From contig JACQBC010000034.1 of assembly GCA_016194635.1 (NCBI GenBank), positions 1 through 64,000 on the forward strand: DNA of 64,000 nt, in the 5' to 3' direction. The notes under the pieces were generated by a model. It searched no databases, had not been told where the DNA came from, and saw nothing but the letters and a program-made list of their open reading frames with translations. Positions 1 to 64,000 of this stretch are shown piece after piece (within the stretch, counting starts at the first letter, position 1; every line of letters starts with the position of its first letter). Origin of the DNA: Gammaproteobacteria bacterium. Lineage in GTDB: Bacteria > Pseudomonadota > Gammaproteobacteria > UBA6429 > Thiohalophilaceae. Both the position numbers and the translations under genes were made by a program.

Positions 1-30
1 CCGATTTCATAGACACCCAGAAAAGAGTGC

Positions 31-312
31 TCATGCCACATTGGTCAATTCATAGTCTTGCGGTGATCGCAGGCCAAGGGTGGAATGTCGACGTTTCACA
101 TTGTAATACCGGTCTATGTAGTCTGTCGTGATTTTTTCTGCATGCCAGCGCGTCGCAAATCGCTCACCATGAATGGTTTCGACCTTGTAGCTGTGGTTCC
201 CACTCTCCATGGCCGCGTTATCGTAGCAATCACCACGCTTGCTCATGCTACAGATAAGCCCGTGCTCGTACAGCAAGACCAGATAGTCAGCAGAGCAGTA
301 GCGGCAAGCCAC
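31..312 (-). pseudogene. IS3-family transposase OrfB, C-terminal fragment
   Basis: Only the last ~90 residues of an IS3 OrfB integrase (normally ~280) remain. Visible are the segment SMSKRGDCYDNAAMES, which carries the last acidic residue of the DD(35)E triad, and the terminal YNVKRRHSTLGLRSPQDYE motif typical of IS3/IS150-type transposases. The two catalytic Asp residues and the HTH_21 region are lost. The GTG at the 5' end is not a native start, since it lies at the deletion scar. Residues after MES (GNHSYKVE) also differ from the usual FFHSLKVE. Non-functional. Confidence 0.9.
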
Positions 313-577
313 GGGGGCGGTTTTTTAATATTTCAATATCGGTCAGGGCTCGCTTGAGTTCACGTTTGAGCCGGCCAATTTCTTCCAGCTCAGGCAACTG
401 ATGGCCTTTGCCGGGAAAGGCCTGGGATCCAGCCTCGCGCTGTTCTTTTTCCCAGCGCCGCAGCATGGTGGGGTTAATCTTCAATATCCGGGCCGCTTCG
501 GTGTAGCCTTGCTGGAGGCCAAGCGCCACCGCTTCCCGTTTGAATTCGGGGGTATACTTCTTTCTGTTCTGTTTCAT
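287..577 (-). pseudogene. IS3-family transposase OrfA (DNA-binding part of a dead IS)
   Basis: This 96-residue product starts at an ATG and has the IS3 OrfA pattern: a helix-turn-helix of the HTH_8 type (KKYTPEFKREAVAL near the N terminus, then AARILKINPTMLRRW), followed by a leucine-zipper-like region ending in LKRELKRALTDIEILKN. The last ten residues (after ILKN) are out of register with normal OrfA C termini because of the deletion that removed the start of OrfB. The protein may be expressed and bind the IS ends, but there is no catalytic partner in this copy. Overlaps the OrfB remnant by 26 bases. Confidence 0.85.
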
Positions 578-755
578 TCTTCACCTCCGGGTTGTATTAT
601 TGATTTTCTCCTTTCGAGGTGTCTACTATTTCGGGGGAAGATCAAAAGGATATAGAGAATAAAGAATATAAAGTACTACTTGCATAGTGTTTTATTCATC
701 TGAAATTGCACTGACTAGAAGAGCTTATGAACTATAGAATATGGGATAAATTTCA

Positions 756-1727
756 ATGAAAAATAAAATATCAAATATAATTGTGACCGGAGCTGCTGGC
801 TTCATTGGTAGTAATCTAGTTGATCGCCTGTTGGCTTCTGGCTATCAAGTAACGGGTATTGACAACTTTTCCACAGGTCAGCGCCGATTTCTTAAAGGGG
901 CGTTGGCCTATAATAATTTTCGGCTTGTCGAAATTGATCTGCTCGATCTCAATGCGTTGAAATATTCATTTTCCGGCGGTGAAATTGTTTTTCATCTCTC
1001 TGCAAATGCGGATGTGCGTTTTGGTACGGACCATCCTCACCTTGATTTAGAACAAAATACCATTGTTACCTATAACGTTCTGGAAGCGATGCGAACTAAC
1101 GGAATCAAAAGAATAGCGTTTTCATCGACTGGGTCAGTATATGGCGATGCCGCAGTGATTCCCACCCCAGAGGATGCACCGTTTCCTATTCAAACTTCAC
1201 TTTATGCGGCGTCTAAATCGGCATGTGAAGGGATGATTACTGCATATTGCGAAGGTTTTGATTTTCAGGCCTGGATTTTTCGTTTTGTCTCTATTCTTGG
1301 AGAGCGATATACCCATGGACATGTCTTCGATTTTTACAAAAGATTAAAAACAGATCCTTTTCACTTGACAGTATTGGGTAATGGCAAACAACGAAAATCT
1401 TATCTATATATTCAAGATTGTATTGATGCGATCCTATTGGCGGTAAACAAAGCCACCGCCCGAATCAATATCTTCAACTTGGGTGTCGATGACTATTGCG
1501 AAGTCAATGATTCCATAGGTTGGATTTGCGATGAATTAGGTGTCAAACCTCGACTTGAATATACGGGCGGTAATCGGGGTTGGGTTGGCGACAATCCGTT
1601 TATTTTTCTGGAAACGAAAAGAATCCAGTCGCTGGGGTGGAAGCCAAGGCACAGCATTCGAGCTGGAATAACCAAAACCGTCGAATATTTACGGACTAAT
1701 GAATGGGTGTTTGAGGCAAGGGGTTAG
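756..1727 (+). CDS. NAD-dependent sugar-nucleotide epimerase/dehydratase (GalE-like extended SDR)
   Basis: 323 residues, full length for an extended SDR acting on a nucleotide sugar in the cytoplasm. The N-terminal dinucleotide motif is GAAGFIG (residues 12-18), followed by the acidic NAD-selecting DNFSTG. The catalytic set is SST around residue 123 and Tyr150-x-x-x-Lys154 (YAASK). A C-terminal substrate domain contains the GNGKQRKSYLYIQD segment seen in GalE/WbpP-like proteins. The start has no strong ribosome site. It is first in a packed run with only 2 bases before the next gene, so it likely works on the same sugar nucleotide as the following oxidoreductases. The exact reaction (4-epimerisation or 4-oxidation) cannot be told from sequence. 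Confidence 0.9.
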   Translation: MKNKISNIIVTGAAGFIGSNLVDRLLASGYQVTGIDNFSTGQRRFLKGALAYNNFRLVEIDLLDLNALKYSFSGGEIVFHLSANADVRFGTDHPHLDLEQNTIVTYNVLEAMRTNGIKRIAFSSTGSVYGDAAVIPTPEDAPFPIQTSLYAASKSACEGMITAYCEGFDFQAWIFRFVSILGERYTHGHVFDFYKRLKTDPFHLTVLGNGKQRKSYLYIQDCIDAILLAVNKATARINIFNLGVDDYCEVNDSIGWICDELGVKPRLEYTGGNRGWVGDNPFIFLETKRIQSLGWKPRHSIRAGITKTVEYLRTNEWVFEARG

Positions 1728-1729
1728 TA

Positions 1730-3025
1730 ATGAAAGTATGTGTACAAGGTCTCTGGCACCTTGGGTCTGTGACTGCAGCAAGCCTTGCGGCGGTGGGGCA
1801 TAAAGTTGTTGGTCTGGATTTCGATGCAGTAATAATCCAAGGATTGCAGGCAGGTAAACCGCCTATTTTCGAACCCGGCTTGGAAGATATGATTAGGGAA
1901 GGGTTAGATTCAGGAAAATTGGAATTTACGAAAAGCCTTGATAACCTACCAGATGACATCGAAATTCTCTGGGTAGCCTATGACACGCCAGTCAATGATG
2001 ATGATGTGGCAGATGTTGATTTTGTTGTTTCTCAATTAGAGAAGACGCTGCCATACCTGGGCGCTAATGCGATTGTGTTGGTATCTTCGCAAATGCCAGT
2101 CGGGTCAATTCGGCGGATAGAGGCAATTGCAGACAGGTGCTGCCCTGAAAAGGCGTTGAGTTTTGCCTGTTCGCCAGAAAATCTACGGCTGGGTAAGGCA
2201 TTGTATGTGTTTCTAAAACCTGATCGTGTCGTTGTTGGTGTGCGAAATACACAGGACAAAGAACGAATTGGGTGCTTGCTTCAGTCAATTACTGATCGGA
2301 TCGAATGGATGTCGGTTGAGTCGGCGGAAATGACTAAACATGCAATCAATGCCTTTCTGGCTACTTCAGTGGTGTTTGCGAACGAAATTGCATCGGTTTG
2401 CGAAATGGTTGGTGCGGACGCAAAGGAAGTAGAGCGTGGCTTGAAATCGGAACAGCGTATTGGCCCTAAAGCGTATTTATCACCTGGCGGTGCATTTGCT
2501 GGTGGGACGTTAGCGCGTGATATCGAGTTTTTAAAAGTTGTTAGTAGTGAACACAAGCTCTCCATCCCATTACTTGAATCAGTCAAGACGAGTAACGATC
2601 AACATAAGAGATGGGTGCGCCGTAAATTAAATACGCTTTTTTCCTGTTTGCATGGGGTGACGGTTGTTGTATGGGGGCTTACGTATAAACCCGGTACGGA
2701 TACCCTGCGCCGTTCTCTTGCCGTTGAATTGTGTAACTGGCTTCTTGAACAAGGTGCCAAGGTCAGAGTGCATGATCCAGCCGTTAAAGTGTTGCCACCC
2801 GAATGGCATGGAATTGTGACGCGCTTTGATGCGGAGACGGAGGCATTGGTAGGGGCGCAAGTATTATTGGTAGGAACTGAATGGCCAAAATATAAGGAAG
2901 TCTCGATAGAACATATTTCCGGATTGGTTCCAGACCTTGTGGTACTTGATCCAAATCGTTTTTTGTCAACATTGGGTTCGATAACGCAACTTCGCTATTT
3001 TGCAGTTGGAACCCCTTCCTGTTAG
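1730..3025 (+). CDS. UDP-glucose/GDP-mannose dehydrogenase family protein lacking the catalytic Cys
   Basis: 431 residues with the three-domain layout of nucleotide-sugar 6-dehydrogenases: N-terminal Rossmann (start MKVCVQGLWHLG, the usual GxGYVG altered to GLWHLG), central helical dimer domain, and C-terminal NAD/sugar domain (VVVWGLTYKPGTDTLRRS). Lys203 and Asn207 of the TKHAINA segment match the conserved catalytic Lys/Asn. The loop that should read GGSCFPKD is AGGTLARD, so the Cys nucleophile is Thr260. Without Cys the two-step oxidation to a uronic acid through a thioester should not occur, so a different reaction is inferred, such as a single oxidation or a redox-neutral step. SD-like AGGGG precedes the ATG. 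A true Ugd is present at 38010. Confidence 0.88.
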   Translation: MKVCVQGLWHLGSVTAASLAAVGHKVVGLDFDAVIIQGLQAGKPPIFEPGLEDMIREGLDSGKLEFTKSLDNLPDDIEILWVAYDTPVNDDDVADVDFVVSQLEKTLPYLGANAIVLVSSQMPVGSIRRIEAIADRCCPEKALSFACSPENLRLGKALYVFLKPDRVVVGVRNTQDKERIGCLLQSITDRIEWMSVESAEMTKHAINAFLATSVVFANEIASVCEMVGADAKEVERGLKSEQRIGPKAYLSPGGAFAGGTLARDIEFLKVVSSEHKLSIPLLESVKTSNDQHKRWVRRKLNTLFSCLHGVTVVVWGLTYKPGTDTLRRSLAVELCNWLLEQGAKVRVHDPAVKVLPPEWHGIVTRFDAETEALVGAQVLLVGTEWPKYKEVSIEHISGLVPDLVVLDPNRFLSTLGSITQLRYFAVGTPSC

Positions 3026-3036
3026 AGGATAGAACA

Positions 3037-3912
3037 ATGCTTTTATCATTGCGTGGAAAAGTTGCGATCATCACGGGTGCTAACCAGGGGCTCGGGCTTG
3101 AGATTGCGCGAAAGTACATTAGTTCTGGTGCATCAATCGTTATATGTGCGAGGAATAACGACCTATTACAAAAAGCACGACTAGAGTTGTCAGGTGATCT
3201 TATTACAGATCAGCTTGTTGAGGCGAAATCTATTGATGTGTCTGATTCAGATAGCGTGGATTATTTAGTCGAAGCAGTTTTACAGCAGTTTGGTCACATC
3301 GACATTCTAGTCAATAACGCGGGTATTTATGGCCCAATGGGACCAATCGAAACATTAGATTGGACGCAATGGATTAAAACAATTGAGATTAATGTGTTTG
3401 GTTCAATATTAATGTGTAAAGCTGTGTTGCCAGTTATGAAGAAACAGCAAAAAGGCAAAATCATTCAAATATCTGGCGGAGGTGCCACTAACCCAATGCC
3501 TAATATTAGTGCCTATGCTGTTTCAAAAGCTGCAATCGCGCGTTTCGCCGAAACACTCGCAGAAGAAGTACGTGAATATCATATTGACGTCAACGCAATT
3601 GCTCCCGGTGCATTGAATACGCGTATGCTAGATGAGGTGCTTACTGCTGGCCCAGATAAAGTTGGCCGAGCATTTTTTGATAGATCGATCAAACAGAAAG
3701 TATCAGGCGGCGCAGGTTTCAGCCACGGCGGGGATCTTGCTGTATTTTTGGCATCGGATCTTAGCAATGGAATTACTGGTAAATTGATTAGTGCCGTATG
3801 GGATAATTGGAAGCATTGGCCAGAACATCTAGCAGAGTTGAGCTCGAGCGATGCCTATACTTTACGACGTATTGCTGGCCGAGATCGTGGTTTTGCGTGG
3901 GGAGATAAATGA
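3037..3912 (+). CDS. Classical short-chain dehydrogenase/reductase
   Basis: 291 residues. The cofactor motif is TGANQGLG (13-20), NNAG lies near residue 93, Ser is in the SGGG stretch, and Tyr160-x-x-x-Lys164 (YAVSK) completes the active site. This is a classical SDR (single Rossmann fold, NAD(P)(H)-dependent), slightly longer than the ~250-residue norm because of a C-terminal tail with several aromatic residues (WDNWKHW). It lies in a sugar-nucleotide operon, ATGA-overlapping the next gene, so a ketosugar reductase or alcohol dehydrogenase acting on the pathway sugar is likely. An unrelated substrate cannot be excluded. Ribosome site AGAGGA upstream of the ATG. Confidence 0.9.
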   Translation: MLLSLRGKVAIITGANQGLGLEIARKYISSGASIVICARNNDLLQKARLELSGDLITDQLVEAKSIDVSDSDSVDYLVEAVLQQFGHIDILVNNAGIYGPMGPIETLDWTQWIKTIEINVFGSILMCKAVLPVMKKQQKGKIIQISGGGATNPMPNISAYAVSKAAIARFAETLAEEVREYHIDVNAIAPGALNTRMLDEVLTAGPDKVGRAFFDRSIKQKVSGGAGFSHGGDLAVFLASDLSNGITGKLISAVWDNWKHWPEHLAELSSSDAYTLRRIAGRDRGFAWGDK

Positions 3913-4901
3913 GTTTAAAAATTGGAATCGTCGGTTGTGGCCTGATTGGTCAGAAACGAGCCAAGGCTTTGGGTATAGGTCGATTGGTTGCCTGTGCAGA
4001 TATAAATGTGAATCGGGCAAAGATGCTTGCAGAAAATAGTGGAGCGAAAGTGTTTACCAACTGGAAAGGTCTTTTAGCACTGCCGGAAGTTGAAATAGTT
4101 ATTATTGCTACTTTGCATGATTCATTAGCAGAGATCACCTTAGCGGCAATTGAAGCAGGTAAGCAAGTACTGGTGGAAAAGCCTGCAGCACGTAATCCTG
4201 CTGAGTTGGAGCCTGTGATAGCAGCAGCCAAAAAGCATAGCGTGAAGGTACGTGTTGGCTTTAATCACCGATATCACCGCGCTTTTCGTAAGGCACGGGA
4301 GTTATTTGAAGCTGATAAATTAGGGGATTTAATGTTTATTCGTGCTCGTTATGGTCATGGTGGTCGAGTCGGTTATGATAAAGAATGGCGCGCTGAGCCT
4401 GATTTATCAGGTGGCGGGGAGTTAATCGATCAAGGACCACACTTGATTGATCTTTCACGCTGGTTTCTGGGTGAGTTTACCGATATCGAGGGTTTTGCAC
4501 ATACCTATTACTGGGATATGCCGGTAGACGATAATGGTTTTATGTTACTTAAAACAGCAAGGCGACAAGTTGCATTCTTGCATGCGAGTTGTACTGAATG
4601 GAAGAATTTATTTTCCATGGAAATTTATGGGCGCAATGCAAAACTGGAAATATCCGGCCTAGGGGGTAGTTATGGGATTGAGCGACTTACGTATTATAAA
4701 ATGTTACCCGAAATGGGACCGCCAGAGACCACGACCTGGGAATATCCGATGGGAGATGATTCCTGGGCGGTGGAACTCGCAGAGTTTTATGATGATATTC
4801 GTTTGAATCGAATACCTTCAGCCGGATTGAACGATGCCTACGAAGCGTTAAAAGTGATTGATCGTGTATATAAGGTGTCTGGCTATGATCATTGCCCGTA
4901 G
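3909..4901 (+). CDS. Gfo/Idh/MocA-family sugar oxidoreductase
   Basis: 330 residues with an N-terminal Rossmann motif GCGLIG (9-14), the family hallmark Glu90-Lys91-Pro92 and a C-terminal alpha/beta substrate domain with the GGGELIDQGPHLIDL segment that carries the conserved catalytic-region His. These enzymes oxidise or reduce hydroxyl/keto groups on sugars or NDP-sugars with NAD(P). The start codon overlaps the previous stop (ATGA) and the 3' end overlaps the HddA-like kinase by 17 bases, so translation is coupled. In this setting it probably oxidises C3 or another ring position of a heptose-type sugar (inference). Confidence 0.92.
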   Translation: MSLKIGIVGCGLIGQKRAKALGIGRLVACADINVNRAKMLAENSGAKVFTNWKGLLALPEVEIVIIATLHDSLAEITLAAIEAGKQVLVEKPAARNPAELEPVIAAAKKHSVKVRVGFNHRYHRAFRKARELFEADKLGDLMFIRARYGHGGRVGYDKEWRAEPDLSGGGELIDQGPHLIDLSRWFLGEFTDIEGFAHTYYWDMPVDDNGFMLLKTARRQVAFLHASCTEWKNLFSMEIYGRNAKLEISGLGGSYGIERLTYYKMLPEMGPPETTTWEYPMGDDSWAVELAEFYDDIRLNRIPSAGLNDAYEALKVIDRVYKVSGYDHCP

Positions 4902-5865
4902 TCCATTGCGTATTACTCTGGGTGGGGGTGGTACTGATTTACCTTCTTATTATCGTGAGCACGAAGGTTTCTTAATTGCAGCGGCAATGAATAAATATGT
5001 ATATGTGACGATAATGCGTCCGTTTACTGAAGGGATATACCTAAAATATTCTGAGTTGGAGCATGTGGCTACCGTGGAAGAAATACGGCATCAGATTATC
5101 CGTGAGGCACTCAGAATGCAAAATCTACGAACACCACAAATTGAAATTACAACATTGGCGGATATTCCTGCTGGTACAGGTTTGGGTTCATCCGGTAGTT
5201 TTACGACCGCCTTGCTCAAGGCATTGTATGCCCATCGTCGACAATTGATACACCCCAATGAGTTGGCAGAGCTAGCCTGTCACATTGAGATAGACCGGCT
5301 CGGTGAACCAATTGGTAAACAGGACCAATACATTGCCGCTTATGGGGGATTGACATGCTTTACTTTCCATAAGGATGACAGTGTCACTGCGGTGCCACTT
5401 AGAATTTCCATGGACACTATGTTTGATCTTGAGGACAACACGTTATTATTTTTTACTGGCTACTCGCGTAGTGCTAGTATTATTCTCAAAGATCAAAACA
5501 CCCGCACCAAGAATAGTGATGACGATATGTTGAAAAATCTACATTTCGTCAAGGAACTTGGCTATAGCAGCAAAGAAGCGTTGGAGACAGGTAATACACT
5601 ACGGTTTGGTGAATTGATGCATGACCACTGGGAACATAAAAAACGACGTTCTGGTGGTATGAGCAATCCCAGGATTGATGAATGGTACAAACTTGGCATG
5701 CAAAACGGAGCTGTTGGCGGTAAGTTAGTCGGTGCCGGTGGAGGAGGGTTCTTGATGTTTTATGCTTCTGATCGTAATAAATTACGTCATGCTATGAGTA
5801 AGGCTGGACTGGAGGAAGTTCGTTTTAGTTTTGATTTTGAAGGTACCAAGGCAGTATTTTCGTGA
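4885..5865 (+). CDS. hddA: GHMP kinase, D-glycero-D-manno-heptose 7-phosphate 1-kinase-like (HddA)
   Basis: 326 residues from the ATG at 4885, chosen because AAGGTG lies just upstream and MIIARSPLRITLGGGGTDLP is the normal HddA N terminus. An upstream TTG at 4858 would add nine unlikely residues. GHMP motifs: PLRITLGGGGTDLPSYY near the N terminus, the ATP loop PAGTGLGSSGSF around residues 95-106, and the C-terminal GAGGGGFLMFY near 280-290. The family phosphorylates C1 of heptose 7-phosphate with alpha configuration in the GDP-heptose route. Neighbouring HddC-, GmhA- and GmhB-like genes complete that route, which supports the call over L-fucose or galactokinase alternatives. Confidence 0.88.
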   Translation: MIIARSPLRITLGGGGTDLPSYYREHEGFLIAAAMNKYVYVTIMRPFTEGIYLKYSELEHVATVEEIRHQIIREALRMQNLRTPQIEITTLADIPAGTGLGSSGSFTTALLKALYAHRRQLIHPNELAELACHIEIDRLGEPIGKQDQYIAAYGGLTCFTFHKDDSVTAVPLRISMDTMFDLEDNTLLFFTGYSRSASIILKDQNTRTKNSDDDMLKNLHFVKELGYSSKEALETGNTLRFGELMHDHWEHKKRRSGGMSNPRIDEWYKLGMQNGAVGGKLVGAGGGGFLMFYASDRNKLRHAMSKAGLEEVRFSFDFEGTKAVFS

Positions 5866-6569
5866 GTTTACCGGTTGCTATTCTGGCGGGTGGCCTGGCA
5901 ACCCGTTTACATCCTATTACTGAGAAAATTCCTAAGGCGATAGTGGATGTAGCAGGTAAAGCTTTTATTATTCGTCAGCTTGACTATTTGCGGCAGCAAG
6001 GGATTGTAAGAGTCGTATTATGTTTGGGTTATTTAGGTGAACAAGTCGAAGCAGTGGTCGGTAATGGTTCGGCTTTTGGCTTAGACGTGTGTTATTCATG
6101 GGATGGCCCCCGCTTACTGGGCACAGGTGGTGCGTTGAGACACGCCTTGCCGTTATTGGCGGAACATTTTTTTGTTTTTTATGGGGATTCATACTTACCC
6201 ATAAATTTCCAGGCAGTTGAACATGATTTTTTCACGAAAGGTAAACCCGCGTTAATGACAGTGCTAAAAAATAGTAACCGATGGGATAAGAGTAATGCAG
6301 TATATCGTGATGGTTACGTTGTCGAATATGACAAACGGACACCTAGGGCTGAAATGATGTACATTGATTATGGACTTGGAATACTTGCCGCTTCGGTTTT
6401 GGACAAATTACCCGTGAATGAACCCTTTGACTTAGCAGATATTTATCACGGGCTATCAACATCAGGTTTGTTGGCGGGTTACGAGGTATTTGATCGATTT
6501 TACGAAATTGGTTCCCATAATGGGTTAAAAGAAACGAGTGAGTATTTTAGAAAGGAGGAAAAAGAGTGA
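5862..6569 (+). CDS. hddC: Sugar-1-phosphate nucleotidyltransferase (HddC-like guanylyltransferase)
   Basis: 235 residues, the usual length for HddC. The N-terminal NTP-binding signature is LAGGLATRLHPITEKIPKAI, and the metal/sugar region is YGDSYLP (Asp109). The GTG start overlaps the kinase stop (GTGA), giving tight coupling. In the GDP-D-glycero-alpha-D-manno-heptose route the enzyme joins GMP to heptose 1-phosphate. Nucleotide preference cannot be read directly from the sequence. It is assigned to GTP because of its HddA/GmhA/GmhB neighbours. A second, distinct nucleotidyltransferase lies at 20815. Confidence 0.85.
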   Translation: MSLPVAILAGGLATRLHPITEKIPKAIVDVAGKAFIIRQLDYLRQQGIVRVVLCLGYLGEQVEAVVGNGSAFGLDVCYSWDGPRLLGTGGALRHALPLLAEHFFVFYGDSYLPINFQAVEHDFFTKGKPALMTVLKNSNRWDKSNAVYRDGYVVEYDKRTPRAEMMYIDYGLGILAASVLDKLPVNEPFDLADIYHGLSTSGLLAGYEVFDRFYEIGSHNGLKETSEYFRKEEKE

Positions 6570-7165
6570 ATTACACTAAACAACATATCAGTGAGGCTGT
6601 CGAGATTCTGCAGAAAATTAATATTGATGCCATCGAAAAAATGGCGGATCTCGTAGCTGGAATTAAGCAAAGTGGTGGTCGAATATTCTTTCTAGGTGTC
6701 GGCGGCAGTGCAGGAAATTGCTCGCATGCTGTGAATGATTTCCGCAAGATCGTTGGTATTGAATCTTATGCCCCTACGGATAATGTATCCGAATTGACCG
6801 CGCGCACCAATGATGAGGGTTGGGCTACAGTATTTGTAGAGTGGTTGAAAACCAGCAAGCTGTGCGCAAAAGATGCTGTATTTGTCTTTTCCGTTGGTGG
6901 TGGAAACCTTGAGAAGAATATTAGTCCGAATCTCGTATTGGCGTTACAACATGCGAAGACGGTTGGTGCTAAGATAACTGGCGTAGTCGGGCGGGATGGT
7001 GGTTATACCGCAAAGGTTGCAGATGCATGTTTGATTGTGCCGACGGTTAATTTGGAGACCATCACTCCACATTCCGAAGCTTTCCAAGCTGTTGTTTGGC
7101 ACTTACTGGTATCTCATCCTAAACTTAAGGCAAATCAGACCAAATGGGAATTAGCAGTTAAATAA
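6566..7165 (+). CDS. gmhA: SIS-domain phosphosugar isomerase (GmhA-like)
   Basis: 199 residues, one SIS domain. The phosphosugar loop FLGVGGSAGNCSHAVNDF (about 42-59) matches the GmhA pattern with Ser/Asn/His ligands, and a second region FSVGGGNLEKNISPN binds phosphate. GmhA converts sedoheptulose 7-phosphate to D-glycero-D-manno-heptose 7-phosphate, the first committed step for the following kinase/phosphatase/nucleotidyltransferase. GTG start overlapping the preceding TGA, with a strong AAAGGAGG ribosome site eight bases upstream. Followed one base later by the rpiA pseudogene. Confidence 0.9.
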   Translation: MNYTKQHISEAVEILQKINIDAIEKMADLVAGIKQSGGRIFFLGVGGSAGNCSHAVNDFRKIVGIESYAPTDNVSELTARTNDEGWATVFVEWLKTSKLCAKDAVFVFSVGGGNLEKNISPNLVLALQHAKTVGAKITGVVGRDGGYTAKVADACLIVPTVNLETITPHSEAFQAVVWHLLVSHPKLKANQTKWELAVK

Positions 7166-7166
7166 T

Positions 7167-7871
7167 ATGAACATGATGCAAGATGAATTGAAACTAGCCG
7201 TGACTCGCGCTCCCTATGAATATGTCAATGCTGGTATTATCAGGGTAGGTACAGGTACCACCGCAAATCATTTTATCGACAAACTGAGTAAAATTAAGCA
7301 CAAAATCGATGGTGCTGTTGCCGGTTCAGCGGCGACTGCGCAACGTTTAAAAAGCTATGGTATCCATGTGTTTGACCTGAATAGTATTAGCAAATTATAA
7401 ATTTATATTGATGGTGCATACGAAATCACGAACTATCTATATTTGCTCAAGAGTGGCGGCGCTGCGTTAACTCGCGAATAAATTGTAGCAGCCTGCAGTA
7501 AGAAATTCGTGTGTATTGCCGATTCGAGTACGCTGGTAGATATAATGAGAAAGTTCCCTCTGCCCGTAGAAGTAGTCCCAATCGAGCAAAGCTACGTGGT
7601 ACGTGAACTAATCAAACTAAGTGGCCACCCGAAACTCAGAGCATGTTTTATTATAGACAACGGTAATATTATTCTTGATGTGCCTAGTCTCAAAATTTAC
7701 AACCCGACCAAGCTAGGAGCTAAAATTGACAACATTGCTGGTGTCGTTACCAACAGATTGTTTGCCATGCGCCCGACGGACATATTGTTACTGGGTTCTT
7801 CGGCGGGGTTAAAACTATTACTGTATAATGACAGATATAACTATCTAAGGTGTGGATGTGATTGTTATTAG
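7167..7871 (+). pseudogene. rpiA: Ribose-5-phosphate isomerase A, broken by two in-frame TAA codons
   Basis: One continuous reading frame aligns to RpiA from its start (MMQDELKLAVTRAPYEYV) to its end but is cut by TAA at 7398-7400, just before the IYIDGAYE segment, and TAA at 7479-7481, where LTREK should continue. Both halves keep the family motifs: GTGTTANHFID, then [24 protein letters not shown] and DNGNIILDV. The catalytic pair DGADE reads DGAYE, so an active-site Asp is also lost, and the C terminus drifts (LRCGCDCY). RpiA interconverts ribulose 5-P and ribose 5-P. Its place between GmhA and GmhB suggests it once fed pentose phosphates into this heptose operon. Confidence 0.93.
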
Positions 7872-7940
7872 TACGAAGACCATATCTGATATTTAACGGC
7901 TGGATTTTGGGTATTTTAAACACATAAATATGGTTGTCGC

Positions 7941-8489
7941 ATGATAAAGCGGCGGGCGGTTTTTCTTGATCGAGATGGAGTATTGAATAGATCTATCGTG
8001 CGTGAGGGTAGACCATATCCTCCTTCGAGTGTTACAGAAGTTGAGATTCTACCTGGCGCGGTTAAGGCTATGCAATGCTTAAAGGATGCAGGATTTGTTT
8101 TGATTGTTGTCAGTAATCAACCGGATGTAGCCAGAGGAATAACCTCTATGAAAATCGTTGAGTCAATCAATGCCTATCTATTGAAATCTCTACCAGTGGA
8201 TCGCTTTATCATGTGTTACCATGATAGCGAAGATAATTGTGATTGCCGTAAACCTAAACCAGGCATGCTATTTTCTGGTGCTAAAGAATTTAATATTGAT
8301 ATGGAATTAAGTTATATGGTAGGTGATCGTTGGCGTGATATTGAAGCCGGAATCAATGCGAAATGTAAGACTATTTTTATTGATTATAGGTATGATGAAA
8401 AACAGCCAGAATCAGTAGATTATAAGGTAGGCTCACTTTTAGACGCGGTGGCTATTATTACGAATAGGAGCGTGTATGAACAAGATTGA
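7941..8489 (+). CDS. gmhB: HAD-family D,D-heptose bisphosphate phosphatase (GmhB-like)
   Basis: 182 residues, normal GmhB size. The HAD nucleophile motif LDRDGVLN carries Asp10 and Asp12, the second motif is VVSNQP, and the last motif YMVGDRWRDIEAG supplies the Mg ligands. A Zn site of the GmhB/HisB type is visible: Cys92, His94, Cys100 and Cys102. It removes the C7 phosphate from heptose 1,7-bisphosphate. Its 3' end overlaps the transaldolase by 14 bases. The gap of about 70 bases upstream follows the rpiA pseudogene, so expression may now depend on read-through from further upstream. Confidence 0.92.
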   Translation: MIKRRAVFLDRDGVLNRSIVREGRPYPPSSVTEVEILPGAVKAMQCLKDAGFVLIVVSNQPDVARGITSMKIVESINAYLLKSLPVDRFIMCYHDSEDNCDCRKPKPGMLFSGAKEFNIDMELSYMVGDRWRDIEAGINAKCKTIFIDYRYDEKQPESVDYKVGSLLDAVAIITNRSVYEQD

Positions 8490-9192
8490 GGATTTAAAAG
8501 TCAAAATATTTGCTGATGGTGCAGATAAGTCAGGAATGCTCGAGATGTATGCCAAGCCCTTTATTAAGGGCCTCACTACGAACCCTACGTTAATGCGTAA
8601 AGTAGGTATTACTGATTATAAAGCTTTTGCAAAGGAAATTCTCTCTGAAATCAAAGATAAGCCACTTTCTTTCGAAGTATTTTCCGATGATTTTAATGAT
8701 ATGGAGAGGCAAGCGTTGGAGATTGCTGGTTGGGGTGAAAATGTCTATGTAAAAATTCCTGTAACTAATACAAAGAAAGAACCGTGTTATACCCTGGTAA
8801 AAAAATTGGCAGCGAAAAACGTCAAGCTTAACGTCACTGCTTTGATGACACTTGCTCAGGTAGGTGACGTAGTTGCAGCTCTAAACCCGAATGTGCCTAG
8901 CTATGTATCTGTATTTGCAGGACGCATAGCCGACACGGGGCGTGATCCAGTACCATTAATGGCTAGGGCAGTTGAACTTCTTAAAGTTGCTCCTGCCGCT
9001 GAATTAATTTGGGCCAGCCCACGCGAATTGTTAAATATATTTCAGGCAGATGCAATTGGTTGCCAGGTAATTACTGTAACCAATGATGTTCTTAAAAAAC
9101 TATCGTTAGTTGGTTTTGATTTGGATGAGTATTCACTCGATACGGTAAAAATGTTTTATACCGATGCAATAGCAGCAGGTTTTAAGCTCTAA
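8476..9192 (+). CDS. Transaldolase-family aldolase inside a heptose operon
   Basis: 238 residues, a single TIM-barrel aldolase of the short transaldolase/fructose-6-phosphate aldolase type. Schiff-base Lys93 sits in VYVKIPVTN, and the early strand KGLTTNPTLM and the later GRIADTGRDP and IWASPRE segments match the family. Transaldolase makes sedoheptulose 7-phosphate from fructose 6-P and erythrose 4-P, which is the GmhA substrate, so a precursor-supply role is likely. Alternatively it could add or remove a C3 unit on a branched sugar. AGGAG ribosome site; start lies inside the GmhB gene. Followed by a terminator at 9299, so it ends this operon. Confidence 0.88.
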   Translation: MNKIEDLKVKIFADGADKSGMLEMYAKPFIKGLTTNPTLMRKVGITDYKAFAKEILSEIKDKPLSFEVFSDDFNDMERQALEIAGWGENVYVKIPVTNTKKEPCYTLVKKLAAKNVKLNVTALMTLAQVGDVVAALNPNVPSYVSVFAGRIADTGRDPVPLMARAVELLKVAPAAELIWASPRELLNIFQADAIGCQVITVTNDVLKKLSLVGFDLDEYSLDTVKMFYTDAIAAGFKL

Positions 9193-9298
9193 TGTAAGAC
9201 TTATTTAATTTTCTTATAAAAATATAGATAGTTCAAAATGAGTGTGATATAGATAGAACGGAATCACATAGTACAACCTACACTAATCGAATGTACAT

Positions 9299-9332
9299 AT
9301 ACCGGAAACACCCAATTTTGGGCGGTATTTTT
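9299..9332 (+). terminator. Rho-independent terminator after the heptose operon
   Basis: ATACCG ... CCC-AATTTT-GGG-CGGTAT forms a 9-bp stem with a 6-base bulge on the left arm (GAAACA), and a run of five T starts at 9328. It lies 107 bases after the transaldolase stop and 95 bases before the exporter permease, separating the two transcription units. Confidence 0.72.
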
Positions 9333-9426
9333 ATGCGCCAAATTATTTTAACGAGTAGTAATAATAGATGTCATTCATCTAAATTTACAGTAAGCTGTAT
9401 GTACCGTACGTACTGGATAATCTAAG

Positions 9427-10206
9427 ATGGATTCTGCAATTAAAGACTTAATACAAGGGCTATTAAGTTTTAGAATATGGTCTATGCTTGCTTGGCAAGA
9501 AATTAGGCAAAGGTATAGAAGGTCTACATTGGGACCATTATGGCTTACCCTTAGCACGGGAATCATGATTCTCGCAATGGGTCCACTTTATGGCGGTCTC
9601 TTTGGGCAGACTTTAGATAGTTATTTTTTGTATTTGGCAACGGGCATAGTGTCTTGGCAGTTAATTTCTACAACAATACAAGATTCATGCTTAGCATTTA
9701 TTGGTTCAGAAGGTTTTATCAAACAGCTTAAATTACCACTCTCTTTGTATGTGTTGAGAATTATATGGAAAAATCTAATCATATACTTGCACACTTTAGT
9801 TATAGTTGTAATTATATATATTTTCTTTCCGCCACCAATACCTTTCCAGATGTTATTTTTTGTTTTTGGAATTTTTCTTTTCTCAGTAAATGCAATATGG
9901 GTAGGAATAGTAGTTGGTTTGTTATGTGCACGTTTTAGAGATATTACTCCAATCGTGACCAGTATTGTCGGTGTTATGTTTTTCATAACTCCAATTATGT
10001 GGCCGGTAAAAATGCTCGGTGGACGTTTGTTGATAACTGAATTAAACCCTTTTTACCACTTTATGGAAATTATTCGTGGTCCTATCATCGGCGATCAAAT
10101 TCAACCGATTTCCTGGATTATGGTGATTCTAATTACATTGTTTGGGTATTTGTTCATGCTATTGTTATATAGTAGGTTTCGTGCACGTATAGCGTATTGG
10201 ATTTAG
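9427..10206 (+). CDS. wzm: ABC-2 type polysaccharide export permease (Wzm)
   Basis: 259 residues with about six hydrophobic helices and the family entry segment LAWQEIRQRYRRSTLGPLWLTLS. The RYRRSxLGPxW signature is typical of Wzm/KpsM/TagG permeases, which export undecaprenyl-PP-linked O-antigen or capsule across the inner membrane. The next gene, three bases later, is its ATPase. Their presence indicates an ABC-dependent O-polysaccharide pathway; I see no Wzx flippase in the window. Confidence 0.93.
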   Translation: MDSAIKDLIQGLLSFRIWSMLAWQEIRQRYRRSTLGPLWLTLSTGIMILAMGPLYGGLFGQTLDSYFLYLATGIVSWQLISTTIQDSCLAFIGSEGFIKQLKLPLSLYVLRIIWKNLIIYLHTLVIVVIIYIFFPPPIPFQMLFFVFGIFLFSVNAIWVGIVVGLLCARFRDITPIVTSIVGVMFFITPIMWPVKMLGGRLLITELNPFYHFMEIIRGPIIGDQIQPISWIMVILITLFGYLFMLLLYSRFRARIAYWI

Positions 10207-10209
10207 ATA

Positions 10210-10917
10210 ATGAGCAGTATTACAGCTGATAAATTACTAATAGAATTCCCGGTTTATGGGTCGAGCAGTCGTTCTTTTAAGAATAGTCTACTAAGTGCGG
10301 CGACGGGTGGGCGATTGGCTGCAGATGCAAGAGATCGTATTGTAGTGAGATCTATTGACAATATCAGCTTTCAATGGAATGCCGGTGACCGTGTTGGCTT
10401 GGTAGGGCATAATGGTTCTGGAAAAACAACATTGTTGCGTGCTCTTGCTGGGGCATACGAGCCAGTTAGTGGTTCCCTTGTGGTAAATGGATCTGTTGTT
10501 TCGATGCTTAGTATCACACTTGGTATGGAGGGAGAAGCAACCGGGATTGAGAATATTTACATGCGAGGAATATTGATGGGACTTTCTAAAAAGGAAGTAA
10601 TATCATTAATTGATGAAGTTACTGATTTCTCTGAGCTCGGAAGCTATATCAATATGCCAATGCGTACTTATTCTACGGGGATGATGATGCGGCTTGCCTT
10701 TGGGATATCTACTAGTATTAAAGCCGATATCATCCTAATGGATGAATGGTTAAGTGTTGGCGATGCAGATTTTTCGAAAAAGGCAGAGAAAAGACTGCAG
10801 TCGATGATCGGTAGTGCAAAGATTTTTGTAATGGCTTCTCATAATTCAGGGATGATTGAGGCGATATGTAACAGGGTTATGCATCTTGAGCATGGTAAAG
10901 TGATCTCACAGAAATGA
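10210..10917 (+). CDS. wzt: ABC polysaccharide export ATPase (Wzt, short form)
   Basis: 235 residues. Walker A GHNGSGKT at 66-73, signature YSTGMMMRL, Walker B IILMDEWLSVGD and the switch His in MASHNS are all intact. The protein stops soon after the nucleotide-binding domain. The C-terminal carbohydrate-binding domain found in O8/O9a-type Wzt proteins is absent, so export is likely not coupled to recognition of a capped chain end, as for Klebsiella O2a-type systems. N-terminal residues 1-60 include the amphipathic gate-helix region typical of the family. Pairs with the upstream permease. Confidence 0.93.
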   Translation: MSSITADKLLIEFPVYGSSSRSFKNSLLSAATGGRLAADARDRIVVRSIDNISFQWNAGDRVGLVGHNGSGKTTLLRALAGAYEPVSGSLVVNGSVVSMLSITLGMEGEATGIENIYMRGILMGLSKKEVISLIDEVTDFSELGSYINMPMRTYSTGMMMRLAFGISTSIKADIILMDEWLSVGDADFSKKAEKRLQSMIGSAKIFVMASHNSGMIEAICNRVMHLEHGKVISQK

Positions 10918-10958
10918 TTAAGATATTTAAACTTTGACTCCTTAAGGATATATAAAAT

Positions 10959-13301
10959 ATGAAAATATTTCGTATCTGCCCGGCTCCTGGTCATACCAAA
11001 CGATTTAGAAAACTGCATGGTCTACGGAATCTACGTTTTTCAGAACAGATACGTAGTCTTCAATCAGAAAATCTACTCCTTCCAGGTGGGTGGGCCGCCT
11101 CTATGGAGCTTGAAGGTTTTGAGGTTTTTGAAACTTTATATAATGATCCTGGTCTTCAAGCAAGATGGGCTCGTGAGAATAACTGTGCAAATCTAATTTT
11201 CCAGGACGATTTTTTATTCAAAATATTGGTTGAACAAATTAAGAAATTTAAACCAAATATAATTTTTTTGTACGCGGGTGCTTTTTTTCATTTAGAACGG
11301 GCTACCCGAGACAGACTAAGAGCGGTTTGCCCAGTTAATTTCATTATTTCTGGCTTCTGGGGTGATGAACTACCTCCGACAACAACGTACGCTCGCTACT
11401 TTGGTGATTTGGATATTGTATATGTTAGTTCGCCTATATATCAAAGACACTTCGAGTCAGCCAATATCAAGGCGGTAATGGTTGGTAATGCTTTTGATCC
11501 GTCAATCAAATTTAATACACCTGCAGAAAAAAAACATGACTTTATCTTTTGCGGCACAACAGGTTTCGGAATACCAGAACATCTAAACCGATATTATTCA
11601 TTACGAGAATTGCTATCTAAAACCAAGCTTAAGATGTGGGCTGACGAACCACGCAATCGAAGCTTTGGTCTTAATCTTAAGATAACAATATTAAAGATTC
11701 TTGCTGGTCTTCCTACACGCCTATTGAAAGTTATGACTTATTTAAACAGTCGTCTACGACATATATCCCTATTATGCTTAAGGTCCAAAGACGTTGAAAT
11801 TGGCCCATGGCTATTATTAATTGCTCATGAACATCCACTAAAATGGATTTTTGAAGAGGAAAAACCGCTCAGTAAACTTTTTTGGGGCCGAATAAGGCAT
11901 CAACCAGTAAATGCCACTGATTATTACAGATTGTTGGCCGAATCAAAAATTGTGCTCAATATACATAGAGACGAAGATGCAGACATAGGGAATATACGTT
12001 GTTTTGAAGCAACAGGTGTTGGGTCATGCTTGGTAACTGATCGTAGAGACGGGCTTCGCGATGTTTTTGATATTGACAATGATATTGTAACCTTTGATTC
12101 TGTGACGGAATGTATAGAGAAAGTTAAGTTCTTATTAGCAAATCCTGAAGAGATTGATCGCATCGCTAAAAATGGCCAGCGTACAACACTTGCACGCCAT
12201 ACTGTAACTCATCGCAGCCATACAATTGCATCGTCTTTAAGAGAGTTTGTTGAAAAACCGAATATCAAGAAACGCAGAGTTGTACTAGCTACCTATGATT
12301 TACAGCAACACCCCATATCGTACGATATAGCATTTTTTCTCCAGGCCGCAGATATTTATAGAAAGCAGACTCACTGTGAGGAAATACTAGTATCTATAGT
12401 GAACCCTACAAGTATTAAAAATCAACCTGGCGTATCAGCCGAAGTTGATGCGATTGTCGATTCCCATGCTAGAGAGTTTCGCGTTTCACACATATGTATC
12501 CAGATGGCTGAATTGATGCCGTCTGCAGGTGTGATAAATTTAAAAAGCCCGGTGGCACGTGACTTCATTTTTCATTCCGGAAATTTGGAATTGGTGCCAT
12601 TTCCAACAGGTGAATCAACACACCATTCAGAATACTACCGATTGGTCAATGGTAATCCAGAAATGCTAACAGGCTTTTCAGCAAGCGTTGAAGCACATCG
12701 CTATGTGCAACGCTGGCTTGACACTTTTCGCAGAGGAAGAAAGGTTCTCTGCGTTACTTTAAGACAGTATGAAGTTGATACGGCAAGAAATACAAACATG
12801 CAGGAATGGGAGTCATTTTTAAATCGTGTGGATAAAAATATATTCGCAATAGTTATATTGCCGGATACTGACCACATATCGGATTTTAAAAAATCTCCGC
12901 TTGGTGTTTATCCTCATTTTGAACCCGCGTGTTTTGATGTCGATTTACGCACTGCGCTTTATGAGGCGGCGTATTTGAATATGTTTGTTAATAATGGCCC
13001 TTCTGTTGCTGCTACATTGGACAAAAATGTTAACTATCTGATGTTCAAAATTCTATTACCTGATGTACCAACTTGTGCCCCTGATTTCCTGCGTTGGCTA
13101 GGTTATGAAATAGGGGCAACGCCGAAATACGCAACATCATTCCAGAAATGGGTGTGGGAGCATGATAGCGCTGATGTTCTTTGGCGGGAATTTTGCAAAA
13201 TGTGTAAAAAACTTGAAGGATCGAGTGATATTAGCATAAACCATTCTTTTCATAGCCAGGGAGATTCACTAGTGACACTCCCTATTGGTTCAGTCAACTA
13301 A
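10959..13301 (+). CDS. Two-part GT-B-like glycosyltransferase (CgeB-like N half, unassigned C half)
   Basis: 780 residues, about twice a usual GT. Residues ~1-430 match the CgeB/DUF3880-type group-1 glycosyltransferases, ending in the donor-site pattern IHRDEDADIGNIRCFEATGVGSCLVTD (hallmark E in RCFEATG) and the terminal NPEEIDRIAKNGQRTTLARHT helix. Residues ~430-775 form a second globular half with alternating hydrophobic strands (KVLCVTLRQY, FAIVILPDTDH, NMFVNNGPSVAAT) that resembles the acceptor/donor layout of TIGR04372-like or GT-B proteins, but I do not recognise the family. Likely a dual-specificity transferase adding two residues. SD AAGGA upstream of the ATG; 41 bases after wzt. Confidence 0.75.
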   Translation: MKIFRICPAPGHTKRFRKLHGLRNLRFSEQIRSLQSENLLLPGGWAASMELEGFEVFETLYNDPGLQARWARENNCANLIFQDDFLFKILVEQIKKFKPNIIFLYAGAFFHLERATRDRLRAVCPVNFIISGFWGDELPPTTTYARYFGDLDIVYVSSPIYQRHFESANIKAVMVGNAFDPSIKFNTPAEKKHDFIFCGTTGFGIPEHLNRYYSLRELLSKTKLKMWADEPRNRSFGLNLKITILKILAGLPTRLLKVMTYLNSRLRHISLLCLRSKDVEIGPWLLLIAHEHPLKWIFEEEKPLSKLFWGRIRHQPVNATDYYRLLAESKIVLNIHRDEDADIGNIRCFEATGVGSCLVTDRRDGLRDVFDIDNDIVTFDSVTECIEKVKFLLANPEEIDRIAKNGQRTTLARHTVTHRSHTIASSLREFVEKPNIKKRRVVLATYDLQQHPISYDIAFFLQAADIYRKQTHCEEILVSIVNPTSIKNQPGVSAEVDAIVDSHAREFRVSHICIQMAELMPSAGVINLKSPVARDFIFHSGNLELVPFPTGESTHHSEYYRLVNGNPEMLTGFSASVEAHRYVQRWLDTFRRGRKVLCVTLRQYEVDTARNTNMQEWESFLNRVDKNIFAIVILPDTDHISDFKKSPLGVYPHFEPACFDVDLRTALYEAAYLNMFVNNGPSVAATLDKNVNYLMFKILLPDVPTCAPDFLRWLGYEIGATPKYATSFQKWVWEHDSADVLWREFCKMCKKLEGSSDISINHSFHSQGDSLVTLPIGSVN

Positions 13302-13368
13302 GCCTACCTTATCTAGTGGTGTTTGTTTTTGATAGTAAAGATATCGATCGTTGCGAGGAAATAGTAAT

Positions 13369-14196
13369 ATGGGAATCAATAGAAGCGCGGTAAAGGTGTT
13401 TCTGTACGAAGGTCAACGCCGTGGTCTGCTTGGTCGCCTTCTGACACTGGGCAGACAGGATGTTTACATTACAGCAGAGGAGCTTCGCGCAACGATGGCC
13501 GAGTTTGGAAAACGCCCAGTACAGGAAATTGCACATTCACTCTCAAAAAAAACCTCTTTTGCCAAGAGCGATTTTATTTCTGATGAGTATCTTTTCTCGG
13601 CATTAGGATTTTCGGAGTGTAAGGCGCTAGATGCCTCTAGCTATGAAGACGCAGACTATGTTTTTGATTTAAACCGGATAGATACACCCGAGGCTCTTGT
13701 TGACCGTTGGGATACCATTTTTGATGGTGGTACAATCGAACACGTATTTCACCTACCGAATGCGCTGAGTAATATTTTTCGGTTGTTACGGATTGGCGGT
13801 CGAGTGGTTCATATCGCGCCGAGTTCGAATCACATTGATCATGGATTCTATATGTTTTCGCCAACGTTTTTCTGGGACTATTATAATGCTAATAATTACG
13901 AGATAAATGTTTGTCAGGTATTTCGTTATACTCAGGATTTATATGCAGGAGCGTGGCAAGTGTGTGATTATGTACCTGGAAGCTTGACTCGAGTTAGCAT
14001 GGGTAAACTTGACGATGCACTCTATGGTGTCATTTTGATTGCAACAAAGACCCCAAATTCAACATTCGATGTTATTCCGCAACAGGGACTCTATGCTGAG
14101 AATCTATGGAAATCTAAATCAACGAATGTTGCGGATGCACTTGATCCGGATTTTTCTGGGAAAGGACTCGGGCTGAAGACAAAATACTTTCTTTAA
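13369..14196 (+). CDS. SAM-dependent methyltransferase-like protein
   Basis: 275 residues from the ATG at 13369; GAGGAA eight bases upstream decides this start over a TTG at 13351. The central region has class I methyltransferase features in order: a strand/acidic end at ALDASSYEDADYVFDLN, then FDTIF-like WDTIFDGGTIEHVFHLPNALSNIFRLLRIGGRVVHIAP, which matches the post-motif II/III pattern (IEH, then LxxGGxxxHxxP). The glycine-rich motif I (GxGxG) is not obvious. The C-terminal half with HIDHGFYMFSPTFF is like methyltransferases in O-antigen and polysaccharide clusters. Substrate unknown. It may be catalytically weak or use an altered SAM site. Confidence 0.62.
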   Translation: MGINRSAVKVFLYEGQRRGLLGRLLTLGRQDVYITAEELRATMAEFGKRPVQEIAHSLSKKTSFAKSDFISDEYLFSALGFSECKALDASSYEDADYVFDLNRIDTPEALVDRWDTIFDGGTIEHVFHLPNALSNIFRLLRIGGRVVHIAPSSNHIDHGFYMFSPTFFWDYYNANNYEINVCQVFRYTQDLYAGAWQVCDYVPGSLTRVSMGKLDDALYGVILIATKTPNSTFDVIPQQGLYAENLWKSKSTNVADALDPDFSGKGLGLKTKYFL

Positions 14197-14305
14197 ATTG
14201 CAGAATGTGAGTGTTATTAACACATGTTCATTGTCAGTTCCAGTTTATTTTTAGTGGTGCTTTGATTTCCGGATCTTAAGGGAAACTCATACAGTCTAAA
14301 GTTCT

Positions 14306-15178
14306 ATGAATCATGAAAAGAAACAGTTTCTTGTAATTGGCGGAGATAGTCTCATTGGGAACCGATTGGCGAACATGCTTTCTACATTGGGTTATAAAGT
14401 GTTTACTACTACACGCCGGTGTAAACATGATGCGGAGTTTTTTTATGATCTTGAAAATGGGAATTGTAACAATCTGTTTAACGAGCCATTTGCATGTGCA
14501 TTTCTTTGCGTGGGTATCACCGACATGGCTGCATGTCATGCAGATCCAGAACATTCCTACCTTCTAAACGTAACAAATACGGTGAATTTGGCCGACCGTC
14601 TTCGATCGGTAAGTACTCCATTTGTATTTCTGTCGAGCAATACTGTTTTTGATGGAGCAGCCGAGTATCCTGATGAATATTCAGGCTACTGTTTCAATAC
14701 GGAGTATGGCAGGCAGAAAGCCGCAGCTGAGCAAGCACTTCTTGCATTTGGCCAAGGAACGTCTATTGTACGTCTGTCGAAAGTATTGGCTCGTGACTCT
14801 GGAATAGTCGCTAAATTTCTTCAGTGTTTCAAAGCGAGGCAAACCTGTGACGCTTTTAATGACCTGTTTATAGCTCCTGTATCCCTGAATTACGTATGCC
14901 AATCACTCATAAAAATAGCTCAGTCGGGCATTGGAGGAATTTTCCATCTCTCTGGACAGAATGAAATTTCCTATGCTGATCTTGCATTTTGTCTAGCTGA
15001 TTCAATTCCCGGGGCGCGAGCTTGCGTACGATCGATTTCAAGCACGGCTTCTAACTCCTTGATAATATTTAAGCCTTCTCACCCAGCGCTCGGGATGACA
15101 CGGACAATAAATACTCTTGGTATTCTGCCGGAGTCTGTGGGCTGTGTATTGACACAATTAAATTCAATATCCATATGA
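14306..15178 (+). CDS. RmlD-like NDP-sugar reductase (extended SDR)
   Basis: 290 residues. The N terminus VIGGDSLIGNRLANML is a modified GxxGxxG motif, SSNTVFDG resembles the RmlD STDYVFDG strand, and Tyr-x-x-x-Lys is YGRQK. The overall pattern places it with dTDP-4-dehydrorhamnose reductase-like proteins that reduce a 4-keto sugar nucleotide. A canonical rmlD exists at 29061, so this copy probably acts on another keto sugar, for instance a product of the 756-9192 genes. The stop overlaps the next start (ATGA). Confidence 0.82.
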   Translation: MNHEKKQFLVIGGDSLIGNRLANMLSTLGYKVFTTTRRCKHDAEFFYDLENGNCNNLFNEPFACAFLCVGITDMAACHADPEHSYLLNVTNTVNLADRLRSVSTPFVFLSSNTVFDGAAEYPDEYSGYCFNTEYGRQKAAAEQALLAFGQGTSIVRLSKVLARDSGIVAKFLQCFKARQTCDAFNDLFIAPVSLNYVCQSLIKIAQSGIGGIFHLSGQNEISYADLAFCLADSIPGARACVRSISSTASNSLIIFKPSHPALGMTRTINTLGILPESVGCVLTQLNSISI

Positions 15179-16332
15179 ATCATGCGATCGCAAAATTTCC
15201 GTGCCAAGTTTGTGGTATGACAGCGTTGAACGAGGTACTAGGATTTGCAGAGCTGAATAGAGTAACATCAGACTGCAAGCCATTCAAGTGCGGCGGCAGG
15301 CTCACAGTGTGTGGAGAATGCGCAGCTGTACAGAAGATTCCAAACGATCAGTGGTTGCGGGAGATTTCTGAAATCTACCTGCACTATAACGTATATAGCC
15401 AAGGTGGCGGTGAAGAACAAATTGTTCTCGACTCTGTAACTGGTAAGCCTAAGCGTCGGAGCGTGGTATTGGCCTCCCGTCTTCACGAAACTAATCAGCT
15501 ACCCGATATAGGTTGGCTTCTAGATGTAGGTTGCGGCAATGGCGCAACGCTACGCGCATTTTCTGATGAGTTTCTTACATGGAAACTCTATGGCCATGAT
15601 CTTGATGTGAAACCTCATGAATCCATTAGAAAAATACCCAGGTTCGATCGGTATTTTACTGGAAATTTAGAAAACATTGATGATAAGTTTCACTTGGTCA
15701 GTATGATCCATTCTCTCGAGCACTTTCAAAACCCTCTGAGCGTTTTGAAGATACTTCACGAAAAGGTCCATGACGATGGACATTTGTTTGTCGAGGTCTG
15801 TAATGTTGAGGAAAACCCCTTTGATCTTCTGGTGGCGGATCACTTGATGCACTTCAGCCCATCTTCGCTGGAGTCCATTTCAATTCAAGCAGGTTTCGCC
15901 ATGGTGAAGCTGGAAACTTCGTGGATTAAGAAGGAGCTATCCATGTTATCGAATCTGCATGGAAATCAATCAACCCCTTTGCGTCTTGACCCGATTCGAA
16001 CGTTGAGTGAAATTGCGAAAAAAGTGAGGTGGTTAAGGCAGCTTAAAGACACTGCGCTGCGTGCTTCTCAGGAAAATCAGAATTTTGGAATTTTTGGAAC
16101 TTCGATTGCAGCTACATGGGTGGCGAATTACTTAGGCGATGAGATAAAATATTTTGTTGACGAAGATCCGAGCCGTACTGGTCGTTCCTATATGGGGAAA
16201 CCAGTACTCGCACCAGATAATGTGCCGGATTCTGCAACTGTATTTATCGCGCTGTCACCTAAGCTTGCTTCGGCGATTAGAGAACGATTAAGCTACTTGC
16301 CATTGAAATTTCTCCAGATGCCAGCGCTTTAA
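15175..16332 (+). CDS. Three-domain SAM methyltransferase with Cys zinc knuckle
   Basis: 385 residues. An N-terminal metal-binding module has CQVCG (10-14) and a second C-x-x-C (CGECA) around residue 44. The methyltransferase core carries motif I LLDVGCGNGATL near 119-130 and SMIHSLEHFQNP as the post-motif. The C-terminal Rossmann-like domain is FGIFGTSIAATWVANYL ... FVDEDPSRTGRSYMGKPV. This architecture matches sugar C-methyltransferases such as TylC3/NovU and related O-antigen enzymes (methyltransf_13/25/14 arrangement). It suggests a C-methyl-branched or otherwise methylated sugar. It follows the RmlD-like reductase with start/stop overlap, so the two probably act in sequence. Confidence 0.82.
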   Translation: MNHAIAKFPCQVCGMTALNEVLGFAELNRVTSDCKPFKCGGRLTVCGECAAVQKIPNDQWLREISEIYLHYNVYSQGGGEEQIVLDSVTGKPKRRSVVLASRLHETNQLPDIGWLLDVGCGNGATLRAFSDEFLTWKLYGHDLDVKPHESIRKIPRFDRYFTGNLENIDDKFHLVSMIHSLEHFQNPLSVLKILHEKVHDDGHLFVEVCNVEENPFDLLVADHLMHFSPSSLESISIQAGFAMVKLETSWIKKELSMLSNLHGNQSTPLRLDPIRTLSEIAKKVRWLRQLKDTALRASQENQNFGIFGTSIAATWVANYLGDEIKYFVDEDPSRTGRSYMGKPVLAPDNVPDSATVFIALSPKLASAIRERLSYLPLKFLQMPAL

Positions 16333-16397
16333 TTAGTCATGTGCCTATGTTCCATGGTATAACTAGTTTAGTAACTGTCAAAACGAGGCTGTAAGAT

Positions 16398-17471
16398 ATG
16401 AGACCCCAAGATCTGATAGTGATAGCTGTTAATAGCGGTTCACATCAGCATTCCGCTTTTAGAGGAACGATATTCTCCTTGACCCTGATTATTGTGACTA
16501 TCCTGCCTGCTATTTCTATTATGGTGGTACCCATGTATCCTTCCATGGGACCGAGGGTGGTGGATTTTCTTGTTGTTCTCAGTAGCACCCATGTATTCGC
16601 TACCTTGTATCTTTTTACAGATCCCGCAATTAGGCTATTCGTTCTGCGTCATCCTATAAAAATGATTTTGATTCCATTAGTCCTCATCTTAGCTAGCATT
16701 TTAGCTTTCAGTTCTCCGGAGTACCCCGCCTTTGTTGCCATTCTTCTTCTATTTTTTCTGTATCAAACATGGCATTTTGGAGCACAAAACATCGGCGTGG
16801 CCACATATGTCTCACTAGCAGAACGTGGTAGGGGCCTAGCTCCGACTGAAAAAATCACTATCAGACTTGGGATATTATGCGGGATGCTGGGGGTTCTTCG
16901 CGCCCTTTATCCAGATTTTATGATTGGAAAGCAATATATGCCACTTGATCCAGTCACACTTCGAGTTTTTGACTTTTTGCGTGAGATTGGTTCTATAGCT
17001 GCTTTGGTGTTAAGTGTATTGGCTGCTGTGTTTTTGTTAAAAGCATGGCGGCAACAAAACTTTCTGTATGGTATAGCTATATTCTTTAGCATAACATTCT
17101 TATTCCCCATGTACCTATCTGAAAATTATATGATTGGTTTTGGATCTTTTGCCGTAGCTCATGGTCTTCAATATTTGGTTTTCCTATCAACGCATAGCTT
17201 AGGCACTAGGATATCCTATGGGAATACTCCCAATATCAGATTCAGTTTTCTATTCCCGCCAGTAATATTGGTGGCAACTATTTTTCTTGGTTATCTGATA
17301 TGGAGCAAGGGACCAGAAATTAAGTCGGAGCATTTTACCCTCTTTGGTATGTCGATTATATTAGGGTTGACACTTGCACACTTTTGGATTGATCAATTCC
17401 TATGGAAAATGAAGGATAGGGAACGTGCTCAATGGGTTAAGGACAGATACCGATTTCTCTTCAGGCAATAG
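16398..17471 (+). CDS. Unknown polytopic membrane protein with conserved-looking His motifs
   Basis: 357 residues with about nine hydrophobic helices. Histidines sit in or beside helices in a repeated manner: SSTHVFATL (TM2), YQTWHFGAQNIGV (TM4), VAHGLQYLVFLSTHS (TM7) and AHFWIDQFLWKMKDR near the C terminus. This spacing suggests a membrane metalloenzyme or cofactor site rather than a plain flippase. I do not recognise a named family. Wzx, Wzy and acyltransferase-3 signatures are not seen. It ends the plus-strand run of region 3, 65 bases after the methyltransferase, so a role in modifying the lipid-linked polysaccharide is possible but unproven. Confidence 0.6.
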   Translation: MRPQDLIVIAVNSGSHQHSAFRGTIFSLTLIIVTILPAISIMVVPMYPSMGPRVVDFLVVLSSTHVFATLYLFTDPAIRLFVLRHPIKMILIPLVLILASILAFSSPEYPAFVAILLLFFLYQTWHFGAQNIGVATYVSLAERGRGLAPTEKITIRLGILCGMLGVLRALYPDFMIGKQYMPLDPVTLRVFDFLREIGSIAALVLSVLAAVFLLKAWRQQNFLYGIAIFFSITFLFPMYLSENYMIGFGSFAVAHGLQYLVFLSTHSLGTRISYGNTPNIRFSFLFPPVILVATIFLGYLIWSKGPEIKSEHFTLFGMSIILGLTLAHFWIDQFLWKMKDRERAQWVKDRYRFLFRQ

Positions 17472-17928
17472 TCGAATGAGAGGATGATTGCGTCAGGATT
17501 TCAACACAGTACTCTGAATCTATTACCAGGGCTGGTGTATTGGACATTCTGGATTCTTTAATTCAGCGACGATTAGACAATTACCGGTTTAACTATTTGA
17601 GTTTTTAGTCGTTCATTGTATTTTCTCAAGTTATGTGGTCATGACGGTGGTTTTCGCGCATTTGACCTTTGACGTGATCGAGCTACATTTCCTGAGATAC
17701 CGCAAGAGCTAGTAGACACTGCACTGAAATGATTTTTGAACAGTTTCAACCACTCTGTACCGTAGTGGTTTAATAGTTTTGGGTACTTTTATTTGTTGTC
17801 TCGTTACGCGCAACTTGAATCACATCCCTAGCGTACAATTGAATCTGAAAAAGTGGAAATCATTCAACCATGCTCGGGCTATGGCAACATGATGAAATTA
17901 GACGACAACTGCGTTGACAACTACTGTT
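17472..17928 (+). other. 457-base non-coding gap between convergent genes
   Basis: No reading frame of note on either strand and many stops in all frames. One hairpin is visible, AACCACT (17748-17754) pairing with AGTGGTT (17764-17770) across a 9-base loop, followed by a T-rich but not contiguous stretch. It could be a weak terminator between the genes that meet here. The rest may be decayed coding DNA, but I recognise nothing in it. Confidence 0.5.
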
Positions 17929-19182
17929 CTAATCAGGTGTGCGTAGGAGGCTGGAATACTTACGCAGAAAAGTGGCGGCAACGCGTGCGGTAGAATCAGA
18001 GGCATTGTTTTTCTTACGCGTAAGTAAACAAAATCGAAGTAAGAGTTCGACATCGCTGTGATTTTCGTCGAAACTTCCTTCCAAGCGGTCTATCATTTCT
18101 GTTACAAGGCTACGTATATCTTCAGCTGAATTTTCATCAACTCGAATCCCAGCCTTCAGGTAGAGCGTTGCGTAACGATATTCTGATACTCGCGTATCCA
18201 TGATTTCATCAAAGCGGAGATATCGGCCCAGTCGTTCCGACCAGAGCAGTTTTGGGATACTGATGTCGCTAGAATTGAACCAGAGTGTCGATACCGGAAT
18301 AACATTAGCTAACGCGCATGGAACACCGAAAACCGTTCCAACCAATGTGATTCCAGAGGTGTTTCCGAGTATGAAACGCGATTTTGCGCAAAGAATTATA
18401 TCGAGTCGTTCACATTTCATCGGGTGGTGCGCATAGTCTATAACACTGGGCAGTACGGGTAGCGGTTTCATGCTGGGGTCACCGATCCTAACGACCCAAC
18501 CCCCGCGTCGAGTAATTTCCTGCATCGAAGGTATCGTTGTTTCGATAGTTCCATTACGATGGGCATGTAGTTCTTCATCGATGGGCGAGAAACCTGATTC
18601 CCTGACATGAACGCAGACGAACCACGCGCCCTTGGGTATGCCCAGCTCACGTAAAGCATGTTGCCCCCATTCCTGATCCTTTGGTGTTAGAACGAGCACC
18701 GGTGGACGATCTCCCCACTGTGCATAGATTCGATACGCTGCCTGGGCTTTGTGAGCGGCGAGAATATAACGAGAGATGTCATGACGCATAAGTACCCAAC
18801 GGCTCATGCTGGCCAGAATGAAGCAGGCTAATCTTCCTTCGTATACGCGGATCAGAGGTTTCCAGTAATTCAATAGATGTCGGTTAGCAACCCGGTTTGG
18901 CGGAGCAAGAATGAACCAACGGTGTTTAGGAATACCGCCTAGCGTCTGTTCCTTGAGAAGGCAGTCCGGTTCAAGCGCAAGATGACCGATTCTTTCAGTG
19001 AAAACTGTGACGCGCCGGTAGCCCACTAAATGAAAAACCAATATCAGGGGTAACAGTGTGAACCAAAGACCCAAGCTTATTATGCGACTCACCATCTTTA
19101 AGAACAGTAGGCGAATGCATTGTTGCCGAATTCGTCGCCATTCATAGGCGAGTCCATGGGTTAGGTGAGGATAATTCAACAT
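17929..19182 (-). CDS. TIGR04372-type putative glycosyltransferase
   Basis: 417 residues from the ATG at 19182; a TTG at 19191 is an alternative only three bases after an AAAGGG. An N-terminal membrane-associated hydrophobic stretch (IISLGLWFTLLPLILVFHLVG) is followed by the conserved core seen in TIGR04372 proteins: WFVCVHVRESGF, HRNGTIETTIPSMQEITRRGGWVVRIGDPSMKPLP, VIDYAHHP and FILGNTSGITLV. Proteins with this signature occur next to heptose/polysaccharide kinase genes. It is the only minus-strand gene of the O-antigen region, divergent from the HldE-like gene. Probably transfers a sugar at the membrane; donor unknown. Confidence 0.8.
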   Translation of the reverse strand: MLNYPHLTHGLAYEWRRIRQQCIRLLFLKMVSRIISLGLWFTLLPLILVFHLVGYRRVTVFTERIGHLALEPDCLLKEQTLGGIPKHRWFILAPPNRVANRHLLNYWKPLIRVYEGRLACFILASMSRWVLMRHDISRYILAAHKAQAAYRIYAQWGDRPPVLVLTPKDQEWGQHALRELGIPKGAWFVCVHVRESGFSPIDEELHAHRNGTIETTIPSMQEITRRGGWVVRIGDPSMKPLPVLPSVIDYAHHPMKCERLDIILCAKSRFILGNTSGITLVGTVFGVPCALANVIPVSTLWFNSSDISIPKLLWSERLGRYLRFDEIMDTRVSEYRYATLYLKAGIRVDENSAEDIRSLVTEMIDRLEGSFDENHSDVELLLRFCLLTRKKNNASDSTARVAATFLRKYSSLLRTPD

Positions 19183-19288
19183 GTTGAGCAAATACCCTTT
19201 TTCTAAATTTTGTTAGATCGATAATAAATTGTCCTTGATAGTATAAACGAACCCAGGGCAACATTAGAATACTGGCTGGAGCATCTTT

Positions 19289-20818
19289 ATGAATACTGAA
19301 TCCGACATTCTTTCTATGAAGTATAACCCGTCCAAGATGTGTCAGGATGTTTCGGAGATTATTAACGATATCCGCGCCAGGGTTGGTAGTGACTTCCATA
19401 TTGTTTTTGTTTGGGGAAATTTCAATGTGGTGCATCCCGGACACCTGCGGCTGCTGAATTTTGCTGCGGAGTGCGGTGATTTTCTAGTGGTAGGGGTCAC
19501 TAATGATGGCCAGCCGGGCACACTGGTACCAGCAAAACTACGTTTGGAAGGAATACGGGCAATTAGTATTGTTGATTATTCATTTCTGTTGCAAGTTCCG
19601 CCCGAGAGTTTTATTGCCAATCTAAAACCCGACATCGTCGTTAAGGGCAAGGAACATGAACAACGTTCCAATCCTGAGCAACCCATTGTCGAAAGCTATG
19701 GTGGAAAACTACTTTTCAGCTCTGGCGAAGTGCGTTTTTCCTCGCTTGATCTTCTGCAGCAGGAACTGCGCCAAACAAATCTGTCAACCATCCGCAAGCC
19801 AACTGATTATGTGCTTCGCCATGGAATTGACGTGGCAAAACTCGCGGTGTTTGTACGGCGACTGACGACACTCAGGGTGCTGGTTATCGGTGATCTGATC
19901 GTGGATGAATACATCACCTGTGATCCATTGGGTATGTCTCAGGAAGATCCAACCATCGTGGTTACACCGATCACACAAGACCTGTTCGTTGGAGGTGCAG
20001 GGATTGTCGCTGCACATGCACGTGGCTTGGGTGCGGATGTGAAGCTATTTAGTATCGTGGGTAATGATCAAACGGCCATGTTCGCACAAGAGAAACTCAG
20101 TCACCATGGTGTGCAGGCCCATCTGATTGTGGACGGCAGTCGGCCAACCACACTGAAGCAACGTTATCGCGCGCACGGAAAAACCCTACTACGGGTTAGT
20201 CATCTACGACAGCATGGTATTAGCAGCGAACTCATCGGCGGTCTCCTGGAACAGATCGCGCCTGCCATTGACCAGGCTGACTTAGTGATATTTTCTGACT
20301 TTAACTACGGGTGTTTGCCACAAGATCTCGTTGACGAAGTAATAGTGTTTTGTGCTCGGCGAGATGTCATGATGGTAGCTGACAGTCAGGCATCTTCCCA
20401 AACAGGTGATATTTCCCGATTTCACGGTATGCGCTTGATAACACCTACAGAACACGAAGCCAGACTTGCTGTTCGTGACCCAGGCGCTGGCTTAACGGTA
20501 ATGGCCGATGCTTTGCATCGGAAGTCCCATGCTGGACATGTTTTTATCACACTCGGTGTGGAAGGTCTATTAATTCACGCACCAACCTGTATAAGCAATG
20601 GGCTTGTGACCGACCAACTGCCGGCTTTAAACACTGCGCCAAGAGACGTGTCCGGCGCAGGAGATTCCTTGCTAACCTGTGCATCGATGGCACTTGCCGT
20701 TGGAGCGAATGTATGGGAGAGTGCTTATTTAGGATCAATCGCAGCTGCTTGTCAGGTCGGTCGAGTCGGAAATTTACCACTGTCGGCGGCAGAGATCATG
20801 CAGGAATTATTGCAGTGA
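19289..20818 (+). CDS. HldE-like bifunctional enzyme with swapped domains (nucleotidyltransferase then PfkB kinase)
   Basis: 509 residues. Residues ~35-165 form a cytidylyl/adenylyltransferase domain with His49-Pro-Gly-His52 and DIVVKGKEHE as in the RfaE/HldE ADP-transferase part. Residues ~190-505 form a PfkB carbohydrate kinase: VLVIGDLIVDEYI at the start, GGAGIVAAHARGLGA, and the catalytic GAGDS with Asp459. E. coli HldE has the same parts in the opposite order (kinase first). HldE phosphorylates heptose 7-P and adenylylates heptose 1-P; which sugar this enzyme uses is not shown. GGAG eight bases before the ATG. Overlaps the next nucleotidyltransferase (GTGA), so the two are co-translated. 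Confidence 0.85.
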   Translation: MNTESDILSMKYNPSKMCQDVSEIINDIRARVGSDFHIVFVWGNFNVVHPGHLRLLNFAAECGDFLVVGVTNDGQPGTLVPAKLRLEGIRAISIVDYSFLLQVPPESFIANLKPDIVVKGKEHEQRSNPEQPIVESYGGKLLFSSGEVRFSSLDLLQQELRQTNLSTIRKPTDYVLRHGIDVAKLAVFVRRLTTLRVLVIGDLIVDEYITCDPLGMSQEDPTIVVTPITQDLFVGGAGIVAAHARGLGADVKLFSIVGNDQTAMFAQEKLSHHGVQAHLIVDGSRPTTLKQRYRAHGKTLLRVSHLRQHGISSELIGGLLEQIAPAIDQADLVIFSDFNYGCLPQDLVDEVIVFCARRDVMMVADSQASSQTGDISRFHGMRLITPTEHEARLAVRDPGAGLTVMADALHRKSHAGHVFITLGVEGLLIHAPTCISNGLVTDQLPALNTAPRDVSGAGDSLLTCASMALAVGANVWESAYLGSIAAACQVGRVGNLPLSAAEIMQELLQ

Positions 20819-21507
20819 GGGCAATTCTACTGGCTGCGGGTACGGGTACACGTTTACGCCCGATCACTAATCATACACCGAAATGTCTCGTACCCATACA
20901 AGGACGGCCGTTGCTCGGTTACTGGCTGGATCAGTTATTGCAAAATGGAATTGAACGTATCCTTATTAATACACATTACCTTCCGGATGCGGTCAGGGAA
21001 TATGTGGCGAGGTCCACTTGGCGGAATGCCATCGATTTAGTTCACGAAGAGGTCTTACTCGGCACGGGCGGGACAGTATTGCGCAATCGCTGTTTTATTG
21101 GCAATTCACCCTTTATTGTTGCCCACGCAGATAATCTCACTCGCTTTGATGTCAAGGCTTTTATTAGGGCGCACGAAAGACGACTGACCGGTGTTGAAAT
21201 TACGATGATGACTTTTGATACGGATGCGCCACATACCTGCGGTATTGTCGAACAGGATGAACGAGGACGGGTGACAGCATTCCACGAAAAAGCAGTATCT
21301 CCTCCGGGTACGCGTGCCAATGCCGCTGTTTATATCTTCGAGCCTTCTGTTGTTGATTTTCTTGCTTCTTTAAAAAAAGAGGTAATTGATTTAAGTCTAG
21401 AGGTCATTCCACACTTTCTCGGACGGATGCAAGGGTTTCATAATCTGAATTACCATCGTGATATTGGTACGGCTGATAGTCTTGCCTTGGCAGAAAAAGA
21501 ATTTTAA
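20815..21507 (+). CDS. Sugar-1-phosphate nucleotidyltransferase
   Basis: 230 residues from the GTG at 20815, which overlaps the TGA of the preceding gene. An ATG at 20713 would only add residues read from inside the kinase gene. The N terminus begins directly with the NTP loop AILLAAGTGTRLRPITNHTPKCLVPIQG, followed by NTHYLPDAV, LGTGGTVLRN and AHADNLTRF (metal Asp). Closest pattern: HddC/mannose-1-phosphate guanylyltransferase-like pyrophosphorylases. Co-translation with the HldE-like gene suggests that both activate the same sugar or that one supplies the alternate nucleotide. Base preference cannot be read from sequence. Confidence 0.88.
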   Translation: MRAILLAAGTGTRLRPITNHTPKCLVPIQGRPLLGYWLDQLLQNGIERILINTHYLPDAVREYVARSTWRNAIDLVHEEVLLGTGGTVLRNRCFIGNSPFIVAHADNLTRFDVKAFIRAHERRLTGVEITMMTFDTDAPHTCGIVEQDERGRVTAFHEKAVSPPGTRANAAVYIFEPSVVDFLASLKKEVIDLSLEVIPHFLGRMQGFHNLNYHRDIGTADSLALAEKEF

Positions 21508-21527
21508 AAAATTTGTCAAATAGTGGA

Positions 21528-22511
21528 ATGGCTTTTAGGTACGTGAGCAACAATAATGAGAAAATTGCAGTCATTGTCGTTAACTTCAATGGTGGGGTAA
21601 TACTGAACCGATGTTTAGAAAGTATACGCAACCAATCGTTACAACCTACGCGAGTCATTATCATTGATAATGCCAGCCATGACGATTCACTAGAGTCTGC
21701 AAAAAATACATACCCTGAGTTCGAATTTGTCGTGCAAAAGGAAAACATTGGTTTTGCCGCGGCAAATAACTTTGCAGCGAATATTGTTAATGACTGTGAC
21801 TGGGTTGCTTTACTGAATCCAGATGCGTTTGCGGACCGCGATTGGCTTGAGAATCTTTTTGTCGCAACGCAAAAAAATACGAATTTTGTTTTTTTTGGTT
21901 CTCGCTTATTGATGGATGATAATTCTGACCGACTTGACGGAGTTGGTGATGTATATCATGTGTCTGGCGCACACTGGCGTCGTGGATACAATACTGTTAG
22001 CAAGCCTAATTATCTGGATACAGCTGAGATCTTTGCTCCATGTGCAGCCGCAGTATTGTACCGTAGGGATGCGTTTTTAGAGGCTAATGGATTTGATGAG
22101 GCATTTTTCTGCTATGGTGAAGATGTTGATCTAGGATTTCGACTACGATTGTTAGGTTATCGTGCTCTTTATATTCCCAACGCGGTAGTCCGTCATGTAG
22201 GATCGGCCAGCACAGGTATTCGAAGTAATTTTACGGTTTACCATGGGCACCGTAATCTAGTGTGGATCTACATTAAGAATATGCCTTGGCCATTATTTTG
22301 GGTTTATCTACCGCAACATCTAGTGATCAATTTACTTTCTATAGTGCTTTATATTGTTAGAGGACAGAGTAGGACTATTTTAAAGGCAAAATGGGATGCT
22401 ATTAAAGGTTTGCGGCGAGTTCTACGCGAACGCCGTAAAATCCAAACATCTAGAGTAGTTAGTTCTATGGCTTTGCGTAAGGTTATGATGCGTGGAATAT
22501 TTAGGAAATAA
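21528..22511 (+). CDS. GT2 glycosyltransferase, rhamnosyltransferase-like
   Basis: About 327 residues from the ATG at 21528; a TTG at 21513 is a less likely alternative, and no clear SD decides between them. GT-A features in order: VIVVNFNGG, DNASHDDS, ENIGFAAANNFA, LLNPDAFADRDW (the DxD-like NPDA) and FCYGEDVDLGFRLRLLGY (acidic ED pair). The NIGFAxANN pattern is typical of WbbL-like rhamnosyl- or related transferases that use dTDP-L-rhamnose, which is made by rmlBACD downstream. Cytoplasmic, with a C-terminal hydrophobic/basic segment. Confidence 0.9.
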   Translation: MAFRYVSNNNEKIAVIVVNFNGGVILNRCLESIRNQSLQPTRVIIIDNASHDDSLESAKNTYPEFEFVVQKENIGFAAANNFAANIVNDCDWVALLNPDAFADRDWLENLFVATQKNTNFVFFGSRLLMDDNSDRLDGVGDVYHVSGAHWRRGYNTVSKPNYLDTAEIFAPCAAAVLYRRDAFLEANGFDEAFFCYGEDVDLGFRLRLLGYRALYIPNAVVRHVGSASTGIRSNFTVYHGHRNLVWIYIKNMPWPLFWVYLPQHLVINLLSIVLYIVRGQSRTILKAKWDAIKGLRRVLRERRKIQTSRVVSSMALRKVMMRGIFRK

Positions 22512-22530
22512 TTAAACTCAAATTGTTACA

Positions 22531-24576
22531 ATGACAAACATTAAACCAATTCAGGAAATACAACCGAGACAGGTACAGGAACGAGTTACTGTCATTATTG
22601 TTAACTTCAACGCGGGCAGTGTATTAACCGATGCCGTTGTCGCTGTGCTTAATTCAACAGTACCCATTGAGGTGATCATTGTTGACAACGCTTCTAAGGA
22701 CAATAGTATCCGTTATTTACGCGACATGTTAAAGAATGATGGGCGGGTGCGGATCATTGAGTCTAATAGAAATTTGGGTTTTGCGAAGGCTGCTAATATC
22801 GCATTGGAAAACGCACAAAGCGACTGGTTCTTAGTATTGAACCCGGATTGTATTGTCAATACCGATACGATCGAAAAAGTAATGTCGGCAATGGCGGACT
22901 CGCCACGAACCGCGGTGGGTGGTTGCATGATACGTAATCCTGATGGGACGGAGCAAGCAGGGTGCAGACGCGCCGTGCCAACGCCGTGGCGTTCCATGGT
23001 GCGCGTATTAAATTTAGATCGTATTTTTTCTGAGCATCCGCGATTCCGAACCTTTTTACTCAATCACGATCCATTACCGGAATCGCCGGTCTGCACGGAG
23101 GCCGTTTCAGGTGCTTTTATGTTGTTGCGGCGAGAGGCGGTTGAGCAGGTGGGTTTAATGGATGAAGGCTATTTCCTGCATTGTGAAGATTTGGATTGGT
23201 GTATGCGATTTCGTGCTTTAGGTTGGCAAATTTTGTTTGTACCGGGCGCGGAGGCTATCCATCATAAAGGTACTTGCAGTAAAGATCGACCTATCCGTGT
23301 TTATTATCATATGCACCGCGGTATGATTCGCTTTTACGGAAAATTCTTCCGCCATCAATATCCAGCACCGTTATTGTCTCTGGTTACCGCCGGTGTTTGG
23401 CTGCGTTTTGGCGTGATGGCAACCGGAGCATCGTATAAGACTGCGCGGAAGAACTTGCGCAGAAAGCTACGTAGAAGAGACGTCAACGACTCAACCGACT
23501 TACCTTCTTGTCGTTTGCCTCCTCGATCACGTGAATCAGATGACCAGGCAGAACCAGTACACATAACCCGTATTCGCTCTGCCTTGGTCACAGGTGCGAC
23601 GGGTTTTATTGGCCAACGCCTGGTTAACGCACTTCTACGGCAAAATATTCATGTTGGTATTTTCGTTAGATACGCAAAAACATCTGATTTGCAACAGCAA
23701 TGGCCCGCTGGCCAGATAACGATCATTCCCGGTGACATTGAAGATCAATCATCGCTTCAGAATATTTGCGATGGCTACGATACTGTTTTTCATCTCGCGG
23801 GATACGCCCACGCGGAGGACAGTACCTCGGAAAATGCCAATACCATCCACTGGCGAACGACCGTGGAAGGTACACGTGCTATATTGAGGGAAGCGAAACG
23901 CGCAGGCGCTGCACATTTTGTGTTTGTCAGCACGGTAAAAACCTTGGGCGAAGGAAATATTGATTGCGAAAATGAATCAAGTCCGACCTACCCTCTATCG
24001 GGCTATGGACGCGCTAAACTGGAGGCCGAAAAACTCGTGTTGGATATTCAAGAAACGCAGCCGATGAGTACCACCGTATTACGTTTGCCATTGGTGTATG
24101 GTGGGGGTAATAAAGGCAATATTCCACGCATGATTGCGGCTATCGATCGTGGCCGGTTTCCACCTTTGTTAAAAACTCACAATCAACGTTCCATGGTGCA
24201 TGTGGATGATGTGATACAAGCCTTGTTAATGGTGGCGGATCAGCCGGACACCAATAAAAATGTGTATATTGTTACGGATGGTTTGGTATATTCCACCTCT
24301 GATATTTATAAGGCAATTTGTCAGGCGTTAGGCAAGCCTTTACCGTCTTGGTCCACGCCACTCTGGTTGTTACGTGCTTGCGCGAAGATCGGTGATCTAA
24401 TAGGGCTGATCATAGGCCGTTCGATCAGTTTAAATACGATAACGTTGGAAAAATTATTGGGTTCGGCATGTTATAATTCGAGTAAAATAAGCCGTGATTT
24501 GGGTTTTACACCTCGCCATACGCTGTATAGCGCACTTTCTGAGATGGTTGCCGACTATCGAGCAACGCGACGATAA
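22531..24576 (+). CDS. Fusion of GT2 glycosyltransferase and NAD-dependent sugar epimerase/reductase
   Basis: 681 residues. Residues ~15-315 are a GT2 transferase (VIIVNFNAGSV, DNASKDNSI, SNRNLGFAKAANIA, NPDCIVN, CEDLDWCMRFRALGW). A ~30-residue basic/polar linker (around 316-348) leads to an extended SDR (350-675) with TGATGFIG near 353-361 and Tyr492-x-x-x-Lys496 (YGRAK). The SDR half resembles WbpV/WbiB-like 4-keto reductases that follow WbpM-type dehydratases to make QuiNAc or FucNAc, and a WbpM-like gene is next. The frame is open throughout with no sign of a sequencing join. The fused order (transferase then donor synthesis) would channel the donor. Confidence 0.88.
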   Translation: MTNIKPIQEIQPRQVQERVTVIIVNFNAGSVLTDAVVAVLNSTVPIEVIIVDNASKDNSIRYLRDMLKNDGRVRIIESNRNLGFAKAANIALENAQSDWFLVLNPDCIVNTDTIEKVMSAMADSPRTAVGGCMIRNPDGTEQAGCRRAVPTPWRSMVRVLNLDRIFSEHPRFRTFLLNHDPLPESPVCTEAVSGAFMLLRREAVEQVGLMDEGYFLHCEDLDWCMRFRALGWQILFVPGAEAIHHKGTCSKDRPIRVYYHMHRGMIRFYGKFFRHQYPAPLLSLVTAGVWLRFGVMATGASYKTARKNLRRKLRRRDVNDSTDLPSCRLPPRSRESDDQAEPVHITRIRSALVTGATGFIGQRLVNALLRQNIHVGIFVRYAKTSDLQQQWPAGQITIIPGDIEDQSSLQNICDGYDTVFHLAGYAHAEDSTSENANTIHWRTTVEGTRAILREAKRAGAAHFVFVSTVKTLGEGNIDCENESSPTYPLSGYGRAKLEAEKLVLDIQETQPMSTTVLRLPLVYGGGNKGNIPRMIAAIDRGRFPPLLKTHNQRSMVHVDDVIQALLMVADQPDTNKNVYIVTDGLVYSTSDIYKAICQALGKPLPSWSTPLWLLRACAKIGDLIGLIIGRSISLNTITLEKLLGSACYNSSKISRDLGFTPRHTLYSALSEMVADYRATRR

Positions 24577-24615
24577 TGTATGTATTGCAAATAAGATTAT
24601 CTGTCAATTAAAATT

Positions 24616-26514
24616 ATGAATGCAATAACCAAATTTCAAAGCCGCTTAACAGCGCTGTTGCATGATGTAGCCATGGTGCCCATCGCTTGGTTGAGTGCCT
24701 ATTGGCTACGGTTTAATCTAGACACGATCCCCGAGGTATTTTGGGATCAGGCGCTACGCTTGTTACCTATTATATGGCTAAGTCAGGGCGCTATGTTCTG
24801 GTATTTTGGACTGTATCGGGGTATTTGGCGATTCGCATCGGTGCCGGATCTGATGCGCATTATCAAGGCCGTGATCGTGGGTGTGGGGATTAGCTTGGCA
24901 GTCAGCTTTGTGCTTACCCGCTTAGAATTAGTACCTCGCTCGGTGTTCTTGCTCGACAGTGTGCTGTTGTTGTTATTGCTCGGTGGGCCTCGCTTTTTAT
25001 ACCGATGGCTTAAAGACCGTCACCTCTATAAAAAAGACGGTATGCGCACCTTGATTATGGGGGCCGGGCAGGAAGGCGAGATGTTAGTGCGCGATATGTT
25101 ACGCGACAATGCCAGCCCCTATTGGCCGGTAGCGTTCATTGATGATGATCTGAAAAAACAAGGCAGGGAATTACATGGTATCCCCGTTGTTGGCATTAGC
25201 CCTGAATTGCGCGCAGTAATACCTCGTTACCAGATTGATCTGATTGTCATCGCGTTACCCTCGGTCAGTTCCAAAGAAATACGCCGTATTGTGGAGTTGT
25301 GTGAGGCCACTGGTTTACCGTTTCGAGCCTTACCGCGTTTGCAAGACATGGTAAGCGGTCAAGTGGGTACCAAGGATCTGCGTGATGTTAAGATTGAGGA
25401 TCTGCTCGGGCGTGAGCCGGTTCAATTGGATTGGCAAGGAATTATCTCAGGACTGGGTGATCAGGTGGTGCTGGTTACCGGGGGTGGGGGCTCCATCGGG
25501 TCGGAATTATGCCGTCAGATAGCACAACTCAAACCGCGACAACTCGTTTTATTTGAACACAGTGAATTCAACCTGTTTAGTATTGAACAAGAATTACGAC
25601 AACGCTTTCCAACGTTGCCGTTGATATGTATTTTAGGGGATATTTGTGATCATGTGGATGTGAAACATGTCTTTAAAAAATTCATGCCCCAGGTCGTTTT
25701 TCATGCTGCCGCCTATAAACATGTGCCGATGCTGGAACAACAGGTGCGTGCCGCCGTGCTCAACAATATTCTAGGCACACAGAGTGTCGCTACAGCGGCG
25801 GAACAGGCCGGGTGTGGAATATTTGTATTGATCTCCTCAGATAAAGCGGTAAATCCCGGCAACATCATGGGGGCTACCAAACGTGCCGCCGAAATGATTT
25901 GCCAGGACATGGCGGCGCGGTCAACAACACGGTTTATCACTGTCCGATTTGGCAATGTGTTGGGTTCTTCGGGAAGTGTCGTGCCTTTATTCCGCGAACA
26001 GATAGCACGTGGAGGACCTGTAACGGTAACTCACCCTGAGATGACACGCTATTTTATGACCATACCCGAGGCCTGCCAGTTGATATTGCAAGCCAGCGTG
26101 ATCGGGGCGGGAGGTGAGATATTTGTTCTAGATATGGGGGAGCCGGTGCGTATTGTGTATCTGGCGGAACAAATGATACGGCTTTCGGGTAAACAGGTAG
26201 GCGACGATATCGAAATTACTTTTACAGGTCTTCGCCCGGGTGAAAAATTGTATGAAGAATTGTTCCATAATGCCGAGTACTTGAAACCGACTGATCATCC
26301 CAAAATCCTCTTGGCACAATCACGTAATGTGTCCCACGCTTTGCTAGAAGAGTCACTGTTGCAAATCAAACGCTTGTCCGAACAAGTTGACGACTTCCGA
26401 TTGCGGGAGGTAATGACACAACTGATACCTGAATTCAAAACATTTGATGCAACTAAATCTTTCTCTAACTCGGAAACTAATGTTTACCCCTTAAAGAAGA
26501 TTGAACCGATTTAA
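24616..26514 (+). CDS. WbpM/CapD-type UDP-HexNAc 4,6-dehydratase, membrane anchored
   Basis: 632 residues, the usual size of WbpM-like proteins. Four N-terminal membrane helices (residues ~10-125) are followed by an NAD-binding intermediate domain (LIMGAGQEGEMLVRDML) and then the dehydratase domain with GGGGSIGS near 288-295. The SSDKAVNPGNIMGATK segment (407-422) carries Met418 and Lys422, the Ser-Met-Lys variant known from WbpM instead of the Tyr-containing triad. It makes UDP-4-keto-6-deoxy-GlcNAc at the inner membrane, the precursor of QuiNAc and FucNAc. The preceding GT2-SDR fusion probably supplies the 4-reductase. Confidence 0.93.
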   Translation: MNAITKFQSRLTALLHDVAMVPIAWLSAYWLRFNLDTIPEVFWDQALRLLPIIWLSQGAMFWYFGLYRGIWRFASVPDLMRIIKAVIVGVGISLAVSFVLTRLELVPRSVFLLDSVLLLLLLGGPRFLYRWLKDRHLYKKDGMRTLIMGAGQEGEMLVRDMLRDNASPYWPVAFIDDDLKKQGRELHGIPVVGISPELRAVIPRYQIDLIVIALPSVSSKEIRRIVELCEATGLPFRALPRLQDMVSGQVGTKDLRDVKIEDLLGREPVQLDWQGIISGLGDQVVLVTGGGGSIGSELCRQIAQLKPRQLVLFEHSEFNLFSIEQELRQRFPTLPLICILGDICDHVDVKHVFKKFMPQVVFHAAAYKHVPMLEQQVRAAVLNNILGTQSVATAAEQAGCGIFVLISSDKAVNPGNIMGATKRAAEMICQDMAARSTTRFITVRFGNVLGSSGSVVPLFREQIARGGPVTVTHPEMTRYFMTIPEACQLILQASVIGAGGEIFVLDMGEPVRIVYLAEQMIRLSGKQVGDDIEITFTGLRPGEKLYEELFHNAEYLKPTDHPKILLAQSRNVSHALLEESLLQIKRLSEQVDDFRLREVMTQLIPEFKTFDATKSFSNSETNVYPLKKIEPI

Positions 26515-26519
26515 TTACT

Positions 26520-27650
26520 GTGAATAAACAATTCGTAGTAGATGATAATGTGTTAAGCCAACAGCGATATTCCGATAAAACTATTTTTGTGACTGGCGGC
26601 GCTGGTTTTATTGGTTCCAATTTTGTCTTGGAATGGCTCGCGAAAAATAGAGGCAGGGTAGTTAACCTCGATAAACTAACCTACGCAGGCAATCTGAACA
26701 ATCTGGAGTCGATAATATCCGACCCCAGGCATCTTTTTGTGCAAGGCGATATTGCCGATAGCACGTTTTTGCGTGGGTTATATTTGAAATATTCGCCGGC
26801 GGCGGTTATCAACTTTGCCGCTGAAAGTCACGTGGATCGCTCCATACACGGTCCGGAAGATTTTATTCAAACCAATGTGGTGGGGACCTTACGGTTACTT
26901 GAAGAAACCCGCGCCTATTGGCAAGGATTGTCGGTATCGGATGCGCAAGATTTTCGTTTTTTACATGTTTCAACTGATGAGGTTTATGGCACGCTCGATC
27001 CAAGCGATCCGCCTTTTACAGAAACCACGGCCTATGCACCGAATAGTCCTTATGCGGCATCAAAAGCGGCCTCGGATCATCTGGTGCGAGCTTACCATCA
27101 CACCTACCGGCTTCCCACGCTGACAACCCATTGCTCTAATAATTATGGTCCTTACCAATTCCCAGAGAAATTACTGCCCCTTTTGATAGCGAATGCGACT
27201 CAAGGGAAGGCGCTACCTATCTATGGTGATGGTGCCAATATCCGCGACTGGTTGTACGTGAGTGATCATTGTGATGCCATAAGTGTCGTTCTTGCGCATG
27301 GCAAGGTGGGTGAGACGTATAATATCGGCGGCAATGCCGAGCACCGGAATATCGACGTTGTGCATGCCGTGTGTACGATCCTGGATGAACTACACCCTGA
27401 TTCTCCTGTTATCCCGCATGCTAAATTGATCAGCTTTGTCAAGGATCGGCCGGGTCACGACCGACGTTATGCTATTGATGCCTCAAAAATCCGTGCTGAA
27501 CTCGGCTGGATACCGCGTGTACAATTTATCGAAGGTCTGCGCCAAACGGTGCAATGGTATTTACAACATCCTGACTGGGTTGCCCAAGTCACCAGCGGAG
27601 ACTATCGTCATTGGGTTAACAAAAACTACGAGGCCCGCAGCAAGGCATGA
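26520..27650 (+). CDS. rmlB: dTDP-glucose 4,6-dehydratase
   Basis: 376 residues, slightly longer than the usual ~355 because of a ~20-residue N-terminal extension. GAGFIG follows [14 protein letters not shown]-type segment reads [18 protein letters not shown] provides the Thr/Asp/Glu dehydratase set, and Tyr178-x-x-x-Lys182 (YAASK) is present. First step from dTDP-glucose towards dTDP-L-rhamnose. The start is GTG (no strong SD), with no ATG close by. Stop overlaps the rmlA start (ATGA). Order rmlB-A-C-D with overlaps indicates one translation-coupled operon. Confidence 0.96.
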
Positions 27651-28522
27651 AAGGTATTATTCTCGCCGGTGGCTCCGGTACGCGACTTTATCCGGCAACA
27701 CAGGCTATCTCCAAACAATTGCTGCCCATCTATGATAAACCCATGGTGTATTACCCGTTGACAACCTTAATGTTGGCAGGGATTCGGGATATTTTATTGA
27801 TCTCGACTCCTCAAGACACGCCGCGTTTTGAACAATTATTGGGTGATGGCGCACGCTGGGGATTGAATATTCACTATGCAGTTCAAGCGACTCCGGAAGG
27901 GATCGCGCAAGCCTTTCTTGTGGGTGCGGATTTCATCGATAAGGATGACTGTGCGTTGATACTAGGGGATAATGTTTTTTACGGCCATGCGTTGGCCAAT
28001 GACCTGCGTGTTGCCAGTAATAAAAAACAAGGCGCCACGGTGTTCGCCTATCCCGTGAAAGATCCTCAGCGGTATGGGGTGGTTGAATTTGATGACACCG
28101 GCCGGGCGATATCCATCGAGGAAAAACCATCCCAGCCGAAGTCACGTTACGCGGTAACGGGGCTGTATTTTTATGACAATCGCGTCGTCGAAGTGGCGCG
28201 TCATTTAAAACCATCGTGCCGCGGTGAGCTGGAAATTACCGATGTGAATCGTGATTATCTTGCCCGCGGCGATTTACGTGTCGCGGTGATGGGACGTGGC
28301 ATGGCCTGGCTGGACACAGGGACACACGAGAGCCTGCTTGAAGCCGCACAGTTCATCGAAATCATTGAGCGCCGGCAGGGATTAAAGATCGCCTGTCCGG
28401 AAGAAGTGGCCTATCGCATGGGTTACATCGGCGCAGAAGCCTTGGAAGCACTGGCGGATCACTATAAAAATAATGGCTATGGTGAATATCTGCTGAATAT
28501 TTTACGCACGGATATCTTTTAA
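27647..28522 (+). CDS. rmlA: Glucose-1-phosphate thymidylyltransferase
   Basis: 291 residues, the expected RmlA length. Signature [20 protein letters not shown] at the N terminus, followed by [23 protein letters not shown] (metal Asp) and [10 protein letters not shown]. It activates glucose 1-phosphate with dTTP, committing carbon to dTDP-L-rhamnose; the enzyme is normally feedback-inhibited by the end product. Start overlaps the rmlB stop, and the stop overlaps the rmlC start (TAATG). Confidence 0.97.
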
Positions 28523-29064
28523 TGCAGTTTATCCCCACCAGCTTGCCCGAGGTCATTTTAATTCAACCCAAGTTATGCGCTGATGACCGCGGTGTGTTTT
28601 ATGAAAGTTATAATAAACGTGTATTGGCTTCCGTCGGGATAGATTACGAATTTGTTCAGGACAATCAATCCATTTCACGCCAAGGCGTGCTACGCGGCTT
28701 GCACTATCAAATCCAGCAACCGCAGGCAAAATTAGTGAGGGTGATCAAAGGGAGTATATTTGATGTCGCGATTGATTTAAGACGTCATTCCTTACACTTC
28801 GGTCGGTGTGTCGGCGTCACTTTAAAGGCGGAAGACAAGCAATCGCTTTTTATCCCGCCTTGGTTTGCCCACGGGTTTTTAGTGCTGTCGGATTTCGCCG
28901 AGGTACACTATAAGACCAGTGACTATTACGCCCCGCCGCACGAACGCTGTATTCGGTGGGATGATCCACAGTTGGCCATTCAATGGCCATTAGTGGATAA
29001 ACCGGTTTTATCGGATAAAGACAGGGCGGGCATATGGTTTAACAACGCAGAAGTTTTCGCGTGA
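28522..29064 (+). CDS. rmlC: dTDP-4-dehydrorhamnose 3,5-epimerase
   Basis: 180 residues, a cupin-fold RmlC. Visible features: DDRGVFYESY, the QDNQSISRQGVLRGLHYQ block with the catalytic-base His60, KGSIFDVAIDLRRHS, and HGFLVLSDFAEVHYKTSDYY with the conserved active-site Tyr region. Converts dTDP-4-keto-6-deoxy-glucose to the L-lyxo form, between RmlB and RmlD. Translation-coupled at both ends. Confidence 0.96.
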   Translation: MQFIPTSLPEVILIQPKLCADDRGVFYESYNKRVLASVGIDYEFVQDNQSISRQGVLRGLHYQIQQPQAKLVRVIKGSIFDVAIDLRRHSLHFGRCVGVTLKAEDKQSLFIPPWFAHGFLVLSDFAEVHYKTSDYYAPPHERCIRWDDPQLAIQWPLVDKPVLSDKDRAGIWFNNAEVFA

Positions 29065-29951
29065 ATCGAATCTTGGTAACCGGGATTGATGGTCAAGTTG
29101 GATGGGAGTTATGTCGCTCCTTGGCTGGTCTTGGCCAGGTGATAGGTTTAAATCATGCTAAATTAGATCTTTCAAATCCGGATTCGATACGCAATACAGT
29201 TAGAGAGCTACAACCAAATCTTATCGTAAACGCGGCGGCCTATACCGCAGTTGATCGGGCGGAGTCCGAGCCCGAAATTGCAATGCAAGTGAATGGTATC
29301 GCACCGGGAGTATTGGCGGAGGAAATACATCGTCTCGGCGGGGTGTTAATTCATTATTCAACCGATTATGTCTTTGATGGGAGTAAAGAAATCGGATATA
29401 CGGAAAATGATGCGCCAGCCCCGCTGAATGTCTACGGTAAGACAAAACTCGCGGGTGAGCGTGCGATTAAGGCGGTGGACGTTCCCCACTTAATATTTCG
29501 CACATCGTGGGTATACGGAAATAGAGGTAAAAATTTTTTGCTCACAATGCTACGCCTAGCAAGAGAAAAAAAAGAATTGCACATCGTAAATAACCAATAC
29601 GGCGCACCCACATGGTGTCGCGGCATTGCCGAGATAACCGCGCATATTATTACTGCTCTTTTGCAACACAACCCGCATCGTTATTCAGTGCCTACGGAGT
29701 ATTCTGGAGTCTATCATTTAACGGCCACAGGAAAAACCTCATGGCATGAATTTGCCATGACCATATTTAAGTTTCTAAATCACCCGCAACCTGTCATAAG
29801 ACCAATATCATCATCGCACTATCCGCAAGCCGTCCGCCGCCCCGCAAATTCTATACTTTCCAATAAAAAACTGTATGAAAGATTTAACGTAATACTCCCA
29901 GCATGGGATGATAGTTTAAAATTGTGTTTGGATGAACGCGTTGTTGTCTAA
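29061..29951 (+). CDS. rmlD: dTDP-4-dehydrorhamnose reductase
   Basis: 296 residues. N-terminal RILVTGIDGQVGWEL carries the modified cofactor loop typical of RmlD, followed by NAAAYTAVDRAESEPE, STDYVFDGSK and Tyr125-x-x-x-Lys129 (YGKTK). It reduces the 4-keto group to give dTDP-L-rhamnose, used by the WbbL-like GT2 enzymes upstream. GTG start inside the rmlC stop (GTGA). Last gene of the rml operon; a 90-base gap follows. Confidence 0.96.
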   Translation: MNRILVTGIDGQVGWELCRSLAGLGQVIGLNHAKLDLSNPDSIRNTVRELQPNLIVNAAAYTAVDRAESEPEIAMQVNGIAPGVLAEEIHRLGGVLIHYSTDYVFDGSKEIGYTENDAPAPLNVYGKTKLAGERAIKAVDVPHLIFRTSWVYGNRGKNFLLTMLRLAREKKELHIVNNQYGAPTWCRGIAEITAHIITALLQHNPHRYSVPTEYSGVYHLTATGKTSWHEFAMTIFKFLNHPQPVIRPISSSHYPQAVRRPANSILSNKKLYERFNVILPAWDDSLKLCLDERVVV

Positions 29952-30041
29952 TCTGAATTATAGATCGTGATTGTACGTACAGAAAATTTTTTATGTAAAC
30001 GGCCGTGCATGTTTGGCCATTAGTCACTAAACCATTATTGT

Positions 30042-31082
30042 GTGGCCATGCATCTTCTCATTGTAATATCGACATTAGTTGTTATCGCCTTTTCTATTTC
30101 CGCGATATTAACCAAAGTATTTTGTAATCCATCCGCCTTTGTTTATTTACTCGATCATCCCAATGAACGATCATTACATACACAACCAACACCGAGGACA
30201 GGCGGTATTGCCATTTTAGCGGCGGTAATCGCAACCTCATCCCTGGCATTATTTTTAGATAATTTTCCGTTATATAACGCAGGGCTGATCATCGCCGTGT
30301 TACTAATCGCGATTTTTTCCTACCTGGATGACCGCTCAGGTATTACCGTGCCCACCCGTTTAATCGTGCATGGTATCGCTGCGCTATTCATTATTATGGG
30401 GGGTGAAACGCTTGTTGCTATTTATTTACCAGGGCTACGCTGGGATCTTTCTGACGGGGTTGGCGTTATTGTGACGTTATTATTCTTACTTTGGATGACG
30501 AATTTATATAATTTTATGGACGGTATGGATGGTTTTGCCGGAGGTATGACGGTTTTTGGTTTTACGACTCTGGCGATTGTTGGCTGGGAAGCGGGTAACG
30601 ACTATTTTATAATATCAAATTTAATCATAGCGGCGGCGGCGGCGGGTTTTCTGGTATTCAATTTCCCCCCCGCTAAGATATTTATGGGGGACGCGGGGTC
30701 TTCGACCCTGGGAATGTTAACCGCCGCCCAACTGCTGTGGGCTGATAAAACACATATTATGCCGCTTTGGATTGGTATTATCATTTTCTCGCCTTTTATT
30801 GTGGATGCCACGGTAACGCTCATACGAAGGCTTGTATTGCACGAAAAAATCTGGCTAGCGCATAAAACGCATTATTATCAGAGGCTGGTGCTTTTAGGCT
30901 GGGGACACAAAAAAACCGTTCTAGTCGAGTATTCTTTAATACTGTTTTGTTGCGGCAGTGCGTTATTCGTTAGCCGGCTTGGAATTAATCTGCAATGGAT
31001 CACCGTTGGTATGATTTGTATAGTATTTATCTTATTCATCCAGTATGTTAATATCGCCGAACGTAGAATGAAAGCAGAGTGA
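30042..31082 (+). CDS. Undecaprenyl-phosphate sugar-1-phosphate transferase (WecA/WbpL/MraY family, GT4)
   Basis: 346 residues with about ten membrane helices. Family motifs appear in order: LLDHPNERSLHTQPTPRTGGI, SYLDDRSGI (Mg-binding Asp pair), NLYNFMDGMDGFAGG and FMGDAGSS. These enzymes load the first HexNAc-1-phosphate onto undecaprenyl phosphate to start O-antigen synthesis. WbpL, which uses UDP-QuiNAc/FucNAc, is the nearest functional model given the WbpM-like dehydratase upstream. Start GTG at 30042 or the in-frame ATG at 30048; neither has a clear SD. Confidence 0.93.
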   Translation: MAMHLLIVISTLVVIAFSISAILTKVFCNPSAFVYLLDHPNERSLHTQPTPRTGGIAILAAVIATSSLALFLDNFPLYNAGLIIAVLLIAIFSYLDDRSGITVPTRLIVHGIAALFIIMGGETLVAIYLPGLRWDLSDGVGVIVTLLFLLWMTNLYNFMDGMDGFAGGMTVFGFTTLAIVGWEAGNDYFIISNLIIAAAAAGFLVFNFPPAKIFMGDAGSSTLGMLTAAQLLWADKTHIMPLWIGIIIFSPFIVDATVTLIRRLVLHEKIWLAHKTHYYQRLVLLGWGHKKTVLVEYSLILFCCGSALFVSRLGINLQWITVGMICIVFILFIQYVNIAERRMKAE

Positions 31083-31136
31083 ACCTATGCGCTTGCATTA
31101 CTTTTTCGCCATTTAGTCCTCCGATAATACTTGGTT

Positions 31137-32423
31137 ATGGTGAAAACAACTTTATCCTTATTCGCAGCAAATCTAACCGGTGAAAAGAGCGAAGCTGACT
31201 GGCACGTCGTGTGGTCTGGGGTATTGTTATTTTTATTTCCTATTGCAGCGGTATCGATCAGGCATTGGGTTAGTGTAATATTTCTTTTGCAATGTTTAAT
31301 TGCGTTGCACTTCTACTCGAAAACATATAAAACTACTGTATTTACCCATCAAGAAAAGTTTATCCTGGGTGCGTTTTTCACCTACTTTATAATGTATATT
31401 GTAAGCGTAATAATTCATGGCTGGTACGATGCTATCGGTGTTGAAATTAAATATTTGCTGGTTATTCCGCTGTATATTTTATTTAGGTCGTCTGCTAATT
31501 CCGATAGCTTGCTCGTGAAAGGTAGTATTATTTCATGTTATGTCACGTTCGTACAAACGATCATAGATACTTATGTGTTTATACCTGAGATGCACCGCGC
31601 GGGAGGAATCTATGGACCGTTATTTCTTGGTCCGATTGCGGTATTAACCTGTTTTGTTGGTGTTTCCGCACTTAACAATCTAAGCACGACCCTGTGGCGT
31701 TATTTAGCAATCCTTTCTATTCCATTAACGATATACTCGGTGGTGTACTCCGAGTCACGAGGCGCCTATATCGCGTTAATAGTTGTAAGTATTTTTGGCG
31801 CTAATGTTTTTTTTAGATCGCCTAAATATAAGTTACTGGTGATATTGTCAGTATGTTTAATTGTCAGCGGCCTTTTTTATTTTTCGAGTAAATTTCAAGA
31901 ATCAACTCTGCGCGTAGCTAAAAATATTTCTAATATCGCTGATTCGAAAAATGAACACATGAAATCGTTAGTTAATCATGACTATGATGGTGGTATTGAC
32001 CGATACATACTTTGGGTAACCGCGTTACGTATCATAAAAGATCATCCGCTCATGGGCATCGGTTATGGAAAGTTCCAGGCGATAGAACAGCTGTATGTCG
32101 ATAAAACATCATTGGGGAGTGTCAACTATCGCATTGAGCATGGGCATTCACATAATATATTTTTGGAATCCTATTTAACAAAAGGTATTGCAGGATTTCT
32201 TGCTATATTGGCAATCATTGGTGGTTATTTATACGTTTTCGTTAAAAATAGAGCGTTAGATAAAGTGATTTATGTTTCGGGAGTAGGCGTTATACTTATT
32301 GTGATTTGTTTTGGTATGTTTGAATCCGCGCCGATCAATAAGCATAACTTCTCCGCTTTCTTCGTCGTTTATTCACTGGTATTTCTCGCCAAACTTAATC
32401 GCTTGTTAGAACATAAATACTAA
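31137..32423 (+). CDS. O-antigen ligase / polymerase-like membrane protein (Wzy_C superfamily)
   Basis: 428 residues from ATG 31137 (a TTG lies six bases upstream). About ten to twelve hydrophobic helices with a large periplasmic loop near residues 270-345 carrying GIGYGKF and the ligase-like GHSHNIFLESYLTKGIAG. This matches the Wzy_C domain of WaaL ligases and Wzy polymerases; it would attach the finished chain to lipid A-core. Because export here is ABC-type, a ligase role is favoured over a Wzy polymerase. Sequence alone does not separate the two with certainty. Confidence 0.8.
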   Translation: MVKTTLSLFAANLTGEKSEADWHVVWSGVLLFLFPIAAVSIRHWVSVIFLLQCLIALHFYSKTYKTTVFTHQEKFILGAFFTYFIMYIVSVIIHGWYDAIGVEIKYLLVIPLYILFRSSANSDSLLVKGSIISCYVTFVQTIIDTYVFIPEMHRAGGIYGPLFLGPIAVLTCFVGVSALNNLSTTLWRYLAILSIPLTIYSVVYSESRGAYIALIVVSIFGANVFFRSPKYKLLVILSVCLIVSGLFYFSSKFQESTLRVAKNISNIADSKNEHMKSLVNHDYDGGIDRYILWVTALRIIKDHPLMGIGYGKFQAIEQLYVDKTSLGSVNYRIEHGHSHNIFLESYLTKGIAGFLAILAIIGGYLYVFVKNRALDKVIYVSGVGVILIVICFGMFESAPINKHNFSAFFVVYSLVFLAKLNRLLEHKY

Positions 32424-32447
32424 ATTATTCGTTATAACTACCAACGT

Positions 32448-33314
32448 ATGATTATACTAAAAGCGATACGGATTCATCAGTGGGTGAAGAACTTCCTGAT
32501 ATTTTTACCTTTGGTACTAACACATAAAATTATTAATACACAATCTATTTTGATTTGCATTCTTAGTTTCTTTTCGTTTTGCTTTATCGCCTCAACGATT
32601 TACATTATTAATGATCTGATCGATATTAAATCTGATCGTGAGGACCCTATCAAATGTAAACGGCCCTTTGCCTCCGGGCAGCTAAATATTCACACAGGGT
32701 ATCTTCTTATAGCAGTGCTATTAACCTGTGCTACGTTCTTGCTGATCAGGATAAATACCAATTTTATCATTGTCTGTATGGTATACATGCTGCTTACGAT
32801 AATCTATTCTGTCTACTTAAAGAAAGTTATAGTGCTGGATGTGATAGTGTTATCCGCCTTTTATGTGATACGTATCTTAGCCGGGGCTATCGCGATTAAC
32901 GCGGAGATTACCAATTGGCTATTGGCGTTCTCGTTATTTTTCTTTTTGAGCATGGCATTGGTGAAACGTGTAGCGGAGATACAACAAATCGGCATTAGGA
33001 TGCCTGGTATGGTCCCCGGAAGAGGCTATGCTAAAAGTGATCTAACAATACTTTTCATCTACGGCCCCGTTTGCGGTCTGATTTCGATTCTTATTCTCAT
33101 GTTATACATCACTGAGCAACAATCCTTACACAAGTATTTACACCCGGAATGGTTGTGGGGAGTATCAGTTTTATTGCTGTATTGGGTTATGCGCGTTTGG
33201 TTCTTGGTGAATCGTCAGCAGGTGTATTCAGATCCCATCCTATTTGCTATTCGTGATCTGCCTTCCTACGGTATTGCAATCCTGGCTTTGAGTCTTGTGT
33301 ACCTGGCGATTTAA
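32448..33314 (+). CDS. UbiA-family polyprenyl-phosphate phosphoribosyltransferase-like (DPPR synthase-like)
   Basis: 288 residues with about nine helices. Conserved Mg-diphosphate motif Asn55-Asp56...Asp59...Asp63 (NDLIDIKSD), then KRPFASGQL. This subset of UbiA proteins resembles mycobacterial Rv3806c, which joins PRPP to decaprenyl phosphate. It sits three bases before dprE1 and in the same order (UbiA, DprE1, DprE2), so the predicted product is polyprenyl-phosphoryl-ribose 5-phosphate. The HAD/PAP2 phosphatase needed for the next step is not encoded nearby or fused. Other UbiA substrates (quinones, carotenoids) are unlikely in this setting. Confidence 0.85.
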   Translation: MIILKAIRIHQWVKNFLIFLPLVLTHKIINTQSILICILSFFSFCFIASTIYIINDLIDIKSDREDPIKCKRPFASGQLNIHTGYLLIAVLLTCATFLLIRINTNFIIVCMVYMLLTIIYSVYLKKVIVLDVIVLSAFYVIRILAGAIAINAEITNWLLAFSLFFFLSMALVKRVAEIQQIGIRMPGMVPGRGYAKSDLTILFIYGPVCGLISILILMLYITEQQSLHKYLHPEWLWGVSVLLLYWVMRVWFLVNRQQVYSDPILFAIRDLPSYGIAILALSLVYLAI

Positions 33315-33317
33315 TCT

Positions 33318-34622
33318 ATGAGTGGATTTATTTCATGGGGAAAATATTCTAATCACAAATTAACGCCATTAGAATTCTATTGGGAAAATGAGTTAATCGA
33401 GATTACCAAACAGAATACCCCTATGAATGTTTCTGGTTTACGAAGAAGTTATGGCGATGTATGTTACACGACAATGGGTACTAACCTGTGTACTAAACGA
33501 TTTAGCCGCTTTATACAATTTGATATAAAAACCGGAGTGCTCGAGTGCGGCTCAGGGGTTACGCTGAGCGATATTAACAGAGTGAGCGTACCATGTGGTT
33601 GGTTTATTCCCGTCAGTCCGGGCACCAAGCATGTGAGCCTCGGGGGTATGATTGCGAATGACGTGCACGGCAAGAATCACCATAAAGCCGGCTCGTTTGG
33701 TAATAACATCAGTGAGTTGACGCTGTACCGTTCTGTGGATGGAAAAATACTATGTTCGCCCACGGTGAATCGCGAATTATTTACCAATACCATTGGCGGT
33801 TTAGGATTAACCGGAGTTATAGTAAACGCAACTGTTCAGTTAAAAAAGATCGCTTCCAACACGTTATTTGTGGAAGATATACCTTTCCAGAATCTGACCC
33901 AGTATGAAGAAATAACGGCCGAGTCTGATACTTCATTTGAGTACACGGTGGCCTGGATAAACGCGCATAGTATTTCAAATACTACATGTCACGGCATACT
34001 GAGCCGTGCAAACTACGTCGATACACGTGCAAACCACTTGTCAAAAGCAACCGACGTGCGTCTTCGTGTGCCGGTAACTGCCCCGAATTTCTTTCTAAAT
34101 TCTTTTTTGATGAAATTATTTAACCATAGTTACTATCTGGCACATAAAAATAAAACTGAGGCAATTAAAACCATCGATGCGTTCTTTTACCCTTTAGATA
34201 AAGTGGACGATTGGAATAAATTGTATGGCAAAAGAGGTTTTTTTCAGTATCAATGTGTGGTACCGATGAGAAGTGGAATCGCCGTTATCAAAGAATTGTT
34301 GTTATGGGCAAAAAAACAAGGACAAATACCCTATTTATCGGTGCTAAAAAAATTTGGTGCTACCCCAGCGGTAGGAATTATGTCTTTTCCAATGCCGGGT
34401 TATACCATCGCGCTTGATTTTCCAAATAACGGCAAGAGAACATTGCAGCTGTTAAATGAGTTTGATAGGATTATTTTACAGGCGAATGGGAGGTTATATC
34501 CGGCGAAAGACGCCAGAATGGCACCCTCAACATTCCAGATCATGTATCCGCAATTTACATCTTTTAAACAGTACTTGGACCCACAACTAACGTCTGATTT
34601 CTGGCGTCGGGTGTCGGTTTAA
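33318..34622 (+). CDS. dprE1: FAD-dependent decaprenylphosphoryl-beta-D-ribose 2-oxidase (DprE1-like)
   Basis: 434 residues, near-normal DprE1 length. N-terminal FAD-binding PCMH domain: GLRRSYGD, PVSPGTKHVSLGGMIANDVHGKNHHKAGSFGN with His117 at the conserved FAD-contact site, and GGLGLTG. The C-terminal substrate part has PGYTIALDFP and RLYPAKDAR with Lys397, matching the essential Lys of DprE1. The Cys387 that benzothiazinones modify in Mycobacterium is Ala365 here. With DprE2 it epimerises polyprenyl-phosphoryl-ribose to the arabinose form in two steps. Confidence 0.92.
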   Translation: MSGFISWGKYSNHKLTPLEFYWENELIEITKQNTPMNVSGLRRSYGDVCYTTMGTNLCTKRFSRFIQFDIKTGVLECGSGVTLSDINRVSVPCGWFIPVSPGTKHVSLGGMIANDVHGKNHHKAGSFGNNISELTLYRSVDGKILCSPTVNRELFTNTIGGLGLTGVIVNATVQLKKIASNTLFVEDIPFQNLTQYEEITAESDTSFEYTVAWINAHSISNTTCHGILSRANYVDTRANHLSKATDVRLRVPVTAPNFFLNSFLMKLFNHSYYLAHKNKTEAIKTIDAFFYPLDKVDDWNKLYGKRGFFQYQCVVPMRSGIAVIKELLLWAKKQGQIPYLSVLKKFGATPAVGIMSFPMPGYTIALDFPNNGKRTLQLLNEFDRIILQANGRLYPAKDARMAPSTFQIMYPQFTSFKQYLDPQLTSDFWRRVSV

Positions 34623-34626
34623 ATTC

Positions 34627-35361
34627 ATGACCAATGTAGTCGTGCTGGGGGCTACCTCGGGGATTGCCATTGAACTCTTGCGTATATTCGCAAGCGAGGG
34701 TTGCAGTTTATACATAGCCGCGCGCAATCCATCACGACTCGTCGAATTGACTCAAGATTTACTTATCCGTGGCGCCTCTGCAACGTATTCATATTGCGTG
34801 GACATCAACAATATTTCACAATTACAATTAATGATAAATACTATCAAGACTACTATGGGTCATATTGATATCGCTATTATTGCCCATGGCACGTTACCTG
34901 ATCAACTTCGGGCCGAGATCGATATGGACTATATGTTAACCGAGCTCAACACGAATGGTATCAGTACCATTGCCATCGCAAGCTTGCTCGCGAATGAAAT
35001 GCAGAGCCAAAAATATGGTTCTTTATGTGTTATTAGTTCAGTTGCTGGGGATCGCGGACGAAAAAGTAACTATATCTATGGCGCCGCGAAAAGTGCGGTA
35101 AGTGTTTATATGCAGGGTTTAAGGAATCGATTGTATCCCAATATTCATGTGTTAACCGTTAAACCCGGCTTTGTCGACACGCCCATGACCCGCCGTTTTA
35201 AAAAAGGTATACTCTGGTCTACGCCCGAGAAAGTCGCGCGCGATATACGCCGGGCCATTGATAAACGCAAGGATATCCTCTATACGCCATGGTTTTGGAA
35301 ATGGATTATGGTTATCATAAAATTATTGCCTGAATACCTATTCAAACGCTTGAGCCTATAA
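34627..35361 (+). CDS. DprE2-like keto-reductase SDR
   Basis: 244 residues. VVLGATSGIAIELL is the cofactor loop, SSVAGDRGRKSNYIYGAAKS carries Ser and Tyr151-x-x-x-Lys155, and KPGFVDTPMT follows the active site. A C-terminal hydrophobic tail (WFWKWIMVIIKLLPEYLF) suggests membrane contact, as for DprE2. It reduces the 2-keto intermediate from DprE1 to polyprenyl-phosphoryl-arabinose. Four bases after dprE1. Confidence 0.92.
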   Translation: MTNVVVLGATSGIAIELLRIFASEGCSLYIAARNPSRLVELTQDLLIRGASATYSYCVDINNISQLQLMINTIKTTMGHIDIAIIAHGTLPDQLRAEIDMDYMLTELNTNGISTIAIASLLANEMQSQKYGSLCVISSVAGDRGRKSNYIYGAAKSAVSVYMQGLRNRLYPNIHVLTVKPGFVDTPMTRRFKKGILWSTPEKVARDIRRAIDKRKDILYTPWFWKWIMVIIKLLPEYLFKRLSL

Positions 35362-35364
35362 TTC

Positions 35365-36300
35365 GTGGATAAAAAAATCATTATCACGGGCGCGGCCGGT
35401 TTAGTCGGCCAAAATCTCATTATCGAGCTTAAAAAAGCCGGATTTACTCGCATATTTGCTGTTGATAAACACCCGCAAAATGTGACAATCCTAAAGAGCT
35501 TGCACCCCGACTTAATGATATTAGAAACTGATCTTATTTCGGTTGAAAATTGGCAGCATGCGCTGCTGCAGTGTGATGTGTTGATCACCTTACACGCCCA
35601 AATCGGCGCAAAAGACCAAAAATCATTTGTTGATAACAATGTTGAGGCAACGCAGGTTGTTATCACACAGGCCAAGTTGGCTAAGGTTCCTTATATTATC
35701 CATGTCAGTTCATCGGTGGTCGAGTCTGTCGCGGATGATAATTATACTAAAACCAAGAAACAACAAGAATCTATCGTTATTTCGAGCGGTATAAACTATT
35801 GCATATTACGTCCAACTTTGATGTTTGGCTGGTTTGATAGGAAGCATCTGGGGTGGTTGTCAAGATTTATGCAACGTATTGCTATTTTTCCGATACCGGG
35901 TAATGGAAAATATATGCGCCAACCGCTTTATGCCGGGGATTTTTGTAAAATTATTATGGCTTGTGTGTTGCAACAACCGGTTAATAAAATATTCAACATT
36001 ACAGGACGGGAGAAAATCTATTATATCGATCTTATTCGCATGATACGTCGGGCTTGCAAGGCTAAGACGATCATTATTTTGATCCCCTATGGGTTATTTT
36101 GGGTGTTATTAAAAATATACGGCTTTTTTTCCAGTAATCCACCGTTTACGGCAGATCAGTTGAAAGCCTTGACGGCCAGGGATGAGTTTGAGTTGATTGA
36201 ATGGTGGAATATCTTTTCAGTATCGTCTACTCCGTTGGAGAGTGCTATTAATGTTACCTTCAATGATCCTATCTATTCAAAAATTACCTTAGACTTTTAG
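35365..36300 (+). CDS. Atypical NAD-dependent epimerase/dehydratase-like SDR
   Basis: 311 residues. GAAGLVG cofactor motif near residues 8-15; the YTKTK sequence near residue 130 fits Tyr-x-x-x-Lys and is preceded by HVSSSVV. The C-terminal part includes hydrophobic helices (TIIILIPYGLFWVLLKIYG), unusual for a soluble epimerase, so it may act at the membrane on a lipid-linked or NDP sugar. Such SDRs commonly accompany UbiA/DprE/GtrA genes. Substrate not identifiable. GTG start three bases after the dprE2-like stop; ends one base before the next gene. Confidence 0.78.
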   Translation: MDKKIIITGAAGLVGQNLIIELKKAGFTRIFAVDKHPQNVTILKSLHPDLMILETDLISVENWQHALLQCDVLITLHAQIGAKDQKSFVDNNVEATQVVITQAKLAKVPYIIHVSSSVVESVADDNYTKTKKQQESIVISSGINYCILRPTLMFGWFDRKHLGWLSRFMQRIAIFPIPGNGKYMRQPLYAGDFCKIIMACVLQQPVNKIFNITGREKIYYIDLIRMIRRACKAKTIIILIPYGLFWVLLKIYGFFSSNPPFTADQLKALTARDEFELIEWWNIFSVSSTPLESAINVTFNDPIYSKITLDF

Positions 36301-37590
<1,290 letters not shown>

Positions 37591-37596
37591 CCAGAC

Positions 37597-38010
37597 GTGT
37601 TGAATCAGGCATTTATAAAATTTATAATGGTGGGCGGGTTTGCGGCCATCGTGAATTTTTTAAGCCGGATAGTCCTGAATCAGTTTGTTGCGTTTCGCTG
37701 GGCTGTTGTATATGCGTATTTGATTGGCATGCTAACCGCGTATGGTTTGTCGCGTATTTACGTGTTTGAGAAAACCGGACGGCATCCTGCCTTGGAATTG
37801 TTCTGGTTTAGCGTAGTGAATATCTTCGCGATAATTCAGGTCTGGGTGATTAGTGTAGGATTAGCGGAATTTGGCTTTCCGCTGATCCGTTTTCAATTTT
37901 ACCCAGAAGCAACCGCGCACCTAATAGGGTTGAGCGTGCCGGTGGTAACCAGCTATTTTGGGCACAAATATTTATCATTCAAAAAAGTCATGAATAAAGG
38001 ATCGAATTAA
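37597..38010 (+). CDS. GtrA-family membrane protein
   Basis: 137 residues with four hydrophobic helices and the GtrA opening [23 protein letters not shown]. GtrA-like proteins are thought to flip or carry polyprenyl-phosphate-linked sugars across the inner membrane. A polyprenyl-phosphoryl-arabinose made by the DprE set would be a natural cargo. GTG start (TTG three bases later also possible). Stop overlaps the ugd start (TAATGA). Confidence 0.88.
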
Positions 38011-39344
38011 TGAAAGTAACGATTTTTGGCTCAGGTTATGTGGGGCTGGTAACAGGTGTCTGCCTGGCGGAAATGGGCAATCACATTCTGTTTGTTGACA
38101 CCGATACGCAAAAGATTGAAATGCTAAACAAGGGCGGCATACCGATTTATGAACCCGGCCTGGAGCCACTGCTCAGAAAAAATTCCAATGAAGGCCGATT
38201 GATCTTTACCACCGATGCGCAACTCGGCGTCGAGTATGGGTTAGTGCAGATGATCGCCGTCGGCACACCGCCGGATGAAGATGGGTCGGCGGATTTACAG
38301 TACGTGCTGGGCGTGGCCAGTACCATCGGTCAATACATGAGGGATCACCGTGTGATCGTGACTAAATCCACAGTGCCGGTTGGAACCGGTGACAAGGTGC
38401 ATGACACAGTCGCAAAGCAACTCGCACAGCGTCACAGCAGTGTCGCCTTTGATGTGGTGTCGAACCCGGAATTTTTAAAAGAAGGGGCGGCTATCGATGA
38501 TTTTATGCGCCCTGATCGGATCATTGTCGGCACGGAAAGCACCCGAGCCATTGAGATATTAAAGACCTTGTACGCGCCTTTTAATCGTAACCATGATCGA
38601 ATTTTGGTCATGGATCGACGCTCATCCGAGCTAACCAAATACGCGGCCAACGCCATGCTCGCCACCAAGATCAGTTTTATGAACGAATTAGCGAATATTG
38701 CCGAAAAAACCGGCGCTGACATTGAAAAAATACGCATCGGCATTGGTTCGGATCCGCGTATCGGCTACCATTTTATTTATCCCGGTGCGGGTTATGGCGG
38801 CTCCTGCTTTCCAAAAGATGTGAGTGCGCTGGCGCATTTGGCGCAACAGGTTGGCTATCATCCCGAAATATTAAACAGTGTCGAAGCGGTTAATCAACGG
38901 CAAAAACACAGCCTTTACAATAAATTACATGCTCATTATAAAGGCAATTTGTCGGGTAAAACCTTTGCGTTATGGGGATTGGCGTTTAAGCCCAACACCG
39001 ATGACATGCGCGAAGCTCCCAGCCGGGTGTTGATCGATCAGTTATGGAAAGAGGGTGCTGCTATACGCGCCTTTGATCCGAAGGCCATGGAAGAAACCCG
39101 GCGTATTTACGGTGAACGCCATGATCTGGTGTTTTGTACCAGTCCCGAAGAGGCAGTGATGGGCGCCGACGCCTTGGTTGTTATGACGGAGTGGAACCTA
39201 TTTCGCAGTCCTGATTTTGAGCTGCTGAAAGCAAAATTAAACAACCCCGTTATTTTTGATGGCAGAAACATCTATAATCCCTCCATGTTGAGGGAGATGG
39301 GGTTCACCTATTATTCCATTGGCCGCAAACCGGTTTTACAATAA
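38010..39344 (+). CDS. ugd: UDP-glucose 6-dehydrogenase
   Basis: 444 residues. Complete Ugd: [24 protein letters not shown], the catalytic Lys/Asn in [13 protein letters not shown], and the nucleophile Cys266 in [13 protein letters not shown]-terminal [17 protein letters not shown]. Oxidises UDP-glucose to UDP-glucuronate, the substrate for UDP-glucuronate epimerases such as the one at 52176. Contrast with the Cys-less relative at 1730. Followed by galU, which provides UDP-glucose. Confidence 0.96.
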
Positions 39345-39369
39345 AGGCCCTGTCTATGTTGACTATTCT

Positions 39370-40263
39370 ATGAAAGTGATTAAAAAAGCCGTTTTTCCCG
39401 TGGCGGGTCTTGGTACACGGTTCTTGCCCGCGACCAAGGCCAGTCCGAAGGAAATGCTACCGGTAGTGGATAAACCCCTAATTCAATATGCCGTGGAGGA
39501 AGCAATTGCCGCCGGTATGGATCAAATGATATTTGTGACGGGGCGCAGCAAACGGGCGATTGCCGATCACTTCGATAAGGCCTTTGAATTGGAACACGAG
39601 TTAGCGGCGAAGGGTAAGACCGACTTATTGAATATCGTACAAAGTATCGTCCCCGACCATGTTTCCTGCATTTATTTACGCCAAGCTGAAGCCTTGGGAT
39701 TGGGGCACGCGGTGATGTGCGCCTTGCCGGTGGTGGGCAACGAACCTTTCGCGGTGATCTTGGCGGATGATTTGATTGACGGCGGAAAGAAAAATTGTTT
39801 GCAACAAATGGTCGAGGTCTACCGCTATCAAGGACGTAGTGTACTGGGCGTCGAACGCGTGCCGCGTGATCAAACCAACCGCTATGGTATCGTTAAAACC
39901 ACCAAATTAGAAAATCGTGTTTACCAGGTTGATGATATCGTTGAAAAACCCGAGCCCGATAAAGCCCCTTCGGATCTGGCCGTGGTGGGACGCTACATTT
40001 TAACGCCGCATATTTTTGACAAAATTGGTGAGCGTGGGGCCGGTGGCGAGATCCAATTAACCGATGCCATCGCCAAGTTATTGCACGACGAGCAGGTATT
40101 GGCCTATGAGTTTGAAGGCCGGCGTTATGATTGCGGCAGCAAACAAGGCTATCTCGAAGCTACGGTTGAATATGCGCTTAAACATCCTGAACTTAAGGAT
40201 TCATTCCGCACCTATCTGGACAACCTACTAAACGAAAAAACCCTGCGCAAGATCGTTAATTAA
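39370..40263 (+). CDS. galU: UTP-glucose-1-phosphate uridylyltransferase
   Basis: 297 residues from ATG 39370, chosen because [32 protein letters not shown] is the normal N terminus. An upstream TTG at 39319 would overlap ugd by 26 bases. Typical motifs: [39 protein letters not shown], and [17 protein letters not shown] at the C terminus. Makes UDP-glucose for Ugd and GalE-type enzymes. Last gene of the polysaccharide region. Confidence 0.95.
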
Positions 40264-40429
40264 ATCTCACTGTTAGGATGAACTGGTGGTGCTGTGGGTG
40301 ATCCTGGCCATCACCAACGTCATCCGCAGTGCACATGGTTTTATTGAACTGAGAATAAAAATTGAGAGGAAGATAACACTCAATAGTAGTTAGAAATTAT
40401 ATGTATGTTACATCGAATAACGCATGAAA

Positions 40430-40504
<75 letters not shown>

Positions 40505-40516
40505 AAGTGGGGGCGT

Positions 40517-40545
40517 ATGTTACTGCCCATCCCCAGGATGGTCAA
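40517..40545 (-). promoter_or_regulatory. Sigma-70-type promoter of tRNA-Asn
   Basis: On the minus strand TTGACC (-35, 40540-40545) and TAACAT (-10, 40517-40522) are spaced by 17 bases. Transcription would begin a few bases before the tRNA 5' end at 40504. The GC-rich stretch between the -10 box and the tRNA fits a stringent-type tRNA discriminator. Confidence 0.65.
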
Positions 40546-40564
40546 TAAGCCCAACCAAGAACTT

Positions 40565-41101
40565 TCAACAGGTGATCGGCGATCCGTCGCTCAGGCGTGT
40601 TGCTACCCTAACCCGGCCTAGACGGTTTATTATCAGCGCTCGGTTCAGCTCGCTATGAGTGAAATCACAAATGCTAAAGGTACCATTGCTGGTATCACCA
40701 TCACCATGAAATACCAGGTAGTGGTCTGTGCCCCGCCCGTTATAACGCATATGGATGCTGGAATGCGTCGGGTCGTGGATTAATAATAGTGTGTCACTTG
40801 GTGAAAAAGTATTATCAGCATCGTTATCTTCAAATACCAACCATCCCTCCGCCCAAAGACTGTTGGCCGAGCAGGTTGCCTGGTTGCTGGATTTACAGAC
40901 AAGTACCGATTGATTGTGTTGAATTGCTACCGATCGTGCTAAGGCGAGGGTAGCAGTGAGATCGTTAAGATGCGCCGTCAGTCGATTGGTTTGCATCAAA
41001 CCCGCCATGCTGGGCACGCCTGCCCCCAACAAGATAGCCATGATGGCGAGGGTAGTTAAGATTTCTAGCTGCGAAAATCCCCGACACGCTTCCCTGCGCA
41101 T
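40565..41101 (-). CDS. GspH/FimT-family type IV pseudopilin
   Basis: 178 residues. Prepilin peptidase site: leader MRREACRG followed by FSQLEILTTLAIMAILLGAG, with mature Phe1 and Glu5, then a hydrophobic helix. The rest shows the FimT/GspH beta-rich domain pattern (LARSVAIQHNQSV, WAEGWLVFEDNDADNTF, NRLGRVRV) and four or more Cys residues for disulphides. FimT-like minor pilins take part in type IV pilus assembly or DNA uptake. Stands alone here, downstream of the aminotransferase on the same strand. Confidence 0.92.
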   Translation of the reverse strand: MRREACRGFSQLEILTTLAIMAILLGAGVPSMAGLMQTNRLTAHLNDLTATLALARSVAIQHNQSVLVCKSSNQATCSANSLWAEGWLVFEDNDADNTFSPSDTLLLIHDPTHSSIHMRYNGRGTDHYLVFHGDGDTSNGTFSICDFTHSELNRALIINRLGRVRVATRLSDGSPITC

Positions 41102-41165
41102 AATGTCCTCTCCCTGGCAAGCCCAGATTCCGTTGAGCTTGTTCTTTTATATGGCGACATCCCTG

Positions 41166-41194
41166 TCTTACCCCCCACATCCGTGTTGGTAAGA
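41166..41194 (-). other. Inverted repeat between aminotransferase and pseudopilin genes
   Basis: TCTTACC (41166-41172) pairs with GGTAAGA (41188-41194), with an inner CAC/GTG pairing across ATCC. There is no T-run on either strand, so it is not a standard intrinsic terminator. It may be a Rho-related or mRNA-end hairpin, or chance. The rest of this 156-base gap holds nothing I recognise. Confidence 0.45.
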
Positions 41195-41257
41195 AGATTA
41201 GGTGATTTCGGAATAATGTTCTGTCAGGGGGTGGCGGAAAGATTTGTAGGACAATCC

Positions 41258-42445
41258 CTATTTTTTGATGGCCACGGCAATCCGCTCGAGGGCCTTGTCC
41301 AGCAGTTCCATGGAAGCCGCAAACGACAGGCGCAGATATCCGGGGGATCCAAACGCAGAACCGGGAACCAGGGCAACACCTGCTTTTTCAATGAGATACT
41401 CGGCCAATTGCACGTCATCAGCGATACCTGGCAGGTGCTGTATCGCGTCGTGAAAACTCGCAAACGCATAAAATGTTCCCTGGCCGGGTAAGCAACGTAC
41501 CCCTGGGAGTTGATTTAAACGAGCGACCACGACATCGTGGCGGCGTTTAAAGGCTTGCAACATCGTCGTGATACAGGACTGATCGCCCTCCAGGGCTGCT
41601 TGTGCCGCCACCTGTGAAATTGAGGTGGGGTTAGAGGTGCATTGCGATTGGATATTTTTCATGGCTTCCAATAATGCTACAGGTCCGGCGGCGTAACCGA
41701 TCCGCCATCCGGTCATGGAGTAGGCTTTTGAGACCCCGTTGAGCACGATCGTACGGTCATATAAATCCGGACTTACATTGAGGATGTTGGCGAACGGTTC
41801 CTTGGCCCACATGATGTGCTCGTACATATCGTCGGTAGCGATCAGCACCTGCGGATGGCGGCGTAATACCTCTGCCAAGGCTTTTAACTCGGTACGGGTA
41901 TAGGTCATGCCGGTAGGGTTGGAAGGACTGTTGATCACAAACAACCGAGTTCGGGGTGTAATGGCGTCTTCTAGTTGGATTGGACTGATCTTAAACTGGT
42001 GATCCATGTCGGTATCGATAATTTTCGGGATCCCATCGGCCAGCAAGACCATATCAGGGTACGATACCCAGTAAGGAGCGGGGATGATGACTTCATCGCC
42101 GGGATTGAGCAGTGCCTGGACCAGATTGTAAAAACTTTGCTTACCTCCGCAGGAAACCAGAATTTGATCGGGCTTATAGGTAAGTTTATTTTCACGTTGA
42201 AACTTGGCGATAACAGCTGCCTTGAGTTCCTTGGTGCCGTCAACCGCCGTATATTTGGTAAAACCCCGTTGAATGGCCGCTATCGCCGCCTGCTTGATAG
42301 GGTCAGGCGTGTCAAAATCCGGCTCTCCCGCGCCTAGGCTGATAATGTCCCGGCCTTCGGCGCGCAGGTTGGCCGCGTGGGCGGTTACGGCGAGGGTAGG
42401 GGAAGGTTTAATCCGCTTGACGCGGTCTGACAGGGTGAAATCCAA
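41258..42445 (-). CDS. Aspartate/aromatic aminotransferase, PLP-dependent class I
   Basis: 395 residues. Substrate/PLP motifs in order: [23 protein letters not shown], and the Schiff-base Lys in [20 protein letters not shown], followed by the C-terminal Arg region YLRLSFAAS. Prokaryotic subgroup I-gamma aspartate aminotransferase type (AatA). Start is TTG at 42445 with GGAG seven bases upstream; no ATG fits. Divergent from uvrB with a 68-base gap. Confidence 0.93.
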
Positions 42446-42513
42446 GGGAAAGCTCCAGCGGGCTAAAATCAGGACGCGTAATATACTTGAAACAGGGTTC
42501 GACTCGAAAGTAC

Positions 42514-44529
42514 ATGACCACGCAATTTAAACTCAAAACCGAGTTTGCTCCGGCCGGCGATCAGCCGCAGGCCATCGCTGAGCTTATCGCAGGGCTCGAC
42601 GCGGGTGAAGCCGGGTTGACCCTGTTGGGCGTCACCGGCTCGGGAAAGACCTTTACCATCGCGAATGTGATCGCCGCACTGCAACGCCCCACGCTCATTT
42701 TGGCGCATAACAAAACCCTGGCGGCGCAGCTGTATGGCGAGATGCGGGGATTTTTTCCCGACAATGCCGTGGAATATTTTGTCTCGTATTATGATTATTA
42801 CCAGCCAGAAGCCTACGTGCCGTCCACCGATACCTACATTGAGAAAGATTCCTCGATCAATGAACATATCGAACAAATGCGGCTATCGGCGACCAAGGCG
42901 GTTTTAGAGCGGCGTGATACCATCATCGTCGCCACCGTCTCGGCGATTTACGGTTTGGGTGATCCAAATGCGTATTTGAGCATGGTGTTGCATTTGGTGC
43001 GAGGCGACAAAATCGATCAGCGTACCTTGCTACGGCGCTTAGCGGAGTTGCAATACACCCGCAATGATACCGAGTTGCGCCGTGCTACTTACCGCGTGCG
43101 GGGCGAGGTGATCGATATTTACCCGGCGGAGTCCGAACGGGATGCGGTGCGGGTGGAATTATTCGATGACGAAATTGAACAGCTCAGCTACTTCGATCCG
43201 CTTACCGGCGAGGTATTGCGCCGCCAACCGCGACTGACCATCTATCCCAAAACGCATTATGTGACACCGCGCCAAACTATTTTAGATGCGATCGAGAACG
43301 TCAAACATGAATTACAACGACGTTTGGAAGGGTACTACGCCGAAAACAAACTGGTTGAAGCCCAACGTCTGGAGCAACGCACCCGTTTTGATATCGAAAT
43401 GATGCTGGAATTGGGTTATTGCTCGGGCATTGAAAACTATTCGCGGTATTTGTCGGGTCGCCCCGCCGGCGAGCCTCCGCCTACCTTAATGGACTATCTA
43501 CCGCAGGAAGCCTTGCTGGTCATCGATGAGTCGCACGTGACCATTCCACAGCTGGGCGCCATGTACCGCGGTGATCGTTCGCGCAAAGAAAACCTGGTGC
43601 AGTACGGATTCCGTCTGCCCTCGGCGTTGGATAACCGGCCGTTAAAATTCGAGGAATTTGAAAAGCTCGCGCCGCAAACCATTTATGTCTCCGCCACACC
43701 TGCCGACTACGAAAAACAACATTCCGCGCGTATTGTAGAGCAAGTCGTGCGCCCCACCGGCTTGGTTGATCCCGGCGTAGAAGTGCGGCCCGCGCTGGCC
43801 CAGGTCGACGATTTGCTGTCCGAGATTCACCGTCGCGCCCAGATCAATGAGCGGGTTTTAGTAACCACCTTAACCAAACGTATGGCCGAGGATTTAACCG
43901 ATTATTTGGCGGATCACCAGGTGCGGGTTCGGTATATGCACTCGGATATTGATACCGTGGAGCGAGTGGAAATCATCCGCGATCTGCGCCTGGGACAGTT
44001 TGATGTGCTGGTGGGGATTAACTTGTTACGCGAAGGGTTGGATATACCCGAGGTATCGCTGGTGGCCGTGCTGGATGCGGATAAAGAAGGATTTTTGCGC
44101 TCCGAGCGATCTTTAATCCAAACCATGGGACGGGCGGCGCGCCATGTCAACGGAAAGTGCATTTTGTATGCGGATCGGATTACCGGTTCTATGCAGCGGG
44201 CGATGGATGAAACCGAGCGCCGGCGGCACAAGCAAACCGATTACAATGCACGCCACGGCATCACCCCGACATCGATTACCAAATCCATCCCTGACATTAT
44301 GGAAGGTGCTTACGCCACCGGGCGTTTATCGTCCCGTGCGTTTGCCAAAGTGGCCGAAGAGCTGGCGCCCTATGCCCACATGACGCCTGAACAACTGGCC
44401 AAGCAGGTCGCGCGGCTGGAACAACGCATGTACGACCACGCCCAAAACTTGGAATTTGAAACTGCGGCCCAACTGCGGGATGAAATCGCCCGCATACGAC
44501 AACGCGGTTTAAGCTTGGTGGAAGGTTGA
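42514..44529 (+). CDS. uvrB: Excinuclease ABC subunit B
   Basis: 671 residues from ATG 42514, chosen because [21 protein letters not shown] is the normal N terminus; an in-frame TTG at 42487 is upstream. Helicase core is intact: GVTGSGKT (Walker A), beta-hairpin [17 protein letters not shown], and the C-terminal helicase half ending in GRAARH. The last ~40 residues form the UVR motif ([23 protein letters not shown]) that contacts UvrC. DNA damage recognition in nucleotide-excision repair. No clear LexA box is visible in the upstream 68 bases. Confidence 0.97.
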
Positions 44530-44558
44530 CTTCCCGGAGACAATACTCCGAACCCCCC

Positions 44559-44588
44559 TTGCCAAGGAGGTCGGGCTTCCAGTATCGT
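44559..44588 (+). promoter_or_regulatory. Predicted promoter for tRNA-Val
   Basis: TTGCCA (44559-44564) and TATCGT (44583-44588) with an 18-base spacer, followed by a GC-rich discriminator (GTGTGCGGCC) before the tRNA at 44604. Fits a sigma-70 tRNA promoter; moderate match to consensus. Confidence 0.5.
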
Positions 44589-44603
44589 GTGCGGCCTGTA
44601 ATA

Positions 44604-44679
44604 GGCGCGTAGCTCAGTTGGTTAGAGCACCACCTTGACATGGTGGGGGTCGATGGTTCGAGTCCATTCGCGCCTACCA
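44604..44679 (+). tRNA. tRNA-Val (GAC)
   Basis: Acceptor GGCGCGT pairs with the 3' GCGCC, D-arm GCTCAGTTGGTTAGAGC, anticodon loop CTTGACA giving GAC, T-loop GGTTCGAGTCC, and encoded CCA end. Complete cloverleaf. Lies between uvrB and thrS. Confidence 0.96.
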
Positions 44680-44744
44680 ATCCCGTAGGTTTTAAGTTTT
44701 TCGCTGGATACCTCGTTGGTAGGGGGTTCCAGCCAGAAGCGTAC

Positions 44745-44798
44745 CGCGGCCCTGCGTAACGGCCGTGATGCGAGTTTGACCCGTTCGTAGGGGTCGGA
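44745..44798 (+). promoter_or_regulatory. thrS translational operator: two tRNA-Thr anticodon-arm mimics
   Basis: The thrS leader holds two hairpins with a CGU triplet in the loop. The first is CGCGGCC (44745-44751) with GGCCGTG (44761-44767), loop CTGCGTAAC, CGT at 44755-44757. The second is TTTGACCC (44775-44782) with GGGTCGGA (44791-44798), loop GTTCGTAG, CGT at 44786-44788. The ribosome site AAAGGAG (44804-44810) lies just after the second. CGU is a tRNA-Thr anticodon. In E. coli, ThrRS binds two such leader arms (domains 2 and 4) and blocks ribosome binding to its own mRNA. The arrangement here matches that model. Confidence 0.78.
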
Positions 44799-44816
44799 AA
44801 TGTAAAGGAGAGCACT

Positions 44817-46706
44817 ATGCCTGTAGTAACCCTGCCCGATGGCAGTCAACGCCGTTATGCCAACCCGCTCACCGTCGCCGAAGTCGCCGCGGATATCGGT
44901 TCTGGTCTGGCCAAAGCCGCCCTGGCCGGTAAAGTCAATGGTACCCTGGTGGACACTAGTTACCGGATTGAGGATGACATTAGCTTGGTCATCGTGACCG
45001 AGCGTGACAGCGACGGTATCGAGGTCATACGCCATTCCACCGCCCATTTACTGGCCCAAGCCGTCAAAGAATTATTCCCCCAAGCCCAAGTGACCATCGG
45101 TCCGGTGATCGAGGAGGGTTTTTATTACGATTTTGCCTATCCTCCGGGATTTTCTGACAGTGATCTGCTCAAGATTGAACAGAAGATGGAAGAGCTGGCG
45201 AAAAAAGACCTTCCTGTGCAGCGCAAACTCATGCCACGGGAGGAGGCGGTACAATTTTTTAAAAATCTGGGCGAAAACTATAAGGCGGAGATCATCGCCG
45301 CTATTCCCACCAACGAAGACATTTCCCTGTATCAACAAGGTAATTTCATTGATTTATGCCGTGGCCCGCACGTACCCTCGACCGGTAAACTCAAGGCGTT
45401 CAAATTAATGAAACTGGCGGGGGCGTATTGGCGCGGGGATTCCAAGAATGAAATGTTGCAGCGCGTGTACGGTACTGCCTGGGGTAATAAAAACGATCTC
45501 AAAGAGTATCTGCAGCGCCTGGAAGAGGCGGAAAAACGTGACCACCGGCGGATCGGCAAGCAATTGGATTTATTCCACCTGCAAGAAGAAGCCCCCGGCA
45601 TGGTGTTCTGGCACGATAAGGGCTGGACCGTTTACCAACAAATTGAACAATACATCCGCCGATTGATTAAAGCCAACGGTTACACCGAGGTCCGAACCCC
45701 TACCGTGGTGGGGCGGGTATTGTGGGAAAAGTCCGGCCACTGGGAAAAATTCCGCGGTAATATGTTCACTACCCAATCGGAAGAGCGCGATTATGCCATC
45801 AAGCCGATGAATTGCCCGTGCCACGTGCAAATCTATAATCAAGGGATTAAAAGTTATCGGGATTTACCCCTGCGTATGGCCGAATTCGGTTCTTGTCACC
45901 GTAACGAACAGAGCGGGGCCCTGCACGGGCTGATGAGGGTGCGCGGTTTTACCCAGGATGACGCCCACATTTTTTGTACGGAAGATCAGATCCAAGCCGA
46001 GGTGAGCCGTTTTATCGATTTACTCTACCAGGCGTATGCGGACTTTGGTTTTCATGACATCATCCTCAAGCTTTCCACTCGACCCGCACAACGGGTGGGA
46101 TCGGACGCGGTGTGGGACAAGGCGGAGCACGCCCTGGAAACCGCGCTCAATACCCGAGGATTACCCTGGACCTTACAACCGGGCGAAGGCGCGTTTTACG
46201 GCCCCAAAATTGAATTTTCACTCAAGGATTGTCTGCACCGGATCTGGCAGTGCGGTACGATCCAAGTGGATTTTTCCATGCCGGGACGTCTTGGTGCGGA
46301 ATACGTGGCCGAGGACGGTTCACGGCAGACCCCGGTAATGTTACACCGGGCGATCGTCGGATCGTTGGAACGGTTCATCGGGATACTGATCGAGCACCAT
46401 GCCGGCGCTTTCCCCCCCTGGCTTGCACCCGTCCAAGCCGTGGTGTTGAATATTACCGACCGGCAGGCTGAATATATCCAACAGGTGGTAGCTGAACTGC
46501 AAAAACATGGGATTAGGGCCAATGCTGACTTGAGAAATGAGAAAATAGGCTTTAAAATTCGCGAACATACCTTGCAGAAGGTACCGTTCCTGCTGGTTGC
46601 CGGGGATCGGGAAATGCAAGACAACACAGTGGCCGTGCGTACGCGCAGTGGTGAAGATCGCGGTGTCATGAATACCGAGAGCTTCATCCAACTTCTCCAT
46701 GAGTGA
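44817..46706 (+). CDS. thrS: Threonine-tRNA ligase
   Basis: 629 residues, full length. N-terminal TGS and editing domains ([31 protein letters not shown]), then class II catalytic core with motif 2 and the Zn-ligand Cys in MNCPCH, His in the [15 protein letters not shown] block, and the later His in [17 protein letters not shown]-terminal anticodon-binding domain [17 protein letters not shown]. Strong AAAGGAG ribosome site. Likely autoregulated through the operator just upstream. Followed 40 bases later by infC. Confidence 0.97.
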
Positions 46707-46746
46707 GAACGCGTGCCGCGGCCGTTTGTATTTGGAGGAATAATTT

Positions 46747-47265
46747 ATCGTTACAGCGAAACAGACGCGCATTAATGACGAAATTCGTACGGCGCAAGTG
46801 CGTGTGATCGGCCCCGATGGACAGCAGTTAGGTGTCTTGCCTATCGACAAGGCACAACAGTTGGCTATCGAAGCCGAGATGGATCTGGTAGAAATCGCCC
46901 CGGAGGCTAAACCACCGGTGTGCCGCGTGATGGATTACGGCAAATACTTGTTCGAGCTGAACAAGAAAAAACACGCGGCGAAAAAGAACCAGAAGGTTAT
47001 CCACATTAAGGAAATCAAGTTTCGCCCGGGTACCGAAGAGCAGGATTATCAGGTTAAATTGCGTAACCTGATTAAATTCTTGACCAATGGCGATAAGGCC
47101 AAAGTCACCTTACGGTTCCGCGGTCGAGAATTGGCGCATATGGAATTGGGACAGAAATTATTGGATCGCGTTGAAAAGGATTTAGAACCCTACGGCACGG
47201 TCGAACAATTTCCCAAGATGGAAGGTAAGCAGATGATCATGGTGCTCACCCCCAAGAAGAAATAG
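46747..47265 (+). CDS. infC: Translation initiation factor IF-3, AUC start
   Basis: 172 residues when begun at ATC 46747. The full IF-3 N terminus ([24 protein letters not shown]) is encoded from this ATC with no in-frame ATG, GTG or TTG before 46798, and the perfect ribosome site GGAGG (46734-46738) lies at the right distance. A GTG start at 46798 would cut 17 conserved residues. E. coli infC uses the rare AUU, which allows IF-3 to autoregulate; AUC here should work likewise. N-domain, linker [24 protein letters not shown] and C-domain are complete. Confidence 0.95.
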
Positions 47266-47331
47266 TTTTGTATTAACGGCACACGTTACGTCGGCGAGGG
47301 CTTGATGTAGCGTTACTAGAGGAGATCAAAG

Positions 47332-47529
47332 ATGCCAAAGTTGAAGACCAATCGCGGAGCGGCCAAACGCTTCCGCAAAACCGGTGGCGGCAAATTCAAG
47401 TCCGCCCATGCTTACAAGCGTCATATCCTGACGAAGAAGAGCACCAAACGTAAACGTCAATTGCGGCCCGTCATGCAGGTCAATGGTTCCGACCATGAAG
47501 CGGTGCAGCGTCTGTTACCGCATTTGTAA
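47332..47529 (+). CDS. rpmI: 50S ribosomal protein L35
   Basis: 65 residues, the usual length. Starts [21 protein letters not shown] and is highly basic throughout, with [22 protein letters not shown]. Located 66 bases after infC and 21 before rplT, in the conserved infC-rpmI-rplT operon that L20 represses in related bacteria. Confidence 0.98.
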
Positions 47530-47550
47530 TCGTCAGGAGGAGAACCAACC

Positions 47551-47907
47551 ATGGCACGAGTAAAACGTGGCACCACGGCTCACGCCCGCCACCGTAAAGT
47601 TATTAAACGCGCTAAGGGCTATCGTGGCCGGCGTAAAAATGTATTTCGCGTAGCGACCCAGGCGGTTACCAAGGCCGGTCAATACGCATACCGCGATCGG
47701 CGCGCGCGCAAGCGTGAATTCCGCGCCTTGTGGATTGTGCGGATCAATGCCGCGGCGCATGAATGCGGATTATCGTATAGCCGGTTGATCCAAGGCTTGA
47801 AGAAAGCCGCGGTGATGATCGATCGCAAAATCCTCGCGGATTTGGCGATGAATGATAAAGTGGGTTTTGGCAAAATTGCTGATCTTGCCAAGGCAAACCT
47901 TTCCTAA
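47551..47907 (+). CDS. rplT: 50S ribosomal protein L20
   Basis: 118 residues. Begins [35 protein letters not shown] and ends in the globular domain with the ALIDRK-type segment ([12 protein letters not shown]). SD AGGAGG nearby. rRNA-binding, early assembly protein and, in E. coli, a translational repressor of rpmI-rplT. Followed by a strong terminator. Confidence 0.98.
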
Positions 47908-47930
47908 CGCTAAACAATCGTAACCACACG

Positions 47931-47965
47931 ACGGGAAGGCTGTCTCTGGCAGCCTTCCCGTTTTT
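47931..47965 (+). terminator. Rho-independent terminator between rplT and pheS
   Basis: ACGGGAAGGCTG pairs with CAGCCTTCCCGT across a 7-base loop, followed by TTTTT. A near-perfect 12-bp stem. It lies 20 bases before the pheS start, so it could also act as an attenuator for pheST, as in E. coli. However, no Phe-rich leader peptide is visible upstream, so a simple partial terminator is favoured. Confidence 0.9.
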
Positions 47966-47978
47966 GTCAGGGCCCTAG

Positions 47979-49001
<1,023 letters not shown>

Positions 49002-49010
49002 AGACACAGC

Positions 49011-51386
49011 ATGAAATTTAGCGAGCAGTGGTTACGCGAGTGGGTGAATCCGCCAATTACTACAGCGGAATTAACCGCACAGTTGACAATGGCGGGGCTT
49101 GAAGTCGACGCAATTGAACCGGTTGCAGGCGAGTTTACCTCGGTTGTCGTAGGTGAAGTCCTTGCCGTTGAACCTCACCCTGACGCGGACAAGCTACGCG
49201 TATGCCGGGTTAATGTTGGGCCGGCGGCGCCATTACTCATCGTCTGCGGTGCAAGCAATGTAGCCGTCGGTGCAAAAGTCCCCGTTGCCTTGCTTGGGGC
49301 GCAACTGCCCGGGGGTTTACAAATTAAAAAATCCCAACTGCGCGGGGTGGAGTCGCAGGGCATGTTGTGCTCCGCTAAGGAGCTGGGCATGGCGGAACAA
49401 TCCGAGGGTTTGTTGCTGTTATCCCCTGACGCGCGGGTAGGAGTTGATGTACGCAGTGTCTTAGGACTCGACGATGTCAGTATCACGTTGGGTTTAACTC
49501 CAAATCGAGGCGATTGTTTGAGTGTGCAAGGCGTGGCGCGCGAAGTGGCAGCGCAAAATCACTTGGCGCTCACCGTCGCACCCAGTTCCGCCGTGACCGC
49601 CACCCTAACCAGCGTGCAGCGCGTACAGTTACTTGCACCTAAGGCCTGCCCACTTTACTGCGGCCGTATCATCCAAGGCGTTGATCCAACCCGGGTGACG
49701 CCCTTATGGATGCAAGAACGCCTGCGGCGCAGTGGAGTGCGTAGTCTGGGCCCGATCGTCGATGTGACTAACTTTGTAATGCTCGAACTGGGGCAACCGC
49801 TGCACGCTTTTGATCTCCACAAACTAAGCGGTGCTATTCACATCCGTTATGCAACCGCCAACGAACCATTATTACTACTCCATGGAGAACGGGTTGCGTT
49901 AGGGGCGGATACCCTGGTGATTGCGGATGAGCGTCAGGCATTAGCCATGGCGGGGATTATGGGTGGATCTGACTCGGCCGTGAGCGCGGCCACCCGGGCT
50001 ATTTTTTTGGAAAGCGCTTTTTTTGCTCCAAGCGCAATTGCAGGCAAGGCGCGGCGGTATGGACTACATACGGATTCCTCGCACCGCTTTGAACGCGGGG
50101 TATCGCCTGAACTGGTACGTCCAGCCATGGAACGGGCTACCCAGCTACTGCTCATGCTGGCAGGGGGAGAAGCCGGGCCTATCGTCGAGGTCAGTGAACC
50201 CTTGTATCTCCCCCCACAACCTACCATACGGTTGCGCGCGTCACGGATACAACGCGTGGTAGGCGTGGCAATGCAGGACCCGCAGGTAAGTGCCATGCTG
50301 AGCCGCTTGGGGATGTCAGTGTCACGCCAGGCAGGAGAATGGCAGGTCATTCCCCCGGCCTACCGTTTTGATATCGCCCTTGAAGAAGATTTGATCGAGG
50401 AGCTGGTGCGGGTGTATGGCTATAACCGCTTGCCCAAATCCGATCTCAAATCTTCGCTGCAGTCGGCACCACTGCCCGAGGCGCGCACCGGCCCGCGCCA
50501 GATCCGCCAGCGGTTAGTTTCGCTGGGCTATCACGAGGTGATTACCTACAGTTTTGTGGCCCCAAAACTGCAGTCCTTACTCGATCCCGGCCAAGCTCCT
50601 GTGGCCTTGGCCAACCCGATCGCGGCGGATATGTCGGTGATGCGGACAAATTTATGGCCTGGATTGGTACAAACCCTGCTGTACAACTTGAATCGCCAGC
50701 AGGATAGGTTAATGTTATTCGAGTTGGGTCTGAGATATTTACCACAACCACCTGATTTTAATCAGGTTATGATGCTAAGTGGTCTGCTCAGCGGTCCAGC
50801 GGCTCCGACTCAATGGGCTATACCCCCGCGCGAGCTCGACTATTTTGATGCCAAGGGGCATTTGGAGAATCTGATGCAGTTATCCGGGAATATGTCACCG
50901 TACCGGTTTGAGGCCGCCCAACATCCGGCGCTGCACCCGGGTAAGTGCGCGCGGATCCTCCGGAATAACCAGCCCGTAGGTTGGCTTGGGGGCTTACACC
51001 CCCAATCGGTAAAAACCTTGGATCTCCGTCAGGAGGTGGTGTTATTCGAAATTGAATTTGAGGCGTTGGCAGCGGGTTATCTACCGAGTTATCACGAAAT
51101 ATCACGATTTCCCGCTATTCGACGCGATATTGCGCTGATCGTTGATCGACAGATATCCGCTCAGCGTTTGCGGGATTGTATCCAACAGGCCGCGCCCGAG
51201 TATCTTGAAAAGGTCGAGTTGTTTGACGTATATACGGGCGAAGGCATTGATTCTGGAAGAAAAAGTGTCGCTCTGGGCTTGACCTTGCAGGATCTTTCGC
51301 GCACTCTTACAGACAGCGAAGTGGAGGACGTAATGCAGCGAATAGTCGGCCGTTTGCAGGCCGAGCTGGGCGCGTCTTTACGGTAA
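49011..51386 (+). CDS. pheT: Phenylalanine-tRNA ligase beta subunit
   Basis: 791 residues, full length. Domains in order: OB-fold tRNA-binding domain (VGEVLAVEPHPDADKLRVCRV), B3/B4 editing region (PLHAFDLHKLSG, DTLVIADERQALAMAGIMGG), B5, catalytic-like domain (EEDLIEELVRVYGYNRLP) and the C-terminal ferredoxin-fold anticodon-binding domain (FPAIRRDIALIVDRQISAQ). Partner of PheS; the pheST order is conserved. Confidence 0.97.
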   Translation: MKFSEQWLREWVNPPITTAELTAQLTMAGLEVDAIEPVAGEFTSVVVGEVLAVEPHPDADKLRVCRVNVGPAAPLLIVCGASNVAVGAKVPVALLGAQLPGGLQIKKSQLRGVESQGMLCSAKELGMAEQSEGLLLLSPDARVGVDVRSVLGLDDVSITLGLTPNRGDCLSVQGVAREVAAQNHLALTVAPSSAVTATLTSVQRVQLLAPKACPLYCGRIIQGVDPTRVTPLWMQERLRRSGVRSLGPIVDVTNFVMLELGQPLHAFDLHKLSGAIHIRYATANEPLLLLHGERVALGADTLVIADERQALAMAGIMGGSDSAVSAATRAIFLESAFFAPSAIAGKARRYGLHTDSSHRFERGVSPELVRPAMERATQLLLMLAGGEAGPIVEVSEPLYLPPQPTIRLRASRIQRVVGVAMQDPQVSAMLSRLGMSVSRQAGEWQVIPPAYRFDIALEEDLIEELVRVYGYNRLPKSDLKSSLQSAPLPEARTGPRQIRQRLVSLGYHEVITYSFVAPKLQSLLDPGQAPVALANPIAADMSVMRTNLWPGLVQTLLYNLNRQQDRLMLFELGLRYLPQPPDFNQVMMLSGLLSGPAAPTQWAIPPRELDYFDAKGHLENLMQLSGNMSPYRFEAAQHPALHPGKCARILRNNQPVGWLGGLHPQSVKTLDLRQEVVLFEIEFEALAAGYLPSYHEISRFPAIRRDIALIVDRQISAQRLRDCIQQAAPEYLEKVELFDVYTGEGIDSGRKSVALGLTLQDLSRTLTDSEVEDVMQRIVGRLQAELGASLR

Positions 51387-51420
51387 TAACCCGCTCGGAT
51401 GAGCAGACAAGAGAACAACA

Positions 51421-51726
51421 ATGACGGCATTGACCAAGGCGGAAATGGCAGAACGGTTGTTTGAGGAATTAGGCCTGAACAAACGTGAAGCCAAGGAAAT
51501 CGTTGAACAATTCTTTGAAGAAGTCCGAGGTGCATTGGAACGTGGTGAGCAGGTCAAGCTCTCGGGTTTCGGTAATTTTGATTTGCGTGATAAAAAACAA
51601 CGACCTGGGCGTAATCCCAAAACAGGTCAAGAGATCCCTATTACGGCGCGGCGAGTCGTGACGTTCCGTCCAGGGCAAAAACTGAAGGCACGCGTTGAGG
51701 CCTATGCTGGAACCAAGCAACAATAA
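51421..51726 (+). CDS. ihfA: Integration host factor alpha subunit
   Basis: 101 residues. Begins [34 protein letters not shown] and has the DNA-bending arm with the [26 protein letters not shown] stretch, including the intercalating Pro. HU/IHF-family nucleoid protein. pheT-ihfA adjacency is typical of gammaproteobacteria. Its 3' end overlaps the next gene by 23 bases. Confidence 0.97.
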
Positions 51727-52057
51727 TCAACTACCGCCGATTCCCGGCAAGCGCTATTTCACCATCGGTGAAGTCAGCGATTTGTGCCAGGTTAAACCGC
51801 ATGTGCTGCGGTATTGGGAACAAGAGTTTCCGCAGCTCAAGCCCGTCAAGCGTCGAGGTAATCGCCGTTATTACCAGCGCCAAGACGTGGTGATGATCCG
51901 CCAGATCCGTAGCTTGCTATACGAACAAGGTTATACCATTGGCGGGGCGCGTTTGCAGATGACCGAAACCGTTCGCAACGATAATAAAATATCCAAAGAG
52001 GTTTTGCGTGTATTGCGTCAGGAGCTAGAAGAAGTCAAGGCATTATTATCGCGTTAA
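51704..52057 (+). CDS. MerR-family transcriptional regulator
   Basis: 117 residues from ATG 51704; a TTG at 51695 is an alternative. HTH region [47 protein letters not shown] is the MerR DNA-binding domain, followed by a helical dimerisation segment and a C-terminal coiled coil ([16 protein letters not shown]). No effector-binding Cys cluster, so it belongs to the short uncharacterised type found beside ihfA in Pseudomonas and relatives. Overlaps ihfA, suggesting co-expression. Confidence 0.93.
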
Positions 52058-52120
52058 GCCTTTAGCTGCCGGAATTTGTGCGCTATCATGGGCACCGTTT
52101 TTTACCCTAGTATATATCAA

Positions 52121-53201
<1,081 letters not shown>

Positions 53202-53230
53202 TCAACGATCCTTTGTAAATTTTATTTGCG

Positions 53231-54508
53231 TTATAGACGGGCATCCACCGCTGCTTTGGGCAAGATATATTTTACATCAAAGATGACATGATTGGGTTTT
53301 AATAGTTTCTTGACACCGACTTCGCCTAATGCACGAAATTGATCATGGGCAACAGCCAATATCACGGCATCGTATTTACCTAGCGCCGGATTTTTAATGG
53401 GAGTAATACCGTACTCGTGTTGGGCTTCGTGGGCATCGATCCAGGGATCATATACCTCCACGTTGGCGTGGTAGGTGCCTAATTCTTTAATGATATCGAT
53501 GACGCGGGTATTGCGTAAATCGGGACAGTTTTCTTTGAAGGTTAATCCTAGGATCAAAATATTTGAGTCCACTACGTGGATGCGTTTCTGAGTCATCATT
53601 TTAACGGTTTTACCCGCGACGTAGCCACCCATGTTGTCGTTGATACGCCGCCCGGCGAGGATTACTTCCGGGTTATAACCGATTTGCTGGGCTTTGTGGG
53701 TAAGGTAATAAGGGTCAACACCGATACAATGCCCACCCACCAACCCCGGGCGAAACGGCAAGAAATTCCATTTGGTGCCCGCGGCCTCTAAGACCTCCAA
53801 GGTATCGATGCCCATTTTATTAAAGATCAAGGCGAGCTCATTAATCAGGGCAATATTGAGGTCACGTTGAGTATTTTCGATAACCTTGGCTGCTTCTGCG
53901 ACTTTAATGCAGCTGGCCTTGTGTGTGCCCGCGGTGATAATAGAACGATATACCGCATCCACATGCTCGGCAACTTGCGGCGTGGAACCCGCGGTTACCT
54001 TTTTAATCGTGGCGACGCGGTGGTGTTTGTCACCGGGATTAATCCGTTCGGGGCTATAACCGGCGAAGAAGTCCTGATTAAATTTAAGGCCGGATTCTTT
54101 TTCCAGGATAGGAACGCAATCCTCTTCGGTTGCGCCCGGGTAGACGGTTGATTCATACACCACGATATCACCCGGTTTTAATACCTTGCCGACACTGTGG
54201 CTTGCCCCAAGCAGCGGACTGAGGTCAGGGCGCTTATGCTCGTCTACCGGTGTGGGGACGGTGACGATATAGAAATTGCAATCACGTATGGATTTTAAAT
54301 CGGTAGAATAGCTAAGCTGGGTGGCGGATTTTAATTCCTCAGCGGAAACCTCCAAGGTGAGGTCATTGCCGGATTGCAGCTCTTTAACCCGGGTTAGGTT
54401 AATGTCAAAACCACAAACCATAAACTTCTTACTAAACTCGACCGCTAAAGGTAGGCCAACATAACCTAATCCAATAATTGCGATTTTGACTTTATCAAGG
54501 CTGACCAT
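53231..54508 (-). CDS. UDP-HexNAc 6-dehydrogenase (TviB/WbpO/WbpA-like)
   Basis: 425 residues. [55 protein letters not shown] and the catalytic-Cys loop [17 protein letters not shown] identify the TviB/WbpO group that oxidises UDP-GlcNAc or UDP-GalNAc to the uronic acid. Conserved Lys in [15 protein letters not shown]. Likely co-transcribed with the CapI-like epimerase 29 bases downstream. Divergent from the XrtA-type sugar transferase. Confidence 0.94.
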
Positions 54509-54570
54509 GGTGTTCCTTTTATTTTACTGGGTAGGAAAATACAGTAGGGGTAGTATCGGGCTTGACCGCA

Positions 54571-54618
54571 TTAGAATATTTATTCTAACTCATTATGTTC
54601 ATACTATCATCCTATAAT
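54571..54618 (+). promoter_or_regulatory. 18-base palindrome and TATAAT box in the divergent promoter region
   Basis: TTAGAATA-TT-TATTCTAA at 54571-54588 is a perfect inverted repeat, followed 24 bases later by a consensus TATAAT at 54613-54618 facing the sugar transferase. No good -35 box is seen, so the palindrome, centred about 45 bases before the likely start, is a candidate activator or repressor site. It lies in the 168-base gap between the divergent dehydrogenase and sugar-transferase genes and may control both. Confidence 0.55.
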
Positions 54619-54676
54619 ACAAACGCACAGGCTGTAAATATAGCGTAAGCGTATTAATTAACAAGGTGGTTGTCCG

Positions 54677-56071
54677 GTGAGTACTCTGCGTATTTTTAAT
54701 CATTATGTTCGCACCCCGTTTGTTCTGCTTGGGACGGTGGAAACGATTATTTTGTTTATTTCAGTTTATGCCGCAGCGCATATACGCTTTTGGGGCGTAA
54801 AAATCCCCTATGCGAATTTATGGCTGCAAGCATTGATCTATTCTGCCGTGATGATTATGGCGATGATCGCCGCCGGGCTATTTCAGGCGCGTCTTAGGGA
54901 GGGTGGTTTTGGATTTGTATTACGTTTGTTGATCAGCTATTTACTCGGAACTATGGGGATATCGGTGATGTTTTATTTATTCCCAGATTTATTTTTTGGA
55001 CGCGGAGTACTAATATATACCACCTCGATTTCATTTGTGACTATCGCATTGTTGCGGATCATGGTGTTATGGCTCGATCCGGGAATTTATCGACGCCGTG
55101 TCCTGGTGTTAGGTACGGGAAAGATTGCGGGTGCCTTAATGGAGTTGCGACGCAAGGTAGATCAATTCGGATTTAGTATTCTTGGGTATATACACTTGCG
55201 CGGCGAACATGATCTTATTCCCGAGAGTAAGATCCTTAAAATTAATAACACCTTGGCTCACTATGCGAATGAGCATGACGTTGACGAAATTGTGCTAGCC
55301 ATTGATGATCGCCGCAAGGGAATACCCATGCAAGAATTACTCGATTGTAAAATGCACGGTGTTGATATTATTGATGTGGTGTCGTTCTTTGAGCGCGAAA
55401 CGGGTAAAATCCGAATTGACCAATTACAACCCAGTTGGTTATTGTTTTCGCTTGGATTTAAGCAAAGCGTAATGCGCGATATCGGCAAACGTATATTCGA
55501 TCTGCTGGCCAGTGGGTTTATCCTGGCGTGTACCTGGCCATTTATGTTAGTCACGATCCTGGCCATTTGGTTAGAAAGCGGATGCCAATTGGGGGCGCCT
55601 ATTTTTTACCGGCAAGTGCGTGTTGGTATCAACGGCCGTCCGTTTCAAGTGATTAAATTTCGCAGCATGGTTGTTAATGCCGAAAAAAGCGGTAAGGCGC
55701 AATGGGCCTCAAAAAATGACGCACGTATTACCCTGGTGGGTAAAATTATCCGCAAAACGCGGATCGATGAATTACCGCAGATTTATAATGTTTTTAAGGG
55801 CGAGATGAGTTTTGTTGGGCCGCGTCCTGAACGTCCTGAGTTTGTCGTGATGCTAGCGGAATCGATCCCATATTATTCCGAACGCCACCGTGTTAAACCC
55901 GGTATTACCGGCTGGGCACAATTGTTATATCCCTACGGTTCGACCGAAAAAGACGCCTTGGAAAAATTACAATACGATCTGTATTATGTGAAAAATTACA
56001 GTTTGTTCTTAGACTTTTTAATATTGCTGCAGACCGCCGAAGTGGTATTGTTTGGCCGTGGCGCGCGGTAA
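54677..56071 (+). CDS. Exosortase A-system sugar transferase (undecaprenyl-phosphate glycosyl-1-phosphate transferase)
   Basis: 464 residues. Four N-terminal helices, a CoA-binding-like middle domain (RRRVLVLGTGKIAGALMELRRKV) and the C-terminal bacterial sugar transferase domain: KRIFDLLASGFILACTWP (membrane hairpin), VIKFRSMV, DELPQIYNVFKGEMSFVGPRPERPEFV. The N terminus matches the TIGR03013 type that opens XrtA/PEP-CTERM exopolysaccharide loci. Transfers the first hexose-1-P to undecaprenyl phosphate. GTG start with AAGGTGG upstream. Meets the J-domain gene tail to tail with no gap. Confidence 0.93.
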   Translation: MSTLRIFNHYVRTPFVLLGTVETIILFISVYAAAHIRFWGVKIPYANLWLQALIYSAVMIMAMIAAGLFQARLREGGFGFVLRLLISYLLGTMGISVMFYLFPDLFFGRGVLIYTTSISFVTIALLRIMVLWLDPGIYRRRVLVLGTGKIAGALMELRRKVDQFGFSILGYIHLRGEHDLIPESKILKINNTLAHYANEHDVDEIVLAIDDRRKGIPMQELLDCKMHGVDIIDVVSFFERETGKIRIDQLQPSWLLFSLGFKQSVMRDIGKRIFDLLASGFILACTWPFMLVTILAIWLESGCQLGAPIFYRQVRVGINGRPFQVIKFRSMVVNAEKSGKAQWASKNDARITLVGKIIRKTRIDELPQIYNVFKGEMSFVGPRPERPEFVVMLAESIPYYSERHRVKPGITGWAQLLYPYGSTEKDALEKLQYDLYYVKNYSLFLDFLILLQTAEVVLFGRGAR

Positions 56072-56935
56072 TTATTCAGCCTTAAGCGGGCTGAGTGTGG
56101 AATTTACCCAAGCCGCCACCCGGTCATCCTTAAAATAAATTTTGGATGTTCCGTAGATCCATACCTCTCCCAAATCTTGCATGGGCTCACCTTGTATCTG
56201 GCGTACTTCGCCTTTACTTGAACCTTTATGGAATTTGCGTGAATATGTCCCGGTTTGCGGCGTTGTACCATCACCAGCGAGGCTTACCCGTAGGGGAGAC
56301 GAGTCATCGCTTATCCATGACACTACCCGGCCATCGTGAAATGTAACCAATGATTTTCCGAAATACCATTGGTTATTTTCTATTTTATCAGGAATTCCCT
56401 GTACTTCATTGACTTCCCCCATGGTGGAGCCATAGGTGAATGTTTTATTCAGATTATCCTTGTTGTAAGGATAGGGTGGGTTTGGAGCAGTCGATTGCAC
56501 TTCGGTAGTGATAACTTCATCGGCAGTGTCCGATTGAATAATGATTACGGTAAATAATCCGCTCGCTATAGCAATCAGTAAGAATTTCAACCACAACGAG
56601 GGTCGTTTGGGGACGGCTTGAACAGTGGTGTGACGAAATACCGCAGGTTTTGGCGTAGGGGCCGTATAATTTGTTGCTTTCGTTTTCGTCTCAGGTATAA
56701 CAGTAGGCAACACATCGTGTGCTAAATAGTAGGTTTCGAGTGTTTGATACGCGAGCTGTATTTCTTTAAAGCGTCTCTCGGCTATTGTTGGATCAATATT
56801 GCTATACGCGACTCTATCGGGGTGCCATTTTTGCAACAGTCGGCGATAGTGCTGGCGTACTTCCTGCCAGGTTGTCTCTGCCGTTACATCGAGTAGTTGG
56901 TAACAGAGTTCATAATTGATGTGTTGCGTCGTCAC
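56072..56935 (-). CDS. J-domain membrane protein with two C-terminal repeats
   Basis: 287 residues, GTG start. N-terminal J domain with HPD at 38-40 (QKWHPDR) and a helix IV-like ERRFKEIQLAYQTLE. One membrane helix near 112-133 (LWLKFLLIAIASGLFTVIII) places the C-terminal part in the periplasm if the J domain is cytosolic. Two tandem repeats (about 170-220 and 235-285) share the pattern G-S-t-x-G-E-V-x-x-I/V-Q-G-x-P ... W-x-Y/F-G-x-S ... F-x-D-x-R-V-x-x-W, similar in style to SmpA/BamE-like modules. A cochaperone recruiting DnaK to a membrane or envelope process is inferred; target unknown. Sits inside an exopolysaccharide locus, convergent with the sugar transferase. Confidence 0.82.
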   Translation of the reverse strand: MTTQHINYELCYQLLDVTAETTWQEVRQHYRRLLQKWHPDRVAYSNIDPTIAERRFKEIQLAYQTLETYYLAHDVLPTVIPETKTKATNYTAPTPKPAVFRHTTVQAVPKRPSLWLKFLLIAIASGLFTVIIIQSDTADEVITTEVQSTAPNPPYPYNKDNLNKTFTYGSTMGEVNEVQGIPDKIENNQWYFGKSLVTFHDGRVVSWISDDSSPLRVSLAGDGTTPQTGTYSRKFHKGSSKGEVRQIQGEPMQDLGEVWIYGTSKIYFKDDRVAAWVNSTLSPLKAE

Positions 56936-57184
56936 GGCGATAACCTTAACTATTATACGTACTAACCTAGAATAATGTGTTTTACTACTTTCACTCTAGC
57001 CCCGCTTTTTGGTACAACTGTGTAAATATATTCTATTCCCTGCCGATAAGCACACACATTGCCATGAAATAGAATATCGCCTTGTTAAACAGGTGCTTAT
57101 GAATTACCATAAGATATAATATATTATCGTGACTGTATCAGCGTCTAATTGCTCTAACTTCATGAAATCTGAGGATAAATATTC

Positions 57185-57832
57185 GTGGCGAATATGCTAA
57201 CTCACCTGCGAACGGTTGCGTGGATCACAATGCTTGCGGGCTTATGCGCCTGTACCGCCCCAGCCACTCTTTCGGTTGAAGAATTAAAGCCATCCCAATT
57301 AACTCAAACCACCAGCATTATGAGCGAACCGTACAAGATAGGCGTGGACGATACCGTTCAAGTCAGTGTTTGGCACAACCCCGATCTATCAGTAACCGTT
57401 CCGGTACGTCCTGACGGTAAAATTTCCATGCCACTCATCGGCGATGTGCAAGCTGGCGGGTTGACGGCAGAACAAGTAGCCGCCGGTATTAAAACTAAAT
57501 TATCCACCTATATCCGTGAACCGCAAGTGGCGGTGATCCTAACAATGCTGCGCAGCCATGAATTTTTAACCCGGGTGAGGGTCACTGGGGCGGTGCGTAC
57601 CCCCTCATCGTTTCCTCATCGGCAAGGGATGACGGTGTTGGATGCGATCTTGTCGGCCGGAGGATTAAATGAGTTTGCCGCGCCCAGTCGCGCACGTTTA
57701 TATCGCACGATCAAGGGGCAAACGAAATCGATAGATATTGATCTTGACGACATCATCAACAAAGGCAAGCTTGAGCAAAACTATGTTTTGCAACCAGGTG
57801 ATGTCGTCACTGTACCTGAACGAATCTTCTAA
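57185..57832 (+). CDS. XrtA-system polysaccharide export lipoprotein (Wza-like)
   Basis: 215 residues. Signal peptide with lipobox: after MANMLTHLRTVAWITMLAG the sequence LCAC places the lipidated Cys at 23. Mature part has the Poly_export domain (YKIGVDDTVQVSVWHNPDLSVTVPVRPDGKISMPLIGDVQAGGLTAEQVA) and a following SLBB domain (RVTGAVRTPSSFPHRQGMTVLDAI). GTG start at 57185; ATG 57194 also possible and would keep the signal. Shorter than E. coli Wza; fits the XrtA-type export protein. Confidence 0.93.
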   Translation: MANMLTHLRTVAWITMLAGLCACTAPATLSVEELKPSQLTQTTSIMSEPYKIGVDDTVQVSVWHNPDLSVTVPVRPDGKISMPLIGDVQAGGLTAEQVAAGIKTKLSTYIREPQVAVILTMLRSHEFLTRVRVTGAVRTPSSFPHRQGMTVLDAILSAGGLNEFAAPSRARLYRTIKGQTKSIDIDLDDIINKGKLEQNYVLQPGDVVTVPERIF

Positions 57833-57863
57833 ACAGCTTTTATAGAGCTGGTGACGCCTTCGC

Positions 57864-59414
57864 ATGCAATTCTCACTTGAACAGATAATCATAATCGCTA
57901 GCCGCGAATTTAACCTGCACAAATACAAATTGGTATTCCTGTTTGCATTCATAAGTTTGTTGGCCTTGGTGCTTGGAATAGTATGGCCAAAACATTATTC
58001 GGCTTTCAGCACCATTTTTTCGGATGAACAAAATATCATTCGTCCTTTAATGGAAGGTCGTGCGGCTACCACCAATGTAACCGATCGGGTGCGTTTAGCC
58101 CGCGAATTGATTTTTAGTCAAAAAATATTAACCGCCGTGTTAACCGAGGCGGGCATGATTAATGACACCATGTCTCCGATCGAGCGCGAAAGATTGTTTG
58201 ATGCGATCCAAAAAGACACGGATATTTCCCGAGTGGGTAATAATTTATTAAAAATAGAATATACCGGCACCGATGCACAAAGAACGTTTTTAATCGCAAA
58301 ACGCTTTGCGGAGTTATTCATTCAAGAAAGTTTGGATGCGCAACGTAAGGAAAGCCTCGAGGCATACACCTTTATCGATAGTCAGGTAAAGGAATACCAT
58401 AAGAAATTAACCGACGCCGAGGACAAACTAAAAGATTTCCGTTCGGAGAATATCAATGCCGCGCCAGGCAATGAAAACGAGGTAAGTACTCGCATCACCA
58501 CCTTGCAACAGCGCATTGAACAAGCCAAATTGGAATTACACGAAACCAACATCAAAAAGCAATCTTTAGAGAATCAGCTGTCGGGCGAGGCTGAAGTGAC
58601 CGTTGCGCTCTCTAAAGAAGGCCAATACAGAAACCGTATCGCTGAACTGCAAACGGAAATTGAGACCCTGCGGGTAAATTACCTCGACACGCATCCCGAT
58701 ATTGTTCGGCTGAAACATCAGATCGAGGATCTAAAAGAAGCTATTAATGCCGAACGCAAAAAACGTGAAGAATATAAAAATAAGGCCAAGGCAGGTAATA
58801 AAACCTTTGTTGATGAAGGTATATCCACCAATCCCCTTTACCAACAGCTACGCAGCGAGTTGTCGCAAACAAAGACCCTGATCGCGACCCTAGAATCAAG
58901 GATCATAGAGAATGAAAATTTACTCAACCATGAGATACGTCGCGCCAAACAAATTCATGGGGTAGAGGCTAACCTGGCGGAGTTAAGCCGTGATTACAAT
59001 GTTAATAAGGATATTTATCAAGATTTATTACGGCGCAGAGAAAACGCCCGTGTGTCGATGAATCTTGGAATTGAGGCACAAGGGCCGTCGTTAAAGATTC
59101 AAGAACCCGCGCGGTTACCAATTCGTCCAAGCGGATTACGATTCTTTCATTTCATGCTGGGTGGATTAGCTTTAGGAATTGTACTACCTATCGGAATTAT
59201 ATATTTATTAGTGAGTGTCGATCCTAGGATCCGAAGTGAAAGTGTAATATCTAACAAGTTACAATTGCCTGTTTTAGTCGTTTTACCGCCGATCATGACG
59301 AATCACGATAAACACGCCACACAACGCGATTTAAGGAATATTGGAGTTATCGTTGCCACGGTGGCGTTGATCTACATCCTGGCAGGTGTACTGAAGATTG
59401 TTCAGGTCATCTAA
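57864..59414 (+). CDS. XrtA-system polysaccharide chain-length determinant (Wzz/BcsC-like, TIGR03007 type)
   Basis: 516 residues. N-terminal Wzz-like segment and first helix (LVFLFAFISLLALVLGIVWP), a long periplasmic coiled coil (about 180-400, rich in E/K/Q heptads such as TEIETLRVNYLDTHPDIVRLKHQIEDLKEAI), and C-terminal helices (FHFMLGGLALGIVLPIGIIYLLVS; VIVATVALIYILAGVL). Controls chain length and couples to the kinase-like protein that follows with a start/stop overlap. Confidence 0.92.
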   Translation: MQFSLEQIIIIASREFNLHKYKLVFLFAFISLLALVLGIVWPKHYSAFSTIFSDEQNIIRPLMEGRAATTNVTDRVRLARELIFSQKILTAVLTEAGMINDTMSPIERERLFDAIQKDTDISRVGNNLLKIEYTGTDAQRTFLIAKRFAELFIQESLDAQRKESLEAYTFIDSQVKEYHKKLTDAEDKLKDFRSENINAAPGNENEVSTRITTLQQRIEQAKLELHETNIKKQSLENQLSGEAEVTVALSKEGQYRNRIAELQTEIETLRVNYLDTHPDIVRLKHQIEDLKEAINAERKKREEYKNKAKAGNKTFVDEGISTNPLYQQLRSELSQTKTLIATLESRIIENENLLNHEIRRAKQIHGVEANLAELSRDYNVNKDIYQDLLRRRENARVSMNLGIEAQGPSLKIQEPARLPIRPSGLRFFHFMLGGLALGIVLPIGIIYLLVSVDPRIRSESVISNKLQLPVLVVLPPIMTNHDKHATQRDLRNIGVIVATVALIYILAGVLKIVQVI

Positions 59415-60226
59415 TGACAGACCGCGACGATACTACTAAACCCGAATTGACTAAGTCGTTGGAGTTAGACATTGACTTGGCGGGAGCCAAACAACTTGTT
59501 CCAGTTAGCATTAGCAAAGAGGACGGCAAACTGGAATCGTTGGCGCAGATCAGCAAGCAAATTGCAAGGATGCGTGAACCGCGTCTTATTGCCAATGAAA
59601 TGCTGGATTCCCTTAAGATTATTTACCCCGAAATGCCGGATAAGAAAGTATTAAATTCATACCGCGAACTAAGAACTAAGTTGTTTCAGTTTAATAAGAC
59701 CGGAAATTTTGTTGTGATGGTAAGTTCGATCGTTCCATTCGCAGAATCGAGTAATATAACTATAAATATCGGTTCTGCATTTGCTTTTGATTCCACTAAA
59801 ACTGCGTTATTGGTTGATTGTAATCTTAGTGCTCCAAAGTTAAATAAACTATTCAATATCGATACCGAAGTAGGCTTAACCAGTTTTCTAGAAGACGACA
59901 AGATCTCAATCGATAAGATTATTTTTCCCACTGGGGTACACCGCTTGCGTTTAATCCCTGTGGGCCATCGTCGTGAAATGTCCACCGAATATTTCTCTTC
60001 CATCCGGATGCGGCATTTTTTACAGGCCGTTAAAAAACGATACCCGGATCGGTTTATTTTAATCGATAGTCCCTCGATTGGAGAATCCGCAGATGCCAAG
60101 ATCATCGCGGATCTATGTGACTTTATCGTGTTGATTGTTCCCTACGCCAGTGTTACTGAAGCAAAACTTTTAAATACAATCGACTCAATAGATAAATCCA
60201 AAATTGCCGGTATCGTATTTAATTGA
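59414..60226 (+). CDS. Tyrosine-autokinase-like protein with lost Walker A (pseudokinase)
   Basis: 270 residues, BY-kinase/ParA fold. The position that should read GEGKS after VSS is PFAESSN, so the P-loop Lys is Ser112. The Walker A' Asp is kept in ALLVDCNLSAPKL and the Walker B-like ILIDSPSIGESADAKIIAD is kept. No C-terminal Tyr cluster is seen. Classical Wzc/XrtA kinases bind ATP at the P-loop; this protein likely cannot, and may act as a structural or regulatory partner of the chain-length protein. Start overlaps the preceding stop (TAATGA). Confidence 0.87.
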   Translation: MTDRDDTTKPELTKSLELDIDLAGAKQLVPVSISKEDGKLESLAQISKQIARMREPRLIANEMLDSLKIIYPEMPDKKVLNSYRELRTKLFQFNKTGNFVVMVSSIVPFAESSNITINIGSAFAFDSTKTALLVDCNLSAPKLNKLFNIDTEVGLTSFLEDDKISIDKIIFPTGVHRLRLIPVGHRREMSTEYFSSIRMRHFLQAVKKRYPDRFILIDSPSIGESADAKIIADLCDFIVLIVPYASVTEAKLLNTIDSIDKSKIAGIVFN

Positions 60227-60236
60227 GAACTTAATT

Positions 60237-61550
60237 ATGTTGCATATCCGACGACGGCGCAGATGTAAAGTAGTATGCGCTGTGCTATCCATACTACCAT
60301 TATCGTTTTACGTAGATGCCGCCGAGTTAGATTATTTAGTTGGGTATCAAGCGCTATATTCAGATAATATTCGCCAATCCGCCACCAATGCGGAATCGGA
60401 TTTAATACACAGACTTTATTCTGGGTTTGTATACCATGTTGACGAGCCGGCTATCCAATCAAGCACTACCGGCACGATTAAATATGACGATTATAAGAAT
60501 AATACCTATAACGGCGGATTTAATGGAACCTTGGATTCCTTAAATACCATTATAATGGTTCCGCGATTTCTGCGTTGGGCGGTGGATGATCATTTGCATT
60601 ATTTGCCGATCAATTCTACAACAGTATTTACACCCGACAATAGTCAACAAACCAACCTTTTCTCCTCTGGTCCAACCTTTGGATTTAATTTTACTCCTAT
60701 TGATAAACTGGAACTGGAGGGGCGTTATGAAAAATACTATGAAGAAAAAACCTCGGGCGATAATACGCGTAACTATTACGCGGCACGGATCAATCACGAG
60801 TTTTCCGCCACGAACTCGCTCGAGCTGAACCACGAGATTCGACGATACAAATTTGACGATCAAATCAATTACGTTAATTATAATCGTAATGATACTTTTC
60901 TGCGTTATGCGTCAAGGGGTAGTACCAATGATTATTTTGTTGAATTAGGCAACACCACCTATAAAAAGGATAACAACACAACAGGGTCCGGTAACCGTGG
61001 TAGGCTGGGGCTGTTTCGTCGTATTACCCGCGATAGTTCTTTTGCATTTAATTATAGAAATGAATTAAGTGACGTGCCTCAGGAACTAGGGACCCGCTCT
61101 TGGGTCGATACCATTGTTATCAATGGTATCGCGGTGAGTAATACCGCGGATATATTCCGGATAATCAGCGCCGAGGCTATTTATAACAATATCTTTGGCA
61201 GGGATGATTTTGTTTTTAATGCTTTTCATAATGAAACAAATTATCAATCCAGCGCTGTGCTGAATGATGAAAAAGAAACAGGCGCATCCATTAAATTTAC
61301 GCATGAGTTAACCACTGTTCATAGGGTTTTATTTCTCGGATTATACTCCAAGCAACATTATCCGAACCAGCTCCGCGATGATTTAACTGCCAGCGCCAAC
61401 GTTTCTTATGAGTATTCCTACACGAGGAATATCATCCTCAGTATTTCACTTGGCAGATTACACCGAAACAGCACCAACAGTAATGACGACTATTCTGAAA
61501 CAAAAGCAGCGGCCGGTATTCGTTATCAAACGCGCGATTTGTCCCTCTGA
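60237..61550 (+). CDS. XrtA-system associated outer-membrane beta protein (TIGR03016 type)
   Basis: 437 residues from ATG 60237, with a TTG at 60204 rejected because the signal peptide begins MLHIRRRRRCKVVCAVLSILPLSFYVDA, cleaved before AELDY. The mature part alternates strands with repeated aromatic/polar residues (VGYQALYSDNIRQS, LDSLNTIIMVPRFLRWAVDDHLHYLP, RFNYRNELSDVP) and looks like a beta-barrel or beta-rich outer-membrane protein. Occurs in XrtA/PEP-CTERM exopolysaccharide loci; role in export or anchoring is suspected. Confidence 0.85.
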   Translation: MLHIRRRRRCKVVCAVLSILPLSFYVDAAELDYLVGYQALYSDNIRQSATNAESDLIHRLYSGFVYHVDEPAIQSSTTGTIKYDDYKNNTYNGGFNGTLDSLNTIIMVPRFLRWAVDDHLHYLPINSTTVFTPDNSQQTNLFSSGPTFGFNFTPIDKLELEGRYEKYYEEKTSGDNTRNYYAARINHEFSATNSLELNHEIRRYKFDDQINYVNYNRNDTFLRYASRGSTNDYFVELGNTTYKKDNNTTGSGNRGRLGLFRRITRDSSFAFNYRNELSDVPQELGTRSWVDTIVINGIAVSNTADIFRIISAEAIYNNIFGRDDFVFNAFHNETNYQSSAVLNDEKETGASIKFTHELTTVHRVLFLGLYSKQHYPNQLRDDLTASANVSYEYSYTRNIILSISLGRLHRNSTNSNDDYSETKAAAGIRYQTRDLSL

Positions 61551-61567
61551 CAAAGTATACCCGCACG

Positions 61568-62335
61568 ATGGTCACATCCTATTTGCCAACACTGATGTTT
61601 CATGGGCTGGTTGACAAGACATCTAGTCTACACCAGGCTGTTGATGAAGAATTTTACACGATCGACGCCGCGGTATTTCGCCAAATCTTGTCGTTAATCG
61701 CGGAGCTTGATAAAAAAACCGCAACAACAGGAATTATTTCCAATACAGGCAGTTTTGATTCGAACCGCGTTATCTTAAGCTTCGACGATGGATGGATGAC
61801 GGATTACACCATCGCCACGCCGCTTCTTGGTGAATTTAATATGTCGGCTGCATTTTTTATCGTAACGGATTTTATCGGTAAAGATTCTTATCTGACGGCG
61901 ATGCAAATTAAGGCAATGCATCAAGCGGCTATGGACATCCAAATTCATGGAAAGACCCATGAATTTTTAACATTGCTTAACAACGATGAAATCATTGCGC
62001 AATTGCAGTATGCAAAGAACTTCACGGAGGACTTATTGGGTAAGAACATTGATAGCCTATCGTTTCCAGGAGGACGCGGGGATGATCGCGTAATTGATAT
62101 TGCAACAAGCCTTGGTTTCACCAAATTTTTCTCTTCTCGGCCAGGATGGTACCAGGCAAGAACCCGCGACATTCCCCGGGTCGTCATCCATCAACAAACC
62201 TTGCTTCCTGATGTGTGCAAATATTTAACCTATCAAAAACCTGTTTTGTACAAAAGTATTGCCAAGTACCACGCGGGGCGACTATTAGTAAAGCTCGTTG
62301 GCCAGCATTTTTACAATAGATTAAAGGTGGGCTAA
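61568..62335 (+). CDS. Polysaccharide deacetylase (NodB domain), XrtA system
   Basis: 255 residues. NodB motifs: LSFDDGW (catalytic Asp and metal Asp), then HGKTHEF carrying the metal-binding His pair (the family His-x3-His), and LSFPGGRGDDRV. No signal peptide is visible, so the start or export is unclear; it may act in the periplasm through another route or on cytosolic precursors. Deacetylates GlcNAc-type residues of the exopolysaccharide. One base before the GT2 gene. Confidence 0.9.
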   Translation: MVTSYLPTLMFHGLVDKTSSLHQAVDEEFYTIDAAVFRQILSLIAELDKKTATTGIISNTGSFDSNRVILSFDDGWMTDYTIATPLLGEFNMSAAFFIVTDFIGKDSYLTAMQIKAMHQAAMDIQIHGKTHEFLTLLNNDEIIAQLQYAKNFTEDLLGKNIDSLSFPGGRGDDRVIDIATSLGFTKFFSSRPGWYQARTRDIPRVVIHQQTLLPDVCKYLTYQKPVLYKSIAKYHAGRLLVKLVGQHFYNRLKVG

Positions 62336-63490
62336 ATGTTGGAATTTCTCTTCTGGAGTGGGGTGATATTTATCGTTTATACTTACGTGGTGTTCCCGTT
62401 ATTTATTCAGCTGTACCCGAAAACAACCGCGCCCATTCAAGAAAATTTAAATCCCACTTCAACAAAGTCGGTTACCGTAGTACTTGTTGTATTTAATGAA
62501 GAAAAGACTATTGATCACAAAATTAATAACCTATTGGCTCAACAGCCACCAGGCTTGATTCATAACATTATTGTTGTGTCCGATGGTAGTACCGATAATA
62601 CCAATGGTATTCTACAGAAAATTACCAAAGACCATCCACAAGTGAAAGCGATCTTTCAACCCGAAAACAGAGGAAAGGCCGCGGGGTTAAAGGCCGCATT
62701 AGACGAGCCCGGCAATGGAATTATTGTGTTTTGTGATGCACGCCAAGTATTCCAGCCTAACACTATAGAATGTTTACTAGATAAATTAATCAATCCCAAC
62801 GTCGGCGCAGTAGCGGGAAATTTAGTTTTTAACAATATTAATAACAATAATTCAGCCGGATCGGTGGGGTTATACTGGCAATATGAGACTTGGATCAGGG
62901 CAAATGAAGCTGCTATGGATTCAGTAATCGGCTGCCCTGGTGCAATCTATGCGGTTAGACGCGAGTTGATTGTACCTCCCCCGACCGGATTAATTCTGGA
63001 TGATTTATGGATTCCGCTGCATGTTATTTTACATGGCAAGCGTGTGGTCTTTGCTCCCAATGCTATTGCAGTTGATTCCGCAGCGGAGAATGTGGGTAAT
63101 GAATTTAAGCGCAAGGTTAGAACGTTGGCCGGTAATTTTCAATTGCTTTCAAAAGCGCCTTATATTCTCCTCCCCACGCGGAACCGACTGTGGTGGATGT
63201 ACCTTTCGCATAAGGTTTTTCGCCTGTTCGTACCTTATGCCATGTTAACTGTACTATTCACTAACGCCTGCCTGATGATGGACAGTCGATTTTATAGTGT
63301 AGTATTCATCGGGCAAGTGATTTTTTATCTTCTCGCCTTGCTAGGCAAATTAGCGAACCAACAGTCACTTATATTTAATCATCGGTTATTTGCCGGTACT
63401 TATTTATTTGTAAGTATTAATTATGCGGCTGTCGTGGGTTTGTGGTATTTTTTTCTTTCAAAAGAACGTTCATTGTGGGTTAAACACTGA
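62336..63490 (+). CDS. Membrane-bound GT2 glycosyltransferase
   Basis: 384 residues. One N-terminal helix, then a GT-A domain: VVLVVFNEEKTID, VVSDGSTDNTNG, ENRGKAAGLKAAL, FCDARQVFQP (DxD variant), GAIYAVRRELI and LDDLWIPLHV (acceptor-side Asp pair), and KRKVRTLAGN near the end. Several C-terminal helices follow, as in the synthase-like GTs of exopolysaccharide loci. ATG directly follows the deacetylase TAA. Confidence 0.92.
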   Translation: MLEFLFWSGVIFIVYTYVVFPLFIQLYPKTTAPIQENLNPTSTKSVTVVLVVFNEEKTIDHKINNLLAQQPPGLIHNIIVVSDGSTDNTNGILQKITKDHPQVKAIFQPENRGKAAGLKAALDEPGNGIIVFCDARQVFQPNTIECLLDKLINPNVGAVAGNLVFNNINNNNSAGSVGLYWQYETWIRANEAAMDSVIGCPGAIYAVRRELIVPPPTGLILDDLWIPLHVILHGKRVVFAPNAIAVDSAAENVGNEFKRKVRTLAGNFQLLSKAPYILLPTRNRLWWMYLSHKVFRLFVPYAMLTVLFTNACLMMDSRFYSVVFIGQVIFYLLALLGKLANQQSLIFNHRLFAGTYLFVSINYAAVVGLWYFFLSKERSLWVKH

Positions 63491-63499
63491 TACCACAGT

Positions 63500-64000
63500 A
63501 TGCCATTAAAAATCATTCTTGTAGTCATCCTTACCATTTTGATCGTGGTAATTTCGATACGTAAGCCTGTTATAGGTTTATTTTTTTATCTTGCCTTGGT
63601 TTTTATTCGACCGCAAGATGATCGCCCTAACATCGCGGACTTGCATCTTCCGTATATGATGATGATCGCATTGGTAGTGCTTTATTTCATTAAATTGAAC
63701 AAGACGCATCCCCTTGTTCCGAAAACAAGATTAATTACGCCATATTTGTATTTTTTTTTCGCGATGAGTATCTCCGCCTATTTTGGTGTTGAATCGTTAT
63801 CGGGATTCGACGATTGGAAGACGTTTGTAATCAATGTCATTACGTTTATTTTTATGTACTCCTTTATATCAAATACTAAGGACTTCCGTTCTATACTATT
63901 TCTAATGTTATTGTTCGGTTTATATTTTTGCTATCTTGCAATTTTTAATGGTTCTGACTGTATCCAAACCATCGATGGTCTAGGTTGCGATCGAAGAAAC
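63500..64000 (+). CDS. O-ligase-like membrane protein, exosortase A-associated (partial)
   Basis: First 167 residues only; continues past the window. Starts MPLKIILVVILTILIVVISIRKPVIGLFFYLALVFIRPQ and has about five hydrophobic helices in the visible part, matching the N terminus of the O-antigen-ligase-like proteins (TIGR03097 type) that belong to XrtA systems. Likely ligates or polymerises the exopolysaccharide. Assignment is tentative because the ligase-loop signature lies beyond base 64000. Confidence 0.7.
   Translation, partial: MPLKIILVVILTILIVVISIRKPVIGLFFYLALVFIRPQDDRPNIADLHLPYMMMIALVVLYFIKLNKTHPLVPKTRLITPYLYFFFAMSISAYFGVESLSGFDDWKTFVINVITFIFMYSFISNTKDFRSILFLMLLFGLYFCYLAIFNGSDCIQTIDGLGCDRRN

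Follow-up and report, generated by a model that had tools for sequence, protein, structure and literature searches.

Nucleotide-sugar dehydrogenases are the textbook case of a double oxidation in a single active site, achieved through a thioester on a catalytic Cys residue. The locus described here raises the question of what such a protein does once this Cys is gone. It lies in a 64,000-nucleotide stretch of a gammaproteobacterial genome (GCA_016194635.1; the window in what follows), where the gene at positions 1730 to 3025 of the forward strand encodes a Cys-less nucleotide-sugar dehydrogenase homologue of 431 amino acid residues, referred to here as UGDH-T. With a natural lineage of such proteins, one can ask what residues decide between two-electron and four-electron oxidation. 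The automatic annotation of its members as nucleotide sugar dehydrogenases implies a uronic acid product, which they probably do not make.

UGDH-T scores 287 bits against TIGR03026 (nucleotide sugar dehydrogenase; cut-off, 189.8) and matches the N-terminal (PF03721), central (PF00984), and C-terminal (PF03720) domains of the family, all above the curated cut-offs. The AlphaFold2 model, produced from a 48-row alignment of proteins from the window and the fetched loci (leaving aside a row that came from a plasmid record), has a mean pLDDT of 94.6 and a pTM of 0.87. Its best solved relative is 3gg2 (Z score of 43.8, 419 residues, 2.1 Å), followed among the best solved relatives by 4a7p, 2y0d, and 2y0e; all of these are UDP-glucose dehydrogenases. 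By domain composition and fold, UGDH-T is a member of the UDPG/MGDP dehydrogenase superfamily. The predicted structure agrees with the sequence-only reading of the window, which considered the fold intact, and points to a full-length UDP-glucose dehydrogenase fold.

The active site is different. Alignments with the solved UDP-glucose dehydrogenases and with 20 Cys-type relatives both place the GSCFPKD motif opposite GGT(260)LARD of UGDH-T. The altered nucleophile loop, AGGTLARD in place of GGSCFPKD, is encoded by codons 257 to 264 (positions 2498 to 2521, forward strand), with the Thr260 codon at 2507 to 2509; the earlier reading had the sequence, position, and register of this replacement right. 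Both alignments also bear out its second observation, a changed first Rossmann motif: the loop reads G7-L-W9-H10-L-G12 (codons 7 to 12, positions 1748 to 1765, forward strand) instead of GxGYVG. Changes beyond those noted earlier include Gln121 in place of the catalytic-water Thr118 (codon 121, positions 2090 to 2092, forward strand), Asp85 in place of the glycine of VGTP, PENLRLG in place of PEFLxEG, and, within the Rossmann loop, His10 in place of Tyr10. Lys203, Asn207, Asp264, and Glu150 are kept.

The main alignment compares the window UGDH-T and 85 relatives (86 rows, 36 to 77% identical) with the 20 Cys-type proteins. Position 260 is occupied by Thr in 85 rows and by Ser in one, the viral sequence L113. 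Gln121, Glu150, Asn151, Lys203, His204, Asn207, and Asp264 are found in every row, so that the retention of Lys203 and Asn207, noted for the single protein, extends to all its aligned relatives. His10 and Asp85 are likewise found in all 86 rows and Trp9 in 84 (the divergent viral sequences L113 and L114 have Gly9), although these three figures are partly biased by the use of WHLGSVTA or LWVA[YI]DTP in the scan for relatives. Eight clade members that lack the exact WHLGSVTA string still show GxWHLG. The motif is also present in the sequences from Lawsonia and Rhizobium jaguaris and in the three Bradyrhizobium-like sequences (of four) that were read at this site, all of them found by protein similarity. 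Thr260, Asn151, and His204 formed no part of any pattern used to collect these loci. The Cys-type rows have Gly at position 9, Tyr at 10, Gly or Pro at 85, Thr at 121, Glu at 150, Phe or Arg at 151, Lys at 203, mostly Tyr at 204, Asn at 207, Cys at 260, and Asp at 264.

Eighteen residues are reported as invariant across 229 NDP-sugar dehydrogenases, the catalytic Cys among them (PMC4794789). The UGDH-T clade breaks four of these: Gly9 (Trp), Thr118 (Gln), Gly257 (mostly Ala), and Cys260 (Thr). Tyr10, which is 98% conserved and has been assigned a role in thioester hydrolysis (PMC4794789), is replaced by His throughout the clade. The clade keeps the NAD contacts Gly7, Gly12, Asp29 (Asp30 here), Thr83 (Thr86 here), and Arg327, the first-oxidation residues Asp264, Lys204 (203 here), and Asn208 (207 here), and the intersubunit sugar contact Arg244 (Arg243 here); the diphosphate contact Lys320 is mostly kept. 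Among the residues expected of a four-electron NDP-sugar 6-dehydrogenase, Lys204, Asn208, Asp264, and Glu141 (reference numbering) are present in 86 of 86 rows each, whereas Cys260, Tyr10, and Thr118 are absent and Gly9 persists only in L113 and L114. By these residues UGDH-T falls outside the four-electron enzymes. The clade retains the residues assigned to the first hydride transfer and has lost those assigned to the thioester. In human UGDH, the C276A mutant does not complete the reaction from UDP-glucose (PMC3184952). The Phe and Pro residues that flank the nucleophile are Leu and Ala in the clade, a change that could leave space for one more carbon atom.

These replacements are not signs of decay. 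Thr260 is encoded by ACG in 39 rows, ACA in 20, ACT in 13, and ACC in 13; the use of all four Thr codons indicates that it is the amino acid that is conserved. Eight close pairs were compared by the Nei-Gojobori method, and six of them give dN/dS values between 0.085 and 0.12 (dS approaches saturation in several), by which measure UGDH-T is under purifying selection. An intact gene had been assumed from the start, and the open frame of 431 codons and a dN/dS of about 0.1 agree with that; together with the Thr260 codons in the relatives, they rule out a pseudogene.

When 398 genomes of the same phylum were searched with a degenerate DNA pattern for AGGT[LF]ARD, a single genuine further member turned up (L026/L028), which is 45% identical to UGDH-T and carries GMWHLG and AGGTLARD. 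Bare matches to this DNA pattern in three further genomes proved to be frame accidents, not relatives. A scan of one genome per species yielded 130 related stretches, 80 of which were retained; additional members are found on viral contigs, and Rhizobium and Lawsonia intracellularis carry others on plasmids. The relatives of UGDH-T span at least ten phyla. In a tree of 101 rows, built by a quick method and including some long rows, a long branch (1.61 changes per column; SH-aLRT, 100) separates the 29 clade members sampled, together with three divergent viral relatives, from all other rows; this branch sits inside the UDP-glucose dehydrogenase half of the family. Cys is found in all 69 comparison rows outside the lineage (one gene accounts for two of them, and one row is poorly aligned). 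In the viral relatives L113 and L175 the motifs read GxGH and GGSLQRD, with Ser at site 260; the divergent L179 reads GPHLSRD, with His at this site. All three carry Asp and Gln where the clade has Asp85 and Gln121, so Cys was probably lost, and these two residues gained, before Trp9 arose. His10 also occurs in two Cys-type rows and so is not, by itself, tied to the loss of Cys.

Alignments and tree alike depict the Cys-less lineage of the UDP-glucose dehydrogenase family as real and old. Family alignment had been proposed as a check on whether Thr260 and the Rossmann motif are shared by a clade or are random changes in singletons; with Thr260 in 85 of 86 rows, GxWHLG as a clade feature across many phyla, and a conserved operon around it, UGDH-T clearly belongs to a large clade. 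The same three lines, fixation in the clade, purifying selection, and the conserved operon, make a new reaction a better reading than loss of activity, as the sequence-only reading had argued; that the reaction is new is still something we infer.

The operon consists of nine genes, all on the forward strand in the window. Neighbour clustering and gene maps give the fixed order: an NAD-dependent epimerase/dehydratase (756 to 1727, found at 80 of 86 loci), UGDH-T, an SDR oxidoreductase (3037 to 3912, 76 of 86 loci), a Gfo/Idh/MocA oxidoreductase (3909 to 4901, recognized by domain match, tblastn, and comparison with solved structures), an HddA-like GHMP kinase (4867 to 5865), a MurU/HddC-like sugar-1-phosphate nucleotidyltransferase (5862 to 6569), a GmhA-related SIS-domain isomerase-like protein (6566 to 7165), a GmhB-like HAD-IIIA phosphatase (7941 to 8489), and a transaldolase (8476 to 9192; TIGR02134, 332.8 bits against a cut-off of 281.95). 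Among loci with full flanks (at least 7 kb upstream and 8.5 kb downstream), 21 of 29 contain all nine genes by tblastn, and strand and gene order are almost always shared. The set recurs in Rhizobium jaguaris and in four genomes from a single genus (that of G090), probably Bradyrhizobium. In L028, the most divergent bacterial member, the epimerase gene adjoins UGDH-T, and the kinase and transferase genes are 7 kb away. Of the nine proteins, UGDH-T ranks with the least conserved. GT2, GtrA, and methyltransferase genes are found near the cassette at part of the loci, and in the window it is followed by an ABC exporter of the Wzm/Wzt type, so the product is probably a surface glycan sugar. The cassette points to an undescribed sugar carried by rhizobia, Lawsonia, and many uncultured bacteria; a search of open-licence papers found no published account of either the Cys-less lineage or the nine-gene set.

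What this sugar might be is suggested by the neighbours of UGDH-T. The cassette kinase is closest, among solved structures, to HddA (3k85, 168 bits); the nucleotidyltransferase is closest to MurU and HddC, the HAD protein to GmhB, and the SIS protein to GmhA. This arrangement matches the GDP-D-glycero-D-manno-heptose pathway (GmhA, HddA, GmhB, HddC), with counterparts of its enzymes sharing one operon here. However, the cassette proteins miss the HddA, HddC, GmhA, and GmhB equivalog or subfamily cut-offs: the kinase scores 170.6 bits against 600 for HddA, the nucleotidyltransferase 81.7 against 300 for HddC, and the SIS protein 45.7 against 209.45 for GmhA. The SIS protein also has Asp and Gln in place of the GmhA Glu and His residues, and the cassette adds a transaldolase and four oxidoreductase-type genes to the known pathway. 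With these low scores and the Asp/Gln pair, a heptose 7-phosphate precursor is uncertain. The host genome encodes a separate GmhA (207.6 bits, with the Glu and His), a separate transaldolase, and three Cys-type paralogues of UGDH-T; the cassette copies are not the housekeeping ones and, on these comparisons, are additional, specialized enzymes. The SIS protein has fixed motifs of its own, HAVNDFRK and PTDNVSELTAR, and is possibly an isomerase for another ketose phosphate. Sequence comparison of the SDR, Gfo/Idh, and epimerase proteins with solved structures does not single out their substrates. An NDP-heptose-like sugar made by the same cassette is the likeliest candidate for the UGDH-T substrate, with a chance of being right that falls noticeably short of even.

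The reading that we prefer is that UGDH-T is an active NAD-linked nucleotide-sugar dehydrogenase that stops halfway through the UDP-glucose dehydrogenase reaction, after the first oxidation, and most likely acts on the NDP-heptose-like sugar of its cassette; this reading could as easily be right as wrong. The transaldolase, SIS isomerase, HddA-like kinase, GmhB-like phosphatase, and nucleotidyltransferase would supply this sugar. With NAD held in the Rossmann domain, a water bound to Asp264, together with Lys203 and Asn207, would remove the proton of an exocyclic hydroxyl, and the hydride would pass to NAD. Having neither a Cys nucleophile nor a Tyr10-type residue for thioester hydrolysis, the enzyme would stop at the carbonyl after two electrons, its product being a keto or an aldehyde sugar. 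Two-electron chemistry is the simplest reading of intact first-hydride residues and missing thioester residues, and we consider it evenly balanced between true and false. In an NDP-heptose-like sugar the oxidized group would be the secondary C6 hydroxyl; a ketone would then be the only possible product, the thioester machinery would be useless, and the loss of Cys would need no further explanation. This heptose C6 ketone, as a specific product, is nevertheless doubtful. The keto sugar would next be modified by the epimerase, SDR, and Gfo/Idh proteins and end up in a surface glycan. Trp9 counts against the proposal in that, placed in the glycine loop, it might disturb NAD binding. In a wider picture, the lineage represents a two-electron nucleotide-sugar dehydrogenase that contributes one step to a pathway of nine enzymes. 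This pathway would have passed between many bacterial phyla and would yield a nucleotide-activated higher sugar, a heptose or something longer, destined for surface glycans; the picture has slightly less than an even chance of being correct.

The same residues could serve other chemistries. An epimerase would oxidize and then re-reduce the same carbon with tightly held NAD(H) and no net redox change, which fits the retention of the first-oxidation residues and the loss of those for the second step; Trp9-His10, in the loop next to NAD, could conceivably hold the cofactor. However, the solved relatives listed are dehydrogenases and the cassette already includes an epimerase-family protein, which makes this reading improbable. 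Equally unlikely is an enzyme that still removes four electrons, with Thr260, perhaps activated by His10, forming a hemiacetal and an ester where the Cys enzymes form a thioester. The site is Thr or Ser in almost every member of the lineage, with Ser in the viral L113 and L175, and the human C276S mutant builds up a covalent adduct (PMC3184952). That mutant stalls without turnover, though, the divergent L179 has His at the site, and Tyr10 and Thr118 are replaced as well.

The direction of the reaction is not legible from sequence. UGDH-T might work mainly in reverse, reducing a keto or aldehyde nucleotide sugar supplied by another cassette enzyme, as a two-electron active site is reversible and the cassette encodes three other NAD(P)-type oxidoreductases. 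Asp30, whose counterpart in UGDH contacts the adenosine ribose (PMC4794789), is kept in 83 of 85 readable rows and suggests NAD over NADP; a reductase seems quite improbable. A catalytically dead sugar-nucleotide-binding scaffold or regulator would account for the loss of both the Cys and the second Rossmann glycine, but not for invariant Asp264, Lys203, and Asn207 in 86 rows, for the new residues Asp85, Gln121, Asn151, and His204 being equally fixed, or for the low dN/dS, and we regard it as very improbable indeed.

Returning to a two-electron dehydrogenase, its closest known counterparts are the UDP-glucose 6-dehydrogenases (BceC, 2y0e; Porphyromonas gingivalis, 3gg2; TuaD type), with which UGDH-T shares the full-length three-domain fold (30 to 32% identity), the active-site Lys, Asn, Asp, and Glu residues, and the Asp and Arg of the NAD site. 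Unlike them, it lacks the catalytic Cys, has His for Tyr10, Gln for Thr118, Trp for the second Rossmann Gly, and PENL for PEFL, and belongs to a fixed cassette of another kind. 6-Phosphogluconate and 3-hydroxyisobutyrate dehydrogenases, which perform two-electron chemistry with a Lys/Asn pair, are distant fold matches (Z score of about 18.6), but they have no third nucleotide-binding domain and their substrate is not a nucleotide sugar. The 11-gene operon proposed for bradyrhizose in photosynthetic Bradyrhizobium (PMC4743980) is likewise a multigene sugar modification system and has a dTDP-glucose-dehydratase-like gene. A link to bradyrhizose was rejected: among 266 genomes of the genus (probably Bradyrhizobium), UGDH-T is found in 4 and photosynthetic reaction-centre genes in 27, with an overlap of 0.

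Several loci depart from the standard arrangement. On Lawsonia intracellularis plasmid 3 (L115, 2751 to 19300) the cassette is rearranged, with the SIS, HAD, and transaldolase genes before UGDH-T and the epimerase gene about 10 kb upstream. The Gemmata loci L088 and L090 contain only the epimerase and UGDH-T genes, beside genes for a GT2 and a large membrane protein; none of the remaining seven cassette genes lies within the flank. In the IMG/VR contig L113 (8179 to 13030), the transaldolase, epimerase, Ser-type Cys-less dehydrogenase, HddA-like kinase, a piece of the transferase, and the SIS gene occur together. The dehydrogenase frame is open for 275 residues there and a terminase-like ORF is nearby; this is possibly a phage-borne cassette.

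In the window itself, a decayed ribose-5-phosphate isomerase A gene (7173 to 7871, forward strand) lies between the SIS and HAD genes. It has in-frame stops, its open 3' part matches PF06026 with 70.7 bits, and tblastn finds no match to it at any of the 86 related loci. Transposase pieces with rve and HTH_Tnp_1 domains (31 to 577, reverse strand; IS3-like) are found at the very start of the contig, just upstream of the cassette, and may mark its acquisition or simply an assembly break. The SDR protein (3037 to 3912) has a fixed SGGGAT segment, and its catalytic Ser appears to be one residue off the usual register to YxxxK.
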